Origin: Deltaproteobacteria bacterium
GTDB lineage: Bacteria; Desulfobacterota; Desulfobaccia; Desulfobaccales; Desulfobaccaceae
Reading direction: 5' to 3'
Assembly (NCBI GenBank): GCA_019309545.1
Contig: JAFDGA010000005.1
Location: 1-64,000, forward strand
Length of the DNA stretch: 64,000 nucleotides
Part shown: positions 1-64,000 of the stretch, one piece after another
How the letters are laid out: each line of letters begins with the position of its first letter
Numbering within the stretch: position 1 is the first letter of the stretch
Program-made: the position numbers and the translations under genes
Notes under the pieces: generated by a model
Databases searched by the model: none
Seen by the model: the letters and a program-made list of their open reading frames with translations, nothing else
What the model was told of the DNA's origin: nothing

Positions 1-43
1 TATTTTGCGGGTAGGACGCACCAATAATAGACAGGATTAAAGT

Positions 44-68
44 CGTTCCCAAGTTGCACTTGGGAACG
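44..68. repeat. palindromic repeat, copy 1
   Basis: A perfect inverted repeat with 10-base arms (CGTTCCCAAG and CTTGGGAACG) around a 5-base TTGCA centre. A near copy lies at 573-597, so the pair brackets the first small gene. It resembles the short dispersed palindromes (REP-like elements) of many bacterial genomes. That class is inferred, and no mobilising gene is visible nearby. Confidence 0.7.
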
Positions 69-135
69 AGTTGAAAGAAGGGATCGCCCGGGTCCCTTGA
101 CAGCACTCGGGGATTTTTATTTGAGGAGGGTGCCG

Positions 136-420
136 ATGATTCCCGAAAATATCACACAAGACCACATACGGCAGGCGGCGCGCCGGATCGATGACGAAGG
201 GGTTCCTAATAGAAGGAAACCTAGGAAATATGAAGTCATTGTCGACGATATATCTTATCCAATCATGTTAATCGTATCCTGGGCCAACGAGTTTGCGAAT
301 GGATATGAACTTCTGGGATGTGAACGGGGGGGAAGGAGGAGGGATTTCCGGCCTCAGGATGCAAAAGATTTTCTCAGAAGAAAGGGCTTTCAGGTTAGAC
401 AAATAAATAGGGTGGACTGA
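136..420 (+). CDS. small protein resembling the N-terminal head domain of McrA-like HNH nucleases
   Basis: A 94-residue protein with no nuclease motif. Its pattern, IPENIT...H...A...ID.EGVP.RR..RKY followed by YP....VS.AN.FANG.EL and a closing FLR..GF, resembles the small head domain found at the N-terminus of some McrA-type HNH endonucleases and related defence proteins. Here it stands alone and no effector gene follows. The ATG at 136 is preferred over an upstream TTG (97) because GAGGAGGG at 123-130 gives a strong ribosome-binding site five bases before it. It is bracketed by two copies of a palindromic repeat (44-68, 573-597), which hints at a mobile or recombined segment. It could be a remnant of a longer restriction gene or a free-standing modified-DNA sensor. 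The family match is from memory of the pattern only. Confidence 0.6.
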   Translation: MIPENITQDHIRQAARRIDDEGVPNRRKPRKYEVIVDDISYPIMLIVSWANEFANGYELLGCERGGRRRDFRPQDAKDFLRRKGFQVRQINRVD

Positions 421-572
421 AGGTTTGGCAGGTAAGGTTGTCGGATTGATGTGGAAAACCCCTTAGTGAGGATAAACAATGGGTGTAACTGACAGGCAAA
501 AGATGAAGGGGGAGACCGAATGGCAACCCCCCTTCACTCCCAGTAACAGGGACACTCGTTGTATTTTCAACT

Positions 573-597
573 CGTTTCCAAATTGCACTTGGGAACG
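573..597. repeat. palindromic repeat, copy 2
   Basis: This is the same element as at 44-68, with two mismatches in the left arm (CGTTTCCAAA against CGTTCCCAAG) and an intact TTGCA centre and right arm. It ends 15 bases before the start codon of the protease-TPR gene, so it lies in that gene's leader and could form a weak hairpin just upstream of the ribosome-binding site. Confidence 0.65.
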
Positions 598-612
598 CAA
601 AAAGGAAAATCA

Positions 613-1959
613 ATGCGGTCATCTGTGGCAGTCTGGGGTAAATGGGTGGTCCCGAGCTTGATGATACTGGCGTTGCTGCCGCCCGCGGCATGGGCGCTGA
701 CCGCCAGCCAGGTCTATGAGCAGGTGAAAGACTCGGTGGTGGTGGTCAGGGCCTACGACCAGAAAGGGCAACAGGTGAGTCTGGCCAGTGGGGTGATGCT
801 GCCGTCCGGCGACATTATCACCAACTATCATGTGGTCCGGGCCGGATTTAGGTTCACGGTGGGCCAGGGCCTGAAAGCCACCCCGGCCTTCTTGACCGCC
901 GCCGCCGCTGATCGAGATCTCTGTCTGCTCTCGGTCCCCGGCTTGGCGGCTCCACCGGCCCGTCTGGGCCAAGCAGCCAGGCTCAAGGTGGGCGAACCGG
1001 TCTATGCCGTGGGCGTGCTCCGGAGGGTGAAACTTTCCCTGTCGGAAGGGATTGTTTTTAAACGGTTGGGCGGCCCGCCCCCACTGATCCAGACCACTGC
1101 CGCTATTTCGCCTGCCTCCAGCGGCGGCGGTCTGTTCAATGCTGCCGGGGAGCTGGTAGGGATTAACAACTTTGACCTAAGGGACAGCCAAGGCATGAAC
1201 CACGCGGTGCCGGTGGAATGGATCGATGAGGTCACTAAACTCAAAACCCTCGACCAAACTGTCAAGGTCGGGGAGAGAGTGGCCGGCCTTCCGAGACCAA
1301 TGGCCAGACTGCAAGAAAACTGGGAAAACCAGGTATCGACCTTGACCAAAGCCCAGCACTGGCAGGCCCTGCTGACCTGTAGCCGGCGCTGGACCCAGGC
1401 CGAGCCGGGTAACGAGTTGGCCTGGTATAGCCTCGGCACGGCCTATGGAAAACTGGGCCGTTACCGCGAGGAGATCGAGGCTTACCAGGAGGCCTTGCGC
1501 CTTAAGCCGGATTACCCCGAGGCCATGTATAATATTGGCGTTGCTTATGGGAACCTGCGCCGTTACCGCGAGGCGGTGGAAGTTTTCCAGGAAGCCCTAC
1601 GCTTTAAAATTAATGCTGCCAAGGCCTCGTACAAGCGAGGTGTAGCTTACGGAAATCTGGGCCGTTACCGTGAGGAGATCAAGGCTTATCGGGAGGCCCT
1701 GCGCCTTAAGCCGGATTATGTTGCCGCCTGGAACAATTTGGGTGTGGCCTATGTAAAACTGGGCCGTTACCCAGAGGCAATTAAAGCTTGCCGGGAGGCC
1801 CTGCGGCTCAGGCCTGATGATGCCGAGGCCTGGAATAATTTAGCTTTTTCCTATTACCTCTCCGGTAATCGCCGCGCCGCTCTGGAAGCAGTAAGTGAGT
1901 TGCGGCGATATGACCAACAAAGGGCGGAAAAGCTTTTCGATGCTATCATCAAGCCCTGA
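613..1959 (+). CDS. exported trypsin-like serine protease with C-terminal TPR repeats
   Basis: A 448-residue protein. Residues 1-28 form a signal peptide. Residues 30-245 are a DegP/HtrA-type chymotrypsin fold with a complete catalytic triad: His73 in TNYHVV, Asp102 in DRDLCLL and Ser170 in ISPASSGGG (normally GNSGG, so the oxyanion loop is altered but the serine is present). There is no PDZ domain. From about residue 270 to the end come roughly five tetratricopeptide repeats (pattern A..NLG.AY..LGRY.EAI.AY.EALRLKPD). The likely role is a periplasmic protease or protease-like scaffold whose TPR part binds partners; the substrate is unknown. The ATG at 613 is chosen because the signal peptide starts there and AAAGGA precedes it. 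The upstream in-frame TTG at 559 would place the palindromic repeat inside the coding region. Confidence 0.85.
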   Translation: MRSSVAVWGKWVVPSLMILALLPPAAWALTASQVYEQVKDSVVVVRAYDQKGQQVSLASGVMLPSGDIITNYHVVRAGFRFTVGQGLKATPAFLTAAAADRDLCLLSVPGLAAPPARLGQAARLKVGEPVYAVGVLRRVKLSLSEGIVFKRLGGPPPLIQTTAAISPASSGGGLFNAAGELVGINNFDLRDSQGMNHAVPVEWIDEVTKLKTLDQTVKVGERVAGLPRPMARLQENWENQVSTLTKAQHWQALLTCSRRWTQAEPGNELAWYSLGTAYGKLGRYREEIEAYQEALRLKPDYPEAMYNIGVAYGNLRRYREAVEVFQEALRFKINAAKASYKRGVAYGNLGRYREEIKAYREALRLKPDYVAAWNNLGVAYVKLGRYPEAIKACREALRLRPDDAEAWNNLAFSYYLSGNRRAALEAVSELRRYDQQRAEKLFDAIIKP

Positions 1960-2631
1960 GGCCAGAAAATTGGAATTCAGAAGGTCCTGGGCAGGTTGTA
2001 TAGAGATAGGATTATTCTTAGGTCTCTGGGGAGGGTTGACAATAAAAGAACCAGCGAATACTTCAAGCTGCTAGCCAATGCCTGGCTTCCCTGTTCCCGG
2101 CCGGTGAGGTAGCGCCAGCCAGGTCGGCTGGACGATTTCGAGGGGAGCGAAGGTGCTAGCGGTTCCAACCGAAATCGCTTGCATAATCCCGCCGGAAATA
2201 TTTATCCTAAGCTACGCGGCGGCCAACTCAGGTTCTACTCCAGGGGGCAAAAACGGGGGTAGCCAGCTTCAAGGCCTCTGGCCTGCCGCCATTTTTAGAA
2301 GGTGGATTCCTCTTTATTCTAACTTGAAATGAGAATATAACTGCCCAGTCCCTAACCGCAGGGGCTTAAATGAAGTTACCCGGCCCGGGATGCAGGGGCA
2401 GCCGGTATGGCCCGGGCCAGGCGCATGACAAACATAAGGTTCCAGCTAATGATAATACAGAGAGGCTCTGGTATAAATTATGCATATATTTTAAAAAGAA
2501 TGCGGTTATGTCATTCTATCCCCATAATCTATCCCGGAAAATGGTTCATTAAAATCAGGTTCAGAGTGGATCAAGCTAGATTGTTAATTTTTATAAACGT
2601 ACTATGTTAATAAATTTTGGAATGATTGGTC
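1960..2631. other. 672-base gap without a supported gene
   Basis: Only short open frames without family resemblance or good ribosome-binding sites occur here. The first half (about 1980-2300) is GC-rich like coding DNA, and a minus-strand frame at 1977-2168 has coding-like composition but no recognisable family. This may be decayed gene sequence. The second half (2320-2631) is AT-rich and probably holds the promoter of the downstream ATPase gene. Confidence 0.5.
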
Positions 2632-4341
2632 ATGTACAACGATTATTTTGGCTTTTCCGATTCTCCTTTTGAAAATAATTTAGATCAGCGTTTCCTTTTT
2701 CTCTCCGAGGACCATAAGGAAGTATTGGCGGCCTTGTTATATTTTGTGAAGGAGAGAAAGGGGCTGGCCATTGTCTGTGGCGATGTGGGTACTGGGAAGA
2801 CCATGCTGATCAATAGCTTCCTGAACCGGCTGCCAGATTCGGTCCGGCCCATTCTGATTTCCAACCCTCTGGCCAGCTATCTTGATCTTCTCCATTTTAT
2901 TGCCAGAGAAATAGGAATTAGCGACAGGCAGGAAAATATCCTGGAACTCATGGAACAGATAAAAGAGGCCTTAATTGCGGCCCGGAATCAAGGTCAAGAT
3001 TATATCTTGATTGTGGATGAAGCCCATCTGTTTCCTGATGATAGTCTAGAGCAGGTCCGCCTGCTCTCGAACATTGAAGTTCCAGACAGCAAACTGTTGC
3101 AAATTTTGTTGGTCGGGCAGTATGAACTGAGCCATAATTTAAACCGTCCGGAGATGCGCCAGCTTCGGCAACGCATTAATATCAGCCGCTTTTTATCCCC
3201 TTTAAGCCCAGCTGAGACCAAAGCTTACATAGATCATCGCTTGCAGAGGGTGGGATCAAGTTTCACTGCCGTTTTTGAACCTCAAGGTGAACAATTACTC
3301 TATCAGTTGACCAGTGGAGTTCCACGCCGCATCAACCAGCTTTGTGACAACGCCCTGTTGAGTTGTATGACCGAGGATTTAAAAAAGGTCAATCGCCGGG
3401 TTTTGCAAAAATCCCATGAAGCACTGCTCACTGATATCATCTTTACCCCCAAGGCTTCGTCTAAGTATTTTGGGATGAAGAAGGCTAGTAGATGGTTGAT
3501 TCCTCTGGCCGCCGGTGCGGTTTTTTTGATCATCGGGTTAGGTCTGGGCCAAACCGGTTGGTATCAGCAACATATCCGGAAAGAGTCTGACAGGGTTGAT
3601 GTTGCAAGTAAATTACCCTTACCTTCAGTTTCGGAGCCGGCGCCTTTGACCTCGAACCCGGCGACTAGAGCCGCCCCCGCGACCGTCCATGATAAAGAGA
3701 CGGAGATGGCTCCGCATAAGCCGGCTGGCAAGCTTCAGGGAGACTTAAACCCGAAACCACTGGAACCAGGGTTACCCAAATCAGGGACAAGGCCGTCCCA
3801 TGCCATCCTCTCTGAGAAAAGATCTGCGTCGGGGCTGGCGGGATCGACTTCTTCCACCACGGAGACCGTAGTCGCAAAGGCTGAGAATCCGACATCAGTA
3901 TCAGGCCCAGTAGCCGCCGATTCCATTCAAAGGCCCGAGCAGGTTGAAGTCAAACCAAATGATAACCTGACTAGGATCGCCTCTAATTTCTACCCGAAAA
4001 ACGAGGAATTGGGTCTGGAGGCCATCCTGCTGGCCAATCCTGAGACCATCAATGAGGACCTGATTATTACGGGGCAAAAATTGAATATTCCTAAAATAAA
4101 TCCCGATGACCAGACGATCATTTTACGGGAGAACTTGTTTTATGCAGCTTATGGCCGTTATTCTTCGATGTCCTCTTTGCAAACCGCACTCTCTTATCTA
4201 AGTCAACGTGGTGCACGATATCTAGTGTTAAACACTAAAAATAACCAGGGGTATCTGACCCATCGAGTGCTGGTCGGCGGCTACGAGAATCGTAACGATC
4301 TGAATAAAGCCCTCCAACGCATCAAGGCAGATTCTGAGTGA
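2632..4341 (+). CDS. ExeA/GspA-type AAA ATPase with LysM and SPOR-like C-terminus
   Basis: A 569-residue protein. The N-terminus (YNDYFGFSDSPFENN) is typical of the ExeA/GspA family, followed by Walker A GDVGTGKT at residues 50-57 and Walker B ILIVDEAH at 125-132. One membrane helix lies near 288-308 (WLIPLAAGAVFLIIGLGLG). It is followed by a low-complexity Pro/Ser/Ala stretch, a LysM-like domain near 437-486 (VEVKPNDNLTRIASNFYP), and a final 70 residues resembling a SPOR domain. Family members couple cytoplasmic ATP hydrolysis to peptidoglycan binding, helping assemble secretion channels or remodel the wall. Both LysM and SPOR bind glycan, which supports a periplasmic wall-binding end. The ATG at 2632 matches the family start better than the TTG at 2626. 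The next gene begins four bases after the stop, so the two are probably co-transcribed. No secretin or other type II secretion gene is present here. Confidence 0.85.
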   Translation: MYNDYFGFSDSPFENNLDQRFLFLSEDHKEVLAALLYFVKERKGLAIVCGDVGTGKTMLINSFLNRLPDSVRPILISNPLASYLDLLHFIAREIGISDRQENILELMEQIKEALIAARNQGQDYILIVDEAHLFPDDSLEQVRLLSNIEVPDSKLLQILLVGQYELSHNLNRPEMRQLRQRINISRFLSPLSPAETKAYIDHRLQRVGSSFTAVFEPQGEQLLYQLTSGVPRRINQLCDNALLSCMTEDLKKVNRRVLQKSHEALLTDIIFTPKASSKYFGMKKASRWLIPLAAGAVFLIIGLGLGQTGWYQQHIRKESDRVDVASKLPLPSVSEPAPLTSNPATRAAPATVHDKETEMAPHKPAGKLQGDLNPKPLEPGLPKSGTRPSHAILSEKRSASGLAGSTSSTTETVVAKAENPTSVSGPVAADSIQRPEQVEVKPNDNLTRIASNFYPKNEELGLEAILLANPETINEDLIITGQKLNIPKINPDDQTIILRENLFYAAYGRYSSMSSLQTALSYLSQRGARYLVLNTKNNQGYLTHRVLVGGYENRNDLNKALQRIKADSE

Positions 4342-4345
4342 GACC

Positions 4346-5581
4346 ATGATTAAAAAAGGAAAAGAGAAACAAAAGCCGTTTTTTTCTAAGGTACTAAGCA
4401 TTCTTGAGGATTACCCGTCTTCGCCTCTGACCGAGGTGATGCCGAAGGCGGACCCTACATCGGCTTCGGTGATCTCAGAGGCCCGGGCGGATTTCCCAAC
4501 CACCCCACCAGTGGCAGCTCCTGGGGAGGCGTCAATTTCTCTACCTGATCCTCAGATTATTTCAACCAAAGTAGTCCAGGAGGAAGCTATTTCTCCTCCA
4601 GTAACCCCAATCCCTGAAGAACTTGAGGTCGAGAAGGGGTCAATCTCTCCTGAGCCTCAGGTGAGGAGCGCCGAAATTGCCCGGAAGAGGGGGGCGCCAA
4701 CTGCCGCGACATCAGAGGCCAGAGGAGATTTAGCCCCTACCCCAACAGTAACGCTGTCTGAGGAGGTTTCTATCTCTCCACCCGAAGATCGGTTTATTAG
4801 CGCTGAAGTACCCCAAGCGGAAGAGGTTCCCCCCTCCGCAATTGCAGTCCCAGGAGGAATTGAGGTGGTAGTTAATTCCCTGGGCATGGCCTTTGTCCTG
4901 ATCCCGGCCGATAGCTTTATCATGGGCAGTCCGGAAATTGAGGCAGGACGAAGTAATGATGAAAGCCAGCATGAGGTAACCATCTCCCGGAGCTTTTATC
5001 TACAGACCACCCCAGTGACTCAGGGTCAGTGGGTGGCCCTAATGGGCCATAATCCCCCCATTTTTGCCAAGGACCGAGCGGACTTACCAGTGGAAGGAGT
5101 AAGCTGGCAGGATTGCCAGGAGTTCATTAAAAAATTGCAGGCCTTAAAGGAAGGAACTTACCGTTTGCCTACCGAAGCCGAATGGGAGTACGCCTGCCGG
5201 GCCGGGAGCCCCATGGCCCTGGCTAACGGGGATTTAACCAGCCTTTACTGCGAGCTTGACCCGGCCCTGGATGAAATCGGCTGGTACTGCGGCAATTCCA
5301 ATCGGTGCCTTCAGCCCGTGGCCCAAAAACGCTCCAATGCCTGGGGCCTCTACGATATGCATGGCAACCTGGGCGAGTGGTGTCAAGATTGGTACGGCCC
5401 CTACCCGCCGGAGCCTCAGACTGACCCCAGCGGCCCTCCCTCTGGCCCTGGTCGGGTGGTGCGGGGTGGCTCTTGGTTCAGCAGCGCCAAAAATTGCCGG
5501 GCCGCGGCCCGCTCTTATGCGCCGCCCAACCTTCGGAATCTTCCTCAGGTAGTAGGATTCCGCTTGGTGAAAATAGTCTGA
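4346..5581 (+). CDS. formylglycine-generating-enzyme-fold (SUMF1 family) protein
   Basis: A 411-residue protein. Residues 1-170 are Pro/Glu/Ser-rich and contain two related 37-residue units (44-80 and 123-160, both starting SEAR and ending with a double Glu). Residues 178-411 form the FGE-sulfatase fold, with MGSPE, TTPVTQGQW, LPTEAEWEYACRAG, GLYDMHGNLGEWCQDWY and RVVRGGSW at the expected order. True FGE enzymes carry two active-site cysteines shortly after GGS(W/Y). Here that segment reads FSSAKNCRAAARS and both are missing, so sulfatase activation is unlikely. Many bacterial members of this fold act as binding or scaffold domains. No signal peptide is evident. It follows the GspA-like ATPase by four bases, suggesting a shared function, perhaps a recognition module for that membrane ATPase. 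That link is inferred. Confidence 0.85.
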   Translation: MIKKGKEKQKPFFSKVLSILEDYPSSPLTEVMPKADPTSASVISEARADFPTTPPVAAPGEASISLPDPQIISTKVVQEEAISPPVTPIPEELEVEKGSISPEPQVRSAEIARKRGAPTAATSEARGDLAPTPTVTLSEEVSISPPEDRFISAEVPQAEEVPPSAIAVPGGIEVVVNSLGMAFVLIPADSFIMGSPEIEAGRSNDESQHEVTISRSFYLQTTPVTQGQWVALMGHNPPIFAKDRADLPVEGVSWQDCQEFIKKLQALKEGTYRLPTEAEWEYACRAGSPMALANGDLTSLYCELDPALDEIGWYCGNSNRCLQPVAQKRSNAWGLYDMHGNLGEWCQDWYGPYPPEPQTDPSGPPSGPGRVVRGGSWFSSAKNCRAAARSYAPPNLRNLPQVVGFRLVKIV

Positions 5582-6080
5582 CCTGATCCAGAGACTAGTA
5601 AGTCGATCGGCTTCAGCTACCCCCCACCTTCCTTATCTCTGTCCGTTCCGGTGAGGCTATTTAGATCTAGGACCTTATCTTTTATACGGTAGGATCAAAA
5701 AATTCTAAGAAATGAAAACCCCTTACTTAAATACCCGTCACCGGGCATGGGCTTGGTCCTGTTCTGGGACCGCTTGGCCTTCGATCTGACTCACCAGGGA
5801 AATCTCAATACAACTCCGCACTCGACCGAGACTCATAATTACCGCAGTTTTATAAATTCAACACCCCCTCATCCTCAAGATCATAAAATTTCAATTTGAA
5901 ACGCTAACAACATATTGATCTAAACCAGTTAATATAATTTATATCTCTATTTAGTTTTGTGAACGTGATGTTTGAAAATATGAACTTCTAAGCAGTGCAT
6001 TAAAATGAACATAAGTTATTTAGTAAAGATGAGTTGAGACAGCTAAATTAATCTTAGTGACAGAGGCCTCATTCTATCTA
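5582..6080. other. AT-rich intergenic stretch
   Basis: I see no gene here. Composition falls to clearly AT-rich from about 5860 onward, unlike the GC-rich genes on either side. It directly precedes the left end of a decayed insertion sequence. Confidence 0.5.
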
Positions 6081-6326
6081 GCAGGCTGTTGAAAAATTCT
6101 TTACTTGAGACCCCCAAAAAGTGCTGTCTTTAAAGCACAAAAGGTGCTATACTCAAGGATAACAAGATCTTATACGGAGGCAACGACTATGCGGGGTGAC
6201 GATGTGCAACAGCAAGCGATGTTCAGCTACCTTTCTCCGGAAGCTCGAGTGCCCCAGGACCATCCGCTGCGGCCGATTCGCAAAATGGTGAATCAAGCCC
6301 TGGAGAAAAGGTTCTTATTAAGTTAG
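6081..6326 (+). mobile_element. left-end remnant of an IS1182-like insertion sequence
   Basis: The segment starts with CAGGCTGTTGAAAAA, a terminal sequence common in IS1182-type elements, and runs through a leader into the first codons of a transposase. No right end or catalytic region follows; AT-rich unrelated DNA begins near 6305. The element is therefore inactive and truncated. It sits just upstream of ahbD. Confidence 0.65.
6189..6326 (+). pseudogene. truncated transposase N-terminus
   Basis: Only 45 codons remain. The start, MRGDDVQQQAMFSYLSPEAR, followed by VPQDHPLRPIRKMVNQAL, is the usual N-terminus of IS1182-family transposases. The reading frame leaves the family pattern after QALEK and stops at 6326. 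GGAGG lies ten bases before the ATG, so the original translation start is intact. The DDE catalytic domain is absent. Confidence 0.75.
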
Positions 6327-6458
6327 AAAATTTATTTTTGGCTGGCGAAAACTACAAATTGTTTAGAAAAAAGAAAACTATTGAATTATTAATAGCAGAA
6401 AATTTAGAGGAATAAATTTTAATTATCGCTATAATTTAATATTTATTTAAAAATTTAA

Positions 6459-7532
6459 ATGGTTAAGGCATTGAATCACAACGAATTAAGAATAACTGCC
6501 CTACGCCTTCTGGCCTGGGAGGTGACCCGGCGCTGTAATCTGGCCTGTGCCCATTGTCGGGCTGCAGCGGGGCGGGGGCCGTATCCAGGGGAGTTGACCA
6601 CGGAAGAGGGTAGGGCACTCTTGGATGATCTGGCCACTATGGACCAAGTGGTGGTCATTCTTACCGGCGGGGAGCCGCTCATGCGGGATGACCTGTTGGA
6701 ACTGGCAGCCTACGGCACCGGCCTGGGACTCAGGATGGTGGCTGCAGTCAACGGCACCCTGCTGACTCCTCAAATAGCCGCTGATCTTAAGGAGGCGGGC
6801 ATCCAGCGGGTCAGCATCTCCATCGATGGAGCTGAAGCCGCCAGCCATGACCGGCTGCGCCAGGTGCCGGGGGCTTTCGAGGGGGCCTTAGGTGGCATCG
6901 CCGCCTGCCGGGAGGCCGGGCTGCCTTTCCAGATCAATACTACTATTACCCGAGCGAATCGTCTGGAGCTTCCGGCCGTCTACGACTTGGCTTTGAGACT
7001 GGAAGCCGCGGCTCACCATGTCTTTGTGCTAGTGCCCACCGGCCGCGGGCAGGAGATCAAAGACCAGTTGCTGTCTCCGGAGGAATACGAGGCCACCCTG
7101 CACTGGCTGCTGGACCGGCAGCGGGAAGGGCGGCTGCACCTCAAGCCCACCTGCGCGCCCCAGTATTATCGACTGTGGCGGCAAGAGGCCGCGGCGCGCG
7201 GTGAGACCATTTCCGTCACCAGCCACGGCATGGAGGCCATGACCCGGGGTTGCTTAGGGGGGCAGGGGTTTGCCTTTGTCTCTTATCGGGGCGAAGTGCA
7301 GCCCTGCGGTTATCTGGATCTGTTGGCCGGGGATATCCGGGAGGCGCCGTTCCCCGAAATCTACTCTAATTCGCCATTGTTCCGGGCCCTGCGGGCGGTT
7401 AATGACTACCACGGCAAATGTGGCCGCTGCGAGTTTCGCCGGGTCTGTGGCGGTTGTCGGGCCCGAGCCTATGTCTTGACCGGCGACGTGGTGGGCGAGG
7501 ACCCGTTATGTGCCTATGAGCCGGAAAGCTAA
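6459..7532 (+). CDS. ahbD: AhbD-like radical SAM heme synthase
   Basis: A 357-residue radical SAM/SPASM protein. The [4Fe-4S]-SAM motif is CNLACAHC (Cys26, Cys30, Cys33). C-terminal cysteines in CGRCEFRRVCGGC plus a later Cys form the auxiliary cluster region. The CAPQYYR segment and overall layout fit AhbD, which converts Fe-coproporphyrin III to heme b by oxidative decarboxylation of two propionates in the alternative siroheme-based heme pathway of sulfate reducers and archaea. The related NirJ and AhbC proteins are the main alternatives; the downstream overlapping Ahb decarboxylase gene favours a heme-pathway role. No clear Shine-Dalgarno site precedes the ATG at 6459, and the leader is very AT-rich, so the start could be a few codons off. 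An IS remnant lies immediately upstream. Confidence 0.85.
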   Translation: MVKALNHNELRITALRLLAWEVTRRCNLACAHCRAAAGRGPYPGELTTEEGRALLDDLATMDQVVVILTGGEPLMRDDLLELAAYGTGLGLRMVAAVNGTLLTPQIAADLKEAGIQRVSISIDGAEAASHDRLRQVPGAFEGALGGIAACREAGLPFQINTTITRANRLELPAVYDLALRLEAAAHHVFVLVPTGRGQEIKDQLLSPEEYEATLHWLLDRQREGRLHLKPTCAPQYYRLWRQEAAARGETISVTSHGMEAMTRGCLGGQGFAFVSYRGEVQPCGYLDLLAGDIREAPFPEIYSNSPLFRALRAVNDYHGKCGRCEFRRVCGGCRARAYVLTGDVVGEDPLCAYEPES

Positions 7533-7998
7533 TCAGCAAGGAAATGAGGCCCTGGACGATCTGGACCGGGCGATTCTGAACGAAATCCAGGTGCATTTTC
7601 CCATCGTCTCCCGGCCTTATGCCGAAGTCGGGCAGAAATTGGGGCTGACCGAGGCCGAGGTCCTGGCACGAGTTCAGCGGCTGCATGATCAGGGGATCAT
7701 CCGGCGTATTGGGGCCAATTTCAATTCCCGGAAATTGGGTTACACCAGCACCCTGTGCACCGCGGAAGTGCCGGAAGAGCAGATGGAGCATTTCGTCCAG
7801 GTGGTGAACCGCTATGCCGGGGTCACCCATAATTATCTGCGGCGGCACCGCTACAATATCTGGTTTACGGTAATTGCCCCCTCCACTGAGAAGATCGAGG
7901 AGATTTTAACCGAGATCTCCATGCAAACCGGGATCAAGGAAATTTATAGCCTGCCAGCCCGGCAAATCTTCAAAATCCAGGCGGATTTTCCCTTATAA
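7510..7998 (+). CDS. ahbA: siroheme decarboxylase subunit, AhbA-like (Lrp/AsnC-related)
   Basis: A 162-residue protein of the AhbA/AhbB/NirDLGH family: an Lrp/AsnC-like helix-turn-helix half (LDRAILNEIQ, GLTEAEVLARVQRL, GIIRRIGANFNSRKLG) and a C-terminal ferredoxin-like half with VTHNYLRRHRYNIWFTVIAP. These proteins decarboxylate siroheme to 12,18-didecarboxysiroheme, usually as an AhbA-AhbB heterodimer. The SRKLGYTSTLC segment looks more like AhbA than AhbB, but I cannot separate the two with certainty. The partner subunit and AhbC are not in the window. The gene overlaps the end of ahbD by 23 bases. GAGGA at 7498-7502 supports the GTG at 7510, with ATG 7516 as alternative. Its 3' end overlaps the convergent stress-protein gene by six bases. 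Confidence 0.8.
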   Translation: MPMSRKANQQGNEALDDLDRAILNEIQVHFPIVSRPYAEVGQKLGLTEAEVLARVQRLHDQGIIRRIGANFNSRKLGYTSTLCTAEVPEEQMEHFVQVVNRYAGVTHNYLRRHRYNIWFTVIAPSTEKIEEILTEISMQTGIKEIYSLPARQIFKIQADFPL

Positions 7999-8460
7999 AG
8001 TCGGCTCCAGACCCATGGGGATACACAATACCGGGCAGGGCAGCAACCGCACCACCTTTTCGGCGGTGGAGCCAAAAAAAACCTCGTCAATCTGTTGCCG
8101 TCCCCTCCTGCCAAAGCCACCCATCACCACCAGATCTACTGCCAGGTCTCGGGCCTTAACGGCAATCTCCTGAAAGGGGAGTCCCACTGCGATCATAGTA
8201 TCCACCTGCAGGCCTTTGGCGTTCCACTTCTGCAGAAAATCCAGAAATTCCTGTTCCGCCTGCTTCCGCAAATTTTTTATTAACGTCTCCGGTTTTCTGC
8301 ACAGGTGGTGACGGATCAGTTTGTTGATAAAATTCTGGTCGATGACGTGCAGGAGGATCAGCTTGGATTCAAAACGCGTGGCCAAGGTCTGGGCGGTCTG
8401 GAAGGCGGCTCCGGAACAGTCGGAAAAATCCGTAGCAATCATGATCGAATTGAATTCCAT
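7993..8460 (-). CDS. universal stress protein (UspA family)
   Basis: A 155-residue single-domain Usp. It begins with the strand FNSIMIATDFSDCS and ends with the ATP-binding signature G-x2-G-x9-G-S/T, seen here as GGFGRRG followed by FFGSTAEKV, then PVLCIPMG. The ATP-binding type is therefore likely. Such proteins are cytosolic and linked to stress or starvation survival; a specific role cannot be read from sequence. The ATG at 8460 is used. A GTG four codons upstream (8472) is equally possible, and neither has a strong ribosome-binding site. It is convergent with the ahb pair and stands alone. Confidence 0.85.
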   Translation of the reverse strand: MEFNSIMIATDFSDCSGAAFQTAQTLATRFESKLILLHVIDQNFINKLIRHHLCRKPETLIKNLRKQAEQEFLDFLQKWNAKGLQVDTMIAVGLPFQEIAVKARDLAVDLVVMGGFGRRGRQQIDEVFFGSTAEKVVRLLPCPVLCIPMGLEPTL

Positions 8461-8550
8461 TGAATTATACACCCATACCTAAGAATTTTGCCTACCTTGG
8501 GTGACTGAAGCCAGGGTGGGATACCCAGCGTAGCCTACCCCGAGCTTTCT

Positions 8551-9105
8551 CTACCTAACGGCAGACTTGATCTCTTTAAAGGCGGTTTCGGCACTTTCAA
8601 AGGCGCCAATATGGACCCAAATAACCTTGCCAGATTTATCCAGCAGCAAGGTAGTGGGCGTGCCTGGGATATTCAATTTTTTGGTGAGACTGCCATCCTG
8701 GTCAGGCAGCACCGGGAAAGGAATCTTGAGCTGTTTACGCCACATAGTGACCGCAAACTGATTGTCACTGCCACCAATGGCAATAAATTTAATTTTGTTG
8801 GCCAACTTGGGATTCTGCCTTACCAGGTTATAGAGATTATTCATTTTCGGAGCCTGCGCAAAGCAATGCGAACAATTAGTGCTGAAGGCCTCCAGAAGCA
8901 CGCAAGGGGCATTGACGTCTTTCAGGGTAAAGGGGGCATCCTGGGCCAGGCCTAAATACTTCTGATCCTCAGGAGTCAGGGGTTTACTGAATGGCAGGTT
9001 TCCTAGGTTGTCACCGACTTTGACCTCAGCCATTGCCATGGTGGCGGTCAGGCCATAAAGGCTCACCAGCGCGATCAGGGAAAAAAGAACTAATTTTCTG
9101 GTCAT
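8551..9105 (-). CDS. periplasmic thioredoxin-like protein (TlpA/AhpC-TSA type)
   Basis: A 184-residue protein with an N-terminal signal peptide (hydrophobic stretch LVLFSLIALVSLYGL, likely cleavage after AMA). The thioredoxin fold has the redox motif CSHC in FSTNCSHCFAQAP and the cis-proline in IPGTPTTLLLD. TlpA/ResA-type proteins reduce or exchange disulfides in the periplasm, often for cytochrome c maturation. No ccm or ccs genes adjoin it, so the client is unknown. The ATG at 9105 follows AAAGGA nine bases upstream; an in-frame TTG at 9114 is less likely. It lies downstream of the helicase gene on the same strand with a 77-base gap. Confidence 0.85.
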   Translation of the reverse strand: MTRKLVLFSLIALVSLYGLTATMAMAEVKVGDNLGNLPFSKPLTPEDQKYLGLAQDAPFTLKDVNAPCVLLEAFSTNCSHCFAQAPKMNNLYNLVRQNPKLANKIKFIAIGGSDNQFAVTMWRKQLKIPFPVLPDQDGSLTKKLNIPGTPTTLLLDKSGKVIWVHIGAFESAETAFKEIKSAVR

Positions 9106-9182
9106 AGGGTTCAATCCTTTCTTTGAAGTTTTTATAGCACCTTGATCTTATAGAACAAAAGGTCAGAAATATCAAAGAAAAT

Positions 9183-12107
9183 CTAGCTGCTTGAAGGGAA
9201 AAACCGAGCCTTGGTCCAATCCACTGGAAACCTAACCAAGGCTCCCTGGCGGTGTTGATAAATCAGATGTCCATGGCGCACGCCGAATTCGAATAGGGCG
9301 CGGGTGAGCCTGACATCTTGTTGGCAATAAGCAATCAGTTCGGATAGCCGACCTTCCTTAAAGAGTTTAAGGGCCAAAAAGCCATCGCCGCTTTTGGCCT
9401 GCCCCAAGGTTTTTTCGGCCAGGTGGCCTAAAGATAGGCGAATACCCAGGATTTGATGAACATCCTCCAGAATGTCAAAAGTAGGAATAGTGGCTAAATC
9501 CACCGTGGTATAGGGTTGCAGAACCTGATAGTCAAACCTTTTCAGGTTAAACCCGACCACCAGATCCAGCTCCTGGAGACGAAGACAGAGTTTATCGATA
9601 TCTGGTTCCAGATAGATTTCGCAGTCCTCCTGCTGACTCACCCCCAGGACCGCTACGGAAACCTTCATGTTATGACATCGGCTCCAACCGCCCACTTCTT
9701 CAGCCGAAAATTGCGTTTCCAAATCCAGAAAGCCGATGCCGTGAGGTGTTTCCCAGGGCCAGGAATCCGTCGAGGTTACCCTGAGGGCCGGGGCGCGGGC
9801 TTCGGCGACTTGAGTCAGGGATGGTTTGAGAGCTGGCAGGGCTCTCAGCCCCAGCATGAATTCGGCAATCTGCAGGGCAGCGACTTTGTCCAGTGGTTTA
9901 TTACCCGAGCCGCATTTCGGGGAATGGATACAGGAGGGACAGCCTTCTTCGCAGGGACATTCAGCAATCAGTTCTTTGGTTTTGCTGAGCAGCGGTTCGG
10001 CCATCTCATAAGCCCGGGAGGCCAAGCCGACGCCGCCCGGATAGCCATCATAGATAAAAACCGCGGCCTTGCCAACCTGGGGATGGAAGGGATGAGAAAT
10101 GCCGCCGATATCGTTGCGGTCGGCCAGGGCAAACAGTGGAAACATGCTGATCAAGGCATGCTCCAGGGCATGGATGCCGCCCATAAAATGCAATCCTTGC
10201 TGGTAAATTGCGGCCTTGATAAAATCCTCGATCTCAAACCACATGCCTACGGTCTCGAAGATCTGCGGGGGCAACTCTAGGGAGATAATACTTAGCAGTT
10301 CCTGGCCGTGAAGACGGCGTTTTTCATAGGCCAGGATGCGTTCGGTAACCTTGAGGTGGCCAGTGCGGACCATAAAGTGGGCCAAGCGGCGGCTGGCGGT
10401 GACCTCCAGAATCTCTGTCTCCTTGTCGGTCTGGATCCGGGTGAAGTAGCTCGGCTCCACCCGGTTGACCCAGATATTACGGCGCTCCAGATCTAAATTT
10501 TCTACCAGGTAGGAGTTAGCCTTATGCAGATAGACCGCGCCAGGATGGCATTCCTTCAACGCCCGATGGCCATCGATGGTGCCGATGGCCTTGCGGCTGC
10601 CGACCTTGAAGATCGCAAAGCTTTCGCCTACGCCCCGGATATTGATCTGTTTCTGGGGAAAGCGGTGACGGGCGTACCAGGTCTCCCCGGCTGCACTGCG
10701 CAACAACTGGTTTTCCCGCTCCAGTTCGGCAATCAGGCCGCGCACCCGATCCGGAGCAAAAGCCTGCTCCTGATTTAACTCCAGGGGCACTTCTTGCGCC
10801 GCGGCCAGGAGATGCGCCTTGACTACCACGGGATTATTAGGATCCAGGACCGCGGCCTCAAGCGGCCGGGAGAAAAACTCTTCCGGATGTTTGATAAAAT
10901 ACTGGTCCAAGGCATCGGGCTGGGCAACCATGACCACCAGCGAGTCCTGACCCAGACGGCCCACCCGGCCACTCCTCTGCCAAGTGGTCACCATAGTGCC
11001 AGGATAACCTACCAGCAGGCAAACATCCAGGCCGCCGATATCAATGCCCATTTCCAGGGCGCTGGTCGAAATTACCCCCAACATGCGACCGCTGACCAGT
11101 TGCTGCTCAATCTCCCGACGCTCTTCGGGCAGAAATCCGGCCCGGTAGGAGCTGATGCGACGTTTTAGCTCCGGGGCCAGGCGCAAGGCCCAGAGATGCA
11201 GCAGCTCGGTAAGTTTCCGGGCCTGGGTAAAACAGATGGTGGCCAGACCATGGCGCAAGGCCTGAATAAAGAGGCGGGCGGTGGTTTGGGCAGCGCTGAG
11301 CGTCGGATTGAGAAACAGGAAATGGCGTCCGGCCTGGGGAGCGCCGTTGGCGGCGATAATCGTCACTTCCTGGCCGATTAACAGCCGGGCCAGGTCCTCC
11401 GGGTTGGCAATCGTCGCCGAGGACAGGATAAATTGCGGGGAAGCCCCATGATACTGGCAAACCCGGCGCAGCCGGCGCAAAACCTGGGCCACGTGACTGC
11501 CCATGATGCCTTTGTAAGTATGGACCTCATCGATCACCACAAACTTCAGCCGGGCAAAAAAATCCGGCCAGGCTTGGTGATTAGGCAACAGGCCCATGTG
11601 CAGCATATCTGGGTTGCTGATCAATATCTGCGGCGGCCGGGCCCGGAGACGCTTGCGCATTTCAATCGGGGTGTCACCGTCATAAATAGCCGCCGAGAAA
11701 GCAGGGTAGGGCAGGGCGGCGGCCAGTTCTTCCAGGGCTTTCAACTGATCCTGCTCCAGGGCCTTGAGAGGAAACAGGTAAAGGGCATGCGCGGTCGGGT
11801 CCTGTAAAAGGGTGGCGGTCACCGGCAGATTGTAAATTAAGGTCTTGCCGCTGGCGGTAGGGGTGGCCACCAGAATCTGTTTGCCGGCCTGCAGGGCCGC
11901 CAGGGCCTCCAACTGGTGACGGTAGAGGCGGGCAATGCCCAGCCGTTCAAGGGCCGCCCAGAGGTCCGGGGGTAGTTCTACCTCGGGTCCGTGGTAATCC
12001 GCCGGTTGCGGGGCAAGGTAATGGTAATAACTGGTAATCTCCTGGAGATCCGGGTCGCCGCGCAACCCTTCCAGGAAATCAGCCAGGACAGTCTTATTTG
12101 GTACCAC
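9183..12107 (-). CDS. MrfA-like DEAD/DEAH helicase fused to a DEDDy exonuclease domain
   Basis: A 974-residue protein. Residues 60-400 are a superfamily 2 helicase: Walker A ATPTASGKT (81-89), DEVH (193-196), SAT (230-232), and motif VI QRSGRVGR. Near 683-740 is the YprA/MrfA-type C-terminal region (DUF1998-like) with a four- or five-cysteine zinc site (Cys717, 719, 723, 726, 732). Residues 788-945 form an RNase H-fold exonuclease with Asp795/Glu797 (FLDLET), Asp859 (GFNLKRFDY) and Tyr927/Asp931 (YCQQD), a DEDDy arrangement. In Bacillus, MrfA helicase and MrfB exonuclease are separate proteins acting together in mitomycin-damage excision; here both activities sit in one chain. The GTG at 12107 is the best start, since upstream residues only translate the overlapping peptidase gene out of frame. 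The two genes overlap by 14 bases. No ribosome-binding site is obvious, so translational coupling is likely. Confidence 0.85.
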   Translation of the reverse strand: MVPNKTVLADFLEGLRGDPDLQEITSYYHYLAPQPADYHGPEVELPPDLWAALERLGIARLYRHQLEALAALQAGKQILVATPTASGKTLIYNLPVTATLLQDPTAHALYLFPLKALEQDQLKALEELAAALPYPAFSAAIYDGDTPIEMRKRLRARPPQILISNPDMLHMGLLPNHQAWPDFFARLKFVVIDEVHTYKGIMGSHVAQVLRRLRRVCQYHGASPQFILSSATIANPEDLARLLIGQEVTIIAANGAPQAGRHFLFLNPTLSAAQTTARLFIQALRHGLATICFTQARKLTELLHLWALRLAPELKRRISSYRAGFLPEERREIEQQLVSGRMLGVISTSALEMGIDIGGLDVCLLVGYPGTMVTTWQRSGRVGRLGQDSLVVMVAQPDALDQYFIKHPEEFFSRPLEAAVLDPNNPVVVKAHLLAAAQEVPLELNQEQAFAPDRVRGLIAELERENQLLRSAAGETWYARHRFPQKQINIRGVGESFAIFKVGSRKAIGTIDGHRALKECHPGAVYLHKANSYLVENLDLERRNIWVNRVEPSYFTRIQTDKETEILEVTASRRLAHFMVRTGHLKVTERILAYEKRRLHGQELLSIISLELPPQIFETVGMWFEIEDFIKAAIYQQGLHFMGGIHALEHALISMFPLFALADRNDIGGISHPFHPQVGKAAVFIYDGYPGGVGLASRAYEMAEPLLSKTKELIAECPCEEGCPSCIHSPKCGSGNKPLDKVAALQIAEFMLGLRALPALKPSLTQVAEARAPALRVTSTDSWPWETPHGIGFLDLETQFSAEEVGGWSRCHNMKVSVAVLGVSQQEDCEIYLEPDIDKLCLRLQELDLVVGFNLKRFDYQVLQPYTTVDLATIPTFDILEDVHQILGIRLSLGHLAEKTLGQAKSGDGFLALKLFKEGRLSELIAYCQQDVRLTRALFEFGVRHGHLIYQHRQGALVRFPVDWTKARFFPSSS

Positions 12108-13203
12108 AATCAAAATGGGGCCAATCCGTGTGATAGCCGAAGTAGTACCACTCCTGGGGCACTCGGTAGCCGATCTGCTTGGCCGCGTCGTAGACCCAGG
12201 ATGGAAGATTACGGGCGTCCAACCGGTGCATGGCGTTCCGGTTAAACTGCCGCAAAGCCCGGCTGATAGGGTTGGGGGTGCCATCCACCACCCCGGGAAA
12301 ATTGAAATCATTCAGATCTAAAGCACAGCCCAGCCGGTGATTGGATGCCCTGGCATGCCGTCCATGATGCACCACGGCCATACTGTCGTAATATTTGCGC
12401 ACCACCTCACAATCCAGGATGGCGCCCTCTTCGTCGGGAAAACTCAAGCATTCGACGAATACCGGCCCGGAAGAGGCGGCGGCCGCATAGGTGTCCTCCC
12501 CGCCCCGGATCACCAGGAGCGGCAACCGCTTTTCCAGCTGAAACAGTCCTTCTCTGAAAATATACTCTATTAGGAGGGCAGCAAATGGAGCGTGTAAGCT
12601 GTTGATTTCGAACCATAAGGTATCGGCCCGATATCGGGCTTTGTTATTGATCTCCTTCAGGTCTGAGGCAAACCAGACCTGACCGCATAAGCGCGGCAGG
12701 CGCTCCGCTACGTCCTGCCATTTTTTCGTAAAATCCCCATAGGTTAGCACCCGCTTGGCCTTGGCCGGAACCCATACCGGGACCTTAAGCATCACCCCGA
12801 CGGCATCACCGTTGGGCCAGCGTAAGCGCCTGATGAATTCCCAGGAAAGCTCACCGCCATTAGAACGGATAAGTCCCAGAGAGCGCTCTCGCATGGCATA
12901 AAGTCGTGGCATATCCATCAACTCCCGGGCCTGGTCTATCTTGCTGATAAAATCTTGCTGCCGGTCTTCCGCGCTCATCTGGGGATCATAGTTTAATCCG
13001 AGCTGTTTTAAGACCGCAGCCAGCTTCGGCGCTTGATTGGGATGGATGAGGCAGGGCTGCAAGCCTCGCACCCAGAGGAATCCCGAGTCAACTGGTTGGG
13101 CCAAGGTCAGCCGGGAGAAGCCCAGAACTGCTATGACTATCAGTAAAAAGCCATATTTCCTGGGAGCTTTAGACTGAACGGCTAGTCTATCATGGATTAG
13201 CAT
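12094..13203 (-). CDS. M15-like (VanY/DD-carboxypeptidase fold) exported peptidase
   Basis: A 369-residue protein with an N-terminal signal or anchor segment (FLLIVIAVLGFSRLTLAQ). The C-terminal hundred residues carry the zinc-peptidase pattern of family M15: SNHRLGCALD (His289, Asp296) and HTDWPHFD (Asp360, His363). The central region has no family I recognise. M15 enzymes cleave D-Ala-containing peptidoglycan peptides, so a periplasmic wall-trimming role is likely. The gene overlaps the start of the helicase-nuclease by 14 bases, an odd partnership that may only reflect compact packing. The start ATG lacks a clear ribosome-binding site, but its signal peptide fits. Confidence 0.7.
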   Translation of the reverse strand: MLIHDRLAVQSKAPRKYGFLLIVIAVLGFSRLTLAQPVDSGFLWVRGLQPCLIHPNQAPKLAAVLKQLGLNYDPQMSAEDRQQDFISKIDQARELMDMPRLYAMRERSLGLIRSNGGELSWEFIRRLRWPNGDAVGVMLKVPVWVPAKAKRVLTYGDFTKKWQDVAERLPRLCGQVWFASDLKEINNKARYRADTLWFEINSLHAPFAALLIEYIFREGLFQLEKRLPLLVIRGGEDTYAAAASSGPVFVECLSFPDEEGAILDCEVVRKYYDSMAVVHHGRHARASNHRLGCALDLNDFNFPGVVDGTPNPISRALRQFNRNAMHRLDARNLPSWVYDAAKQIGYRVPQEWYYFGYHTDWPHFDCGTK

Positions 13204-13363
13204 GGGGCTATTTTAGGATATTGCCTGCTGCCTGTCAACGCCGGTAAATTTACTTTCAAGTTGTTGAGGATATGATGGGCATTTAGTAAAATGTCCAAAG
13301 ATTTTCCCATTGCCAAGACCTCGAAGTTCTGCTAAATTTGGCCAGCATCAAGGGAGAAAAATT

Positions 13364-13993
13364 TTGTTTCGACCTGATTCACCCAGTCATTATGAAGAAG
13401 TTTATGCAGGCCTGGTAGACAGGCTCGGCACTCTGGATCTGGGCTGGCTGGCAGACGGCTTGGGAGCCCGGTATGAGCAGCAGGCACTGTTGATTCCCAG
13501 CTTCGGGAAGCTCTACCGGGTAACGGCCGAAGGCGTCAGCGACCTCCAGGGATCGGTGCCCCCGGTCAACATCCGCATTGTCCTGGCCTATTATGTCCTT
13601 CAGGGGGGGACCGCGGAATTAAGCGGACAATGGGTCTCCTACCGGGATTTTAAAGACGCTGCTTTTTTTATGCCTACTTATCAGGATGCGGTGGAAAGGA
13701 CTATTGCCGAGTCATTTAGTGGCCGATTGGACGCGCTGAAAGCCGGTTCGCAACTCTTAGGAGGGCAAGAGTTGCCCGAATTAGGAACCGGTGATCTATG
13801 TTACCGTTATCCGGCTCTGCCGAATCTCCCGCTGGCCCTGGTATTTTACGATGCCGATGAGGAACTGCCGGCCAGCGCCACGGTCCTTTACGATCAGCAC
13901 AGCACCTTTTTTCTGGACCTGGAATGCCTGGCGGTTTTGGGTCTCATCCTCAAGGAGCGTTTAGTGGAAGCCCAGGCTCAGCTTGCCACCTAA
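13364..13993 (+). CDS. DUF3786-like protein
   Basis: A 209-residue soluble protein. Features matching my recollection of DUF3786, common in anaerobic bacteria and archaea, include an opening HYEEVYAGL, a central WVSYRDFKDAAFF and the closing FFLDLECLAVLGLIL. Its function is unknown; some members are encoded near corrinoid or acetyl-CoA pathway genes, but none lie here. The TTG at 13364 is chosen because AGGGAG (13351-13356) sits seven bases upstream. The frame stays open to a TTG at 13310 without a ribosome-binding site. It converges with the next gene, four bases apart. Confidence 0.7.
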   Translation: MFRPDSPSHYEEVYAGLVDRLGTLDLGWLADGLGARYEQQALLIPSFGKLYRVTAEGVSDLQGSVPPVNIRIVLAYYVLQGGTAELSGQWVSYRDFKDAAFFMPTYQDAVERTIAESFSGRLDALKAGSQLLGGQELPELGTGDLCYRYPALPNLPLALVFYDADEELPASATVLYDQHSTFFLDLECLAVLGLILKERLVEAQAQLAT

Positions 13994-13997
13994 GCCA

Positions 13998-14390
13998 TTA
14001 AGACTTACGCCAAACTTGTTTTTCTTGATACTCCGCAAACTTTTTCAAAATGAATTTGCCGGGAAAATCCTGATGCCCGAGATAGGTTTGAGTACTCTCC
14101 AGAAAACGCGCTTGCAAACCCTCGAAGATTTCTTGGACCTGGTCGACGGCAATAAAATTTCTCACTTTTTGGTGGCAGAACAGCACTTCTGGACCCAAGG
14201 CGGCTCTGATTTGATCAATAAGGTGACGTTCAGCCGGGCCAAGGAGATTCTCCCGAACCGGTATGGTAATCCGAGCCTTCATGATAACTTGCCAGCGGTC
14301 CCCAGCTACAGGCCGCGATCGGTCCCAAATTTCCAGGGTGAGGCCATTGTCCAGAGGAATACGGGACTTCAATTGATCTGTTTCGCTCAT
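13998..14390 (-). CDS. conserved hypothetical protein
   Basis: A 130-residue soluble protein that I do not recognise. It has a beta-rich first half (LTLEIWDRSRPVAGDRWQ, VIMKARITIPV) and a helical, basic second half ending KFILKKFAEYQEKQVWRKS. There is no signal peptide, membrane segment or cysteine motif. It is convergent with the DUF3786 gene. Coding-like composition and an ATG with nearby AAGAG support it as real. Confidence 0.6.
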   Translation of the reverse strand: MSETDQLKSRIPLDNGLTLEIWDRSRPVAGDRWQVIMKARITIPVRENLLGPAERHLIDQIRAALGPEVLFCHQKVRNFIAVDQVQEIFEGLQARFLESTQTYLGHQDFPGKFILKKFAEYQEKQVWRKS

Positions 14391-14520
14391 ACTCTTAAGG
14401 TCCTAAATGGCGATGAATTTTGCCCTTTGCCTTAGCCTCTTACCATAAATCTGGTCCGGAAGCCAAGGCTTTTAATTCCAACGACAATTTTTTAACCCAT
14501 AATAATTGGAGAGGAAGTCA

Positions 14521-15111
14521 ATGCGTCGCAAAACTTTAACCCTGATATTGGTGGTGCTGGCCTTTTCTGGCGCGATAATTTTGGGATACCTTTGGTTCTG
14601 GCAAGGCACCCCGCGCCATACACTTTATCAAATGGTACGGGCGATTCAGAACCGGGATATAAACAATTTTTATAAATTTGTGGACTTACAGGCAATATTT
14701 AATAATTTTATTAATGATGCCAGCCAAGACCTTGGTTTTCTTAATGAAAACAATCAGAAAGAGGAGCCTCCACCGGACGAATTTGCCCGCTGGAGCCGGA
14801 AATTGGGTAAAAAATTCGCTCGCTATTTACTGCCCAAACTGTTCGGCACCTTTGAGGCTCAGATCAAAGGTCAGATAGAACGGTACTTGCTAAGTCTCAG
14901 CACCAGCGAGACCTTAAGCCTGACTGCCTTGGTGACCCAGGCCCAGATCCAGCAGCAGGGACACCAGGCCGAAGTAACCCTTATAGACCCAGAGACGAAA
15001 AAACCCCTACGGTTTCGGATGCAGCAGAATCCCGACACCAGGGAATGGCGGGTGGTAGAAGTCAATTATCAGGACCTCAAGGAATTCCTGAAAAAGGAGT
15101 TTATGCAATGA
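14521..15111 (+). CDS. DUF2939-like membrane-anchored protein
   Basis: A 196-residue protein with one N-terminal membrane helix (LTLILVVLAFSGAIILGYLW) followed by a soluble domain. The opening of that domain, TPRHTLYQMVRAIQNRDINN...YVDL-like, fits the DUF2939 pattern, in which a short domain tracks the gradient LYxLxxAIxxxD. The last part is a small beta domain (AEVTLIDPETKKPLRFRM, WRVVEVNY). Function is unknown, and a periplasmic location is likely. GGAGAGG seven bases before the ATG at 14521 fixes this start. Confidence 0.65.
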   Translation: MRRKTLTLILVVLAFSGAIILGYLWFWQGTPRHTLYQMVRAIQNRDINNFYKFVDLQAIFNNFINDASQDLGFLNENNQKEEPPPDEFARWSRKLGKKFARYLLPKLFGTFEAQIKGQIERYLLSLSTSETLSLTALVTQAQIQQQGHQAEVTLIDPETKKPLRFRMQQNPDTREWRVVEVNYQDLKEFLKKEFMQ

Positions 15112-15324
15112 AAAGGCTTGGAGCAGCTGTCCGGGCCACTTGGGGTTTAACCGATTATAATACTGGGTCTGATAATATATATTATGTAAACTTAATACTT
15201 CTGTTTTAACAGGCCTTATAAAATTTCTGTTCTAAAGTTCAAACTAGGCTCTAACTTATTCAGGCTGGCCGTTGATAATCACGATGCATCGACTACATCT
15301 CCCCATCATCAGAGGAGGACGGTG

Positions 15325-15559
15325 ATGAAAGTGTTCATGACAGGAGGCAATGGTTTTGTAGGCTCTTTTCTATCGCGGTGGGCTATTATGCCCTCCGGGG
15401 TGAAGAGAGCCTGATCGAAGGCTCGGCCCCCGGAAATGATTTTCTGGCCGGAGTGGCGCAGGAATGAAAAGCCGAGGCCTTGGGTGTTGGACGCCAGAAA
15501 GTCATGCCGCTTTCTTTATCCAAAATATCGAGGAGATCGTGGCTCAAATACTGGGTTAG
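15325..15559 (+). pseudogene. decayed NAD(P)-dependent epimerase (TIGR01777/YfcH-like)
   Basis: A strong ribosome-binding site (AGAGGAGG) precedes an ATG at 15325 that encodes MKVFMTGGNGFVGSFLS, the dinucleotide-binding start of a short-chain epimerase. In another frame comes AVGYYALRGEESL, then GNDFLAGVAQE, a stop where Trp is expected (TGA for TGG), and KAEALGV. These are middle segments of the TIGR01777 family (normally SAVGYYG.RGDE and FLA.V...WE..A). About 100 codons are missing between the first two pieces. The gene is thus dead through an internal deletion, a frame change and a stop. A third frame runs into the waaA start and ends with a TAG at 15557. Confidence 0.75.
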
Positions 15560-15565
15560 TGGAGC

Positions 15566-16864
15566 TTGGGGAATTTGCTTAGACCGATTTATTATGGATT
15601 TTCAATACTGGTCGGCCTGCTGGGCTGGCCAATCTTTTACTGGCGCCTGAAATCCCGAGGCCGGGGCGAAAGTTTTGGGCCGCGCTTAGGCCTGCGACTA
15701 CCACCCCTACCCCTCCCGACCAACGGCCCCCGTCTGTGGTTGCATGGGGTTTCGGTGGGCGAAATCAGTGCTGCCGAACCCCTGGTGCATGAACTGCAGG
15801 AAAAATTTCCTGACGCCGAGTTATGCCTCTCCACCGGCACCGAAACCGGCCAGGCAGTGGCGCGCAAGCTTTATCAGCCGCCGTTGACAGTATTTTACTA
15901 TCCTTTGGATCTTCCCTGGGCCGTGCAGCGCTATCTGAAACATATCCGGCCTGACCTGTTTATTGTTCTGGAGACCGAAATCTGGCCCAATTTTTTACAC
16001 GATGCCCACCGCGCCGGCGTCAGACTGGCCCTGGCCAACGCCCGGCTTTCCGATCATTCCTTCAGACGATATCTTAAGATTAAATCATTTATCGCTGATA
16101 TTATAAACTATTTTGAATTAATTGCCGCCAGCAGCGCGGAGGATGCACGGCGCTTTCTGGAATTGGGTGCAGAGCCGAAAAAAATTGTGGTAACCGGCAG
16201 TACCAAGTGGGACCGGCTCGTGGCTCCTCAGGATTCAATCAAGCTTTCTGAATTAAGGCAGCGCCTTGGTTTCCAGGACAATTTGATTTTTTTGGCTGCC
16301 TCCACACACCCCGGTGAAGAAAAGATAATTATCCAGGCTTTTCAGTCCTTAAGGGGTCCCTACCCTGCTCTTTTGCTGATCCTGACCCCCCGCCACCCGG
16401 AACGGGCCCCTGCCGTCGGTCAACTCCTGGCCCAAGCCGGGTTACCATACCACTTCTGGAGTAAGATAAAACAGGGAGTGGAGGGTCGCCGTCACCCGGT
16501 CATTGTAGTTGATACGATCGGAGAGCTATTTCCGCTTTATGGCCTGGCTGATCTGGTGTTTGTGGGCGGCAGTCTGGTTCCCCACGGAGGGCAAAACATC
16601 CTGGAAGCCGCGGCCTGGGGAAAGTTTCCCCTCTATGGCCCACATATGGAGAATTTCCGTCTGGGTCGAGCCTTATTAGAGGAAGCCGGGGCCGGCCAGA
16701 CGGTCTATGGGTTGGATGACCTGATCAAGGCCGGGCAATATTTCCTGGCCCATCCCAATGAACGCCAGATCCGGGGGCAGCAAGGACAGACAGCGCTGCA
16801 AACCCACCAAGGCGCTGCTCGACGCCAGGCCCAGCTGTTTAAAAAGCTTTTACTCTCACCTTAG
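15566..16864 (+). CDS. waaA: 3-deoxy-D-manno-octulosonic-acid (Kdo) transferase
   Basis: A 432-residue GT30 glycosyltransferase that adds Kdo from CMP-Kdo to lipid A precursor at the inner membrane. Hallmarks are the N-terminal helix (YYGFSILVGLLGWPIFYW), LWLHGVSVGEISAAEPL with the catalytic Glu, the VLETEIWPNF motif, and the C-terminal nucleotide-binding GGSLVPHGGQNILEAAAWG and YGPHMENF. Full length for the family. The start is a TTG at 15566; a second TTG at 15575 is better spaced from GGAG (15561-15564). It follows the decayed epimerase directly. The presence of waaA shows an LPS-bearing outer membrane. Confidence 0.95.
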   Translation: MGNLLRPIYYGFSILVGLLGWPIFYWRLKSRGRGESFGPRLGLRLPPLPLPTNGPRLWLHGVSVGEISAAEPLVHELQEKFPDAELCLSTGTETGQAVARKLYQPPLTVFYYPLDLPWAVQRYLKHIRPDLFIVLETEIWPNFLHDAHRAGVRLALANARLSDHSFRRYLKIKSFIADIINYFELIAASSAEDARRFLELGAEPKKIVVTGSTKWDRLVAPQDSIKLSELRQRLGFQDNLIFLAASTHPGEEKIIIQAFQSLRGPYPALLLILTPRHPERAPAVGQLLAQAGLPYHFWSKIKQGVEGRRHPVIVVDTIGELFPLYGLADLVFVGGSLVPHGGQNILEAAAWGKFPLYGPHMENFRLGRALLEEAGAGQTVYGLDDLIKAGQYFLAHPNERQIRGQQGQTALQTHQGAARRQAQLFKKLLLSP

Positions 16865-16918
16865 CCGCAGAAGGGGACCAGCAGTAAACCGGCCCCACCT
16901 CCCCGAGATGATTTATAG

Positions 16919-17812
16919 CTAAAAAGCGTACCAGACCCTGAACCAGTTGCGGACGCCCTCAGGCCGATTAAGGGCGGCAATCTCAAATTGGTTGATCAGG
17001 CAGAAGGTAAACCGCTTATAATCATATTTGATGGCCGGCCCAATAGCGAATTCCCGGCCGTGATAGCCAATTTCCCGCCCATCTACGGTATCCGCCGTAG
17101 TTTGGACATAGTAGTAACCCGCCGCGCCGATGCGCAGATTGGGAAGCACCGCATAGTCCACGCAATAATCAAAGTGAAAGGCCTGGCCGGAATGATAATG
17201 ATCCCGAGCTCCGGTGAATTTTATAGGATCTTCATTGTTAGTAGGAAAATCATACATAAATTTGGCGGTGATGCCAAAGCCGCTTTTAGGGAACCAGCCC
17301 AGGGCCAATACCGGCTGAAAGGTAAAGTAATTCTGCGACGGGCTGGCAGCATCAGAGCTGTTGTAAGAACCCGGGAAAATGATCTCAAATCCGGCGGTGA
17401 CATGGTAATCACCGAAATGCCAACCTAAGATACAGGGATTAATGCAGGTATTACCTAGTCCGAACTGATAATCGCTGAAGTTTATGGGTTTTGAGCGCAT
17501 ACCAGTATATATCAGCGGTAATACTACATGCATGCCCCAGTTGCCCCCCAGGATTTCCACCTTGCTGGAATATATCAGACGGAACACCTGGGCAAAGCTC
17601 TCGATCCGGACTTCTGGCGGTCCTCCTTTGAAATGGTCAGCGTAGTAGTACATGAGAAAGTTCTGGTAATAGACCCCGGGCGGTGGGAAAGCTCCGGTAA
17701 AAAAATTTTCCACCCCGTCGGGATAGGCCGCCAAACCACGCTCAGTGGCTTGGGCGGAAAGGGGTATCACCCCTATAAATAGAATCATTCCCCAAATCAG
17801 CCATCTTTTCAT
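16919..17812 (-). CDS. outer-membrane barrel protein (Phenol_MetA_deg/SphA-like)
   Basis: A 297-residue protein with a signal peptide (MKRWLIWGMILFIGVIPLSAQA) followed by alternating beta strands and a C-terminal aromatic end (NWFRVWYAF), typical of an outer-membrane beta-barrel. The sequence, including GVYYQNF, WHFGDYHVTAGFEIIFPG and AIGPAIKYDYKRF, resembles the MetA-pathway phenol-degradation/SphA family of putative outer-membrane channels. The substrate is unknown. The last ten residues nearly match those of the barrel protein at 19186-19863 on the other side of prs, so the two are likely paralogues. It begins 33 bases downstream of prs on the same strand. Confidence 0.75.
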   Translation of the reverse strand: MKRWLIWGMILFIGVIPLSAQATERGLAAYPDGVENFFTGAFPPPGVYYQNFLMYYYADHFKGGPPEVRIESFAQVFRLIYSSKVEILGGNWGMHVVLPLIYTGMRSKPINFSDYQFGLGNTCINPCILGWHFGDYHVTAGFEIIFPGSYNSSDAASPSQNYFTFQPVLALGWFPKSGFGITAKFMYDFPTNNEDPIKFTGARDHYHSGQAFHFDYCVDYAVLPNLRIGAAGYYYVQTTADTVDGREIGYHGREFAIGPAIKYDYKRFTFCLINQFEIAALNRPEGVRNWFRVWYAF

Positions 17813-17845
17813 TTCCCCTCTCCCCCTTATTCTGAAAAACAGCAG

Positions 17846-18799
17846 TTAGAATTGAATTTCAAACAGCGAACTGATGGAATCCTCGCGGTGAATATTAAGG
17901 ATGGCCTGGGAAAACAGCGAGGCCACGGAAAGCTGTAGAATTTTACGACAGTTACAAGCTTCATCCCCCAGCGGAATTGTATCCGAGACGATCAGGCGCT
18001 TTAGAGGGGAATCCATTACTCGCTGTATAGCTTGCCCGGATAGGACCGGATGGGTACAGCAGGCATAGACCCCTTTAGCCCCATGTTCCATGATGGTTTT
18101 GGCAGCCTCCGTCAAGGTGCCACCGGTATCGATAATATCATCCAAAATAACTGCCTGTTTGCCAGAGACATTCCCAATAATGTGCATGGCTTTGACCTTT
18201 CCGGGGGCGTCCCGGCGTTTATCGATCATCGCCAGACCAGCGTTAAGCCGCTTGCTATAGGCCCGGGCTCGTGGCACTCCTCCGGCATCGGGCGAGATCA
18301 TGACCAGGTCATTCTGAAAATTATCCTTGATATAACGCATCATCACCGGGGAGGCGTAGAGGTTATCAACCGGAATATCGAAAAAACCCTGAATCTGCCC
18401 GACATGCAGATCCATGGTTAAAACCCGGTTGGCGCCGGCGGCAGTCAGCAGATCAGCGACGAGTTTGGCACTAATCGGCACCCGGGGAGCGACTTTACGA
18501 TCCTGCCGGGCGTACCCATAATAAGGGATGACCGCGGTAATCCGCTGGGCTGAAGCCCGTTTGAGGGCGTCGATCATAATCAACAGTTCTATCAGATTGC
18601 CATTGACCGGCTTACAGGTGGATTGAATGACAAAGACATCCTTCCCCCTAACGTTTTCCCCGATCTCCACCCGTACCTCGCCATCGCTAAAGGTCCCTAA
18701 GGTGGCTGTGCTAAGAGGCAGAGACAAGCCTCGGCATACTTCTTGAGCCAAATCAGGGTTGCTGCTGCCAGAAAAAATCTTTAATTCATTCTTTGCCAT
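17846..18799 (-). CDS. prs: ribose-phosphate pyrophosphokinase
   Basis: A 317-residue PRPP synthase, class I length. It makes 5-phosphoribosyl 1-diphosphate from ribose 5-phosphate and ATP for purine, pyrimidine, histidine, tryptophan and NAD synthesis. Motifs are the start [16 protein letters not shown], the ATP/flexible loop [10 protein letters not shown], the PRPP-loop signature [14 protein letters not shown], and [13 protein letters not shown]. The start ATG at 18799 matches family N-termini better than the upstream TTG (18823). A palindrome (18828-18846) and a nested hairpin (18927-18972) lie in the leader and may regulate it. pyrE, a PRPP user, lies about 41 kb away. Confidence 0.95.
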
Positions 18800-18827
18800 A
18801 AAAATCACAAACCCCAAGTTCAAAAAA

Positions 18828-18846
18828 ATGATTTATGTTAAATCAT
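18828..18846. promoter_or_regulatory. perfect palindrome ahead of prs
   Basis: ATGATTTA and TAAATCAT form 8-base arms around a 3-base TGT. The site lies 29-47 bases upstream of the prs start codon, where an operator or the promoter -10 area would be expected. Its regulator is unknown. The symmetry is seen in the sequence; the operator role is inferred. Confidence 0.4.
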
Positions 18847-18926
18847 TGTGTTAGAAAATGGCAAGATTAATTTCCGACCGGTTGATTTTTTATTTGGTTT
18901 GGCCGACAACCGACCAGCTTTGCCGC

Positions 18927-18972
18927 AGGCTAGCCCCCTTCCACAACTTGGAAAGGCTTATAAAGCTAGCCT
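18927..18972 (-). other. nested stem-loop in the prs leader
   Basis: The outer arms AGGCTAGC (18927-18934) and GCTAGCCT (18965-18972) pair perfectly over eight bases. An inner arm CTTCCA pairs with TGGAAAG with one bulged A, closing a CAACT loop. It lies in the non-coding gap between the barrel gene and prs on the minus strand. It could be a terminator for the former or a structured leader for the latter, and no T-run makes it a clear terminator. Confidence 0.35.
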
Positions 18973-19185
18973 TCTGGTTGAGAAGAATTTCAACGGGACG
19001 AACCGCAGATCATTAATTAAATTCTTCCAGGAATGTTTAGCTGCACCTTGCCAGCCAGGAGAATTATATAATGGGGGGGAAAGTTGGGAAGGCGATTAAA
19101 TTATACCAAAACCGGTTTCAAATATTTAATACCGTTAACTTGTTAATATTATATAATTTTTTTTATATAAAAACCGTAACCGGTG

Positions 19186-19863
19186 TTAAAAGGCATACCA
19201 CACCCGGAACCAGTTATTGATGCCTTCATCCCGGTCCCGAGAACCGGTTTCCACTTGGGATTGGAAGAGGAAGCTCCAACGTCCCAGGTCGTATTTAACC
19301 CCTGGACCCAGACCCAGGGTCGGCTTAGCAATTTGCGGTCCTCTGAAGGTGAGAAAATCAGGGGAGCGCTGTTGATAGAGGTATCCACTCAAGCCAACCT
19401 GGAGGTCGGGCATGAGCCGATAATCCATAGAATATTTAAACAGCAGGTAACTGCGTACACTGCGCCCGGTCCGACTGGCTGGCGGCTTCAAGTCATACAG
19501 AAATGAAACACGCAATTCAACATCGTGAGGCAATTTCAAGGTAGCCGAGGCCTGGGGGTGGTAGCCGTAATCCGAACTGCCTAACAGTTCAGTAGTGGCC
19601 ATCAGTTGCACTTTTTCTCCCTGCCAGAGAAAGGCCGAATTTTCAGCGATTGTGGGGGAACTCGGCTTTACCGGCTGGGAGGCACCGATCAGCATCTGGA
19701 ATTCTAGCGGGGTCTGGGGCTCCATGGGCAGATATTGATCGGATCCGGTAAACACCCTGCCTCCTGGTTCAACGGCCTGAACTTTTGGTGTCCATGCCGC
19801 CAACCCAAGCACAAATATCATCAATATAATGATCTTGAGCTTTCCCCCCCAGCTCACCAGCAT
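19186..19863 (-). CDS. short outer-membrane barrel protein, paralogue of the one after prs
   Basis: About 225 residues with a signal peptide (LKIIILMIFVLGLAAWTPKVQA). The mature part has amphipathic beta strands (VELRVSFLYDL, SYLLFKYSMDYRLM, LGLGPGVKYDLGRWSFLFQSQVE) and ends INNWFRVWYAF, nearly identical to the barrel protein at 16919-17812. It is shorter and lacks the long N-terminal strands of its paralogue, so it may be a smaller barrel or a truncated copy. The ATG at 19863 directly abuts GAGGGGG; the GTG at 19857 is better spaced from it and may be the true start. prs lies between the two paralogues. Confidence 0.65.
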   Translation of the reverse strand: MLVSWGGKLKIIILMIFVLGLAAWTPKVQAVEPGGRVFTGSDQYLPMEPQTPLEFQMLIGASQPVKPSSPTIAENSAFLWQGEKVQLMATTELLGSSDYGYHPQASATLKLPHDVELRVSFLYDLKPPASRTGRSVRSYLLFKYSMDYRLMPDLQVGLSGYLYQQRSPDFLTFRGPQIAKPTLGLGPGVKYDLGRWSFLFQSQVETGSRDRDEGINNWFRVWYAF

Positions 19864-20063
19864 CCCCCTCAATGTTTGTACTTAATTTTTAAGTCTAGCT
19901 ATAAAAAAAGTCAATAAGAATATAGATTGATCTATGAAAACAATATCTTATCGATGTTCCTTCAGAGAACTTATTAGGGTCCAGCCGATCATGGTGGAAA
20001 ATTACCTTAATTCTTTACTCAGATTGGAGCCCACCGTAAATTCGGGCGGAGATGTGGAAGCGT

Positions 20064-21185
20064 CTAGTCAAAAAACTGATAAATCTGATCGATAACCATT
20101 TCCACCTCTTCATCCGAGAGGGCGCAGTGGAGCGGCAGGGTAATGATTTCCTTGAAGGCCTGCTCGGTTACCGGCAGGGACCACTGCCTTTGTCCGTATA
20201 AATGTTGAAAATGTTCGTGCAGGTGATTGGGGATATAGTTGAGGCTGGCTTCAATATCCTGTTGGCGGAGAAATTCCATCAGGGCGTCACGCTTGCCCTT
20301 ATGGACTCGGATAACATAAATGTGAGGAGCCACGTGGCGATAGTCGATTTTCAGAGGGGTGACCCCGTTCAGCGGGGCCAGCGCCTGGTCATACCGCCGG
20401 GCGATCTTTTGCCGCCGCTGGATAAAACCCGGTAATTTCTCCAATTGAGCCAAGCCGATAGCTGCATTAATATTGCTCATGTGATAGCGGAAACCCTGCC
20501 GGGGAATACGGTAAAACCAGCGGTGCGATGTCCCAGACTCGATATTGGCTCTGCGCTCAATGCCCAGCAACCGCTTCTGACGTATGATCTCCGCCAAATC
20601 TTTCTCCTGGCAGATTACCGCTCCCCCTTCCCCGCAGGTGATATTCTTGATGGAATCAAAACTGAAACAGACCAGATCGCCAAAGCTTCCAATCAGCCGA
20701 CCAGCATAGCTTGAGCCCAGGGCGTGCGCCGCGTCTTCGATGACCCTGACCCTGGCCTGAGCGGCCAGCCGATAAAGGCTGTCCAGGTCACAGGGATTAC
20801 CGGCGTAGTGGACCGGCATTAGTGCCCGGGTGCGAGAGGTGAGCTTACGCTCCACGTCTTGAACATCCATCAGCAAAGTCTCGGGATAGACCTCACAGGG
20901 CACCGGCAAGGCTCCGGTGGCGGTAATCATCTGAAAACACGCGCTAAAAGTCAGGGAGGGAACGATCACTTCATCCCCCGGGCCGATCCTCAGGGCCTCC
21001 AGGGCCAGGTGCAAGGCAGCGCTCCCGGAATTAACGGCGATCACTTGGGCCGCGTTCAGATACTCCTTAAGCCGGGCCTCAAACTCCACCACCTTGACGC
21101 CATGGCCAAAGTAACCCAACTCAAAGGCCTGTTCGACAGCCGCCAATTCTTCTTTACCAACCACAGGGGCAGAGACTCTGATCAT
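20064..21185 (-). CDS. DegT/DnrJ/EryC1/StrS-family aminotransferase
   Basis: A 373-residue PLP enzyme of fold type I. It has the family opening ...FELGYFGHGVKVVEFE, the cofactor site VNSGSAALHLAL and DAAHALGSSY, and the Schiff-base lysine in FSFDSIKNITCGEGG. Members transaminate nucleotide-linked keto-sugars for LPS, capsule or protein glycosylation. The exact sugar cannot be told from sequence, and no sugar-nucleotide dehydratase is adjacent. It starts 11 bases after trmFO stops, with AGGA close to the ATG, and looks like the last gene of the dynamin-dprA-topA-trmFO run. Confidence 0.9.
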   Translation of the reverse strand: MIRVSAPVVGKEELAAVEQAFELGYFGHGVKVVEFEARLKEYLNAAQVIAVNSGSAALHLALEALRIGPGDEVIVPSLTFSACFQMITATGALPVPCEVYPETLLMDVQDVERKLTSRTRALMPVHYAGNPCDLDSLYRLAAQARVRVIEDAAHALGSSYAGRLIGSFGDLVCFSFDSIKNITCGEGGAVICQEKDLAEIIRQKRLLGIERRANIESGTSHRWFYRIPRQGFRYHMSNINAAIGLAQLEKLPGFIQRRQKIARRYDQALAPLNGVTPLKIDYRHVAPHIYVIRVHKGKRDALMEFLRQQDIEASLNYIPNHLHEHFQHLYGQRQWSLPVTEQAFKEIITLPLHCALSDEEVEMVIDQIYQFFD

Positions 21186-21196
21186 TTTCCTGTTAG

Positions 21197-22588
21197 CTAA
21201 CCGGATAGAATTTCACCTGGGTCCGGGTTTAAGTTTGAGATTGCATATCTGGGCCCCGAATCTGGTATCACCAGTTCGGGATAGTCCTGTAACCAGGCTT
21301 CCAGGGCTTGTTGAGCCCGGCGGGCATATGCAGTCCCCCGAGCTTTTTTGGGCACCCGGCCAGCCAGCGGCGGGAACAGACCGAAATTAACATTCATGGG
21401 CTGGAAGTCTTTGGCTGCGGTATCCGTCAGATGATGTATTAGAGCCCCCAGTGCCGTAGGGCGAGGCGGAGTCAACAATGGCTGGCCAGTAGCTTGGCGG
21501 GCAGCATTGATCCCGGCCAACAGGCCCATGGCGGTGGATTCGACATATCCTTCAACCCCTGAAATCTGACCGGCCAGAAAAAGCTGAGGGTGTGCATGGG
21601 CATTAAGATAGGGCGTCAAAAAACCTGGGCTTTTGATAAATGTATTACGGTGCACGCTGCCCAACCGGGCAAATTCCGCCCGCTCCAGACCGGGGATGAG
21701 CCGAAAAACCCGTTTTTGCTCAGGATACTTGAGCTTAGTCTGAAAACCTACCATATTATATAAGGTTCCCTCCTGATTATCCTGGCGTAGTTGAACCACG
21801 GCAAAAGGTTGGCGGCCAGTTTCCGGATCGATCAGTCCCACCGGTTTCATCGGCCCGAAAAGTAGGGTCTGATAACCGCGAGCCGCCAGCACCTCAAGGG
21901 GCAGGCAACCCTCAAAAAACCTGGGATCTTCAAAATCCCGCAGTGGAACCTGTTCGGCCGTCATCAGGGCCTGATAAAAGCGGTCATATTCAGTCTGGGT
22001 CAAGGGGCAGTTGAGATAATCCTCCCCCACATTGTAACGGGAAGCTCGAAAGACTTGGGTGTAATCGATGGAATCAGCAAAAACGATCGGCGAGATGGCA
22101 TCATAAAAATGCAGATGTTCCTGGCCGGTTAGCCGGGCCAGTTCCTGGGCCAGAGGGTCAGCGGTCAGAGGGCCGGTGGCCACAATGGTAGGGCCTAAAA
22201 GCTCTAATCGGGTGACCTCCTCACGAATAATCATTACTTCAGTCTGTCTTTCCAGGCTTTCGGTGACATGGGCGGCAAAAGCCTCGCGATCCACGGCCAG
22301 GGATTTGCCCGCCGGCACCCGGGTCGCGTCAGCCGCCTGTATGATCAGGGAATTCAGACCGCGCATTTCCTTCTTCAGCAATCCCACCGCGCTGTTGAGA
22401 GCCTCGGATCGCAAGGAGTTGCTGCAGACCAGTTCCCCCAGCAGGGCAGATTGGTGGGCCGGAGAGAATTTCACCGGCTTCATCTCCACAAGGCGAACTC
22501 TGACCCCGCGGCGTGCCGCCTGCCAGGCCGCCTCACTGCCCGCCAAGCCACCACCAATAATGATAATTTCAGGCTTCCTGGTCATCAT
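21197..22588 (-). CDS. trmFO: tRNA (uracil-5-)-methyltransferase, folate/FAD dependent
   Basis: A 463-residue flavoprotein that methylates U54 of tRNAs to ribothymidine using methylenetetrahydrofolate and FAD, instead of the SAM-dependent TrmA. The FAD-binding [10 protein letters not shown] opens the protein. Further signatures are [29 protein letters not shown] (quoted in pieces: [19 protein letters not shown]), [12 protein letters not shown] and [20 protein letters not shown]. It overlaps the topA 3' end by 20 bases; ATGs at 22588 and 22585 are both possible. The topA-trmFO pairing is also found in Bacillus and related genomes. Confidence 0.93.
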
Positions 22589-24857
22589 CGCAAGGCGCGG
22601 TGAAACCGCAACCCTTCTTAGGACAGGCCAATATCTTGCCGGCTTTTTTGGTCTCTTTAGCCACCAGGAGCGGAAAACCGCATTGCGGGCAGGATTGATG
22701 CACCGGTGGATAATTCAGGGCAAAGCGGCACTTAGGATAGCGGCTGCAGCCGTAGAATACCCCTTTTTTAGAACGGCGTTTTAGCAACACCCCCTCACAG
22801 CCTTCCTGGGGACAGGGGACGGCCGTCTCGGTCTCCTGAGAGTTCTCCACCGGACGGGTGTAACGGCACTTAGGATAACCGGGACAGGCTAAGAACGGCC
22901 CATAACGGCCGTGTTTAAGAACCAGGTTTTTGCCACAATGCGGACACTTGTCCTCGACCTCGGAAGTTTCCGGAGGCGAAGTCTCTTCTTTGGGTATGGG
23001 GACAATATTTCCCTGGTCATCACGTTCAAAGTTCTGAGTATACTTGCACTGAGGGAAGGCGGCACAGCCAAGAAATTCCCCACTTTTGCCCCACTTGATC
23101 AGCAGTTCTGACTGGCAAAGGGGGCACTTCAGACCGGTCGGTTTGCCTTTAACCTCCCGCATCTGGGTTTTGGCCGACTTCAGCTCTTCCGCAAACGGCT
23201 CATAGAAGTTGCGCAGCACCTCCTGCCAGAAGAGCCTCCCTTCGGCGATCTGATCCAGGTTTTCTTCCAGCCGGGCGGTGAACTTGACATCCAGGATATC
23301 CGGGAAGTTTTCCACCAACAGATCATTGATGACCAGACCCAGCTCTGTGGGACTAAGCCCCACCTTGGTTTTGATTATGTACAGTCGGTCCTGGATGTTA
23401 CTTAAGATGGTGGCGTAGGTACTGGGGCGGCCGATTCCCTGCTTTTCCAGTTCCTTGATCAGGGTAGCCTCGGTATAGCGCGGCGGCGGCTGGGTGAAAT
23501 GCTGTTTGGGATCGAGACTTACAAGCTTTAAGTTTTCACCCTCCGCTAAAGGCGGAAGCTTGGCCTCTTCCTCTTCCCCGCGGCCATTTTTGCTTTCCTC
23601 ATAGAGCAGGGTGAACCCAGGAAATTTAACTATCGAACCAGTAGCCCGAAACAGGGCCTCGGCCGCGGTGATATCAACAGTAGTGACCAACAGAATGGCA
23701 GGGTTCATCTGACTGGCTACGAACCGCTTCCAGATTAGCTCATAGAGCGCCAACTCCTCTTTTTTCAAAAATGCTGCCATTTTCTGAGGAGTTCTAGCCA
23801 CATCCGTGGGTCGGATAGCCTCATGGGCTTCCTGGGCGCTTTTGCGACTCTTGTATATCTGGGGTTTGGCCGGCAGATAATCTGGGCCAAAATTTTGGCT
23901 GATATAAGTTCGCACTGCATTAATGGCCTCGGCCGCCACCCGGGTGGAATCAGTGCGCATATAAGTAATCAGCCCCACCGGACCTTCCGAGCCGACCTCC
24001 AAACCCTCATACAGCCGCTGGGCAATGCGCATGGTCTGCCGGGCGCTGAACCTGAGCTTCCGGCTGGCCTCCTGCTGCATGGTGCTGGTAATGAAGGGTG
24101 CTAGCGGTCTTTTCTGGCGTTCTTTTTGGTCCACCTGCCTGACGGTGTAAACTGCTTCGGCCAGAGATGTGACGATCTGCTGAGTCTGTTGAGCATTGGC
24201 CAGATTAATTTTCTTACCTTTATATTTGAATAACTTGGCCCGAAACGGAGGCGGTTGGGCGGCCTCCAAGTGAGCTGTCAAAGACCAATACTCCTCGGAC
24301 ACGAAGGCTAGGATCTCCCGCTCCCGCTCACAGATCAGGCGCAAGGCCACCGATTGCACCCGGCCGGCGCTCAGCCCCCCTTTGACCTTCTTCCATAAGA
24401 GCGGCGAAATCTGGTAGCCCACTAAACGGTCCAAAATCCGCCGGGCCTGTTGAGATTCATAACGTGCCCGATTTAAAGGCACCGGAGACGCCAAGGCCGC
24501 GCGGATCGCCTTGGGAGTCAGTTCATAAAACAGGACCCGATGGAATCGATGTTCCTGGTCTTTTAAAGCCTCAGCAATGTGCCAGGCAATGGCTTCTCCT
24601 TCGCGGTCCGGGTCCGGCCCCAAATAGATATCATTAATATTGTCGGCGGCCTTACGTAAACTTTGGATCACCTTGGCCTTGCCGACGATGGTGACGTAAT
24701 GTGGCTTGAAATTGTTCTCGACATCCACCCCCAGTTCATGCTGGGGCAGATCCTTGATGTGACCCACGGAAGCCTGGACCTTGAACTCAGATCCCAGGTA
24801 TTTTTGCAGGGTGCGGGCCTTGGCCGGCGATTCGACAATTAATAGGGATTTAGACAT
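22569..24857 (-). CDS. topA: DNA topoisomerase I
   Basis: A 762-residue type IA topoisomerase that relaxes negative supercoils. The Toprim domain opens with [19 protein letters not shown] and contains [12 protein letters not shown]. The active-site tyrosine is in [10 protein letters not shown] (about residue 299), with HEAIRPTD and RPSTYATI following. After about residue 580 come four tandem zinc-ribbon modules ([32 protein letters not shown]), typical of bacterial TopA tails. It sits between dprA (60 bases upstream) and trmFO (overlapping). Confidence 0.97.
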
Positions 24858-24917
24858 AAGTTTCTGTAGATCTTAATAATAAATATTAGCTTATACAACA
24901 TAATTAATCTGACGCCA

Positions 24918-26021
24918 TCACTCGGCCAGCACATAACATTTCCCTGGCAACTCCCGCACCAGACCCTGAAGCTCCAGCATGGTCAGCCGGGTCATGACCT
25001 CTGGCGCCGGTAATCCCGAGGCCATGATCAATTCCTCAATCTGCTGCGGTTCGGAGCTGAGCAGGGCTACCAACGGATCTTCAACCTGAAGCGAGGGCTG
25101 GCGTGGCGCAGCAGGACTGCTGGCAGGCTCCGACCGCGGCACCATCCCTGAAATTTCGCTTAAAATATCATCGACATCTTGCACCAGCTTGGCCCCCTGT
25201 TGAATCAAGCGGTTGGGGCCCAGGCTGCCTGGAGCATCGATCGGGCCAGGAACGGCAAGGACTTCCCGTCCCTGATCGAGCGCTAGTTGTGCCGTAATTA
25301 ATGCCCCGCTGGGGATGCCTGCCTCCACTACCACCACTCCCAGAGCCAGGCCGCTGATCAGGCGATTGCGAATGGGGAAATTTTTAGCCTCCGGTGGAGT
25401 ACCCAGAGGGAATTCGCTGATCAACGCCCCCTGGACGGGTATGCGACGATAAAGTTCTTTATTTTCCGGCGGATAGACTTTATCCAGTCCACAACCCAAC
25501 ACTGCCAGAGTCCGACCGCGGTTTTCCAAGGTCCCCTGGTGGGCCGCGCTGTCTATCCCCCGGGCCAAGCCGCTGACCACCGTCACCCCTTTGAGGCTAA
25601 GCTCCCGGGCCAGCCGGTAACTCACTTTCTTGCCATAATAACTGATTTTGCGGGTGCCGACCACTGCTACTGCCAGCTGATCTTGTGGCTCTATGGTTCC
25701 TTTGACATAAAGAAACGGGGGCGGATAAGGAATCTGGTGTAAGGCCGGAGGATAATCCTCGTGGCTCTGAGTGATGATTTGCCCTCCCAGGTCGCTTAAC
25801 CTTTGCAACTGCCGGTCAATTTTCGGCCAATCGCGGAAATCTAAAATACCCCGGGCAATAGCAGGGCTGACCTTGGGGACACTGATAAGTTCAGAGTAAG
25901 AGGCTTGAAAAACTGCTTCCGGCTGACCGAAGCGCCCTACCAGTCGCTGGAAGATGACGACCCCGATACCGGGTACTGCTCGTAAGGCTACCCAGGCCAT
26001 TGTATTGAACAGGTCAGTCAT
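24918..26021 (-). CDS. dprA: DNA processing protein DprA
   Basis: A 367-residue DprA/Smf protein that binds single-stranded DNA entering the cell and loads RecA. It has an N-terminal SAM-like helical region, a Rossmann-type core (VAVVGTRKISYYG, VTVVSGLARGIDSAAHQGTL, LAVLGCGLDKVYP, FPIRNRLISGLALGVVVVEA) and a C-terminal winged-helix-like part (ELIMASGLPAPEVMTRLTML). It is full length. It starts five bases after the dynamin-like gene stops, so the two are co-transcribed. Confidence 0.93.
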   Translation of the reverse strand: MTDLFNTMAWVALRAVPGIGVVIFQRLVGRFGQPEAVFQASYSELISVPKVSPAIARGILDFRDWPKIDRQLQRLSDLGGQIITQSHEDYPPALHQIPYPPPFLYVKGTIEPQDQLAVAVVGTRKISYYGKKVSYRLARELSLKGVTVVSGLARGIDSAAHQGTLENRGRTLAVLGCGLDKVYPPENKELYRRIPVQGALISEFPLGTPPEAKNFPIRNRLISGLALGVVVVEAGIPSGALITAQLALDQGREVLAVPGPIDAPGSLGPNRLIQQGAKLVQDVDDILSEISGMVPRSEPASSPAAPRQPSLQVEDPLVALLSSEPQQIEELIMASGLPAPEVMTRLTMLELQGLVRELPGKCYVLAE

Positions 26022-26025
26022 CGGT

Positions 26026-28284
26026 TCAGCTTAGAGTTGCCCTTTCAGCCGCCTCCCGTAGTCTGGCCAAGGCGGTCTCAATTTGCATCTCCTGCTGAAG
26101 CACGCCCTGGAGACGGCGGCGCCAGTCCTCTTTCCGACCTTCCTGCTGTTGGATGGCCACTTTGAGGCCGTCCAGATCGACAAACAGCGATTTCAGAGAC
26201 GCCCGCCAACTCTTTTCCTGTTCCTGTCCCAGATAATCGATCAGAGGGTAAAGATACTGGAATTTCAAGCGTTCGGCGTAATCTACCAGATAACGTTGAG
26301 TTTCCTGCATGGTCTGGTCTTTGATGCGGCCCAGGGCCTCGGACAAGGATCGGCGCAATCGCTCTCGCTTGGTGGGGGCCGGACTGCGGCGCCACAGTCG
26401 CTTCAGACGGGATAGGGTTAGAGTGACCAGATTGGCCCCCAGGAGTATCAAGGCTTCACCCCGTTGTTTCCAGCCCAGGGTCAGTTCCAGGGAAAATAGC
26501 GGCGGCTGCAATTCCGCGGGCCGGGACCAGGCCGCGCTGCCCAGGGTGGGAACTGCAGCTGATACTCCCAAATTTGCCATTTCTTGATAATATAGGCTTA
26601 GGGCGTCTTGCAGGGAGACCAGCAGCGGAGATACCACCTTAGTCAGTTCGGCTTCCAGCCGGTCTTCCTGCCGTCTGACAAACTCCAAAATCCGTAAGTT
26701 GATCTCCTCGGTCAAAAAAGTCATAAACTGCTGTTGGAAATCCTGATAGAGGATATATAAGGCCGGCATAAACGCGGAAATGCTGTCGCTGAGTTGCAGT
26801 CGGTCCAATTCCTCCCGATACGCCTCAATGAATCGGAAAATAGCCGGACCCACTTCTCCATAACGTGAATCGAAAAAGGAATCAACCTGACCGCGCAGCT
26901 GTCGCTTCAGATCCTGCGCCGTGCCCTGGAGGGTTTGGCTGAGGCTGTGAAGCAGCCCTTCCAGCGGCTGTCGGCGCTGGGCCAGACGGTTTTCCGCCTG
27001 CTGGATAGCCTCCACATCTTGACCTAAGAGATCGTATTGCAGGCCGGCGTTTTCTCGAATCCCTTGGGCTACCGCCTGTACCTGAGCCAGACTTCCGGTC
27101 AACAGCAGGCGGGACTGATGAAAGCTAAGCAACCGTTGCAATTCTCTCTCAAACCGTTCGGCTTCCTGCCGGGAGAAGCTGGTGATCTCTAAATCTTGTT
27201 CCCAGGTCGCCAATTTGCCCTGGTCTCGGGGAGTCAGAGTCGCACCTCGGGCCAGGAGCCGGAGAAGCAAGTGGTCCAGGGCGGAAAAGGCGAAAATTGG
27301 TGCCTCAGCCTGAAATACCGATAATTCCCGACGCAAGCGGCCTAGCAGTCGCTCTACTTCTAAGCGATTTTCGTGTTCGCTCAGATCCAGGTTCAGTATG
27401 AACAGGGTTTGCTCCCAAAGCCGCATCCGCTTGATATCGGCCAGAAATCTATAATCCGCCTGTCGCAGCCCTACCCGGGAACTGATGACATAAAGCAACA
27501 GGTCGCTTTTTAACAAATAGTTCTGCACCTGGGCCAGGTGCTGGGGAATGGGCGAATCACTCCCTTGACAGTCACCCAGCTCCAGACCCTGAGCCGGCCA
27601 GGAGAACGGTAAAGTCAAAAGCACATCCTGTAAAAAGATGGCCTCCGCTTCGTTGCCAACCAGTTGCTGGTGGACCTCTGTATCGGTATTTGTCAGCTCC
27701 AGGCGCTGCTGCCCAGCCTCCAGCTTATCTTTTAGCTGATCATAGCCTTCCAGATAAGAGCTCAATAAAATATAATTTTGGTCCAGACTGTCCTGCGACA
27801 GCAGTCGATCCTTCTCCACCTGATTCAATACCTTGCATATGGTGTCGCGATCCTCGGGGCGGCGCAGATCTAAATACCTCTGTCTTTCCAAAAGCAGCGG
27901 GCTGGGAAAAAAGCTCAAAGCCCGATTGATCTCCCCGTTAATCTCTTCCCAGTCCTTGAAGACCAGACAGGCCCGCGGTTCGGAGCCGGGTTCGATCCGA
28001 GTGATCATGGCGGTGATAATCCCTGCCCCCCGTTTTAGGATATCCTGTCCCAAAATGGCATTGATCAGGGTGCTTTTGCCAGACTTGACCGTGCCGACTA
28101 CGGCAATCCGGCAGCGGTCTTCGTCAAGGTGGGCGCTTACGGTTTCAAGCACCTTAAACCAGTGCTCGGCCTGGACCTTCCCACCCGGGAAGAGGCTGGC
28201 CAATTCGATGACCAGCGCCCTCAGGGTCTGGATTTCCTGACGTAGAGACTCTTTAAGCCCGTTGCGAGAGGAATTTAACTCCAT
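26026..28284 (-). CDS. bacterial dynamin-like GTPase
   Basis: A 752-residue large GTPase. The P-loop is GTVKSGKST (residues 64-72), the switch Thr region is GAGIITAMITRIEPG, the G3 box is LGDCQGSD (Asp-x-x-Gly kept), and the G4 box reads NLDL where T/NKxD is usual, so nucleotide specificity may be relaxed. A long helical stalk follows, with a hydrophobic patch near residues 590-640 (ALILLGANLVTLTLS) that could insert into a membrane. Such proteins remodel or repair membranes. Position at the head of a dprA-topA-trmFO run is unusual and may mean shared expression only. The start ATG is at 28284. Confidence 0.85.
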   Translation of the reverse strand: MELNSSRNGLKESLRQEIQTLRALVIELASLFPGGKVQAEHWFKVLETVSAHLDEDRCRIAVVGTVKSGKSTLINAILGQDILKRGAGIITAMITRIEPGSEPRACLVFKDWEEINGEINRALSFFPSPLLLERQRYLDLRRPEDRDTICKVLNQVEKDRLLSQDSLDQNYILLSSYLEGYDQLKDKLEAGQQRLELTNTDTEVHQQLVGNEAEAIFLQDVLLTLPFSWPAQGLELGDCQGSDSPIPQHLAQVQNYLLKSDLLLYVISSRVGLRQADYRFLADIKRMRLWEQTLFILNLDLSEHENRLEVERLLGRLRRELSVFQAEAPIFAFSALDHLLLRLLARGATLTPRDQGKLATWEQDLEITSFSRQEAERFERELQRLLSFHQSRLLLTGSLAQVQAVAQGIRENAGLQYDLLGQDVEAIQQAENRLAQRRQPLEGLLHSLSQTLQGTAQDLKRQLRGQVDSFFDSRYGEVGPAIFRFIEAYREELDRLQLSDSISAFMPALYILYQDFQQQFMTFLTEEINLRILEFVRRQEDRLEAELTKVVSPLLVSLQDALSLYYQEMANLGVSAAVPTLGSAAWSRPAELQPPLFSLELTLGWKQRGEALILLGANLVTLTLSRLKRLWRRSPAPTKRERLRRSLSEALGRIKDQTMQETQRYLVDYAERLKFQYLYPLIDYLGQEQEKSWRASLKSLFVDLDGLKVAIQQQEGRKEDWRRRLQGVLQQEMQIETALARLREAAERATLS

Positions 28285-28483
28285 TAAGTATCCGGTTCGG
28301 AAAATAGTAGATCAGACGGGGTGGAACACTCCTGAGTCAATACCAAGAGAATCAGGTTTCTAATCTCTAAATGCTGCTAAGCCTTAACAGTTACAAGGAT
28401 ACTGATACCTTCCCGCCTTTTTCGGTAAGGGGAAAGGTTAAATTTATATCCATTCAGCGTCAATCCCGGTTAATACCGGTGGA

Positions 28484-31009
<2,526 letters not shown>

Positions 31010-31169
31010 GATTCAAATTTACCAAATAAAACTTAAAAACCCAAAATTGTCAATGGCCAAAACCTTTAGACCTCGCAGCCTGATGGTAAAAAAGTTGCTT
31101 TATAAAACAAAATCTGACAAAAATGGACATTAAACCAGATTTTTTAGCAGCCCACAAAGGATAATCCCG

Positions 31170-31940
31170 ATGGAAGGTCAATTCTCTGAAAAAGGCATCG
31201 TCTTCTTCCCGGATCCGTTTATGCTCGGCTCCCCGGCTGACTATGGTCTGGAATACGAAGAGGTGCTGTTTACCACTGATGACCAGGTACAACTGCATGG
31301 CTGGTGGGTCCCGCAACCCCAGCCCTCCCCTACCCTGCTGTGGTTTCATGGCAATGCCGGAAATATCAGTCACCGCCTGGAGAACCTGCTTTTACTGTGG
31401 CGCAAGGTGGGTCTACAGATTTTTATCTTTGATTATCGAGAATATGGCCGCTCCCAAGGCCGCATCACTCGGGAAGGCACCTATCTGGATGCCTCCGCCG
31501 CCTATGATTATGTCACTGCCCGTTTGGGGATCGCCTCGGAAAACCTGATCCTGTTCGGCCGTTCCCTGGGCAGCGCCCTGGCGGTGAATCTGGCGGTCAA
31601 AAAGCCTTGCCGGGCCTTGATTGTTGAATCCGCCTTCACCTCCTCGGAAGACATGTTCCGGCTTTATGCCCCTTTTGTTTCCTGGCGGCCAACCGTGCCC
31701 TATGATAATCTGGGCAAAATCAGCCAGGTGCGGGTGCCGCTCCTTATTATTCACGGGGTGTATGACGAGGTCATTCCCTTTAAGATGGGAGAGCGGTTAT
31801 TTGCCGCGGCCAACCCACCCAAGTTTTTCTATCCCATTCCCCAGGCCCATCATAATGATACTTATATGATAGGCGGAGAGGCCTATTTTCTGCGCCTGAA
31901 AACTTTCGTGTTTAATGAAACCGGTAAGGGTGAGTCTTAA
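31170..31940 (+). CDS. alpha/beta hydrolase (BEM46/S9-S33-like)
   Basis: A 256-residue serine hydrolase. The oxyanion segment is LWFHGNAGNISHRL and the nucleophile elbow is LFGRSLGSA (serine near residue 132), followed by LLIIHGVYDEVIPF (acid) and PQAHHNDTY (His). It resembles the BEM46/YtmA-like cytosolic hydrolases of unknown substrate. AAAGGATAA lies upstream of the ATG at 31170. It is divergent from queA and convergent with the DHS-like gene, separated by a strong hairpin. Confidence 0.85.
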   Translation: MEGQFSEKGIVFFPDPFMLGSPADYGLEYEEVLFTTDDQVQLHGWWVPQPQPSPTLLWFHGNAGNISHRLENLLLLWRKVGLQIFIFDYREYGRSQGRITREGTYLDASAAYDYVTARLGIASENLILFGRSLGSALAVNLAVKKPCRALIVESAFTSSEDMFRLYAPFVSWRPTVPYDNLGKISQVRVPLLIIHGVYDEVIPFKMGERLFAAANPPKFFYPIPQAHHNDTYMIGGEAYFLRLKTFVFNETGKGES

Positions 31941-31984
31941 TCGCCCCGAAAAGCTGGTATTAAATAATAAGACAAGCTTTTCGA

Positions 31985-32015
31985 GGGGAGGGCCGGCGGT
32001 CCCCCGGCCCTCCCC
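31985..32015. terminator. strong GC hairpin between convergent genes
   Basis: Arms GGGGAGGGCCGG and CCGGCCCTCCCC pair perfectly over 12 bases around a 7-base loop. It separates the hydrolase (plus) from the DHS-like gene (minus) and so may stop transcription from both sides. There is no long T-run on either strand, so classical intrinsic termination is not proven. Confidence 0.55.
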
Positions 32016-32033
32016 TTAAGCCCCCACCCTCCC

Positions 32034-33113
32034 TTAAGGGGTTGGGGGCCTCTCTACCCGCTGGATCACCGCCTTGAGCAAAATGGGCCAGGCAATGGTT
32101 GCATCGCAGAGCACCTCGGCAAAGCGGCCGCCTTCCTGGGGCGGGACGAATTTCCCCCAGGAAACTCCTTCCTGATAAGTACAGCCGCTCAGACCGCCCC
32201 AATGAACCGGTTCCGGACAGATGCGAACGCCGTACTGGAAGCGTATAAATGGGAGTTCGATCTCCAAACGATTCTGCAAAATATCAAAGAAGGGGCCCAC
32301 CTGTTGGGCCCAGTTGCGCGGCACCCCGCCGCCGATGGTAAAAATACCAAGTTTTTTGGCCTTCAAAATTTCCTGGCCATAGCGCCCCAGGTCCAGGAAG
32401 GGATTGAAATTCAGAGATACGGCAGTCAGGGCCTCCTCGATCTTCTGGCCTTGCCGGATGGCCTGGCCGATCATCCAGTTGGCCACATCCAGACCCAACT
32501 CTGAATCCGTGAAAGCGGGGATAAACACCGGCACCCCGGCCAGATAGGCGTTGCGCAAAACTCCGGGCTGGTCCGTGCTTTCTGCCAAATAACGCCCCAG
32601 CTCGGCACAGATAATTTCCGAGCTCAGCACCCGGTTTTTGTCCATTCGCTCCAGCACGTTTCGAAAGATTTGTTCGGCGTAATCCAGGTTCTTCTCCATC
32701 TCCAGGGTGTCATAGACCCGATTGTAACCCATGCAATATAAGTCCTGATCGGACTGCCGGGGATCATATTTATAATGCACCCGATCCACGGCTTCGATCA
32801 GCCCATGGGCCATCAGCGCCCCGGTGGAGATAATAACCTTGAGCCAACCTCGGTCGATCATCTCACAGATCAACAGCCCCATTTTGGCCACCGTCATAGC
32901 CCCCGAAAAGGTGCCGACGATGGTGCACTCCGGGTCGGTGACCATCAGGTGCAACACCTCGGCGGCCTCGCCCAGATTACGGCCCCCAAAGGCGGTGCGA
33001 CTCAGGGCGGCCAGCAATTCATCACAATCTTTGACCTGGTTAATGTCTAAGGGACTCAACGGCACCAAGCCATCCGCGGCCCCGTCATGGAAGTCCTCTT
33101 CTCTCCGTCGCAC
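32034..33113 (-). CDS. deoxyhypusine-synthase-like protein
   Basis: A 359-residue protein of the deoxyhypusine synthase family, with the NAD-binding segments VGTFSGAMTVAK, IISTGALMAHG and GGGVPRNWAQQ, and the catalytic lysine in GVSWGKF (Lys321). The eukaryotic enzyme uses spermidine to modify eIF5A; bacteria lack that substrate, and bacterial homologues are thought to make homospermidine or related polyamines. The adjoining speB-like gene upstream supports a polyamine role. The GTG start at 33113 has GGGAG upstream. The exact product is unknown. It is the last gene after the regulator-speB pair. Confidence 0.85.
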   Translation of the reverse strand: MRRREEDFHDGAADGLVPLSPLDINQVKDCDELLAALSRTAFGGRNLGEAAEVLHLMVTDPECTIVGTFSGAMTVAKMGLLICEMIDRGWLKVIISTGALMAHGLIEAVDRVHYKYDPRQSDQDLYCMGYNRVYDTLEMEKNLDYAEQIFRNVLERMDKNRVLSSEIICAELGRYLAESTDQPGVLRNAYLAGVPVFIPAFTDSELGLDVANWMIGQAIRQGQKIEEALTAVSLNFNPFLDLGRYGQEILKAKKLGIFTIGGGVPRNWAQQVGPFFDILQNRLEIELPFIRFQYGVRICPEPVHWGGLSGCTYQEGVSWGKFVPPQEGGRFAEVLCDATIAWPILLKAVIQRVERPPTP

Positions 33114-33209
33114 TCTGGTCTCCCGAAAATAAAACGTCTTACGGTTTAAACTTTCGTGTTGCGTAAGCCGGGCATTGCCCCCTGAATTTAACCAAAACTA
33201 AAAACTATT

Positions 33210-34091
33210 CTACTGCGGCCGGCGGTCCTGGTAGCGATAGGCCAAAAATTTATACAGCAGGCGGGCCGCAGTGAATTCGCTCACCCGGTGCCCGGGAATC
33301 GGAGCCAGTTCCACCAGGTCCAAACCGATTACCGGCCCCCGGACGGTGATGGCCTTTATCAGCTTCAGGACCTGAGAGTAGCTCAAACCACCGGGCTCGG
33401 GGGTGCCGGTGGCCGGTAAGATGGCCGGGTCCAGGACGTCCAGATCAATGGACAGATATACCGGGCCTTTGATGCGGCCCAGATTTTCCAGGGCCAGGTT
33501 CCAATACTCCGAATCTTGAAGCTTGGCGGCCTTAAGCAAAGTCAGGCGAGGAGCGACTTTGATAAGCTCGTACTCTTCAGCCGAATAGCTTCGCACCCCG
33601 ATCAGGATCAGGGGGCGTCCCAATTCCCACACCCGGCGCAGCACACAGGCATGCGATAAACGGCTGTTCTGATACTTATCCCGGAAATCGGCGTGGGCAT
33701 CCAGGGCAACCACCGTCAGGTCCGGGTGGCGGGTCAGATAGGTCTGCACCAGGGCCAAGGTAATAGTGTGCTCCCCGCCGATGGTCAGCAGCAGTTTATC
33801 CTGCGTTACCAAGGGATGGACGACTCGCTTGATTTTTTCCAGCATGGCCGTCGGCCCCTCGGCCTCGGGACTGATTTCCCGGGCAGTAGCCAGGCGGATT
33901 ACCTGAGTGGGGTCCCAATCCAATTCCTCATCCCATAATTCTACCTGGCGACTGGCGGATAGTATGGCCTCCGGCCCGCACCGGGTCCCGGTCCCATAGG
34001 TGGTAGTAGCCTCATAGGGAATAGGAAGTACAATTGCTTCCGCCTTTTCCACCGGCAGGGGGTCAAGGTCCAAAAAGGTAATGAGAGGCAT
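33210..34091 (-). CDS. speB: agmatinase-type ureohydrolase
   Basis: A 293-residue arginase/agmatinase-family metalloenzyme. It holds the manganese-binding motifs GGEHTIT, DAHADFRDKY and SIDLDVLDP, and the GTGTPEPGGLSY loop. Agmatinase gives putrescine and urea from agmatine, though bacterial members also act on aminobutyl- or carboxy-agmatine-type substrates. Adjacency to the DHS-like gene suggests the two act on one polyamine pathway. The ATG is 15 bases after the stop of the response-regulator gene. Confidence 0.85.
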   Translation of the reverse strand: MPLITFLDLDPLPVEKAEAIVLPIPYEATTTYGTGTRCGPEAILSASRQVELWDEELDWDPTQVIRLATAREISPEAEGPTAMLEKIKRVVHPLVTQDKLLLTIGGEHTITLALVQTYLTRHPDLTVVALDAHADFRDKYQNSRLSHACVLRRVWELGRPLILIGVRSYSAEEYELIKVAPRLTLLKAAKLQDSEYWNLALENLGRIKGPVYLSIDLDVLDPAILPATGTPEPGGLSYSQVLKLIKAITVRGPVIGLDLVELAPIPGHRVSEFTAARLLYKFLAYRYQDRRPQ

Positions 34092-34106
34092 ATCGGATAT
34101 CCCGGT

Positions 34107-35465
34107 CTAATTAGATGAGTTTTTTGCTTCCATATCTTTCAGACGGCGATAGAGGGTAGCCAGGCCAATTCCCAGGATGCGGGCGGTCACCTCTTTGTCG
34201 CCCCCGGTCTTTTTCAGAGTTTGCAGGATGGCCAGTCGCTCGATCTCTTCGATGGAGGCCCCGATGGGGATGATAATCCGGTCGCTCACCCCGGAGGAGT
34301 CCCGAATCTCATCCGGTAGATCTTCCACTTTCACGGTGGACTCGGTGCAGAGGGCCACGGCCCGTTCGACGACGTTTTCCAGTTCCCGCACGTTACCCGG
34401 CCAGGTGTAACTTTTAAGGGCCTGGAGGGCCTTAGGGGTGAAGCCCATGGCCGGACGATTATTTTCTAGGCAGAACTTGTCGAGAAAATTTTGGGCCAAG
34501 AGCGGGATATCTTCCTCCCGTTCCCGCAACGGGGGAATTTCCAGATGGATGACATTAAGCCGATAAAACAGATCCTTTCGAAACCGGCCCTCGTTCATGG
34601 CCTGTTCCAGATCCTGGTTGGTAGCCGCAATGACGCGAATATCCACGTTGAGAGTGACAGAACCACCGACCCGCTCAAATTCACCGTTTTGCAAAACCCG
34701 CAGCAGCTTCACCTGGGTGGGCAGGGGCATTTCAGCCACTTCATCCAAAAAAATCGTACCCTCATCGGCTAGCTCAAACCGCCCTTTACGCTGCTGCACG
34801 GCCCCGGTAAAGGCCCCTTTTTCGTGGCCGAAAAGTTCCGACTCAATCAGGGATTCCGGGAGGGCGGCGCAGTTGACCATCACCAGGGGCTTATTTCGGC
34901 GGGGGCTGCTGTAATGAATGGTCTCGGCGATAATTTCTTTGCCCACGCCGCTTTCCCCGGTCAACAGTACCGTACTCTTTAACGAGGCGATCTGATTGAC
35001 CTGATGGATAATTTTAAGGAAGGAGGGGCTGCGTCCAATAATCCGCCCGCTGACCAGGCGATCCTGTAAGGCTTGGCGCAGGCGCTGATTTTCCAGAATC
35101 AACTGCTGGGTTTCCAGGGCCTTGTTCACCACTTTGCGGATTTCCTGCATCCGGAAATCTTTGGTGATGAAGTCATAAATACCCAATTTTAAGGCCGAAA
35201 CCGCTTCGTCCACCGTAGCCCGGGCCGAAATCATAATGGCGATGACCCCGGGACAGATGACCCGCATGGCTTCAAACAGGTCAGTGCCTTCCATATCCGG
35301 CAATTTCAAATCGATAATCGCCAGATTCACCGGCTGATGGCGCACCTGTTCCAGGGCCTCGTTGCCGGTCGCGGCCAACAACACCTGGTGCCCGATTTTT
35401 TTCAAAGTTCCTTGTAAGGCTTCCCTGGTGTTGGCATCATCATCCACCACCAGAATGGTACTCAT
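34107..35465 (-). CDS. sigma-54-dependent response regulator (NtrC family)
   Basis: A 452-residue three-part regulator. The receiver has phosphoacceptor Asp52 in IIDLKLPDMEG. The AAA+ core has Walker A GESGVGKE, the sigma-54-contact loop GAFTGA and GTIFLDEVAEM. The C-terminal Fis-type helix-turn-helix ends VTARILGIGLATLYRRLKDM. It should activate sigma-54 promoters when phosphorylated. No sensor kinase is adjacent, so it is an orphan. speB begins 15 bases after its stop, so regulator and polyamine genes may share a transcript. Confidence 0.92.
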   Translation of the reverse strand: MSTILVVDDDANTREALQGTLKKIGHQVLLAATGNEALEQVRHQPVNLAIIDLKLPDMEGTDLFEAMRVICPGVIAIMISARATVDEAVSALKLGIYDFITKDFRMQEIRKVVNKALETQQLILENQRLRQALQDRLVSGRIIGRSPSFLKIIHQVNQIASLKSTVLLTGESGVGKEIIAETIHYSSPRRNKPLVMVNCAALPESLIESELFGHEKGAFTGAVQQRKGRFELADEGTIFLDEVAEMPLPTQVKLLRVLQNGEFERVGGSVTLNVDIRVIAATNQDLEQAMNEGRFRKDLFYRLNVIHLEIPPLREREEDIPLLAQNFLDKFCLENNRPAMGFTPKALQALKSYTWPGNVRELENVVERAVALCTESTVKVEDLPDEIRDSSGVSDRIIIPIGASIEEIERLAILQTLKKTGGDKEVTARILGIGLATLYRRLKDMEAKNSSN

Positions 35466-35589
35466 AATCTATATTCCCTGAATAATTAAAATTTGATTTC
35501 GAGTTGATGGTTAAAAAATTGTACCAAAACCTTCAGATCGACCAAATTTTTACTCTATCATTATTTTCTCAAAACTCAAAACTGAAAGC

Positions 35590-36270
35590 TCAAAACTGAT
35601 CCAATAACAGACGCTGGGGCTGTAAATCTTCCAAGTGCTGGGCCAAGGTCGGCAAGCCCCCGCCGGTCAACAGATGGGTCCAGCCACCCAAATGCACCAC
35701 CTGGCCAGCCGCTTTGGTCAGCTTGCGCAGTCGCCTGGCCATTATCTTTTCCCGGACGATCATCTCTGGCGACGTCCAGGACGGATGGAATCGACTTATA
35801 AACCGGTCAGGCTGCGCCAGAGCTAAGCGGGCTTGCTGATATTGGGCGGCAATATATTGACCCCAGTCACCATCCTCGGTCAAGAGCAAATTCCTGAGAT
35901 TATCCGGAGTAAGAAGCTCTCGAGAAAAACGCCGCAGATGGCTCCGAGAAACCTGGCCGGTGTCGATGGCTCGCCATTCAAGGCCGTGCTGTTGGGCAAA
36001 ATCGTGAGCTGCCTGGACTTCAAAAGGCCAGGTTAATAGGGCCTCAATCCGTCTGAGGGCCAAATGGTGGCTCGCCCCTTCGGGCAGCTGGTTCCGAGCC
36101 CGCTGCCACCGGCGACGCCAGGTTTGGCCCTGTTTTTTACGAAACTTCAACGAAAACTGGCTGATTTCCACGGTAATCAGATTCGGCCGAACCTTCTCCA
36201 ACAATTTCCAGGCCCGCGGGTATCCCAGTGAATCACCATGCACTGTTCCTACCAGAATAAGATCAGCCAT
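35590..36270 (-). CDS. TraB/TIKI-like protein of unknown function
   Basis: A 226-residue soluble protein. It opens ADLILVGTVHGDSLGY with PNLITVEISQFS and ends with VVHLGGWTHLLTGGGLPTLAQHL. This layout (GTxH near the start, a later VxxGGxxH, a PxxxxxE segment between) resembles the TraB/PrgY/TIKI protease fold, in which two conserved His and Glu residues may bind metal. The middle is rich in Arg and predicted helix. The resemblance is weak, and the protein could belong to an uncharacterised family. It lies upstream of the response regulator with a 124-base gap. Confidence 0.55.
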   Translation of the reverse strand: MADLILVGTVHGDSLGYPRAWKLLEKVRPNLITVEISQFSLKFRKKQGQTWRRRWQRARNQLPEGASHHLALRRIEALLTWPFEVQAAHDFAQQHGLEWRAIDTGQVSRSHLRRFSRELLTPDNLRNLLLTEDGDWGQYIAAQYQQARLALAQPDRFISRFHPSWTSPEMIVREKIMARRLRKLTKAAGQVVHLGGWTHLLTGGGLPTLAQHLEDLQPQRLLLDQF

Positions 36271-36665
36271 CGCCTATCAATCACTCCTCCAACCATGGGT
36301 CTCCCCGGAATTACGGCAAGAGAGAGCAAAGGGTTAGTATTTTACTGATTCAGATATTATTTTATTGCTTTCGAAAAGATTAGGACATAAAAAAGCAGAA
36401 TTCTTCTGGTAAGAGATCGGTGGTGGAAAAAAATCGGAATTGCTGTGGCGGTAGCTAATATTTGATAATATTTAAACTAATAAGTTGTCAGGCTTACCAT
36501 AAACTGCCCCGCAGGACCTTTGGCTCTAATCTGGCCCCTGTCCCTCCAAGGCCGTTTAGATTCGCCCCCTTGTAACCAATTAACCCTTAGACCCGGATCA
36601 GGGCAGCCCTGATTTAGTAGCCCCCCTTACCTGCTCCTATCTGCTGCCGACTGGCTTGGGGGTAA
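36271..36665. other. 395-base gap without a supported gene
   Basis: No family-like frame, tRNA pattern or terminator stands out. Base composition is mixed, AT-rich in the first half. Confidence 0.4.
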
Positions 36666-36881
36666 TTAACAATTACCGCGGGTAGTCTGGCGTTGGGGGC
36701 CCAACAGGAATGGGCCAAACCAATTTTGAGTGAGGTAGCCCTCCATTCGAGAAGACTTAAATAAATCGGCATTTGACCTGTCTGCCGGAAGAACCATTTC
36801 CTCCTCAGCCAATAATTCTTCCAGCAGACCTTCCAGAACCCAGGGCAAGAGTTGATTGCTTATCAAATAATCATCCATGTC
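36666..36881 (-). CDS. small hypothetical protein
   Basis: A 71-residue acidic-leading protein: an amphipathic start (MDDYLISNQLLPWVLEGL) then a Glu-rich stretch, a middle with PADRSNADLFKSS, and a basic tail. It is supported by GAGGGA about seven bases before the ATG at 36881. No homologous family is recognised. An ATG five codons upstream (36896) is less well placed. It could be a genuine small protein or a random open frame. Confidence 0.4.
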   Translation of the reverse strand, partial: DMDDYLISNQLLPWVLEGLLEELLAEEEMVLPADRSNADLFKSSRMEGYLTQNWFGPFLLGPQRQTTRGNC

Positions 36882-36982
36882 GCTTCCCTCGACCATTTTA
36901 TTTATGCAATTCTCGTTCCATAATCAAGATCAAACCCCGGCTTTATACAAATGGTCAGTCTGGCGGTTAGATTTCCCATAAT

Positions 36983-37636
36983 TTAATCGGAAAAATCCAG
37001 ACCAGAGAGGGGACATTGGTCGCAACGCGGTCGGGGGCGGCAGAATTCTTTGCCTAAGCGCACCAATAAGGCATGATATTCCTTAAACAGAGCCACCTCG
37101 GCCGGAAGATGCGCCATAAAGACCTGGCGCAATTCTTCGTAGGAGCATGGGTCTGTTACTAGATCATGTCGGTGTAAGATACGAAAGGTATAGGCATCAA
37201 CAACGAACGTAGGTTTTTCCAAGGCATAGAGCAGAATGCTGTCCGCGGTCTCCGGACCGATGCCGTTGATACTCAGTAGGGCCGGGCGAAGATGCTCCAG
37301 ATCATCCCGGGCCATGTTTTCCACCGCACCCTGGTAATGGGCCAGGAGAAAATCCAAAAAATTTTTCAAGCGCCGGGCCTTAAGGTTATAATAACCAACC
37401 GGGCGCAAAAACTGAGCCAATTCTAATTCGCTTAACTCGTGCAATCCAAAAGGAGACAGGCGACCAGCCTGTTGCAGTTGGGCAATAACCCGGGTGACAT
37501 TGGTCCAATTGGCGTTCTGGGTCAGAATGGCCCCAACCGCGATCTCAAAGGGGCTCTCCCCCGGCCACCAGCCCTGGGGACCAAAGACCTCCCATAAGCG
37601 ATGATATAGTTTCCAGAGTTGATCGCTAAGTTTCAT
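36983..37636 (-). CDS. endonuclease III-like DNA glycosylase (HhH-GPD)
   Basis: A 217-residue HhH-GPD protein. The helix-hairpin-helix is SINGIGPETADSIL with the catalytic Asp147 in VVDAYT. At the position of the Nth catalytic lysine there is Glu129, so the enzyme should be a monofunctional glycosylase without lyase activity, as in the MagIII/archaeal 3-methyladenine or mismatch glycosylases. The cluster region reads C199-x5-C205-x2-C208 and the expected fourth cysteine is Asp214, so the [4Fe-4S] site is altered or absent. The likely substrate is an alkylated or mismatched base; this is inferred. Confidence 0.85.
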   Translation of the reverse strand: MKLSDQLWKLYHRLWEVFGPQGWWPGESPFEIAVGAILTQNANWTNVTRVIAQLQQAGRLSPFGLHELSELELAQFLRPVGYYNLKARRLKNFLDFLLAHYQGAVENMARDDLEHLRPALLSINGIGPETADSILLYALEKPTFVVDAYTFRILHRHDLVTDPCSYEELRQVFMAHLPAEVALFKEYHALLVRLGKEFCRPRPRCDQCPLSGLDFSD

Positions 37637-38026
37637 TATTTGAACTTCTCATAACACGGTTCTGATCAGAAATCTATCTAGACCAGAGGTCAATTTGATA
37701 AATATTACTTTTTTAACCAAAATTTTACAGGATGTAAATGTCTTGCTTACCATCAGTCGAGGCGAACTAGGAATTTAAACCCATACCCGGGGACGCACAA
37801 AAATTCAGTTCGGATAATTTTCGATTTGTAAGCCTGTAAAAATCCGCCAGAGATTTGCCAAATTTGTAAATTCAGACAAACCAAAAGAGGCCATTTGGCT
37901 GACCTTGGTCCAGACTCATCGGTGGCCAACGGGAAAGGTGGAACTGTCTCAAAATGAGAATTTCAAAACAGTTCGATGATCAGATAATATTTGAGTTTTG
38001 GAAGCGATTGTGGTATTCGAACGGCT
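37637..38026. other. 390-base gap ahead of murA
   Basis: The gap separates the divergent glycosylase gene and murA and must hold both promoters. It is AT-rich near 37690-37730 and 37965-37995. No family-like open frame, tRNA pattern or clear terminator is seen. Confidence 0.4.
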
Positions 38027-39280
38027 ATGGATAAGATTGTCATTGAAGGAAGAATTCCGCTCAAGGGAGAAGTGGCCATCAGTGGTGCCAAAAATGCCGC
38101 CCTGCCGATTCTGGCGGCCACCCTGCTGGCTCCGGGGACTCACCAGCTAACCAACGTTCCCAATCTGGCCGACATCCGCACCGCCAAAAAGCTGCTCGGT
38201 AACATGGGGGCTAAGTTTACCGATAATCTCGGCCTGGCGGTGGATACCAGCCAACTAATTTCCTGGGAGGCCCCTTATGAACTAGTCAAGACCATGCGGG
38301 CCGCGGTGCTGGTGCTGGGGCCGTTGGTGGCCCGGGCGGGACAGGCCCGGGTCTCCCTGCCGGGCGGCTGTGCCATCGGCGCCCGGCCGATCAACCTCCA
38401 CCTCAAGGGTTTGGAAGAGATGGGGGTTAAAGTCACCCTTAAACACGGATACGTGGAGGCCTCGGCCCCCCGGTTGCATGGGGCGTCTATTCACCTGGAA
38501 TTACCCAGTGTTACCGGAACCGAAAACTTGATGATGGCTGCCACCCTGGCAGCGGGGACTACGGTCATCCATAACGCCGCCCAGGAACCGGAAGTCGCCG
38601 ATCTGGCGCGCTTCCTGGTGGCCATGGGGGCCGATATCGAAGGCATCGGCACCGATGTCCTGACCATTCGGGGTGTAAAAAGTCTGTCTGCCGCTAATCA
38701 TACCATTATGCCCGACCGGATTGAAGCCGCCACCTACCTGACGGCTGCGGCCATCACCCAGGGCGAGGTTACCATTCGCAATGCGCCCACCGACCATCTC
38801 ACCGCCGTGCTCGACAAGTTCCAAGAAGCCGGGGTGGAGCTGGCCATCCAAGATGGGCTGATAACAGTCCACCCCACCGATCATTTGGTCGGGGTGGACG
38901 TAATTACCCATCCTTATCCCGGCTTCCCGACGGATATGCAGGCCCAATTCATGGCCTTAATGTGTGTGGCCCAAGGTGCCAGCCTGATTACCGAAAACAT
39001 TTTTGAAAAGCGCTTTATGCACGTCAGCGAACTTCGTCGTCTGGGCGCTGATATTGTCGTATCTGGTAATCATGCCCTGGTCCGGGGTCGACAGCGTCTG
39101 CAAGGCGCACCGGTAATGGCCACAGATCTGCGGGCCAGCGCTTCCCTGGCGCTAGCCGGCCTGGCAGCCCAGGGGATCACCGAAGTGCATCGGGTCTATC
39201 ATCTTGACCGGGGCTACGAACAGCTGGAGAACAAATTATCAGCCCTGGGAGCCCGGATCTGGCGAACCAGAGCGGATTGA
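38027..39280 (+). CDS. murA: UDP-N-acetylglucosamine 1-carboxyvinyltransferase
   Basis: A 417-residue enzyme that adds enolpyruvate to UDP-GlcNAc, the first committed step of peptidoglycan synthesis. It starts [20 protein letters not shown] followed by AKNAALP, and the catalytic Cys115 lies in [11 protein letters not shown], so it is fosfomycin-sensitive in type. Later it has [10 protein letters not shown] and [11 protein letters not shown]. The ATG at 38027 is chosen; the TTG at 37991 would extend it beyond the family start. It is monocistronic, with a HAD gene convergent downstream. Confidence 0.95.
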
Positions 39281-39328
39281 TGGCGGCTATCGGATAAAGT
39301 CGATCGAGGCTGCCCCGGATTTTCCAAG

Positions 39329-39982
39329 CTAATTCATCAACTCGCGGAATCTCAACACCATCGCAAAACGCTGGGAAACCCCGGCTTCAGCCCGAGAACT
39401 GGGTTTGGCCTTAAAGAAAAGATATTTCAGCCCAAAACGCTGCGCGGCTTGCAAGACCTCTTGGTTATCATCGATCAGGACGGCCCGCTTGGGGTCTAGT
39501 CCAAGCTGGTCGGCCAAGACCCGCCAGAAGTGAACCTCTTCTTTGGGCATCCCTAGATCAAAAGAGGAAATTACCCGGTCAAAGTAACCTAACAGCCCCA
39601 CCTGCGACATCTTCAGGTCCAGGGTCTTGTAATGGGCATTGGTTACCAAAGCAATTTTTTTGCCCTGGCTGCGGAGAAACTGCAGAAAAGCTTCGCTGTC
39701 CGGATGCACTTCGATCAGGTGGCGGATGCCTTCCTTGAGGGCCGGAATATCCAGGTTCAATTCTCGGGACCAGAAATCAATATCAGTCCAGTTCAGGGTG
39801 CCCTCTTCCCGCTGATAACGGGCATAAACTTCACGGCGAGCTGCTTCCGGATCCAGTCCCCGGCGACGGCCATACTCCTCCGGCACCAGGATTTCCCAGA
39901 AATAATCGTCAAAATGCTTGTCCAACAGGGTGCCATCCATATCCAGCAGCACCCACTCTACCTCTTGCCATGAAAAAGCCAT
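39329..39982 (-). CDS. HAD hydrolase, GMP/IMP nucleotidase (YrfG-like)
   Basis: A 217-residue HAD-IA phosphatase closely similar in layout to E. coli YrfG: LLDMDGTLLD, DYFWEILVPEEYGRRRG, TLNWTDIDFWSRELNLDI, LVTNAHYKTLDLK, GMPKEEVHFW and VLIDDNQEVLQAA. It should dephosphorylate purine mononucleotides. The ATG at 39982 matches the family start, though an ATG at 40006 gives eight extra residues. It follows ktrA by 61 bases and may be transcribed with it. Confidence 0.85.
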   Translation of the reverse strand: MAFSWQEVEWVLLDMDGTLLDKHFDDYFWEILVPEEYGRRRGLDPEAARREVYARYQREEGTLNWTDIDFWSRELNLDIPALKEGIRHLIEVHPDSEAFLQFLRSQGKKIALVTNAHYKTLDLKMSQVGLLGYFDRVISSFDLGMPKEEVHFWRVLADQLGLDPKRAVLIDDNQEVLQAAQRFGLKYLFFKAKPSSRAEAGVSQRFAMVLRFRELMN

Positions 39983-40043
39983 AAAGAATAGCAACCTTTC
40001 TAACATAACCAGCCAGGGCCAATCACCCTGACCGGCTTACGGT

Positions 40044-40709
40044 TTAAAGATCGCCCTCCTGAATGCGTTGGAGGTCCTCCTGCCGTCCGATCATAACCAG
40101 GATATCGCTGGGTTTAATGACAAAACTGGGGTCAGGCAAAAAAACGAAGCGCTCTGGCACCAGTTCCTTGATGGCAATGACGAATACCCCAAACTGCTTT
40201 CTTAATTCTAGTTCCTTAATACTGTGACCATTGAAAGAATCGGGAGGCGCCAGCTCCTGCACCTCATATCCTTCGGCCAGGCTAACGAAATCCAAGAGGT
40301 TGGGGTTGATGATCTTGACGGCCAGGCGGCGGGCGGACTCACGTTCTGGGAAAATTACCTCTTGGGCCCCGACGGAGCTCAGAATAGCCGCATGATCATC
40401 GCTGATGGCCTTAGCCCGAATCATCGGCACCCCGATTTTTTTTAAGTGTAAGGTACATAAAATGCTGGCTTCCAGATTCCCGCTGATAGTAACGATAGCC
40501 TCGTCGAAATCCGGCGTCACTACCGAACTCAGAGCCGCGAAATCGCGGGCATCCATAATCACGGCGCGTTGTACCCGCTCAACCAGGGCATTGACCCGTT
40601 TCTCGCTAGAATCCATGGCCAGAATTTCACAACTCTGGGCCAAGTTAGTGGCCAATTCAGCGCCGAAGTGGCCCAGCCCGACCACGCAAATATATTTTTT
40701 TTGATTCAT
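40044..40709 (-). CDS. ktrA: KtrA-type potassium uptake regulatory subunit
   Basis: A 221-residue RCK protein. The N-terminal Rossmann domain opens YICVVGLGHFGAELATNL, binding ATP/ADP or NAD(H), and the C-terminal TrkA_C domain includes PSDILVMIGRQEDLQRI. It gates the KtrB channel at the membrane. Its start overlaps the end of ktrB by four bases, so the two are translated together. Confidence 0.92.
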   Translation of the reverse strand: MNQKKYICVVGLGHFGAELATNLAQSCEILAMDSSEKRVNALVERVQRAVIMDARDFAALSSVVTPDFDEAIVTISGNLEASILCTLHLKKIGVPMIRAKAISDDHAAILSSVGAQEVIFPERESARRLAVKIINPNLLDFVSLAEGYEVQELAPPDSFNGHSIKELELRKQFGVFVIAIKELVPERFVFLPDPSFVIKPSDILVMIGRQEDLQRIQEGDL

Positions 40710-42088
40710 CCGATCATTACCTTCCCCATCGGATAACGCAGGGGGACATGTTTTTCTGGTAAAATCCAGATAGCCATAGTCAGCGGACCTAGTCTACCTA
40801 AAAACATCGTGGCAATAATCCAGATCCGGCCGAAGTCCGAGAGTTTGTCCGTCAATCCGGTGGACAGTCCCACCGTGCCAAACGCCGAAAGTTGTTCAAA
40901 GATTACGTCTTGCATGCCCATCCCGGAGCCCAAACCCTCGGTGGATAAAAGAATTAAGATGCCGACAATGTTCCACAGCGCGGCCAGCCGGATGAGCAGG
41001 GTGTTGCGCCATAAAATTTCTAGCGGCAAGCGGCGATTAATAATTTTAACGTCCGCTTCGCCCCGCAATCGGGCCCGAAATTCGGCCAACCAGATGGCCA
41101 GTGAGGTAGTTTTGACGCCACCTGCACATGATCCTGGGGAGCCGCCGATAAACATCAGCATGCCTAGCAGAAACAGTGAGCTCAGGGGCAGCCAGCCGAT
41201 CTGAATAGTATTGAATCCTGCGGTCCGGGCGGAAATCGACTGAAACAGGGCGGCCCCGATCTTTTCCCCCCAGGAATGCTCCCCGGAGGTGAGGCCTAAA
41301 ACCAGGAGACCCAAGGTACCGATGACAATCAGGGTGCTGCTGGTCCAGAGCACCACCCGGGTATGCAACGAGAGGAGATGACTACCGGGAAGCCGGTCCT
41401 TTTTGCCCAGGTAATACAGAAATAACCGCCAAAGTTCCAGGAGCACCCCATAGCCCAAGCCACCGAGGATAATAAGAAACATTATTGTGCTCGATACCAC
41501 TACGCTGTCCCGCAACTCAATCAGACTATCCTTGTAGATGGAGAAACCCGCGTTGCAAAAAGCGGACACGGAATGGAATATAGCTGAGTACAAGGCTCCA
41601 CCTATATCCTGGGTGCGCCAACAAAGGGAGGCAAAAATCAGTAGGGTGCCGACGGCTTCAATAATTAGAGTGGTCAGGAGGATATGACCGAATATCCGTT
41701 TAAATTCTCCGCCGATATCCCGTTGGAAGAAATAGTCATGCAGCACCGCCTGCGATTGTAGAGATAAACGCCGGCCCAGCATCCGGAAGATCAAGGCGGC
41801 AAAGGTCATGACTCCCAGGCCGCCGGTTTGAATGAGCAGTAGGATAACCAACTGTCCGAATAAAGTATAGGCCGTACCGGTGTCAACCACGATCAGGCCG
41901 GTGACGCATACTGCGGAAGTAGAGGTAAACAGGGCATCCAAGTAGCGGATGTGGCCGGAATGCTGAGCCCAGGGTAAGGAAAGCAACAGCGACCCCAAGA
42001 AAATGACCCCGGCAAATCCCCCTACCAGCAGCATCTGGGGTGCTTTAAGTAATTGGAACAATCCTTTTATTAGAGAATTGCTGACCAC
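40706..42088 (-). CDS. ktrB: KtrB-type potassium transporter
   Basis: A 460-residue membrane protein of the TrkH/KtrB family with about eight to ten membrane helices arranged as four M-P-M repeats. Filter-like segments are TSTSAVCVTGL, SVSAFCNAGFS, SISARTAGFNT and LSAFGTVGLSTGL, matching the four pore loops. It mediates sodium-coupled potassium uptake with KtrA. The start is a GTG with no clear ribosome-binding site; an ATG near 42034 is a possible alternative but cuts the first residues. Confidence 0.92.
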   Translation of the reverse strand: MVSNSLIKGLFQLLKAPQMLLVGGFAGVIFLGSLLLSLPWAQHSGHIRYLDALFTSTSAVCVTGLIVVDTGTAYTLFGQLVILLLIQTGGLGVMTFAALIFRMLGRRLSLQSQAVLHDYFFQRDIGGEFKRIFGHILLTTLIIEAVGTLLIFASLCWRTQDIGGALYSAIFHSVSAFCNAGFSIYKDSLIELRDSVVVSSTIMFLIILGGLGYGVLLELWRLFLYYLGKKDRLPGSHLLSLHTRVVLWTSSTLIVIGTLGLLVLGLTSGEHSWGEKIGAALFQSISARTAGFNTIQIGWLPLSSLFLLGMLMFIGGSPGSCAGGVKTTSLAIWLAEFRARLRGEADVKIINRRLPLEILWRNTLLIRLAALWNIVGILILLSTEGLGSGMGMQDVIFEQLSAFGTVGLSTGLTDKLSDFGRIWIIATMFLGRLGPLTMAIWILPEKHVPLRYPMGKVMIG

Positions 42089-42416
42089 TTTAGGAAACTT
42101 GGAGCCACTCTCTCAGACCAGGAAGTTTCCCTCCCAGAGGATAGGTCCTGCTCCGCCCCGATAATTTCTATGTCGGAAAAGAGTGGAAAATATAGCCTGA
42201 AAAATTTCCCATTTCTTATCAGATTGGAGGCTATTTCCTTTGTTCTCCCCTTAGGGAATCATATACATTTTCAGAAACTTTGGCTATATTTATTATCTTA
42301 GTGGTATATGTCAGACCTGAAATTTCTATCCAGCGGCCCTTGTTTATTGACAAGTGTGGGTAAAAATATTAGGTTTTATAAGGTTTAATCTCTACTAAAA
42401 AAAACATGGTGATTAT
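42089..42416. other. 328-base gap between divergent ktrB and a MetE-like gene
   Basis: The gap should hold two divergent promoters. A TTGACA box at 42347-42352 is on the plus strand; 17 bases later comes TAGGTT, a poor -10. Nothing else is distinctive. Confidence 0.4.
42347..42375 (+). promoter_or_regulatory. possible sigma-70 promoter of the MetE-like gene
   Basis: TTGACA (42347-42352) is a perfect -35. After 17 bases is TAGGTT (42370-42375), which keeps only three of six -10 positions. The gene starts at 42417. Support is modest because of the weak -10. Confidence 0.35.
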
Positions 42417-43472
42417 ATGGACGTCCTGCCAGCCTTAGCCGCCACCGGCATCGGGTCGGTGCCGTTTCTGAACTCCCAGGAAGCAGTGGCCTTAATCCTG
42501 CAATACTTGCCGGAACTGCCCTTCTGGCCGCAGATGGTCAAACTGGGATTTCAAGAAGATATGGTTCCGCAAGCCGCCCGGGGATTGCCGGGGCTGCGTC
42601 TGGATGCTGAACATCGGACCGTCAACCTGGACGGCCAGCTTGACCGCGACGCCACCCTGACCCAATTTTATGAACTGGCCCTGGGCGGCGATTTAACCGC
42701 TTTTGCCTTGCACCCGGAAGAAGCGGTGGGGTTTTTTGACCTGTTGGCCGCGGTTCAGACCCGGCCGCCAGAGTCACCGTCATTCTTAAAAGGTCAAGTT
42801 GTTGGGCCCGTTACCTTTGCTGGGATGGTCAAGGATCAGCAGGGCAAAGCCATCCTTTTTGATCGGGAGCTGAGTCAGGCCGTAACCCAGGGATTGGCCT
42901 TAAAGGCCGCCTGGCAGGCCCAAGAAATCCGCAACCTGGGTAAGCAGGCGGTAATCTTTTTTGATGAGCCTTATCTCACCGGCTTTGGCTCAGCCTTCAT
43001 GCCTATTTCTCGGGCCGAAGTTGTCGCCAGCCTGACCGAGGCCATGGAAACCTGTCGCCAGCATGGGGAGGTTCTCTTCGGCATCCACTGCTGCGGCAAT
43101 ACCGATTGGTCCATGCTGCTGGAAACCCCGATTGATATCCTCAGCTTTGACGCCTATGGATATTTTGATACCCTGATCCTGTATGAGCAAAGCGTAGAAA
43201 ACTTTCTGGCCCGGGGCGGATACCTGGCCTGGGGCGTGGTCCCCACCAGTCCCACCGCCCCCGCCGAAACCGTTGACCAGCTCTGGAAGCGATTTCAGGA
43301 GCAGGTCATTCAGTTGGAGAAGACTGGACTGGACCGCAAGACCCTGCTGTCCCAGAGCCTCCTCACTCCGGCCTGTGGCTTGGCCTACTTGACCTCGGAG
43401 CAGGCTCGACAGGCTTTGGTCTCCCTGGCCGACTTGAGTACTCGAGCCCGGGATTGGCAAGAAAGTATTTGA
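42417..43472 (+). CDS. MetE-core/UroD-fold methyltransferase
   Basis: A 351-residue protein equivalent to the catalytic half of cobalamin-independent methionine synthase (MetE) and lacking its N-terminal half. It has GIGSVPFLNSQEA, FFDEPYL with Glu184, the zinc-site pair HCC (His224-Cys225) and a final Cys320 in LTPACGLAY. These match the metal ligands of MetE/MetE-core methyltransferases. Stand-alone forms probably transfer methyl from a corrinoid protein or another donor to homocysteine; the acceptor and donor here are unknown. No ribosome-binding site is clear before the ATG. Confidence 0.75.
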   Translation: MDVLPALAATGIGSVPFLNSQEAVALILQYLPELPFWPQMVKLGFQEDMVPQAARGLPGLRLDAEHRTVNLDGQLDRDATLTQFYELALGGDLTAFALHPEEAVGFFDLLAAVQTRPPESPSFLKGQVVGPVTFAGMVKDQQGKAILFDRELSQAVTQGLALKAAWQAQEIRNLGKQAVIFFDEPYLTGFGSAFMPISRAEVVASLTEAMETCRQHGEVLFGIHCCGNTDWSMLLETPIDILSFDAYGYFDTLILYEQSVENFLARGGYLAWGVVPTSPTAPAETVDQLWKRFQEQVIQLEKTGLDRKTLLSQSLLTPACGLAYLTSEQARQALVSLADLSTRARDWQESI

Positions 43473-43535
43473 CCCTGAACCTGACCGCATTGACTTTCCC
43501 GCTTTAAGATTCTATCTTGGCATTAGGAGTCGCAA

Positions 43536-44243
43536 GTGAAATATTCAAAACCAAGCTTTGGACTACAGGGGTGCGGCTGGCTGATTCTGGCCGTGGCTAT
43601 TTCCGGATTGGGCTGTGCCAGCACGCCCAAACACCAGCCCTCCGTCGCCGGTATTAAGAAGGTCCTGCTGGTGGGATTCCCTGGCAAGGTCTATGACGAT
43701 ATGAACAAAGGGCGGCGAATCCTACATCTTGCCGAAAGCAAGCTGGCCATGGCTTCGAACTTTAACATTGTGACCGACGACCGAGATCCCCAAGAATTGC
43801 AACTGATCCAGTGGGGACGGTGGGGCGAGCCTTGCTTAACCTTTAAGATGCTGGATCCTGAAGAATCTGCTACCGTCGACACTGCCAAAGTCATCACCCT
43901 GGCCCAGGAGAAAAACGTCGATGCCGTGATGATCGGCGCACTGCGGCTCTACGCCGCCCGCGGCGGAGAATATCGCCTGGCTCTGACCCAAAGCGGGATG
44001 CGTAGCAAAGGCGAGGAAATCCTGGATGATGCCGAGAGTGAGGTAACTTTGGAGGCGATTCTGGTCGGGGCTGACGGCAGTTGTCGCTGGCACGGCCAGA
44101 AAGAGACCAGTCTCAGTTTGGGCACGGGGTTGAAATCGCTAGCCCTTTTGGGTCGTGGAGGAGATGAAGTTGCCTATGAACGGATCGACCGGGGTCTGAC
44201 GTACCTATTTGCCAATCTTCCCAAGCCGCCCAGGACTGAATGA
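43536..44243 (+). CDS. putative lipoprotein
   Basis: A 235-residue protein with a signal sequence (GCGWLILAVAISGLGCAS) ending in a lipobox-like GLGC, though Gly rather than Leu at -3 makes this imperfect. Mature features are KKVLLVGFPGKVYDD, VDAVMIGALRLYAARG and YERIDRGLTYLFANL. The pattern of a varied envelope lipoprotein with a Rossmann-like core resembles CsgG-neighbour or GNA1162-type proteins, but I do not assign a family. The GTG start has AGGAG seven bases upstream. It follows the MetE-like gene by 63 bases. Confidence 0.6.
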   Translation: MKYSKPSFGLQGCGWLILAVAISGLGCASTPKHQPSVAGIKKVLLVGFPGKVYDDMNKGRRILHLAESKLAMASNFNIVTDDRDPQELQLIQWGRWGEPCLTFKMLDPEESATVDTAKVITLAQEKNVDAVMIGALRLYAARGGEYRLALTQSGMRSKGEEILDDAESEVTLEAILVGADGSCRWHGQKETSLSLGTGLKSLALLGRGGDEVAYERIDRGLTYLFANLPKPPRTE

Positions 44244-44331
44244 TTCTGATGGCCTGGTAAATTTGGTGATAAGCAACAGGGAGGGTCTGGGCGCAAAAAA
44301 TCCTCCCGGTTATCAAAAGAGGAGATGATCC

Positions 44332-44733
44332 ATGAAAGTCCGGGATGTAATGGTCAAAGATGTGGCCACCTTAAATGTCGAAGACGAATTAAGTCTGGCC
44401 AACGATATCATGCAGTTAGGGCGCATCCGTCATCTTCCGGTGGTAGAAGGCAAAAAGTTGGTGGGTATTATTTCCGAACGCGACCTATTCCGCAGTTCAT
44501 TGGCCCAAGCTCTGGGTTATGGCACTCGGGCGAGCCGCGATTTGATGAAAACCATTCGGATTAAGGATATCATGAAGACTGATTTAATAACCATCTTCCC
44601 TGAAGCAGAATTAAAAGAAGCGGTTCGGCTGATGCTGGATAAAAAAATCGGCTGTCTGCCAGTAGTGCAAGAGGGTGAATTAATCGGATTGATCACCGAA
44701 ACTGATGTTCTCTCTCAATATCTGAAGAGTTGA
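44332..44733 (+). CDS. tandem CBS-domain protein
   Basis: A 133-residue protein of two CBS motifs (VRDVMVKDVATLNVEDEL...LPVVEGKKLVGIISERDL and IMKTDLITIFPEAEL...GCLPVVQEGELIGLITETDV). Such Bateman modules bind adenosyl nucleotides and regulate partners. No enzyme is fused or adjacent, so its target is unknown. GAGGAGATG immediately precedes the start ATG. A likely terminator follows at 44808-44842. Confidence 0.9.
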   Translation: MKVRDVMVKDVATLNVEDELSLANDIMQLGRIRHLPVVEGKKLVGIISERDLFRSSLAQALGYGTRASRDLMKTIRIKDIMKTDLITIFPEAELKEAVRLMLDKKIGCLPVVQEGELIGLITETDVLSQYLKS

Positions 44734-44807
44734 AGCAACCTCTACCGCCAGAATTTTGCTGAAGTTAATTTGAGCGGAGGACCGGCGACCTCTGGCCCCC
44801 TTTTCCC

Positions 44808-44842
44808 GGGGCAGTTTTTCTCTGCCCCCCATTCATTTTTTT
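44808..44842 (+). terminator. intrinsic terminator after the CBS gene
   Basis: GGGGCAG and CTGCCCC pair over seven bases around a 7-base T-rich loop, followed by CC then a run of eight Ts near 44834-44842. This fits rho-independent termination on the plus strand. ilvE converges from the other side. Confidence 0.65.
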
Positions 44843-44861
44843 TAAGACCTACGTAATAGTT

Positions 44862-45779
44862 TCAAATATAAGTCAGCCAGGAAGCGTAGCGGGGATTTTC
44901 TCCTTTGACCACTGCAAAATAGGCCCTCTGCAACCGGAGGGTAATGGGGCCGGGATGGCCCGGACCGATCAGCCGATCATCCACCTCCCGGACTGGGGTT
45001 ACCTCGGCGGCGGTACCAGTTAAGAAGGCCTCATCGGCAATGTAGAGCTTATCTCGGCTGAACCGCTCCTCTTTTACCGGTATCCCCAAATCTTGAGCTA
45101 CTGTGACGATGCTATCGCGGGTAATGCCGGCCAAGATGGCTGAGACCGGCGGGGTCAAAAGGACCCCCTTTTTGACCATGAAAATATTCTCTCCGGAGGC
45201 TTCGGCGACGTAGCCCTCGGTGTCGAGCAGCAGGGCTTCGTCATAACCGGCCTGAGTCACCTCCCGTTTGGCCAGAATGGAGTTGACATAATTGCCGACG
45301 GTTTTGGTCCGGGTCATCATAATATTAACGTGATGGCGAATAAAAGAAGAGGTTTTGACCCGGATACCGCGGCGCATGCCCTCGTCGCCCAAGTATGCCC
45401 CCCAGGGCCAAGTGATAATGGCGACGCGGGTGGGATTATTCTGCGGGTGCAGTCCCATTACCCCATCGCCGATAAAAACAAGCGGCCGGATATAACCGTC
45501 TTTTTGCTCATTAATTCTAAGAGTCTCAATACAGGCCTGATTAATCTCTTCTTGAGAATACGGCATGGTCATTTGGATGACGTGGGCCGAATCAAACAAT
45601 CGCTCAGTGTGCTCCGGCAGGCGGAAGATGGCCGTTCGACCGTCCTGGGTCTGATAAGCCCGGATACCTTCAAAGGTCCCCAGACCATAATGCAAAGTAT
45701 GAGTGAGGACATGGACCTGGGCCTCGTCCCAGGGCACAAATTTCCCGTCCAGCCAGATAAATTTAGTTTTTTCAACCAT
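44862..45779 (-). CDS. ilvE: branched-chain amino acid aminotransferase
   Basis: A 305-residue fold-type IV PLP aminotransferase for Leu, Ile and Val. It has [29 protein letters not shown], the PLP lysine in [24 protein letters not shown] and [18 protein letters not shown], matching IlvE. AAGGAGT stands eight bases before the ATG at 45779. No other ilv gene is in the window. Confidence 0.93.
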
Positions 45780-46055
45780 CTGTTACTCCTTTAGGCCATA
45801 CGTGCAAATTTTTAGCGCATTTTCCTGGGGATGTCAAATACTATTTCCAATCCGGGCCGTGGACAGGTTTTGTTTGCAATCCCGTCGGTAAATGTGTAAT
45901 TTAATTAAATCCTGGATATTATTTTAAGGCAATGAGCCGATTATGTTTCCTGGTTTTTTAAACCGAACTAGTCGGGACCGGACTCAACGGTTTTTTTCAA
46001 TCTGAAGCCATCTATATATTTACCGTTTACCATATTTAGGAGCTGACACCCAGTT

Positions 46056-46997
46056 ATGCAACCGATCAAGGTTGGGGTTATTGGCGTGGGCTATCTGGGC
46101 CGCTTTCACGCCGAAAAATATGCCGCCCTGGAACCAGCGGAACTGGTCGGGGTGGCGGATCTCGACCCCCAGCGAGCTGCCCAGGTGGCGGAGGCCTGCC
46201 GTACTCAGGTCTTCCAGGATTATCGGGAGTTGCTGCCGTTGGTCCAGGCCGTTAGTGTGGCGGTGTTCACTTCCCAGCATTTCATTGTGGTCCGTGACTG
46301 CCTGCTCCAGGGTTGCGATGTCCTGGTAGAAAAGCCTCTGGCCACGACGGTGACCGAAGCAGAAGAACTGGTCCAATTGGCCCGACAGCAGGGACGGATC
46401 TTGCAGGTCGGCCACCTGGAGCGCTTTAACCCGACGGTCGAAGAGCTGGTCCGACGGGTAACGCAGCCGCAATTCATCGAAACCCATCGCCTGGCCTTTT
46501 TCAAGGAACGGGCCACGGATGTGGATGTTGTCTTGGATCTGATGATTCACGACCTCGACCTGACCCTCTCCCTGGTACCGGGGCAAGTCAAAGAAATCCG
46601 GGCCGCAGGGATTTCAGTGCTTACCGATACTATTGATCTGGCCAACGCCCGTCTGGAGTTTGATACCGGTTGCATCGCCAACCTGACCGCCAGCCGGGTG
46701 TCGTTAAAGAGTATGCGAAAGTTTCGGCTGTTCCAGCCTCTAACCTATCTGTCGCTGGATTTTGAAAAGCGGGAATTGACCTGCGTCGAAAAGACCGACC
46801 AGGCGGCTGGCATCTACCCCGGTATCAATCTGGAGAATCTGAGTTTTCCACCGGCCGACCCCCTGTTAAAAGAGATTGCCGCCTTTCTGGAGGCAGTGGC
46901 CCGGCGGCAAGACCCGATAGTCAGCGGCGAAGCCGGCAAGGCGGCCCTGGCCCTGGCCCTGGACATCAATGCCGCCATGCGCAAGGCCAGGGTCTGA
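46056..46997 (+). CDS. Gfo/Idh/MocA-family oxidoreductase
   Basis: A 313-residue NAD(P)-binding oxidoreductase: Rossmann start KVGVIGVGYLGRFHAEKY, the EKPLA sugar-oxidoreductase signature (VLVEKPLATT), GHLERFNP and DLMIHDLDLTLSL. In several deltaproteobacteria a gene of this type stands between lpxA and lpxB, and here lpxB follows 166 bases later. A role in UDP-sugar oxidation for amino-sugar lipid A is plausible but inferred. Start ATG at 46056 with AGGAG upstream. Confidence 0.85.
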   Translation: MQPIKVGVIGVGYLGRFHAEKYAALEPAELVGVADLDPQRAAQVAEACRTQVFQDYRELLPLVQAVSVAVFTSQHFIVVRDCLLQGCDVLVEKPLATTVTEAEELVQLARQQGRILQVGHLERFNPTVEELVRRVTQPQFIETHRLAFFKERATDVDVVLDLMIHDLDLTLSLVPGQVKEIRAAGISVLTDTIDLANARLEFDTGCIANLTASRVSLKSMRKFRLFQPLTYLSLDFEKRELTCVEKTDQAAGIYPGINLENLSFPPADPLLKEIAAFLEAVARRQDPIVSGEAGKAALALALDINAAMRKARV

Positions 46998-47163
46998 AGG
47001 ATATGGTTTTCAGACAGGATTCGGGAGAATTGTTCGCCCCTCGTTTCTGAGCTTGGCTTGGGCAAAATAATTAATATTACTCAAATCATAAAATAAATGA
47101 ATTTGGTTAGGAAAAACCGCTGGATTCCCAAACACAGCTCTGGAACCACCATAACTTTTAACT

Positions 47164-48378
47164 ATGTTTAATAGCTCCAGATCCTTTTTCAATAGAAAAA
47201 CGAGAACAAAAAACCTGAAACCCCAAATCTTGGTAGTGGCCGGTGAGACTTCCGGAGACCAACATGCCGCCCGGCTGGTGGCCGTCATCCAGGAACAACT
47301 GCCCCAGGCCGAGTTTTATGGCATCGGCGGCGACTATCTGGCCCGTCAGGGGGTAAAGATTGCCTTTCCTGCCCAAGACCTGGCGGTGGTCGGCCTGTGG
47401 GAAGTGGCGGAAAAGCTGCCAATGGTAGGGCGAGCCCTGGTGAGTCTGTGGCACTATCTCAAAAACACCCGGCCGCAATTGGCGATTCTGGTCGATTATC
47501 CCGACTTCAACCTTTTGGTAGCCCGTTTTGCCCGCCATTTTGGGGTGCCGGTGCTTTACTATATCAGCCCCCAGGTCTGGGCCTGGCGGCGTTATCGCGT
47601 GCATACCATTGCCCGCCTGGTGGACCGCATGGTGGTGATCTTTCCCTTTGAAGAGAAATTCTATCAGGAACATGGAGTGGCAGTGACCTATGTGGGCCAT
47701 CCCCTCTTGGAAACCATGCCAACCCTGCCGCCCCGCCCGATACTGCGCCGACAACTGGGTCTGGCCGACCAGGAGCTGGCCATTGCTTTGCTGCCGGGCA
47801 GTCGGGCCAGTGAGATCGAGCACCTTTTGCCGATTATGCTTGCCGGGGCCGAAATCGTGCAGCAGCAGGTCCTGAAGTGTCGCTTCCTGTTGCCGCGGGC
47901 CGCTACCGCCCCAGCAAAGCTGATCAACCGCCTGGTGTCCGAGTCTGAGCTGCCCCTTAAAATTTTTGAGGGACAGACCTATGAAGTGTTGGCCGCCGCC
48001 GACCTGGCAGTGGTGACTTCCGGGACCGCCACCCTGGAAGCAGCGCTGTGGGGCACCCCGATGGTGATTGTCTATCGCCTGGCGCCGCTCAGTTATCAGG
48101 TGGGCAAGCAGCTGATTCGGGTCAATCATATCGGCATGGTTAATCTGTTGGCCGAGGAGGGCTTATTTCCCGAACTTATTCAGGACCGGCTGACCCCGGC
48201 AACTCTGGCGGTTGAGGTCCAGAACCTTCTGTCTGATCCCCAACTCTTAAGCCGGATGCGTTCCGGCCTGAAACGGGTAATCCACCGTTTAGGGGGGGGA
48301 GGCGCCTCCCGCCGGGCTGCCCAGGTGGCGCTGGAACTGATGGCACCGCAACTCAATGAAAGATTTCGGTCAAATTAA
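47164..48378 (+). CDS. lpxB: lipid-A-disaccharide synthase
   Basis: A 404-residue GT19 glycosyltransferase joining lipid X and UDP-2,3-diacylglucosamine in lipid A synthesis at the inner membrane. Signatures are VVAGETSGDQHAARLV, FYGIGGDYLARQG, VDYPDFNL, YYISPQVWAW, VGHPLLE, LLPGSRASEIEHLLP and VVTSGTATLEAALWG. The first twenty residues are basic and variable, so a later start is possible. The partner genes lpxA/lpxC are not in the window; waaA is 31 kb away. Confidence 0.95.
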   Translation: MFNSSRSFFNRKTRTKNLKPQILVVAGETSGDQHAARLVAVIQEQLPQAEFYGIGGDYLARQGVKIAFPAQDLAVVGLWEVAEKLPMVGRALVSLWHYLKNTRPQLAILVDYPDFNLLVARFARHFGVPVLYYISPQVWAWRRYRVHTIARLVDRMVVIFPFEEKFYQEHGVAVTYVGHPLLETMPTLPPRPILRRQLGLADQELAIALLPGSRASEIEHLLPIMLAGAEIVQQQVLKCRFLLPRAATAPAKLINRLVSESELPLKIFEGQTYEVLAAADLAVVTSGTATLEAALWGTPMVIVYRLAPLSYQVGKQLIRVNHIGMVNLLAEEGLFPELIQDRLTPATLAVEVQNLLSDPQLLSRMRSGLKRVIHRLGGGGASRRAAQVALELMAPQLNERFRSN

Positions 48379-48410
48379 AATCAACTTAAGCATTTTTATA
48401 AGGAGGCTCA

Positions 48411-49463
48411 ATGTATTCCAAAATTCAAAGCTTGTTGGGACCGGAGGCCGAAGATTTATTGACTCACACCTGCACGGGGATTCCTAAAGAGACGCTTCAC
48501 CTGCCTGGGCCGGATTTTATTGAGCGGGTGGTCGAGCCCAGTGATCGGCCGGTCGGCGTGCTCCGCTCGCTCGCGAGCATCTTGAATCATGGCCGTCTGG
48601 CTGGCACCGGGTATGTCTCCATCCTGCCGGTAGATCAGGGAATCGAGCATTCCGGCGGGGCTTCGTTTGCTCCCAATCCCATCTATTTTGACCCGGAAAA
48701 TATCGTTAAGCTGGCCATTGAAGGAGGCTGCAATGCGGTGGCCTCCACCTTGGGGGTGCTGGGTGCGGTGGCCCGCCGGTATGCCCACCGGATTCCTTTT
48801 CTAGTAAAAATAAATCACAATGAACTGTTAACCTATCCCAATATCTATGACCAGACCCTGTTTGCCAGGGTGGAGCAGGCCTTTAATCTAGGCGCGGTGG
48901 CAGTAGGCGCGACCATCTATTATGGTTCCATCGAGAGTCGCCGCCAGATTCAGGAAGTCAGCGAGGCCTTTGAGCGGGCCCACGAGCTGGGGATGGTGAC
49001 GGTGCTGTGGTGTTACCTGCGCAACCCCGCCTTTAAAGTAGGGGAGGTGGATTATCATAGCGCGGCTGATCTGACCGGGCAGGCCAACCACTTAGGGGTG
49101 ACCATCCAGGCGGATATCGTCAAACAGAAGCAGCCTGAAGTGAACGGCGGCTATACCGCCCTCAAGTTCGGCAAAACCAATGCCCGGGTCTATTCCGAGC
49201 TGGCCGGCGACCATCCCATCGATATGACCCGCTATCAGGTGGCCAATTGCTACATGGGTCGGGTCGGCCTGATCAATTCCGGGGGCGCTTCGGGTAAAAA
49301 TGACTTGGCTGACGCCACCCGCACCGCAGTAATCAATAAACGGGCCGGAGGCATGGGTCTGATTTCCGGCCGCAAGGCCTTTCAGCGGCCCATGGGCGAA
49401 GGAGTCGAACTCCTGAACACTATCCAGAACGTCTATCTGTGCCCGGAAGTTACGGTTGCCTGA
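48411..49463 (+). CDS. fbaB: class I fructose-bisphosphate aldolase (DhnA/FbaB type)
   Basis: A 350-residue DhnA-type aldolase, the archaeal-style class I enzyme that forms a lysine Schiff base and needs no metal. It has [72 protein letters not shown] and [19 protein letters not shown] precedes the start ATG. It lies 32 bases after lpxB and may share its transcript, but no glycolysis genes adjoin. Confidence 0.92.
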
Positions 49464-49576
49464 TCCGAGGCCATGGATGACTCGCTGGTCAGGCCTTGGG
49501 AATATAGGGTTGAGGTCTGAGCTGGGAAAAAAGCCAGGTCCTTGGCCCTACCCTGCTTAACCCTGAGGTCAGCCTG

Positions 49577-50224
49577 ATGTTTACTGGATTGATTGAAGGC
49601 ATAGGGGAGATTACCCGGATTACCCGGGTGGCCGATGCCCTGCGGCTGAGTGTCAGCCCACCCTTTGATCTGGCCGAGGTCCGGTTGGGGGATTCCATTG
49701 CCGTCAGCGGCACCTGCCTGACCGTGGTCGAACTCACGGCCAGTGATTTCACCGTCGAGGTCTCGGCCGAGACCCTGGCCCGCACTACTTTATCCTTGAA
49801 AAAGAGGCGTGATCTGGTAAACTTAGAGCGAGCTTTGCGGCTCGGGGATCGATTAGGCGGACACCTGGTCACCGGGCACATCGATACGGTCGGAACCCTG
49901 CTGGAAAAGGTGGTCGGCCCCCAGTCCTGGCGGCTCAAATTTGCACTCTCCCCCCAGTGGAGCCGCTATGTGATCGAAAAAGGCTCGATCGCCGTGGAGG
50001 GCATTAGCCTGACCGTCAATGGTTGCGGCCCTGATTGGTTTATGGTGAACATTATCCCTTACACTGCCCAACATACCACCATTGGCGGCTTGGCAACGGG
50101 AGCCAGGGTAAATATTGAGACCGATATTATTGGTAAATACGTAGCCAAATTGCTGGGGCCCAAAGGTAAGACTTCAGAGTCCGGGATAACTCCGGATTTA
50201 CTTCTGCGCCATGGTTTTATTTAA
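49577..50224 (+). CDS. ribE: riboflavin synthase, alpha chain
   Basis: A 215-residue protein of two tandem lumazine-binding barrels, each with MFTGLIEGIGEI or HLVTGHIDTVGTL motifs and VNGCGPDWFMVNIIPYT. It converts two 6,7-dimethyl-8-ribityllumazine molecules to riboflavin. GAGGTC precedes the ATG. First gene of ribE-ribBA-ribH-nusB. No FMN riboswitch was recognised in the leader. Confidence 0.95.
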   Translation: MFTGLIEGIGEITRITRVADALRLSVSPPFDLAEVRLGDSIAVSGTCLTVVELTASDFTVEVSAETLARTTLSLKKRRDLVNLERALRLGDRLGGHLVTGHIDTVGTLLEKVVGPQSWRLKFALSPQWSRYVIEKGSIAVEGISLTVNGCGPDWFMVNIIPYTAQHTTIGGLATGARVNIETDIIGKYVAKLLGPKGKTSESGITPDLLLRHGFI

Positions 50225-50280
50225 TAATCAGACTTAAGATCATTGGATAACTATAATAATTAATTGAGGATTTAGGGAAT

Positions 50281-51483
50281 ATGCCGATCGCACCGATCGA
50301 AGACGTCATTGTTGATATCCAACAGGGGAAGATGATTATCCTGGTTGACGACGAAGACCGGGAAAATGAAGGGGACCTGACTCTGGCCGCCGAAAAAGTA
50401 ACCCCGGAGGCCATCAATTTCATGGCCCGGTTTGGCCGGGGCCTGATTTGCCTAGCCCTCAGCCCGGAGATAATTGAGCGGTTGCAGATTCCGATGATGG
50501 TGAGTCATAATACTTCCCCCTTTCGAACCGCCTTCACCGTCTCTATCGAAGCCAAACGGGGGGTTACCACGGGCATTTCGGCGGCGGACCGAGCCACCAC
50601 CATCCGGACCGCGGTGGCCGATGATACCGGCCCCGAAGATCTGGTCAGCCCCGGCCATGTCTTCCCTTTGCGGGCCCGTAAGGGCGGGGTTTTGGTGCGG
50701 ACCGGTCAGACCGAAGGCTCGGTCGACCTAGCCCGGCTGGCCGGGTTGAAACCGGCGGCAGTGATCTGCGAGATCATGAAAGACGATGGCACCATGGCTC
50801 GGATGGCGGATCTGGAAATCTTTGCGTCGCAGCACAATCTGAAGATCGCCACCATTGCTGATCTGGTGGCCTACCGTTTGGGTCATGAGTCCTTTGTGCA
50901 CCGTCGGGCGATTACCAAACTGCCGACCTATTATGGCGAATTCACCGCCATCGCCTACGAAAATGACATTGATGACTTTCAGCACCTGGCTTTGATTAAG
51001 GGCGACATCCGACCGGATACGCCGGTGCTGGTTCGGGTCCATTCTGAGTGTCTGACCGGAGATGTCTTTGGTTCCTTGCGCTGCGACTGCGGTGATCAGT
51101 TGATTTCCGCCATGCAAAAGGTGGAGGCCGAGGGTTGCGGAGTGATAATTTATATGCATCAGGAGGGCCGGGGCATCGGGCTGGTCAATAAGTTGCGGGC
51201 TTATGAACTCCAGGATCAGGGCGCCGATACGGTAGAGGCCAACGTCGCCCTGGGATTTAAGGCGGATTTACGGGATTATGGCATCGGCGCCCAGATTCTG
51301 CGTGACCTGGGAGTCCGGCAGATGCGCCTCATGACCAATAACCCCAAGAAGATCATTGGCCTGGAGGGTTACGGGCTCAAGGTCGTGGAGCGGGTGCCGT
51401 TGGAAGTACCCCCGAACCGGGAAAATGTCAAATATCTCAAAACTAAATGTCTGAAGATGGGCCATCTGCTCGATATGGTGTAA
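50281..51483 (+). CDS. ribBA: bifunctional DHBP synthase / GTP cyclohydrolase II
   Basis: A 400-residue fusion. Residues 1-200 are RibB ([54 protein letters not shown]), making dihydroxybutanone phosphate. Residues 205-400 are RibA ([21 protein letters not shown] with the zinc cysteines, [20 protein letters not shown]), which opens GTP. Both catalytic sets are intact. It follows ribE by 56 bases. Confidence 0.96.
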
Positions 51484-51494
51484 AGGGGACCGGC

Positions 51495-51959
51495 ATGATC
51501 AAGACGGTGGAAGGCAAACTCCTGGCGGAGGGACTGAAATTTGCCCTGGTAGTGAGTCGATTCAACGATTTTATCTGCAACCGCCTACTGAGCGGGGCCT
51601 TGGATGGGCTGATCCGTAAAGGAGCGAAGGAAGAGGACCTGACCATCTTTATGGTGCCGGGAGCTTTTGAAATGCCCCTGGTCGCTAAGAGACTGGCCCA
51701 GACCAAAGCCTTTGATGCGGTGATCTGCCTAGCAGCAGTGATCCGGGGAGCTACCCCGCATTTTGATTATGTGGCCTCCGAGGTCAGCAAGGGCATCGCC
51801 AACGCCTCGCTGGAAACCGGGCTGCCGATCATTTATGGGGTGCTGACCACTGATACCCTGGAGCAGGCCATTGAGCGGGCCGGCAGCAAGGCTGGCAATA
51901 AAGGCTTTGCCGCCGCCGAAGCCGCCATCGAAATGGTCAACCTGATGCGGCAGATTTGA
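51495..51959 (+). CDS. ribH: 6,7-dimethyl-8-ribityllumazine synthase
   Basis: A 154-residue enzyme that condenses dihydroxybutanone phosphate with the pyrimidine dione. It contains [45 protein letters not shown] and [24 protein letters not shown] precedes the ATG at 51495, and the frame's longer upstream extension would overlap ribBA without need. It sits 11 bases after ribBA. Confidence 0.95.
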
Positions 51960-51971
51960 GACCAGCTACTT

Positions 51972-52391
51972 GTGCCCCGGCTTTCTAAAAGTCAGGCCCG
52001 CGAATGGGCGTTGCAGTGCCTTTATCTGGTGGAAATGGCCGGGCCGGGCAGAGAATCACCCGCTAACCCATACTGGCAATATTTTCGGAAAGGTAAAAAT
52101 CCACCCCCCTATTTCAAGCGATTGGTGGATGGAGTCGCTGAACACTGCGAAGAGTTGGATGCCTTGATATCTCGATTCGCGGAGCATTGGCGGGTGGAAC
52201 GGATGGCGGTAATCGATCGCAATCTTTTGAGGCTGGCCGCCTTCGAACTGCTCTACCTGCCTCAGACGCCGCCCAAAGCAGTGATCAACGAAGCCGTAGA
52301 GTTGGCTAAACGTTACGGCAGCGAGGATTCCGGGGCTTTTATTAACGGCATTCTGGATCGCATCTGGAAGGCTAAGTGTGAACAGCTTTAG
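51972..52391 (+). CDS. nusB: transcription antitermination factor NusB
   Basis: A 139-residue helical RNA-binding protein that joins NusE and NusG in rRNA antitermination. It starts SKSQAREWALQCLYLVEM, then has VERMAVIDRNLLRLAAFELLY and VINEAVELAKRYGSEDSGAFINGIL. The GTG start is 12 bases after ribH; nusB after ribH is a common gene order. Confidence 0.95.
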   Translation: MPRLSKSQAREWALQCLYLVEMAGPGRESPANPYWQYFRKGKNPPPYFKRLVDGVAEHCEELDALISRFAEHWRVERMAVIDRNLLRLAAFELLYLPQTPPKAVINEAVELAKRYGSEDSGAFINGILDRIWKAKCEQL

Positions 52392-52410
52392 CTAGCTAAA
52401 GGAGGGTACC

Positions 52411-53049
52411 ATGATCCATAAATCGTTAGCGATTATTCTGATCCCGTTGTTTTTAGTGTCCCTGGCGGGTTGTGCGGTTAATGGCCACTACGATCCGGCC
52501 CGTTCGGCCGGGGCCGGGGCCTTGGGAGGCGCCGCAACCGGCGCTGCTTTGGGTTCAATCATTGGGGCTGCTACTGGCTCGGCGGCTACCGGGGCCTGGG
52601 TCGGTGCTGCTACCGGGGCGGTGGCCGGAGGCCTGGGAGGTTACCTCTATGCCAAACACCGGGAATCACAAGTTCGCGACTCTAATCTGGCGGCTCAGCA
52701 ATACAGTTATTCACCCGCCCGGGGCAATATCCTGGCAATTGAAAAGGCCGATGTCAATCCCACTAAGGTGAAACCAGGCGGGCAGGTCGACATGGTGATG
52801 TCCTATACTCTGCTGACCCCGGAAAACCAACCTACCCCGGTTACAGTGGTGCGTGAAATTCAGTATGGCGGGAACCGGATTGCCTCTCCCAACCAGAATC
52901 AGACCACCAAGTCCAACGGCACTTATGTGGATCAGGTTGCCTTTAATGTGCCCCAGCAGGCGACTCCGGGCACTTATACGGTGATCAACAAGGTGATGAC
53001 TGACCAGGCCTTTGACGAAAAAACCACTTACTTCATAGTTGAGCGTTAA
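52411..53049 (+). CDS. glycine-zipper lipoprotein (YmgG/YMGG-like)
   Basis: A 212-residue lipoprotein: signal with lipobox LAGC, then a Gly/Ala-rich zipper from about residue 30 to 75 (GAGALGGAATGAALGSIIGA and GAVAGGLGGYLYAK), then a beta-rich domain with TPVTVVREIQYGG and ATPGTYTVINKVMTDQ. The zipper may form a membrane-active helical hairpin. Function in the envelope is unknown. AAAGGAGG precedes the start ATG. A hairpin at 53101-53136 follows. Confidence 0.75.
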   Translation: MIHKSLAIILIPLFLVSLAGCAVNGHYDPARSAGAGALGGAATGAALGSIIGAATGSAATGAWVGAATGAVAGGLGGYLYAKHRESQVRDSNLAAQQYSYSPARGNILAIEKADVNPTKVKPGGQVDMVMSYTLLTPENQPTPVTVVREIQYGGNRIASPNQNQTTKSNGTYVDQVAFNVPQQATPGTYTVINKVMTDQAFDEKTTYFIVER

Positions 53050-53100
53050 TTTGACTGGGCAATTACCATTTACCACTTGAAAGAATTAAAAAGTTAAGTT

Positions 53101-53155
53101 GAGGGGAGGCTGGGGGACCGCCAGCCCCTGGCCCTCTCTCCCAAGAGCATTTTTT
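53101..53155 (+). terminator. likely terminator after the glycine-zipper gene
   Basis: An inner stem GGCTGG/CCAGCC and an outer GAGGG/CCCTC surround a 7-base loop, and six T's follow at 53150-53155. It separates the lipoprotein gene from the rpsF promoter. The 14-base gap between stem and T-run is longer than ideal. Confidence 0.45.
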
Positions 53156-53246
53156 CGTTGCCCCCGATTTACTTATTGTATGATCTTAGTAATAATTAAC
53201 CCACTGGCCCAACGGCTCCAGAAAGGCAACCCAGGTGGAGGGAATA

Positions 53247-53275
53247 TTGACAGAATTAACTTTAAAATATATTAT
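53247..53275 (+). promoter_or_regulatory. sigma-70-type promoter of rpsF operon
   Basis: TTGACA (53247-53252) is separated by 17 bases from TATTAT (53270-53275), a near-consensus pair. Transcription should begin near 53282, leaving about 57 bases of leader before rpsF at 53339. Confidence 0.75.
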
Positions 53276-53338
53276 TATAAATTTATGCTCCTTGCTCTGG
53301 ACCAAAATCCAGGGCTATTACAACCAAAAGGAGGTAGG

Positions 53339-53767
53339 ATGCGACGCTACGAGTCGGTCTTTGTGGTCAACCCAGACCTGATGGATGCCGAAATCCAGGC
53401 AACCATCAACAAATTTACCGGTATTATCAGCTCCTGGGGCGGTACCCTATTTAATCTGGAAGACTGGGGGCGGCGAAAGTTGGCTTATAAGATTAAGAAA
53501 TTTACCCGAGGCTATTATGTCCTGACGGATTTTGCGGGTGAACCGGCAGTGGTGGCGGAATTGGAGAGAAACTACAAGCTGGATGACCGGATTATCCGCT
53601 TTCTCACCATCAAAACCAGCGACCGGGTGGACGTGGAAGCAGTTAAAGCTGAGTTGGCGGCTAAGCCCTCGCCCCCCCCGGAAGAGACCCCTGAGGTTGA
53701 AGCCGCAATGCCATCTCCGGTCGAAGCAGTTGAGCCTGTTCCCGAATCCCCAGAAACGGAGGTTTAA
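53339..53767 (+). CDS. rpsF: 30S ribosomal protein S6
   Basis: A 142-residue S6 that pairs with S18 on the 30S platform. It opens MRRYESVFVVNPDLMDAEIQ, has LEDWGRRKLAYKIKKFTRGYY (family core) and an acidic Pro/Glu-rich tail of about 40 residues after residue 100, longer than the usual glutamate tail. AAAAGGAGG precedes the ATG, which rules out a long open extension from 53099. First gene of rpsF-rpsR-DUF2232-rplI. Confidence 0.95.
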   Translation: MRRYESVFVVNPDLMDAEIQATINKFTGIISSWGGTLFNLEDWGRRKLAYKIKKFTRGYYVLTDFAGEPAVVAELERNYKLDDRIIRFLTIKTSDRVDVEAVKAELAAKPSPPPEETPEVEAAMPSPVEAVEPVPESPETEV

Positions 53768-53770
53768 CAC

Positions 53771-54028
53771 GTGGCCATATCTCCCAGGCGCAAGCGGAAA
53801 ACCGTATTTCGGCGACGTAAGGTTTGCCGCTTCTGCGTTGATAACAAACTGCTGGTCAATTATAAAGACGTCAATACCTTGAAACATTTTGTTACCGAGC
53901 GTGGCAAAATTATTCCACGCCGTATTTCGGGAAACTGTGCTCGTCATCAACGCCAGATTACCACAGAAATCAAACGCGCCCGGCTTTTAGCCCTGATGCC
54001 CTATACTGCTACGTTGCCTCAGGATTAA
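53771..54028 (+). CDS. rpsR: 30S ribosomal protein S18
   Basis: An 85-residue basic protein with the S18 core [20 protein letters not shown] and [16 protein letters not shown]. The cysteines suggest the zinc-type form. GGAGG ends nine bases before the GTG. Only three bases separate it from rpsF. Confidence 0.95.
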
Positions 54029-54044
54029 CGGGGTAGTCTAGGTA

Positions 54045-55013
54045 GTGCGGAAGATGGAGGGGGTTCCAGTGGAGGCAACCCTGGTTCTAAGGCTGGTAAC
54101 TGGACTGTTTGTCCTGATGATGCTCTATTTTGCCTCCATTCAGATTCCTCTTGTTGGGCCGCTGGTGGGAACCCTGATCCCTCTGCCCATTATCCTGGTC
54201 TGTCGGCGGGTTGGTTGGTGGTCAGGGTTCTTTCTAGTCCTGGTGGCCGGAGGAGCCATCTTATACCTGGAACATTTTTTCCAATTTCCCGGAGAAATTG
54301 TTCATTTTCTAGGATTGGCCCTGATTGGCCTGCTCCTGGCTCTGCTGAGCCAACGCGGCTATTCCGCGGATCGAGCTATTGGCTTTACGGTTTTGGTGGT
54401 AGCTGTGATCGGGGGCTCGGTGTTCATCGGGCAGACGCTGGCCCGGGGCGTATCTCCGTTTGAGTATTTAACCCAGACCATCGGCGACCTGGTAAAAGGT
54501 TTTCTGGCCCTCTTGGGTAAGGAAGGGATTCCACCGGAGCAGTTGATGCCGGATGATCTTACCGTTTCCGGTCTAATCCAATTACTGGTCCAGATTAGCC
54601 CGGCCCTGTGGCTGATCAATACCACCCTGGTGGTCTGGTTAAATATGATTCTCAGCCGGGCCATTTGGCGGCGGGCCACCGGAGAGGAGACCGGGCCCCC
54701 TCTCAATCTGTGGAAGACACCGGAATGGCTAGTGTTCGTCGCCCTAGGGGCCGGTTTTGGACTATTGATGCCGATGGGATGGATCTCGAATGTAGCACTC
54801 AACATCTTGCTGCTCTGCGGTCTGATTTATTTCTATCAAGGATTGGCCATTGTGGCTTTCATTTTTCACCAGTGTCAGGTTCCCAAAATAATCAGGGCCC
54901 TGGGTTATCCGTTGTTGCTTCTCAAGCCGGTAACCATTCTAGTTATTGGGGTAGGTCTGGTTGATCTCTGGTTTGATTTTCGTCGCTTACATCGGCCGCC
55001 GTCCCAGGCCTGA
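54045..55013 (+). CDS. DUF2232 membrane protein (YybS-like)
   Basis: A protein of about 322 residues with roughly eight to nine membrane helices (LVLRLVTGLFVLMMLYFA, GPLVGTLIPLPIILV, FFLVLVAGGAILYL, FLGLALIGLLLALLS, FTVLVVAVIGGSVFIGQ). It matches DUF2232/YybS, often encoded beside rpsR and rplI in deltaproteobacteria and Firmicutes. Function is unknown. The start is uncertain: GTG 54045, ATG 54054, or GTG 54069, which has GGAGGGGG upstream. It sits where ssb stands in many other genomes. Confidence 0.85.
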   Translation: MRKMEGVPVEATLVLRLVTGLFVLMMLYFASIQIPLVGPLVGTLIPLPIILVCRRVGWWSGFFLVLVAGGAILYLEHFFQFPGEIVHFLGLALIGLLLALLSQRGYSADRAIGFTVLVVAVIGGSVFIGQTLARGVSPFEYLTQTIGDLVKGFLALLGKEGIPPEQLMPDDLTVSGLIQLLVQISPALWLINTTLVVWLNMILSRAIWRRATGEETGPPLNLWKTPEWLVFVALGAGFGLLMPMGWISNVALNILLLCGLIYFYQGLAIVAFIFHQCQVPKIIRALGYPLLLLKPVTILVIGVGLVDLWFDFRRLHRPPSQA

Positions 55014-55078
55014 AATTAGAGACCAGAAGTTATCCGGACTGATTGATTTTATAACTGTATGATAAGAGGTAAGCTATA

Positions 55079-55528
55079 GTGAAATTGATCTTAACCGAAG
55101 ATCTTCCTGGACTGGGAGAAGTCGGCAACATAGTAGAAGTTGCCCGGGGTTATGGACGTAACTACCTGATTCCCCAAGGTAAAGCCTTGGAGGCGACTCC
55201 AGCCAACGTGGCTCGCTTTGAGCACCAGCGGGCCCGCCGCCAAAAGACCCAGGAGCGGGAAAAAGAGACGGCGCTGGCCTTGGCCGCCCGCCTGGAAGGG
55301 GTGACGATCACCATCCCGCAACGGGTGGGCGAAAAGGAACGGCTTTATGGCTCGGTGACCTCGGCTCAGATTGCCGAAGCTTTAACCTCCAGAGGCTTTG
55401 AGCTGGATCGGAAGATGCTCGAACTGCCTGAGCCGATTAAATCCCTGGGGACTTACGAAGTCACGGTGCGGCTCCATTCCGGAGTCCGGGCAAAAGTAAT
55501 GGTCGAGGTCATCCCCGAGACTGCCTAG
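55079..55528 (+). CDS. rplI: 50S ribosomal protein L9
   Basis: A 149-residue L9 with the N-terminal KLILTEDLPGLGEVGNIVEV, RGYGRNYLIPQGKALEAT, a long helix, and the C-terminal RLYGSVTSAQIAEAL. AGAGGT lies about nine bases before the GTG. It ends the ribosomal cluster. Confidence 0.96.
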   Translation: MKLILTEDLPGLGEVGNIVEVARGYGRNYLIPQGKALEATPANVARFEHQRARRQKTQEREKETALALAARLEGVTITIPQRVGEKERLYGSVTSAQIAEALTSRGFELDRKMLELPEPIKSLGTYEVTVRLHSGVRAKVMVEVIPETA

Positions 55529-56165
55529 ATACACCAAGCCAAACATCTTTTCCCCTGGTTTATTTTGTTTTTTTGGCAGCTTACCGATTTTGTAAGGTTA
55601 AATTTCTGTGCCGCTATGAAAATCGTCAAAAAAGGGAAGTAGGAGGAGTTTGGCCAGGCTTTATCTTATTGACCACTAAGTCTTTATTATATCAGCATAA
55701 ACCGTCTTTCAAATACTTACCGAAAACTTTCCAACTGCCCAGGAGATCAGGGTTAATTAGCCTGAGGGGGGGCAGAGCCATACCCTTACTCTTCCGTGGC
55801 CAGCGCCTTTGACAAACAACTCCGACTTTAATAAGGTGCCTGGCTAACAAGATGCTTATCCTTAATTCCATTTACCAGTGACATCGCCAGAATTTTCGGG
55901 GGTGGGTAAATAATTCTAACTCTGCCCTACCCTATTCCTAGCCCTTGTCAGGGCCATGGCAAGTTTCAGGCAGGCGGTGAACTCAGTTGCGCCGCCCGCC
56001 AAATAGCTCTGAGGTTGGCGGATTATTAATAATATGCAATCAAATGGATATTTTGGTAGGGGCTTGATTTATCAAGCCCGTTATGGGGCAAATCCCTGCA
56101 CCCCTCCGGGCATGGGAAAATATTTTTTGCAAGCAAGCAACAAGGTATAAAATTTCGAGGCCAAG
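55529..56165. other. 637-base gap between rplI and dnaB
   Basis: No gene is supported. A nested inverted repeat (CTGCCC ... CAGG ... CCTG ... GGGCAG) lies near 55735-55775. A T-rich run at about 55560-55575 may belong to rplI termination. AT content rises around 56025-56060. It is unusual in an otherwise tight operon area. Confidence 0.45.
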
Positions 56166-57542
56166 ATGACCACAGTGACCGCAATTTCCAGACCGAAAAC
56201 CGAAACCGCGGAGCGGCGCCCACCTGCCAACCTGGAAGCCGAGCAGTCGGTGTTGGGAGCGATTCTGCTCCAGGGCACGGCCCTGGACCGGGTGGTTGAT
56301 CTTTTGTCCCCGGAGGATTTTTATCGCGAGGCCCATGGCAGAATTTATCGAGCCATGCTGGAGCTTTACCAGCGGCGGGAACCCGTAGATCTGGTCACGG
56401 TGACGGCCCGCTTACATGATCGTCAGATCCTGGAAGAAGTTGGTGGACCCGTATTTTTAGCCGGGCTCAGCGAGCAGGTCGGCACCACCGCCAATATTGA
56501 ATATTATGCCAAGATCGTCCATGACAAATCCATCCTGCGGCGTCTCATCTCCCGGGCCGAGGAAATCGCTGGCAGCTGTTATACGCCGGTCGAAGATGTA
56601 GCGGAATTGCTGGATTGGGCAGAGAGCCGGGTATTTGAGATTGCTGAGTCTACTCTGCACTCGGGTTTCCATCCGGTCAATAAACTGGTGGACAGCGAGA
56701 TTGCTACACTGGAGACCATCTGGAGTCGCGGCGAATTAATCAGCGGGGTTCGCAGCGGCTTTCGGGAGCTAGATAAACTAACCGCAGGCTTGCAACCTTC
56801 GGACCTGATCGTGCTGGCCGCCCGCCCCAGCATGGGCAAAACCGCCTTAAGTTTAAATATCGCCTACAATGCCGCGTTTTATAGCAAAATCAAGGTGGCC
56901 TTTTTTTCGTTGGAAATGTCCAAGGAACAATTAGTCCGGCGGCTACTTAGCGCGGTGGGGCTAATTGACACCTCGCATTTGCGTCGGGCCTTTCTGACCG
57001 AGGACGACTGGCGCAGTCTCCAAGAAGCGGCCAGCCACCTGATGGAATGTCCCATGGTTATTGATGACACCCCGGCCCCCAGCGTTTTAGAAGTACGGGC
57101 CAAGTGCCGGCGCCTCAAGGCCGAGGGAAATTTGGGACTGGTTATCATTGATTATCTGCAGCTGATACGGGGCCGTAAAGAGTTAGCCAGCCGGGAACAG
57201 GAGATCTCGGAGATTTCTCGGTCGCTTAAGGCCCTGGCCAAAGAGTTGCACGTTCCGGTGCTGGCCCTGTCGCAGCTAAATCGGCGGGTCGAGGATCGGC
57301 CTAATAAACGACCACAGTTGGCCGATTTGCGCGAGTCGGGAGCTATTGAGCAAGATGCGGATGTGGTGATCTTTATCTATCGGGATGAGGTCTATAAAGA
57401 GGATTCGCCTGATAAGGGCACCGCCGAAATCACCATCGGCAAGCAACGCAACGGTCCCACCGGTAAATTCAAACTGGCCTATCGGGATAAATTCACTCGC
57501 TTTGACGACTTTGCCGAGGGGGAGGCCCCGGCGGATTTTTAA
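56166..57542 (+). CDS. dnaB: replicative DNA helicase
   Basis: A 458-residue DnaB hexameric helicase. The N-terminal domain has PPANLEAEQSVLGAILLQ. The RecA-like domain has Walker A ARPSMGKTALSLNIAY, SLEMSKEQLVRRLL, LVIIDYLQLIRG and SQLNRRVEDRP, and it closes with RDEVYKEDSPDKGTAEI. GAGG lies near the ATG. It is full length and follows the ribosomal cluster, a common order. Confidence 0.97.
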   Translation: MTTVTAISRPKTETAERRPPANLEAEQSVLGAILLQGTALDRVVDLLSPEDFYREAHGRIYRAMLELYQRREPVDLVTVTARLHDRQILEEVGGPVFLAGLSEQVGTTANIEYYAKIVHDKSILRRLISRAEEIAGSCYTPVEDVAELLDWAESRVFEIAESTLHSGFHPVNKLVDSEIATLETIWSRGELISGVRSGFRELDKLTAGLQPSDLIVLAARPSMGKTALSLNIAYNAAFYSKIKVAFFSLEMSKEQLVRRLLSAVGLIDTSHLRRAFLTEDDWRSLQEAASHLMECPMVIDDTPAPSVLEVRAKCRRLKAEGNLGLVIIDYLQLIRGRKELASREQEISEISRSLKALAKELHVPVLALSQLNRRVEDRPNKRPQLADLRESGAIEQDADVVIFIYRDEVYKEDSPDKGTAEITIGKQRNGPTGKFKLAYRDKFTRFDDFAEGEAPADF

Positions 57543-57567
57543 CCTTATTTTTAAAAGAAAATATTTA

Positions 57568-57587
57568 GGGAGACCCTCGGGTCTCCC
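57568..57587 (-). terminator. hairpin between dnaB and hsp20
   Basis: GGGAGACCC and GGGTCTCCC pair perfectly over nine bases around a TC centre. On the minus strand it is followed by an AT-rich run with several T's, so it should end the hsp20 transcript. It may also block read-through from dnaB. Confidence 0.6.
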
Positions 57588-57597
57588 TTCCCGGGTA

Positions 57598-57999
57598 TCA
57601 TCCCACCTTTACCTCAATCTTGCGGGGTTTGGCTTTTTCCACCTTGGGCAGAACCAGCCGCAATACCCCGTTTTTCATGGTGGCCTCAATCCGGTTCTGG
57701 TCGATGATCTGGCCCAGAGAAAACTCCCGCATATAATTGCCGGTCTCGTACTCCTGGACCAGGAGTTGCTCTCCTCCTCTCATGGGTGGACTGACCTCTC
57801 CGGTAATGGTCAGGCGGTCGTCCTTCAGATTGATCATCACCTTATCCGAAGCCACCCCCGGCATATCTGCCAGCAGCACTAAAGCCTCGGGATTTTCATA
57901 TATATCTACCGCCGGCAGGAAGACCCGTCCGGGTCTGGTAAGCTCAGTTTCGGTCGCTACAGCTTCCTTTTTTCTAGGCTGCAATTCTTTTTCGGCCAC
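57598..57999 (-). CDS. small heat shock protein, Hsp20 family (second of tandem)
   Basis: A 133-residue protein with the alpha-crystallin domain: PAVDIYENPEALVLLADMPG, VMINLKDDRLTITGEV, YMREFSLGQIIDQNRIEA, and ATMKNGVLRLVLPKVEK. Such chaperones keep unfolded proteins soluble. The GTG at 57999 has AAAGGGGGG upstream; an earlier TTG at 58020 is less likely. It starts 17 bases after the first hsp20, so both share the same transcript. The two copies are distinct rather than recent duplicates. Confidence 0.85.
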   Translation of the reverse strand: MAEKELQPRKKEAVATETELTRPGRVFLPAVDIYENPEALVLLADMPGVASDKVMINLKDDRLTITGEVSPPMRGGEQLLVQEYETGNYMREFSLGQIIDQNRIEATMKNGVLRLVLPKVEKAKPRKIEVKVG

Positions 58000-58016
58000 T
58001 CCGGTTCCCCCCTTTC

Positions 58017-58469
58017 TCAAGAACTTTTAACCTTAATCTGCTTGGTTTTGGCCTCTTCCGGCTTAGTCAAGGTGATGGTTAAAACGCCGTTATGGCAGGT
58101 GGCCTCCACATTGGCGACCTCCACCCGTGCCGGCAAGCGGATCACCCGCCGGAAGGATCCCACTTCGCGTTCCCGGCGATGATAGTCCACTCCCCGTTCA
58201 TCCTCCGGGAATTTGCGTTCCCCGCGCAGGATCAGGCTATTGTTTTCCAGGGTGATTTCAATATCCTCAGGATTGACGCCGGGCAGCTCGGCCCGGACAT
58301 ACAGATGATCTTGGTCCTCGGAAATATTCACCAATGGATAAACTCCGGCCCGCCAACGCAAAAATGGCTCCCGGCGAAAAGTATCTTCCCACAGCCGATC
58401 CATTTCTCGCCGGAACTGCTCCAGTTCTCGAAATAGGTCCAACCTCGGCCCAAAAGTTAACCACGGCAT
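58017..58469 (-). CDS. small heat shock protein, Hsp20 family (first of tandem)
   Basis: A 150-residue Hsp20: PWLTFGPRLDLFRELEQF start, VNISEDQDHLYVRAELPGV, ENNSLILRGERK, REVGSFRRVIRLPARV, VEATCHNGVLTITLTKPEEA and the C-terminal IKV tail. GGAGGAAAT precedes the ATG at 58469. Sigma-70-like elements upstream (58511-58539) drive the pair. Confidence 0.9.
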   Translation of the reverse strand: MPWLTFGPRLDLFRELEQFRREMDRLWEDTFRREPFLRWRAGVYPLVNISEDQDHLYVRAELPGVNPEDIEITLENNSLILRGERKFPEDERGVDYHRREREVGSFRRVIRLPARVEVANVEATCHNGVLTITLTKPEEAKTKQIKVKSS

Positions 58470-58510
58470 TGATATTTCCTCCTTTATTCCATGTACTTTC
58501 TTTTGCAAAC

Positions 58511-58539
58511 AAATTAAGCATGAGGAGCGGAAGCGTCAA
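58511..58539 (-). promoter_or_regulatory. sigma-70-type promoter of the hsp20 pair
   Basis: Reading the minus strand, TTGACG (58534-58539) is 17 bases from TAATTT (58511-58516). Transcription should start near 58504, 35 bases before the first hsp20 start. No HrcA CIRCE repeat or clear sigma-32 box was seen. Confidence 0.55.
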
Positions 58540-58623
58540 GGTTTTAGCCGGGTTAAATGTTTAAAAATTTTTACGCTGGATGACACAGGTTTTGAGGGCC
58601 AAGAAACCCGGCATTAATCCGGT

Positions 58624-59184
58624 TCAGATCGAAGGTAAGCGGCGGCGGGAAGTAAAGCCCTGCAGATAAGGCAAGATATATTCCAAGGTGGCCGGTGCAA
58701 TGTTAAGTTGTTGATAAACCTTAAAGCCTGCCTCCTTTACCGCCTGCTGGCGCCAGAAGGCATCCCGTTCCGGATGCTGAGATTCGTAGGGCAGCTCAAA
58801 AAAGACTCTCTCAATCCGGGCGGTGGCCAGTAGTTTCAGACATACATAGCAGGGTTCCAGAGTGACGTAAAGGCTGGCTCCCTTGATGGCGACCCCATGG
58901 CGTGCGGCCTGGGCGATGGCATTAGCTTCGGCGTGGGAAGCCCGGCAGTAATTATATTTATCTACATCCGCCACCTGCATGGCCCGGCGGTGGCAATAGG
59001 GACTGCCGTCGGGCATGGTCTGATCAATGCAGTGGGGGGCGCCGGGCATGGAGCCGTTGTAGCCGGTAGCCAGAATCTGGCGCTCCTTCACCAGCACTGC
59101 GCCGGTCGGCCGGGAATTGCAAGTGGACCGGGTGCTAACCAGCTTGGCGATCAACATAAAATATTCATCCCAGTTGGGCCGCAT
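58624..59184 (-). CDS. dCMP deaminase
   Basis: A 186-residue zinc deaminase of the ComEB/dCMP type. It has RPNWDEYFMLIAKLVSTRS, TGYNGSMPGAPHCID, a second cysteine/histidine pair (CHRR), HAEANAI and TLEPCYVCLKLLA. It makes dUMP for dTTP synthesis. It follows pyrE by 59 bases on the same strand and appears last in the minus operon. Confidence 0.9.
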   Translation of the reverse strand: MRPNWDEYFMLIAKLVSTRSTCNSRPTGAVLVKERQILATGYNGSMPGAPHCIDQTMPDGSPYCHRRAMQVADVDKYNYCRASHAEANAIAQAARHGVAIKGASLYVTLEPCYVCLKLLATARIERVFFELPYESQHPERDAFWRQQAVKEAGFKVYQQLNIAPATLEYILPYLQGFTSRRRLPSI

Positions 59185-59243
59185 TTAGCTTACCTTCAGG
59201 TACGGAGAGCGGGCAGATTGATGTCTATCCCTGCCCCGGTTAT

Positions 59244-59807
59244 TTATTTCGGAGGCAGCGATAGTTCATCTCCGTTAAACAGGGCAATCAGCTCAAAGCC
59301 CGCCTGGGCCAGGAGCTCCCGAGCCCCTTCCTGCCGATCGACCAGGCACAGCACCCGGGCAATCTGCCAGTTGGTATGGTGCTGCACCGCCTGGATAGCC
59401 TTCAGAATGGAGCCGCCGGTGGTGGCTACATCGTCGATGATGGCCACCCTGGCCCCTGACGCCAGTGGCGGCCCTTCGATCATCTGCCGGCCCCCATGTC
59501 CCTTGGTTTCCTGGCGCACGATAAAGGCATTGAGCGGCCGGCCTTCCAGATAACTGACCGCGGCAACCGCGGCGACAATAGGGTCCGCGCCCAGGGTCAG
59601 GCCACCCAGAGCGTCCACCTCCCTTGGGGGCAGCTGCTGGAGGACCAATTGGGCGGTCAGATAAGCCCCGGCCGGTGACAGAGTCACCCGGCGGCAATCG
59701 ATATAATAATGACTGTGGCGTCCTGAAGACAGGATGACCTCTCTAAATTCCAAGGCTTCCTGACGCAACAGCTTGAGTAGTTTTTCCCGGACCAAAGAAT
59801 CAGTCAT
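59244..59807 (-). CDS. pyrE: orotate phosphoribosyltransferase
   Basis: A 187-residue type I phosphoribosyltransferase that makes OMP from orotate and PRPP. The PRPP loop is VAIIDDVATTGGSILKAI, with GGLTLGADPIVAAVAAVSYL and the flexible loop RQETKGHGGRQMIEG. AAGGGGGTGAA precedes the ATG. It is 24 bases after the cytochrome gene. Confidence 0.95.
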   Translation of the reverse strand: MTDSLVREKLLKLLRQEALEFREVILSSGRHSHYYIDCRRVTLSPAGAYLTAQLVLQQLPPREVDALGGLTLGADPIVAAVAAVSYLEGRPLNAFIVRQETKGHGGRQMIEGPPLASGARVAIIDDVATTGGSILKAIQAVQHHTNWQIARVLCLVDRQEGARELLAQAGFELIALFNGDELSLPPK

Positions 59808-59831
59808 TTCACCCCCTTGGCTCCTTGGGAT

Positions 59832-60242
59832 TCAGATCTGGCGGTGGCAGTCCAGGCAGCGGATCGGTCCGGCCCGCTGGCCCTGTTGGGAGAGTTTTAA
59901 GTGACAACCCTTGCATTGTCGATGAAAGGCATTCTTCAGATCCGGCCGGTCGGTCTGAGGCCGGTTCGGATGACATTCCTGGCATTTTTTTACCGGGTCT
60001 CCCTGGCTCCAGTGATTGCGGCCGCCGTCATATTCATGATGGCAGGTGGCGCAGGCAATGCGTTGCTCCTCGTGCTGCTGGTGGCTGAAGGCTACCGGCG
60101 GCTTTTGCCAGGGCTGCAAGCCTGGGCTTTGAATAAGACTCTGGGGCTGGGGCTCGGTGGGCAGACTGGCCTGGGCCCAGATCACCCCCAGATTACCTAT
60201 GAGAAATAATGCCACCGGCCAGAGATGCCCTTTCCGCCGCAT
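59832..60242 (-). CDS. periplasmic tetraheme cytochrome c (class III-like)
   Basis: A 136-residue protein with a signal peptide (about 24 residues) and four CxxCH heme motifs at residues 64-68 (CATCH), 87-91 (CQECH), 110-114 (CKGCH) and 129-133 (CLDCH). His54 and His57 in AFSHQQH could be distal ligands. This fits a small class III-type (c3/c7-like) electron carrier, exported and hemylated in the periplasm, as in sulfate reducers. It lies in an operon between queD and pyrE, an unusual place for a cytochrome; any link is unknown. Confidence 0.88.
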   Translation of the reverse strand: MRRKGHLWPVALFLIGNLGVIWAQASLPTEPQPQSLIQSPGLQPWQKPPVAFSHQQHEEQRIACATCHHEYDGGRNHWSQGDPVKKCQECHPNRPQTDRPDLKNAFHRQCKGCHLKLSQQGQRAGPIRCLDCHRQI

Positions 60243-60251
60243 GATCCCTGG

Positions 60252-60623
60252 TTAAGGAAGATAATAAGAGGCGCTGCTGGTATCCGACTCCCAGACCGTG
60301 ACTCGGGTTACCTTGACCTGACCGTCGTTGATTACGGTCCCCAAGCGTTCAAAGAGGTAGCGAGCCAGGTTTTCGGAGGAAGGGTTCTGGGTCCGGAAGG
60401 CAGGCAACTCATTCAGATAAGTATGATCAACCTCCTCCAAAATTTCCTTGGCCGCGGCTTTGAGCTGACCGAAATCCCGCACTAATCCGGCATCATCCAG
60501 AGAAGCGGAGACCACAAAAATTTCTACCTTCCAGTTATGGCCGTGCAGGGCTTCGCATTTGCCATAAAAATTTTCCAGGCGATGGGCAGCCGAAAACTGA
60601 GTAATAATCTTTAATTCATACAT
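60252..60623 (-). CDS. queD: 6-carboxy-5,6,7,8-tetrahydropterin synthase (QueD)
   Basis: A 123-residue enzyme of the 6-pyruvoyltetrahydropterin-synthase fold. Zinc ligands appear in SAAHRL and LHGHNW, the catalytic Cys in GKCEALHGHNW, and DHTYLNE and NPSSENLARYL follow. It makes the second intermediate of 7-deazaguanine (preQ0) synthesis. The ATG has GGGAGAG upstream. The queuosine insertion genes queA-tgt are in another operon at 28.8-31 kb. Confidence 0.93.
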   Translation of the reverse strand: MYELKIITQFSAAHRLENFYGKCEALHGHNWKVEIFVVSASLDDAGLVRDFGQLKAAAKEILEEVDHTYLNELPAFRTQNPSSENLARYLFERLGTVINDGQVKVTRVTVWESDTSSASYYLP

Positions 60624-60627
60624 CGGT

Positions 60628-60840
60628 TCATCTCTCCCGGCCGGATTTCAGGGTTTGGAGGCGGTTCTGCATCCGGGTGATCAGGCCCTTCAAATCATTC
60701 AGCAGCGCGGCCAGGTCCTGATGCCGTTTGGCCTCGATCTTTTTTACTTCTTCCAGCCAGTATTCCAATAAGGCCAGTTCCCGTTGCCGCAGTTCGGTTG
60801 CCACCCGGCTCTTGAGCTGTTTTACCAGGGCTTCATCCAT
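60628..60840 (-). CDS. small helical hypothetical protein
   Basis: A 70-residue basic, highly helical protein (MDEALVKQLKSRVATELRQ, ALLEYWLEEVKKIEAKRHQ, LLNDLKGLITRMQNRL). It may form a coiled coil. Its ATG at 60840 overlaps the end of the zinc-ribbon gene; a longer frame to 60906 is possible. No family is recognised. It ends four bases before queD. Confidence 0.55.
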   Translation of the reverse strand: MDEALVKQLKSRVATELRQRELALLEYWLEEVKKIEAKRHQDLAALLNDLKGLITRMQNRLQTLKSGRER

Positions 60841-61084
60841 TCTCGGGCTCACTTTCGAGATTTTCATAAGCCCGTCCGCAAACACTGCAGACACCATGTT
60901 TATCAAGAACCCCGATACAGTTGCCGTCGGGACAGAGGACTCGGTTGCTCAAATCCGGGCTGGTTTCCAGCAGGTCTAAAATCGCTCCGCAGCGACAGCA
61001 ATAGTCGCCATCGGCCGGAGTCTCGCCACCACATTCCGGGCACTGCGCCATAGGCAATTCCCCACCACAATGGGGGCATTTCAT
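60833..61084 (-). CDS. zinc-ribbon protein
   Basis: An 83-residue protein of zinc ribbons: CPHCGGELPMAQCPECG, YCCRCGAIL and CPDGNCIG...CSVCG. It resembles bacterial zinc-ribbon domain proteins of unknown role. It opens the compact minus operon that runs to the dCMP deaminase. GAAGTTCC upstream gives a weak ribosome-binding site. Confidence 0.65.
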   Translation of the reverse strand: MKCPHCGGELPMAQCPECGGETPADGDYCCRCGAILDLLETSPDLSNRVLCPDGNCIGVLDKHGVCSVCGRAYENLESEPENG

Positions 61085-61334
61085 GGAACTTCCTTTCGGA
61101 TCTTAATTTTTTCAATCATATCAGATATCCCAAAAAATTACTCCTGTCAATCTGAAAGCCGGGAGACTATCATTAAGTCTTTGGAGAGATTCTGAATTTA
61201 CTTGATATTAATCGGGCCGGTTTGCTAAAATTAGTCCGTGAGGGTCAAGGAAACACAGATTTTTGAAAATTCGCTAAACCTTAATCCGAATTGATCAATT
61301 TAGCCGGTTACTTTACGATGGGTCCCGCTGTTAC

Positions 61335-61658
61335 ATGCCGGGAGAAAGTTTAAGAATTATGCACTTAAGAGAGGCCCTTAAGTTGTTCCCCGGTCTGATT
61401 CTGTATGATGGCGCTAAATATTGGGAGCAGGGCCAATTAGAGAAGCGGATCGCCGACCAGGAACCAGCCGCGCTGGAGCAACAGGTTGTTTGTGATTTTG
61501 CAGGGATCTGGGAAATCACATCCGAGGGTCAGAAGGGCCGGAGGATATACGCTACCGTGCGGTGTCCCTTTTGTCATGATCTGATCTATTGGTCAGACTA
61601 TACCGAAGCCCTGGAGGGATTGGCCCATAGTTTTTGCGATGCCAAAGATTGGCACTGA
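61335..61658 (+). CDS. hypothetical protein with CPFC motif
   Basis: A 107-residue soluble protein: LREALKLFPGLILYDGAKYW, a middle with VVCDFAGIWEITSEGQ, and TVRCPFCHDLIYWSDY, whose CPFC plus a later cysteine could bind metal. No family is recognised. ATG 61335 and ATG 61359 are both possible; GGGAGAAAG lies before the second. It stands alone between a minus operon and a minus HAD gene. Confidence 0.5.
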   Translation: MPGESLRIMHLREALKLFPGLILYDGAKYWEQGQLEKRIADQEPAALEQQVVCDFAGIWEITSEGQKGRRIYATVRCPFCHDLIYWSDYTEALEGLAHSFCDAKDWH

Positions 61659-61791
61659 GTCAGCCAGCCTTAATCTTAAATTCCCATCATAAAATTCCTG
61701 CATTCTCAAAATCTGGCCAAAAGGATAGGCCTACAATCTATTGAAACGTCTTCCTTCACCCTATGAGGTTTAAATATCAAGATTCGGGTGG

Positions 61792-62424
61792 TTAAAAATA
61801 GCGGATGGGCCAGTTATAGCGTTGGGCCAGACGCTTGAGTCGCCAGCCAGGGTTGACCACCACCGGATGGCCGACTTGCGACAGCAGGGGCACATCCTGG
61901 ATATGGTCAGCATACGCATAGGATTGAGAAATATCGAAACCCGCGGATTGGGCCAGGTCGCGCACCAGGTGGAGCTTATGCTCTCCGCGCGGATGGCAGC
62001 CGGTGATGTGCCCGGTAAAGTGATCGTTAGCCCGGTCTAAACGGGTAGCAATCAGCCACTGGGCGCCCAATTCTTCTTTTAAGGGATGAACCAAAAAGTA
62101 AAGTGAACCGGTCAGGATAACGATGACATGTCCCTGGGCTTGGTGCTGGCGGACACATTCCCGACCCCGGGCACTTAATCGTGGGGCGATCACCTCTTGG
62201 TAGCAGCTCCGCGCCAGGGGCTCGATTTCTGCTATCAATGTCCCTGCCAGATATGACTTATTATGGAAACGGCTTTGGGGCTCGAGAAGAACGTGGCCCA
62301 AAAAAGCCAACACCTTGCCCCAGGATAACTGTCGGTGCCGTAAAAGATAACAGAAGAATAGCTTTTCCGTAGGCCCTCGGACGAGAGTGTGGTCCACGTC
62401 AAAAATGGCAGCGATTTTGGCCAT
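61792..62424 (-). CDS. HAD-IB phosphatase (SerB/PGP-like)
   Basis: A 210-residue HAD-IB hydrolase: AAIFDVDHTLVRGPTEKLFF, VIVILTGSLYFLVHPL, and SYAYADHIQDVPLLSQVG. The layout fits phosphoserine-phosphatase-like or phosphatidylglycerophosphatase-like enzymes. The following CDP-alcohol phosphatidyltransferase gene, 45 bases away, makes a phospholipid phosphatase role (for example PGP to PG) plausible. ATG 62424 has GAAGGG six bases upstream; ATG 62430 also occurs. Confidence 0.75.
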   Translation of the reverse strand: MAKIAAIFDVDHTLVRGPTEKLFFCYLLRHRQLSWGKVLAFLGHVLLEPQSRFHNKSYLAGTLIAEIEPLARSCYQEVIAPRLSARGRECVRQHQAQGHVIVILTGSLYFLVHPLKEELGAQWLIATRLDRANDHFTGHITGCHPRGEHKLHLVRDLAQSAGFDISQSYAYADHIQDVPLLSQVGHPVVVNPGWRLKRLAQRYNWPIRYF

Positions 62425-62468
62425 GGCCATCCCTTCTGGTTGGAACTTGCCAGTTTAAGTTTAAGACT

Positions 62469-63077
62469 TCAGGCCTTACCCACGGGGGAGAGAAAGTATC
62501 TCCGGCTGTCCAATAACACCGGGACTCCCCTGATGACACAGAGACCAACAACTAGCCAGATAAGAGCTTGGTTGAGGGGCTGTAGGGTTGAGGTCAGTCC
62601 AGGATCCTTCAATTTCAGGGCATGGGTGAGCATTAGTTGACAGAACACCCAGGCCTTGGCAAAGCCATAAAAGGCGCGCATAAAGCGGGACGCGACCAGG
62701 AATTTCCCCAGGCGGGAGTGCATCATCCCAAAAACTGACTTGCCCTGACGGAGAGCCACGCCCCGTAAGCTATCGACAATAAAGGAACGTATGAGAAATA
62801 TGATCGGCACCCACAGCGGCACTAAGCCGATGTACATGAAGCTGATCCAGAGAATATTTTCTACGGCCCGATCTAAGGCCACATCTAAGACCGCTCCCAA
62901 CTCGGTGACTTCGTCTCGCAATCGTGCCACATAGCCGTCAAACCAATCCATCAGAAACAAGATGATCAGCAATCCCAGCCCCAGGAGCCGCAGTTCCAGG
63001 TTAGGGATGAAAAGCAGGGCCACTAAAATCAGTAGCAACGGCAACCGACTCAGAGTAATAATGTTAGCTAAAGACAT
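62469..63077 (-). CDS. CDP-alcohol phosphatidyltransferase
   Basis: A 202-residue membrane enzyme with the family signature D-G-x2-A-R-x8-G-x3-D-x3-D, present as DGYVARLRDEVTELGAVLD then VALD. It uses CDP-diacylglycerol and an alcohol (glycerol 3-phosphate, serine or inositol type); which is unclear. It has about six membrane helices (LLILVALLFIPNLELRLL, LGLLIILFLMDWF, WISFMYIGLVPLWVPIIF). No ribosome-binding site is clear before the ATG. It precedes the HAD phosphatase on the same strand. Confidence 0.85.
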   Translation of the reverse strand: MSLANIITLSRLPLLLILVALLFIPNLELRLLGLGLLIILFLMDWFDGYVARLRDEVTELGAVLDVALDRAVENILWISFMYIGLVPLWVPIIFLIRSFIVDSLRGVALRQGKSVFGMMHSRLGKFLVASRFMRAFYGFAKAWVFCQLMLTHALKLKDPGLTSTLQPLNQALIWLVVGLCVIRGVPVLLDSRRYFLSPVGKA

Positions 63078-63541
63078 CAGGGAGAATCCGTGTCATGAGG
63101 TTAGGTAGAGAAAAAAATAACAGATATCTTATTTTATTTCAATGTGATTTAAAGATGTGCACCAGATTTCCTTCAACCTTAGAAAAAGGTATTGATTTTT
63201 AAATCGGTTTGGGTTATATAATATTAATAATATTTAATGCCATTTTGGTTTACAGGCTGAAAAGGGAACAATCGGTTATTGCTTTGTTAAGGGTTGCATC
63301 CCGGTATAGGGTGCGGATCGGACTCTGGCCATGGCCCTGGCTTAGAGGAGAAATCTCGAACCTCGGAGGAGTCAAATTATCTGATCATCCTGCCCAGGTT
63401 AAATGTCGATTAACAACGGAACTTGCATATCCTCCCACCCTTAAACTAAGCATCTGCACCTGCCTGCTCGGGTTCCAGCAATCAAAGAAACACGCTGTTT
63501 TGGTGTAATACTGTTTGTCCCCCGGCCTCATTGTGGAGTCT
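63078..63541. other. 464-base gap before hisC
   Basis: Divergent promoters are expected here. A plus-strand open frame (63209-63508) has coding-like length but no family match or strong ribosome-binding site. AT-rich stretches lie at 63180-63240. Confidence 0.4.
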
Positions 63542-64000
63542 ATGTTTGAATTTTTGGTACCGGAAAACATCGCCACGCTTACGGCATATCCGCCCGGTAA
63601 GCCTCTAGAAGAATTAGAAAGAGAATTTGGGGTTACTGGAGCTATAAAATTAGCCTCTAACGAAAATCCTCTGGGACCTTCTCCTCTGGCTCTTAAAGCC
63701 ATCCAATCGCAGTTAGCCACCCTGAACCGTTATCCAGATAGCGGGGCCTATTATCTCAAACAGCGTTTGAGCCGCCATCTAGGGATCAGCCCGGAACAAT
63801 TAATCCTCGGCAATGGCTCAGATGAAATTCTGGAATTGATTATCAGGACTTTTTTGCAACCTGGGGAAGAAGTCCTGAGCTTCACCCCTTCCTTTTTAAT
63901 GTACGGATTATTGACCCAAGGAGCCGGCGGCATTTTCCGGCCCTTGCCTTTAAAAGATTTCCGAGTTGATCTGGAAGCCCTGATCCACGCCCTGACCCCC
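63542..64000 (+). CDS. hisC: histidinol-phosphate aminotransferase (5' part)
   Basis: The first 153 codons of a fold-type I PLP aminotransferase are present; the window ends inside the gene. The start is MFEFLVPENIATLTAYPPGK, then KLASNENPLGPSPLALKAI, NRYPDSGAYYLKQRLSRHL and LGNGSDEILELIIRTFL, typical of HisC. It makes L-histidinol phosphate from imidazole acetol phosphate. The PLP lysine lies beyond the window. Confidence 0.88.
   Translation, partial: MFEFLVPENIATLTAYPPGKPLEELEREFGVTGAIKLASNENPLGPSPLALKAIQSQLATLNRYPDSGAYYLKQRLSRHLGISPEQLILGNGSDEILELIIRTFLQPGEEVLSFTPSFLMYGLLTQGAGGIFRPLPLKDFRVDLEALIHALTP

Follow-up and report, generated by a model that had tools for sequence, protein, structure and literature searches.

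A predicted DEDDy-type exonuclease domain fused to a putative MrfA-family helicase in Desulfobacterota

Introduction

MrfA (YprA; PDB 6ZNP, 6ZNQ and 6ZNS) and MrfB (YprB; 8UN9) of Bacillus subtilis are separate proteins, a 3'-5' helicase and a 3'-5' exonuclease, respectively, that are epistatic in mitomycin repair (PMC11194089; PMC12458937). Complementation across species is reported to require alleles that are closely related (PMC12458937). MrfB has been classed as a DEDDh enzyme with His258 in the active site, and an AlphaFold model of MrfAB places a free 3' DNA end near this site (PMC11194089). The MrfA-MrfB complex is known as a model only. A natural single chain fixes the stoichiometry, allows the coupling of unwinding and digestion to be assayed directly, and should be easier to solve as a structure.

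A 3'-5' exonuclease and a helicase are found in one chain in Staphylococcus aureus DinG (SaDinG), which is linked to mitomycin resistance and has been compared to a naturally fused MrfA-MrfB of opposite polarity (PMC12345164). However, SaDinG includes a DinG helicase of 5'-3' polarity and an N-terminal DEDDh exonuclease (PMC12345164), and its similarity to an MrfA-type fusion is convergent. Fusion of YprA helicases to exonucleases as such is already known from a 2025 preprint, the available part of which names YprA helicases 'fused to MrfB/YprB homologs' (PMC12458937); the DNA-repair branch described there probably includes the architecture reported below. The mention is brief and, in that part of the preprint, is made without the exonuclease type, a DEDDy site or exclusion of MrfB. 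As far as the literature searched shows, a fused exonuclease of a DEDDy type that is distinct from MrfB and excludes MrfB in its phylum is new.

Results

The fused gene

The window, i.e. the whole stretch of 64,000 nucleotides analysed (contig JAFDGA010000005.1 of assembly GCA_019309545.1), contains the following features of interest.

9183..12107, minus strand: whole fused gene of 974 aa, from a GTG at 12107 to the stop codon at 9183-9185; one match in its own genome
11394..11921, minus strand: RecA-like domain 1 (DEAD), residues 63-238; PF00270, E=3e-29
10950..11255, minus strand: RecA-like domain 2 (Helicase_C), residues 285-386; PF00271, E=3e-12
10632..10847, minus strand: winged helix of the HRQ1/MrfA type, residues 421-492; PF22982, 39.4 bits, cut-off 27
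9927..10166, minus strand: MrfA Zn-binding domain (MZB), residues 648-727; PF09369, 84 bits, cut-off 24.2
9738..9884, minus strand: flexible linker, residues 742-790, with modelled disorder at 762-780
9210..9737, minus strand: predicted DEDDy 3'-5' exonuclease domain, residues 791-966; family profile A1, predicted model and fold
12094..13203, minus strand: upstream gene, 14-bp overlap with the start of the fusion; weakly similar to M15 peptidases

The single 974-residue chain described in an initial annotation, which did not state the strand, was recovered on the minus strand, where translation from 12107 to 9183 runs without a stop; read on the plus strand, this interval has stops throughout. 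The frame remains open further upstream to an ATG at 12311 (1042 aa), crossing the 3' end of the gene at 12094-13203. The GTG at 12107 is a plausible and likelier start, because it is retained in two 85%-identical relatives, and an in-frame TTG two codons upstream of it is a possible alternative. The genome assembly (2.43 Mb, 96 contigs) carries the fusion gene in one copy. The closest named relatives are in Desulfobacca sp. MAGs (L031 and L034; 85-86% identity), which makes the host a Desulfobacca-like member of the Desulfobacterota, and full-length homologues of the fused protein range from 45 to 86% identity. Together with low dN/dS ratios (see below), these homologues indicate that the fused architecture far exceeds chance expectation.

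The helicase part

The claim of a full helicase with a zinc-binding region was confirmed. In a search with the whole protein, the DEAD, Helicase_C, WHD_HRQ1 and MZB models of Pfam all exceeded their cut-offs. RecA-like domain 1 includes the Walker A motif TPTASGKT at residue 82, DEVH at 193 and SAT at 230, and RecA-like domain 2 includes motif VI, QRSGRVGR, at 377. Cys717, Cys719, Cys723 and Cys726 of the zinc module do not vary across an alignment of 50 sequences, split MrfA homologues among them. The best solved relative is B. subtilis MrfA (6znp), which aligns over residues 9-730 (E=7e-153) and also takes ranks 1-4 in a fold search with the full-length predicted model. The NCBIfam model TIGR03817 matched over its full length at 745 bits, below the equivalog cut-off of 874. 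Thus, judging by full-length homology and the four-Cys module, the N-terminal part belongs to the MrfA/YprA helicase family. It shares with B. subtilis MrfA the whole helicase, the winged helix and the four-Cys MZB; MrfA itself lacks a C-terminal exonuclease, and its partner is the separate protein MrfB.

The exonuclease part

The initial annotation further claimed a complete DEDDy site, and D795, E797, D859, Y927 and D931 are indeed at exactly the positions given. D795, E797, D859 and D931 are invariant in 53 relatives, and Y927 is Tyr in 52 of the 53 and His in one; hence the claim is borne out by both position and conservation within the family. The one exception, a fused protein at L052:4845-8033, has His for the catalytic Tyr (EHCRRDV), a natural DEDDy to DEDDh swap. 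A signature A-x2-VGGW-x5-M is invariant in the fused-domain relatives.

The C-terminal domain does match an exonuclease profile: RNase_H_2 scored 19.0 bits in the whole protein (cut-off 22) and 23.8 bits for residues 791-966 alone, and was matched by 35 of 35 tested members of the fused exonuclease family. Matches of residues 791-966 to the PolA and PolB exonuclease models were weaker. An AlphaFold2 model of the domain (pLDDT 95.6, pTM 0.90) gave archaeal B-family polymerases as the best PDB fold matches listed (TM 0.65 on the query), and the other matches listed included T7 polymerase, TREX1, Pol epsilon, Pol II and NrnC exonucleases. In a viral structure library, the model also matched phage RNase H-like and PolB-like exonucleases. 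A PDB profile search with the exonuclease alignment returned only KtrA, viral gB and complex I, which were discarded as spurious. The D-x-E, D and Y-x3-D elements and the modelled fold point to a DEDDy 3'-5' exonuclease of the DnaQ-like/RNase H-like superfamily, for which metal-dependent 3'-5' exonuclease activity is predicted.

Between the two parts lies the linker, with pLDDT below 50 at residues 762-780 of the predicted model. Across 39 fusions, the linker is 46-138 residues long and 17% identical, as compared with 54-60% for the flanking domains. The dN/dS ratio against the nearest relatives is about 0.09 for the helicase, 0.27-0.40 for the linker and 0.10-0.13 for the exonuclease, which indicates purifying selection on both the helicase and exonuclease parts.

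Comparison of the fused domain with MrfB

The fused domain and B. subtilis MrfB are alike in being RNase H-like DEDD 3'-5' exonuclease partners, by prediction in the former, of an MrfA-type helicase, and their D, E, D, D and F-D positions are equivalent. F171-D172 of MrfB aligns with the invariant F858-D859, and His258 and Tyr927 share the X-x3-D position. However, at the position of His258, a set of 35 MrfB-type domains, including B. subtilis MrfB from 8UN9, has His in 35 of 35, as against Tyr in 52 of 53 fused relatives. RNase_H_2 scored 138 bits for MrfB and 23.8 for the fused domain. Family profiles were compared by hhalign, since a single MrfB sequence gave too weak a match; the fused and MrfB profiles matched with E=1.6e-5 (8e-7 in the reverse direction), the fused profile matched stand-alone RNase_H_2 proteins of the helix-hairpin-helix (HhH) type with 1e-11, and the MrfB profile matched the latter with 1e-22.

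The A-x2-VGGW signature of the fused family was not found in MrfB, and 8un9 was not among the best 50 fold matches listed for the exonuclease model. The N-terminal extension of MrfB is absent from the fused domain, and so is its TPR tail, the chain ending about 8 residues past the exonuclease domain; the MrfB homologue of a split operon (L105) carries TPRs. The position of the wedge residue Leu113 of MrfB is occupied by Ser, Leu or Thr in the fused family (S801 here). Because of the Tyr in place of His, the profile distances and the missing TPR tail, the fused exonuclease would, unless divergence has been very strong, be distinct from MrfB and represent a separate branch of the same RNase H-like superfamily. 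The identity with MrfB that was implied earlier is therefore not upheld: the fused domain is DEDDy rather than DEDDh, scores 23.8 against 138 bits, has no TPR tail and never co-occurs with MrfB (see below).

A second RNase_H_2 protein of 253 aa with a Y-x3-D motif is encoded in the same genome (L108:1246-2007; contig C2:98445-98891). It has a helix-hairpin-helix-like N-terminal segment and by profile is nearer to MrfB than the fused domain is.

Distribution of fused and split forms

The fused-type exonuclease was surveyed in 297 Desulfobacterota, 189 Myxococcota and 148 Nitrospirota genomes; in the Desulfobacterota, fused and split forms were compared with E<=1e-30 as the threshold for a query match and E<1e-14 for a clear MrfB. 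The exonuclease profile was seeded with fused proteins, and stand-alone forms may be under-counted. The fusion recurs in Desulfobacterota and Myxococcota, and split MrfB is found in other genomes. The query was matched in 132 of the 297 Desulfobacterota, in one of them (G228) through the exonuclease alone. The fused-type exonuclease is present in 86 of the 297, and in 80 of them it is part of a single frame of 940 aa or more; the hits outside long frames are contig-edge or broken pieces, save for a clear stand-alone gene in G228. Clear MrfB was detected in 40 of the 297, and most of the MrfB genes directly adjoin a separate helicase gene, the product of which is 35-43% identical to the fused one.

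No Desulfobacterota genome of the 297 carries both the fused DEDDy domain and MrfB. The 132 query-matching genomes comprise 85 with the fused type only, 36 with MrfB only, 11 with neither and none with both. Fisher P values for the exclusion, 7e-7 for the 297 genomes and 6e-23 for the query-matching ones, ignore kinship and are thus overstated; the mutual exclusion is confounded by shared ancestry.

In Myxococcota, the fused-type domain is present in 15 of 189 genomes, and in 14 of these the frame is 1,000 aa or longer. The three occurrences among 148 Nitrospirota are all in short frames; the two complete copies (L212 and L213) are stand-alone genes, and no full MrfA-type helicase was matched in their genomes. 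Nitrospirota, Chloroflexota and some Desulfobacterota have related helicases that are paired with neither exonuclease. Internal stops suspected in some relatives were actually the normal terminal stop past the domain, the frames reaching about residue 966, and MrfB frames of ~1,200 aa (G021, G223 and G285) were rejected as fusions, being long open frames that overlap the helicase gene in another frame.

Several genomes depart from the two arrangements. The stand-alone DEDDy exonuclease gene of G228 (L106:2610-3269) is located just downstream of a gene judged by eye to encode a dGTPase-like HD-domain protein, in a genome that gave no full MrfA-type helicase match. In G102, the DEDDy exonuclease is present a second time as a stand-alone gene (contig C12; L194:1885-2433) adjoining a 593-aa helicase-like gene and ~12 kb from a 1,623-aa frame with a YprA-like helicase match; this region may be a defence island. 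Four genomes of family f46 (G059, G123, G151 and G265; L192 and L193) have an MrfB-type DEDDh exonuclease and no helicase match at E<=1e-30, and appear to represent an orphan MrfB lineage.

Evolutionary history

A tree of 118 helicase sequences unites the fused forms with a set of exonuclease-less helicases of Nitrospirota and Desulfobacterota in one group (local support 0.91), within which all fused forms but the basal L043 fall into one subclade of low support (0.23). Split MrfA-MrfB forms occupy two other groups. The labels on the tree require 5 changes, whereas shuffled labels require 40 or more. The identities of the helicase part correlate with those of the exonuclease part (r=0.81, none of 999 permutations being as high), as would be expected if a single ancient fusion had been passed on in one piece.

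The pairing of an MrfA-type helicase with a different exonuclease is probably a partner replacement. It seems rather likely that MrfA-family helicases gained a dedicated 3'-5' exonuclease at least two times from different subfamilies in a mutually exclusive manner, namely the DEDDh enzyme MrfB in trans in some lineages, and in Desulfobacterota and Myxococcota the DEDDy domain in cis. This suggests that the same two-step repair machine was put together more than once from different parts; if true, one helicase-exonuclease excision pathway would have evolved convergently, a covalent tether having taken the place of the docking segment of MrfB. Alternatively, the fused domain and MrfB, which are remotely homologous, may share common descent, after which the whole unit diverged. 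If the exonuclease was recruited independently, pairing with a 3'-5' exonuclease would be a functional requirement of the helicase family and not an accident of one operon. The fusion thus supports the functional pairing proposed in the initial annotation only in a general sense, between MrfA-type helicases and some 3'-5' exonuclease, and not between MrfA and the MrfB family, and an RNase H-like partner of a YprA helicase is not automatically MrfB.

Discussion

The gene product is probably a DNA helicase and exonuclease in one chain, belonging to the MrfA/YprA repair branch, in which a DEDDy exonuclease, and not MrfB, is tethered for lesion excision. The polarities, substrate and repair role are proposed by analogy with the characterised MrfA and MrfB. 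The N-terminal ~740 residues would fold into a ring made up of the RecA domains, the winged helix, an OB/connector and the zinc module, and this motor part would move 3' to 5' on single-stranded DNA, unwinding the duplex. The flexible tether of ~50 residues would keep the DEDDy two-metal 3'-5' exonuclease beside the strand path. Because motor and nuclease would run the same way on one strand, the tethered domain would meet the same 3' end and digest it behind the motor; removal of the damaged stretch would be followed by re-synthesis. The DEDDy domain would thus fill the role held by MrfB in Bacillus and other Desulfobacterota. Like the fusion described here, WRN has a 3'-5' helicase, of the RecQ family, and a DEDDy 3'-5' exonuclease on a single polypeptide, but its exonuclease is N-terminal, its helicase belongs to another family and the protein is eukaryotic.

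A different task for the same enzyme, with RNA or an RNA:DNA hybrid as the substrate or with another DNA transaction such as fork or R-loop processing in place of lesion excision, would agree with the occurrence of RNase D- and NrnC-like enzymes among DEDDy folds and of NrnC among the fold matches. It is rather unlikely, given that DNA polymerase proofreading domains are the best fold matches and that DNA is the target of the MrfA relatives. The protein might also be a true MrfA-MrfB fusion, in which a diverged MrfB exchanged His for Tyr and lost its TPR tail; the shared superfamily and RNase_H_2 match, the coinciding His258/Tyr927 and F171-D172/F858-D859 positions, the His in fused member L052 and the naming of such fusions in the preprint (PMC12458937) are consistent with this. 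That MrfB is far nearer to the HhH-type RNase_H_2 proteins (1e-22) than to the fused domain (1e-5 to 1e-6) makes it unlikely, as do the scores of 138 and 23.8 bits, the A-x2-VGGW signature not seen in MrfB, the Ser, Leu or Thr at the Leu113 position and the placing of 8un9 outside the best 50 fold matches listed.

Defence is a common role of YprA helicases, which often carry nucleases at the C-terminus, and the C-terminal part of TALON adopts an RNase H fold (PMC12458937); partial PADLOC matches to the helicase core would also fit a defence helicase-nuclease of the TALON, ARMADA or Druantia type rather than a repair enzyme. This we consider very unlikely. The PADLOC matches are weak or core-only, there are no defence genes among the neighbours examined, and the TALON neighbours (NERD nuclease, TPR-CSD and TBP) were not found among eight nearby genes scanned. 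The RNase H fold of TALON is inactivated, whereas all five catalytic residues of the fused domain are intact and conserved; MrfA is the closest sequence, and the gene is present in nearly whole clades and is not patchy. An assembly chimera or frame artefact, conceivable in a draft genome of 96 contigs, is hardly credible: a chimera is ruled out by recurrence of the fusion in many independent genomes, including Myxococcota and the single-contig G191, G282 and G015, and both domains are under purifying selection.

Genes around and opposite the fusion

The upstream M15-like gene scored 20.1 bits with PF13539, below the cut-off of 25. Its position beside the fusion is conserved within the order, and it is outside the proposed mechanism. 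The neighbourhood was rejected as a functional clue, being uninformative: the M15-like gene upstream and the redoxin and Usp genes downstream persist in close relatives only. On the plus strand opposite the fusion gene, a 254-aa antisense open frame (9516-10280) is mirrored in relatives and is most likely a by-product of codon composition. Elsewhere in the window, at 6459-7998, a radical SAM/SPASM gene overlaps an AsnC-like gene of the siroheme-decarboxylase type (NirDL-like HTH), a pair that likely belongs to the alternative haem pathway.
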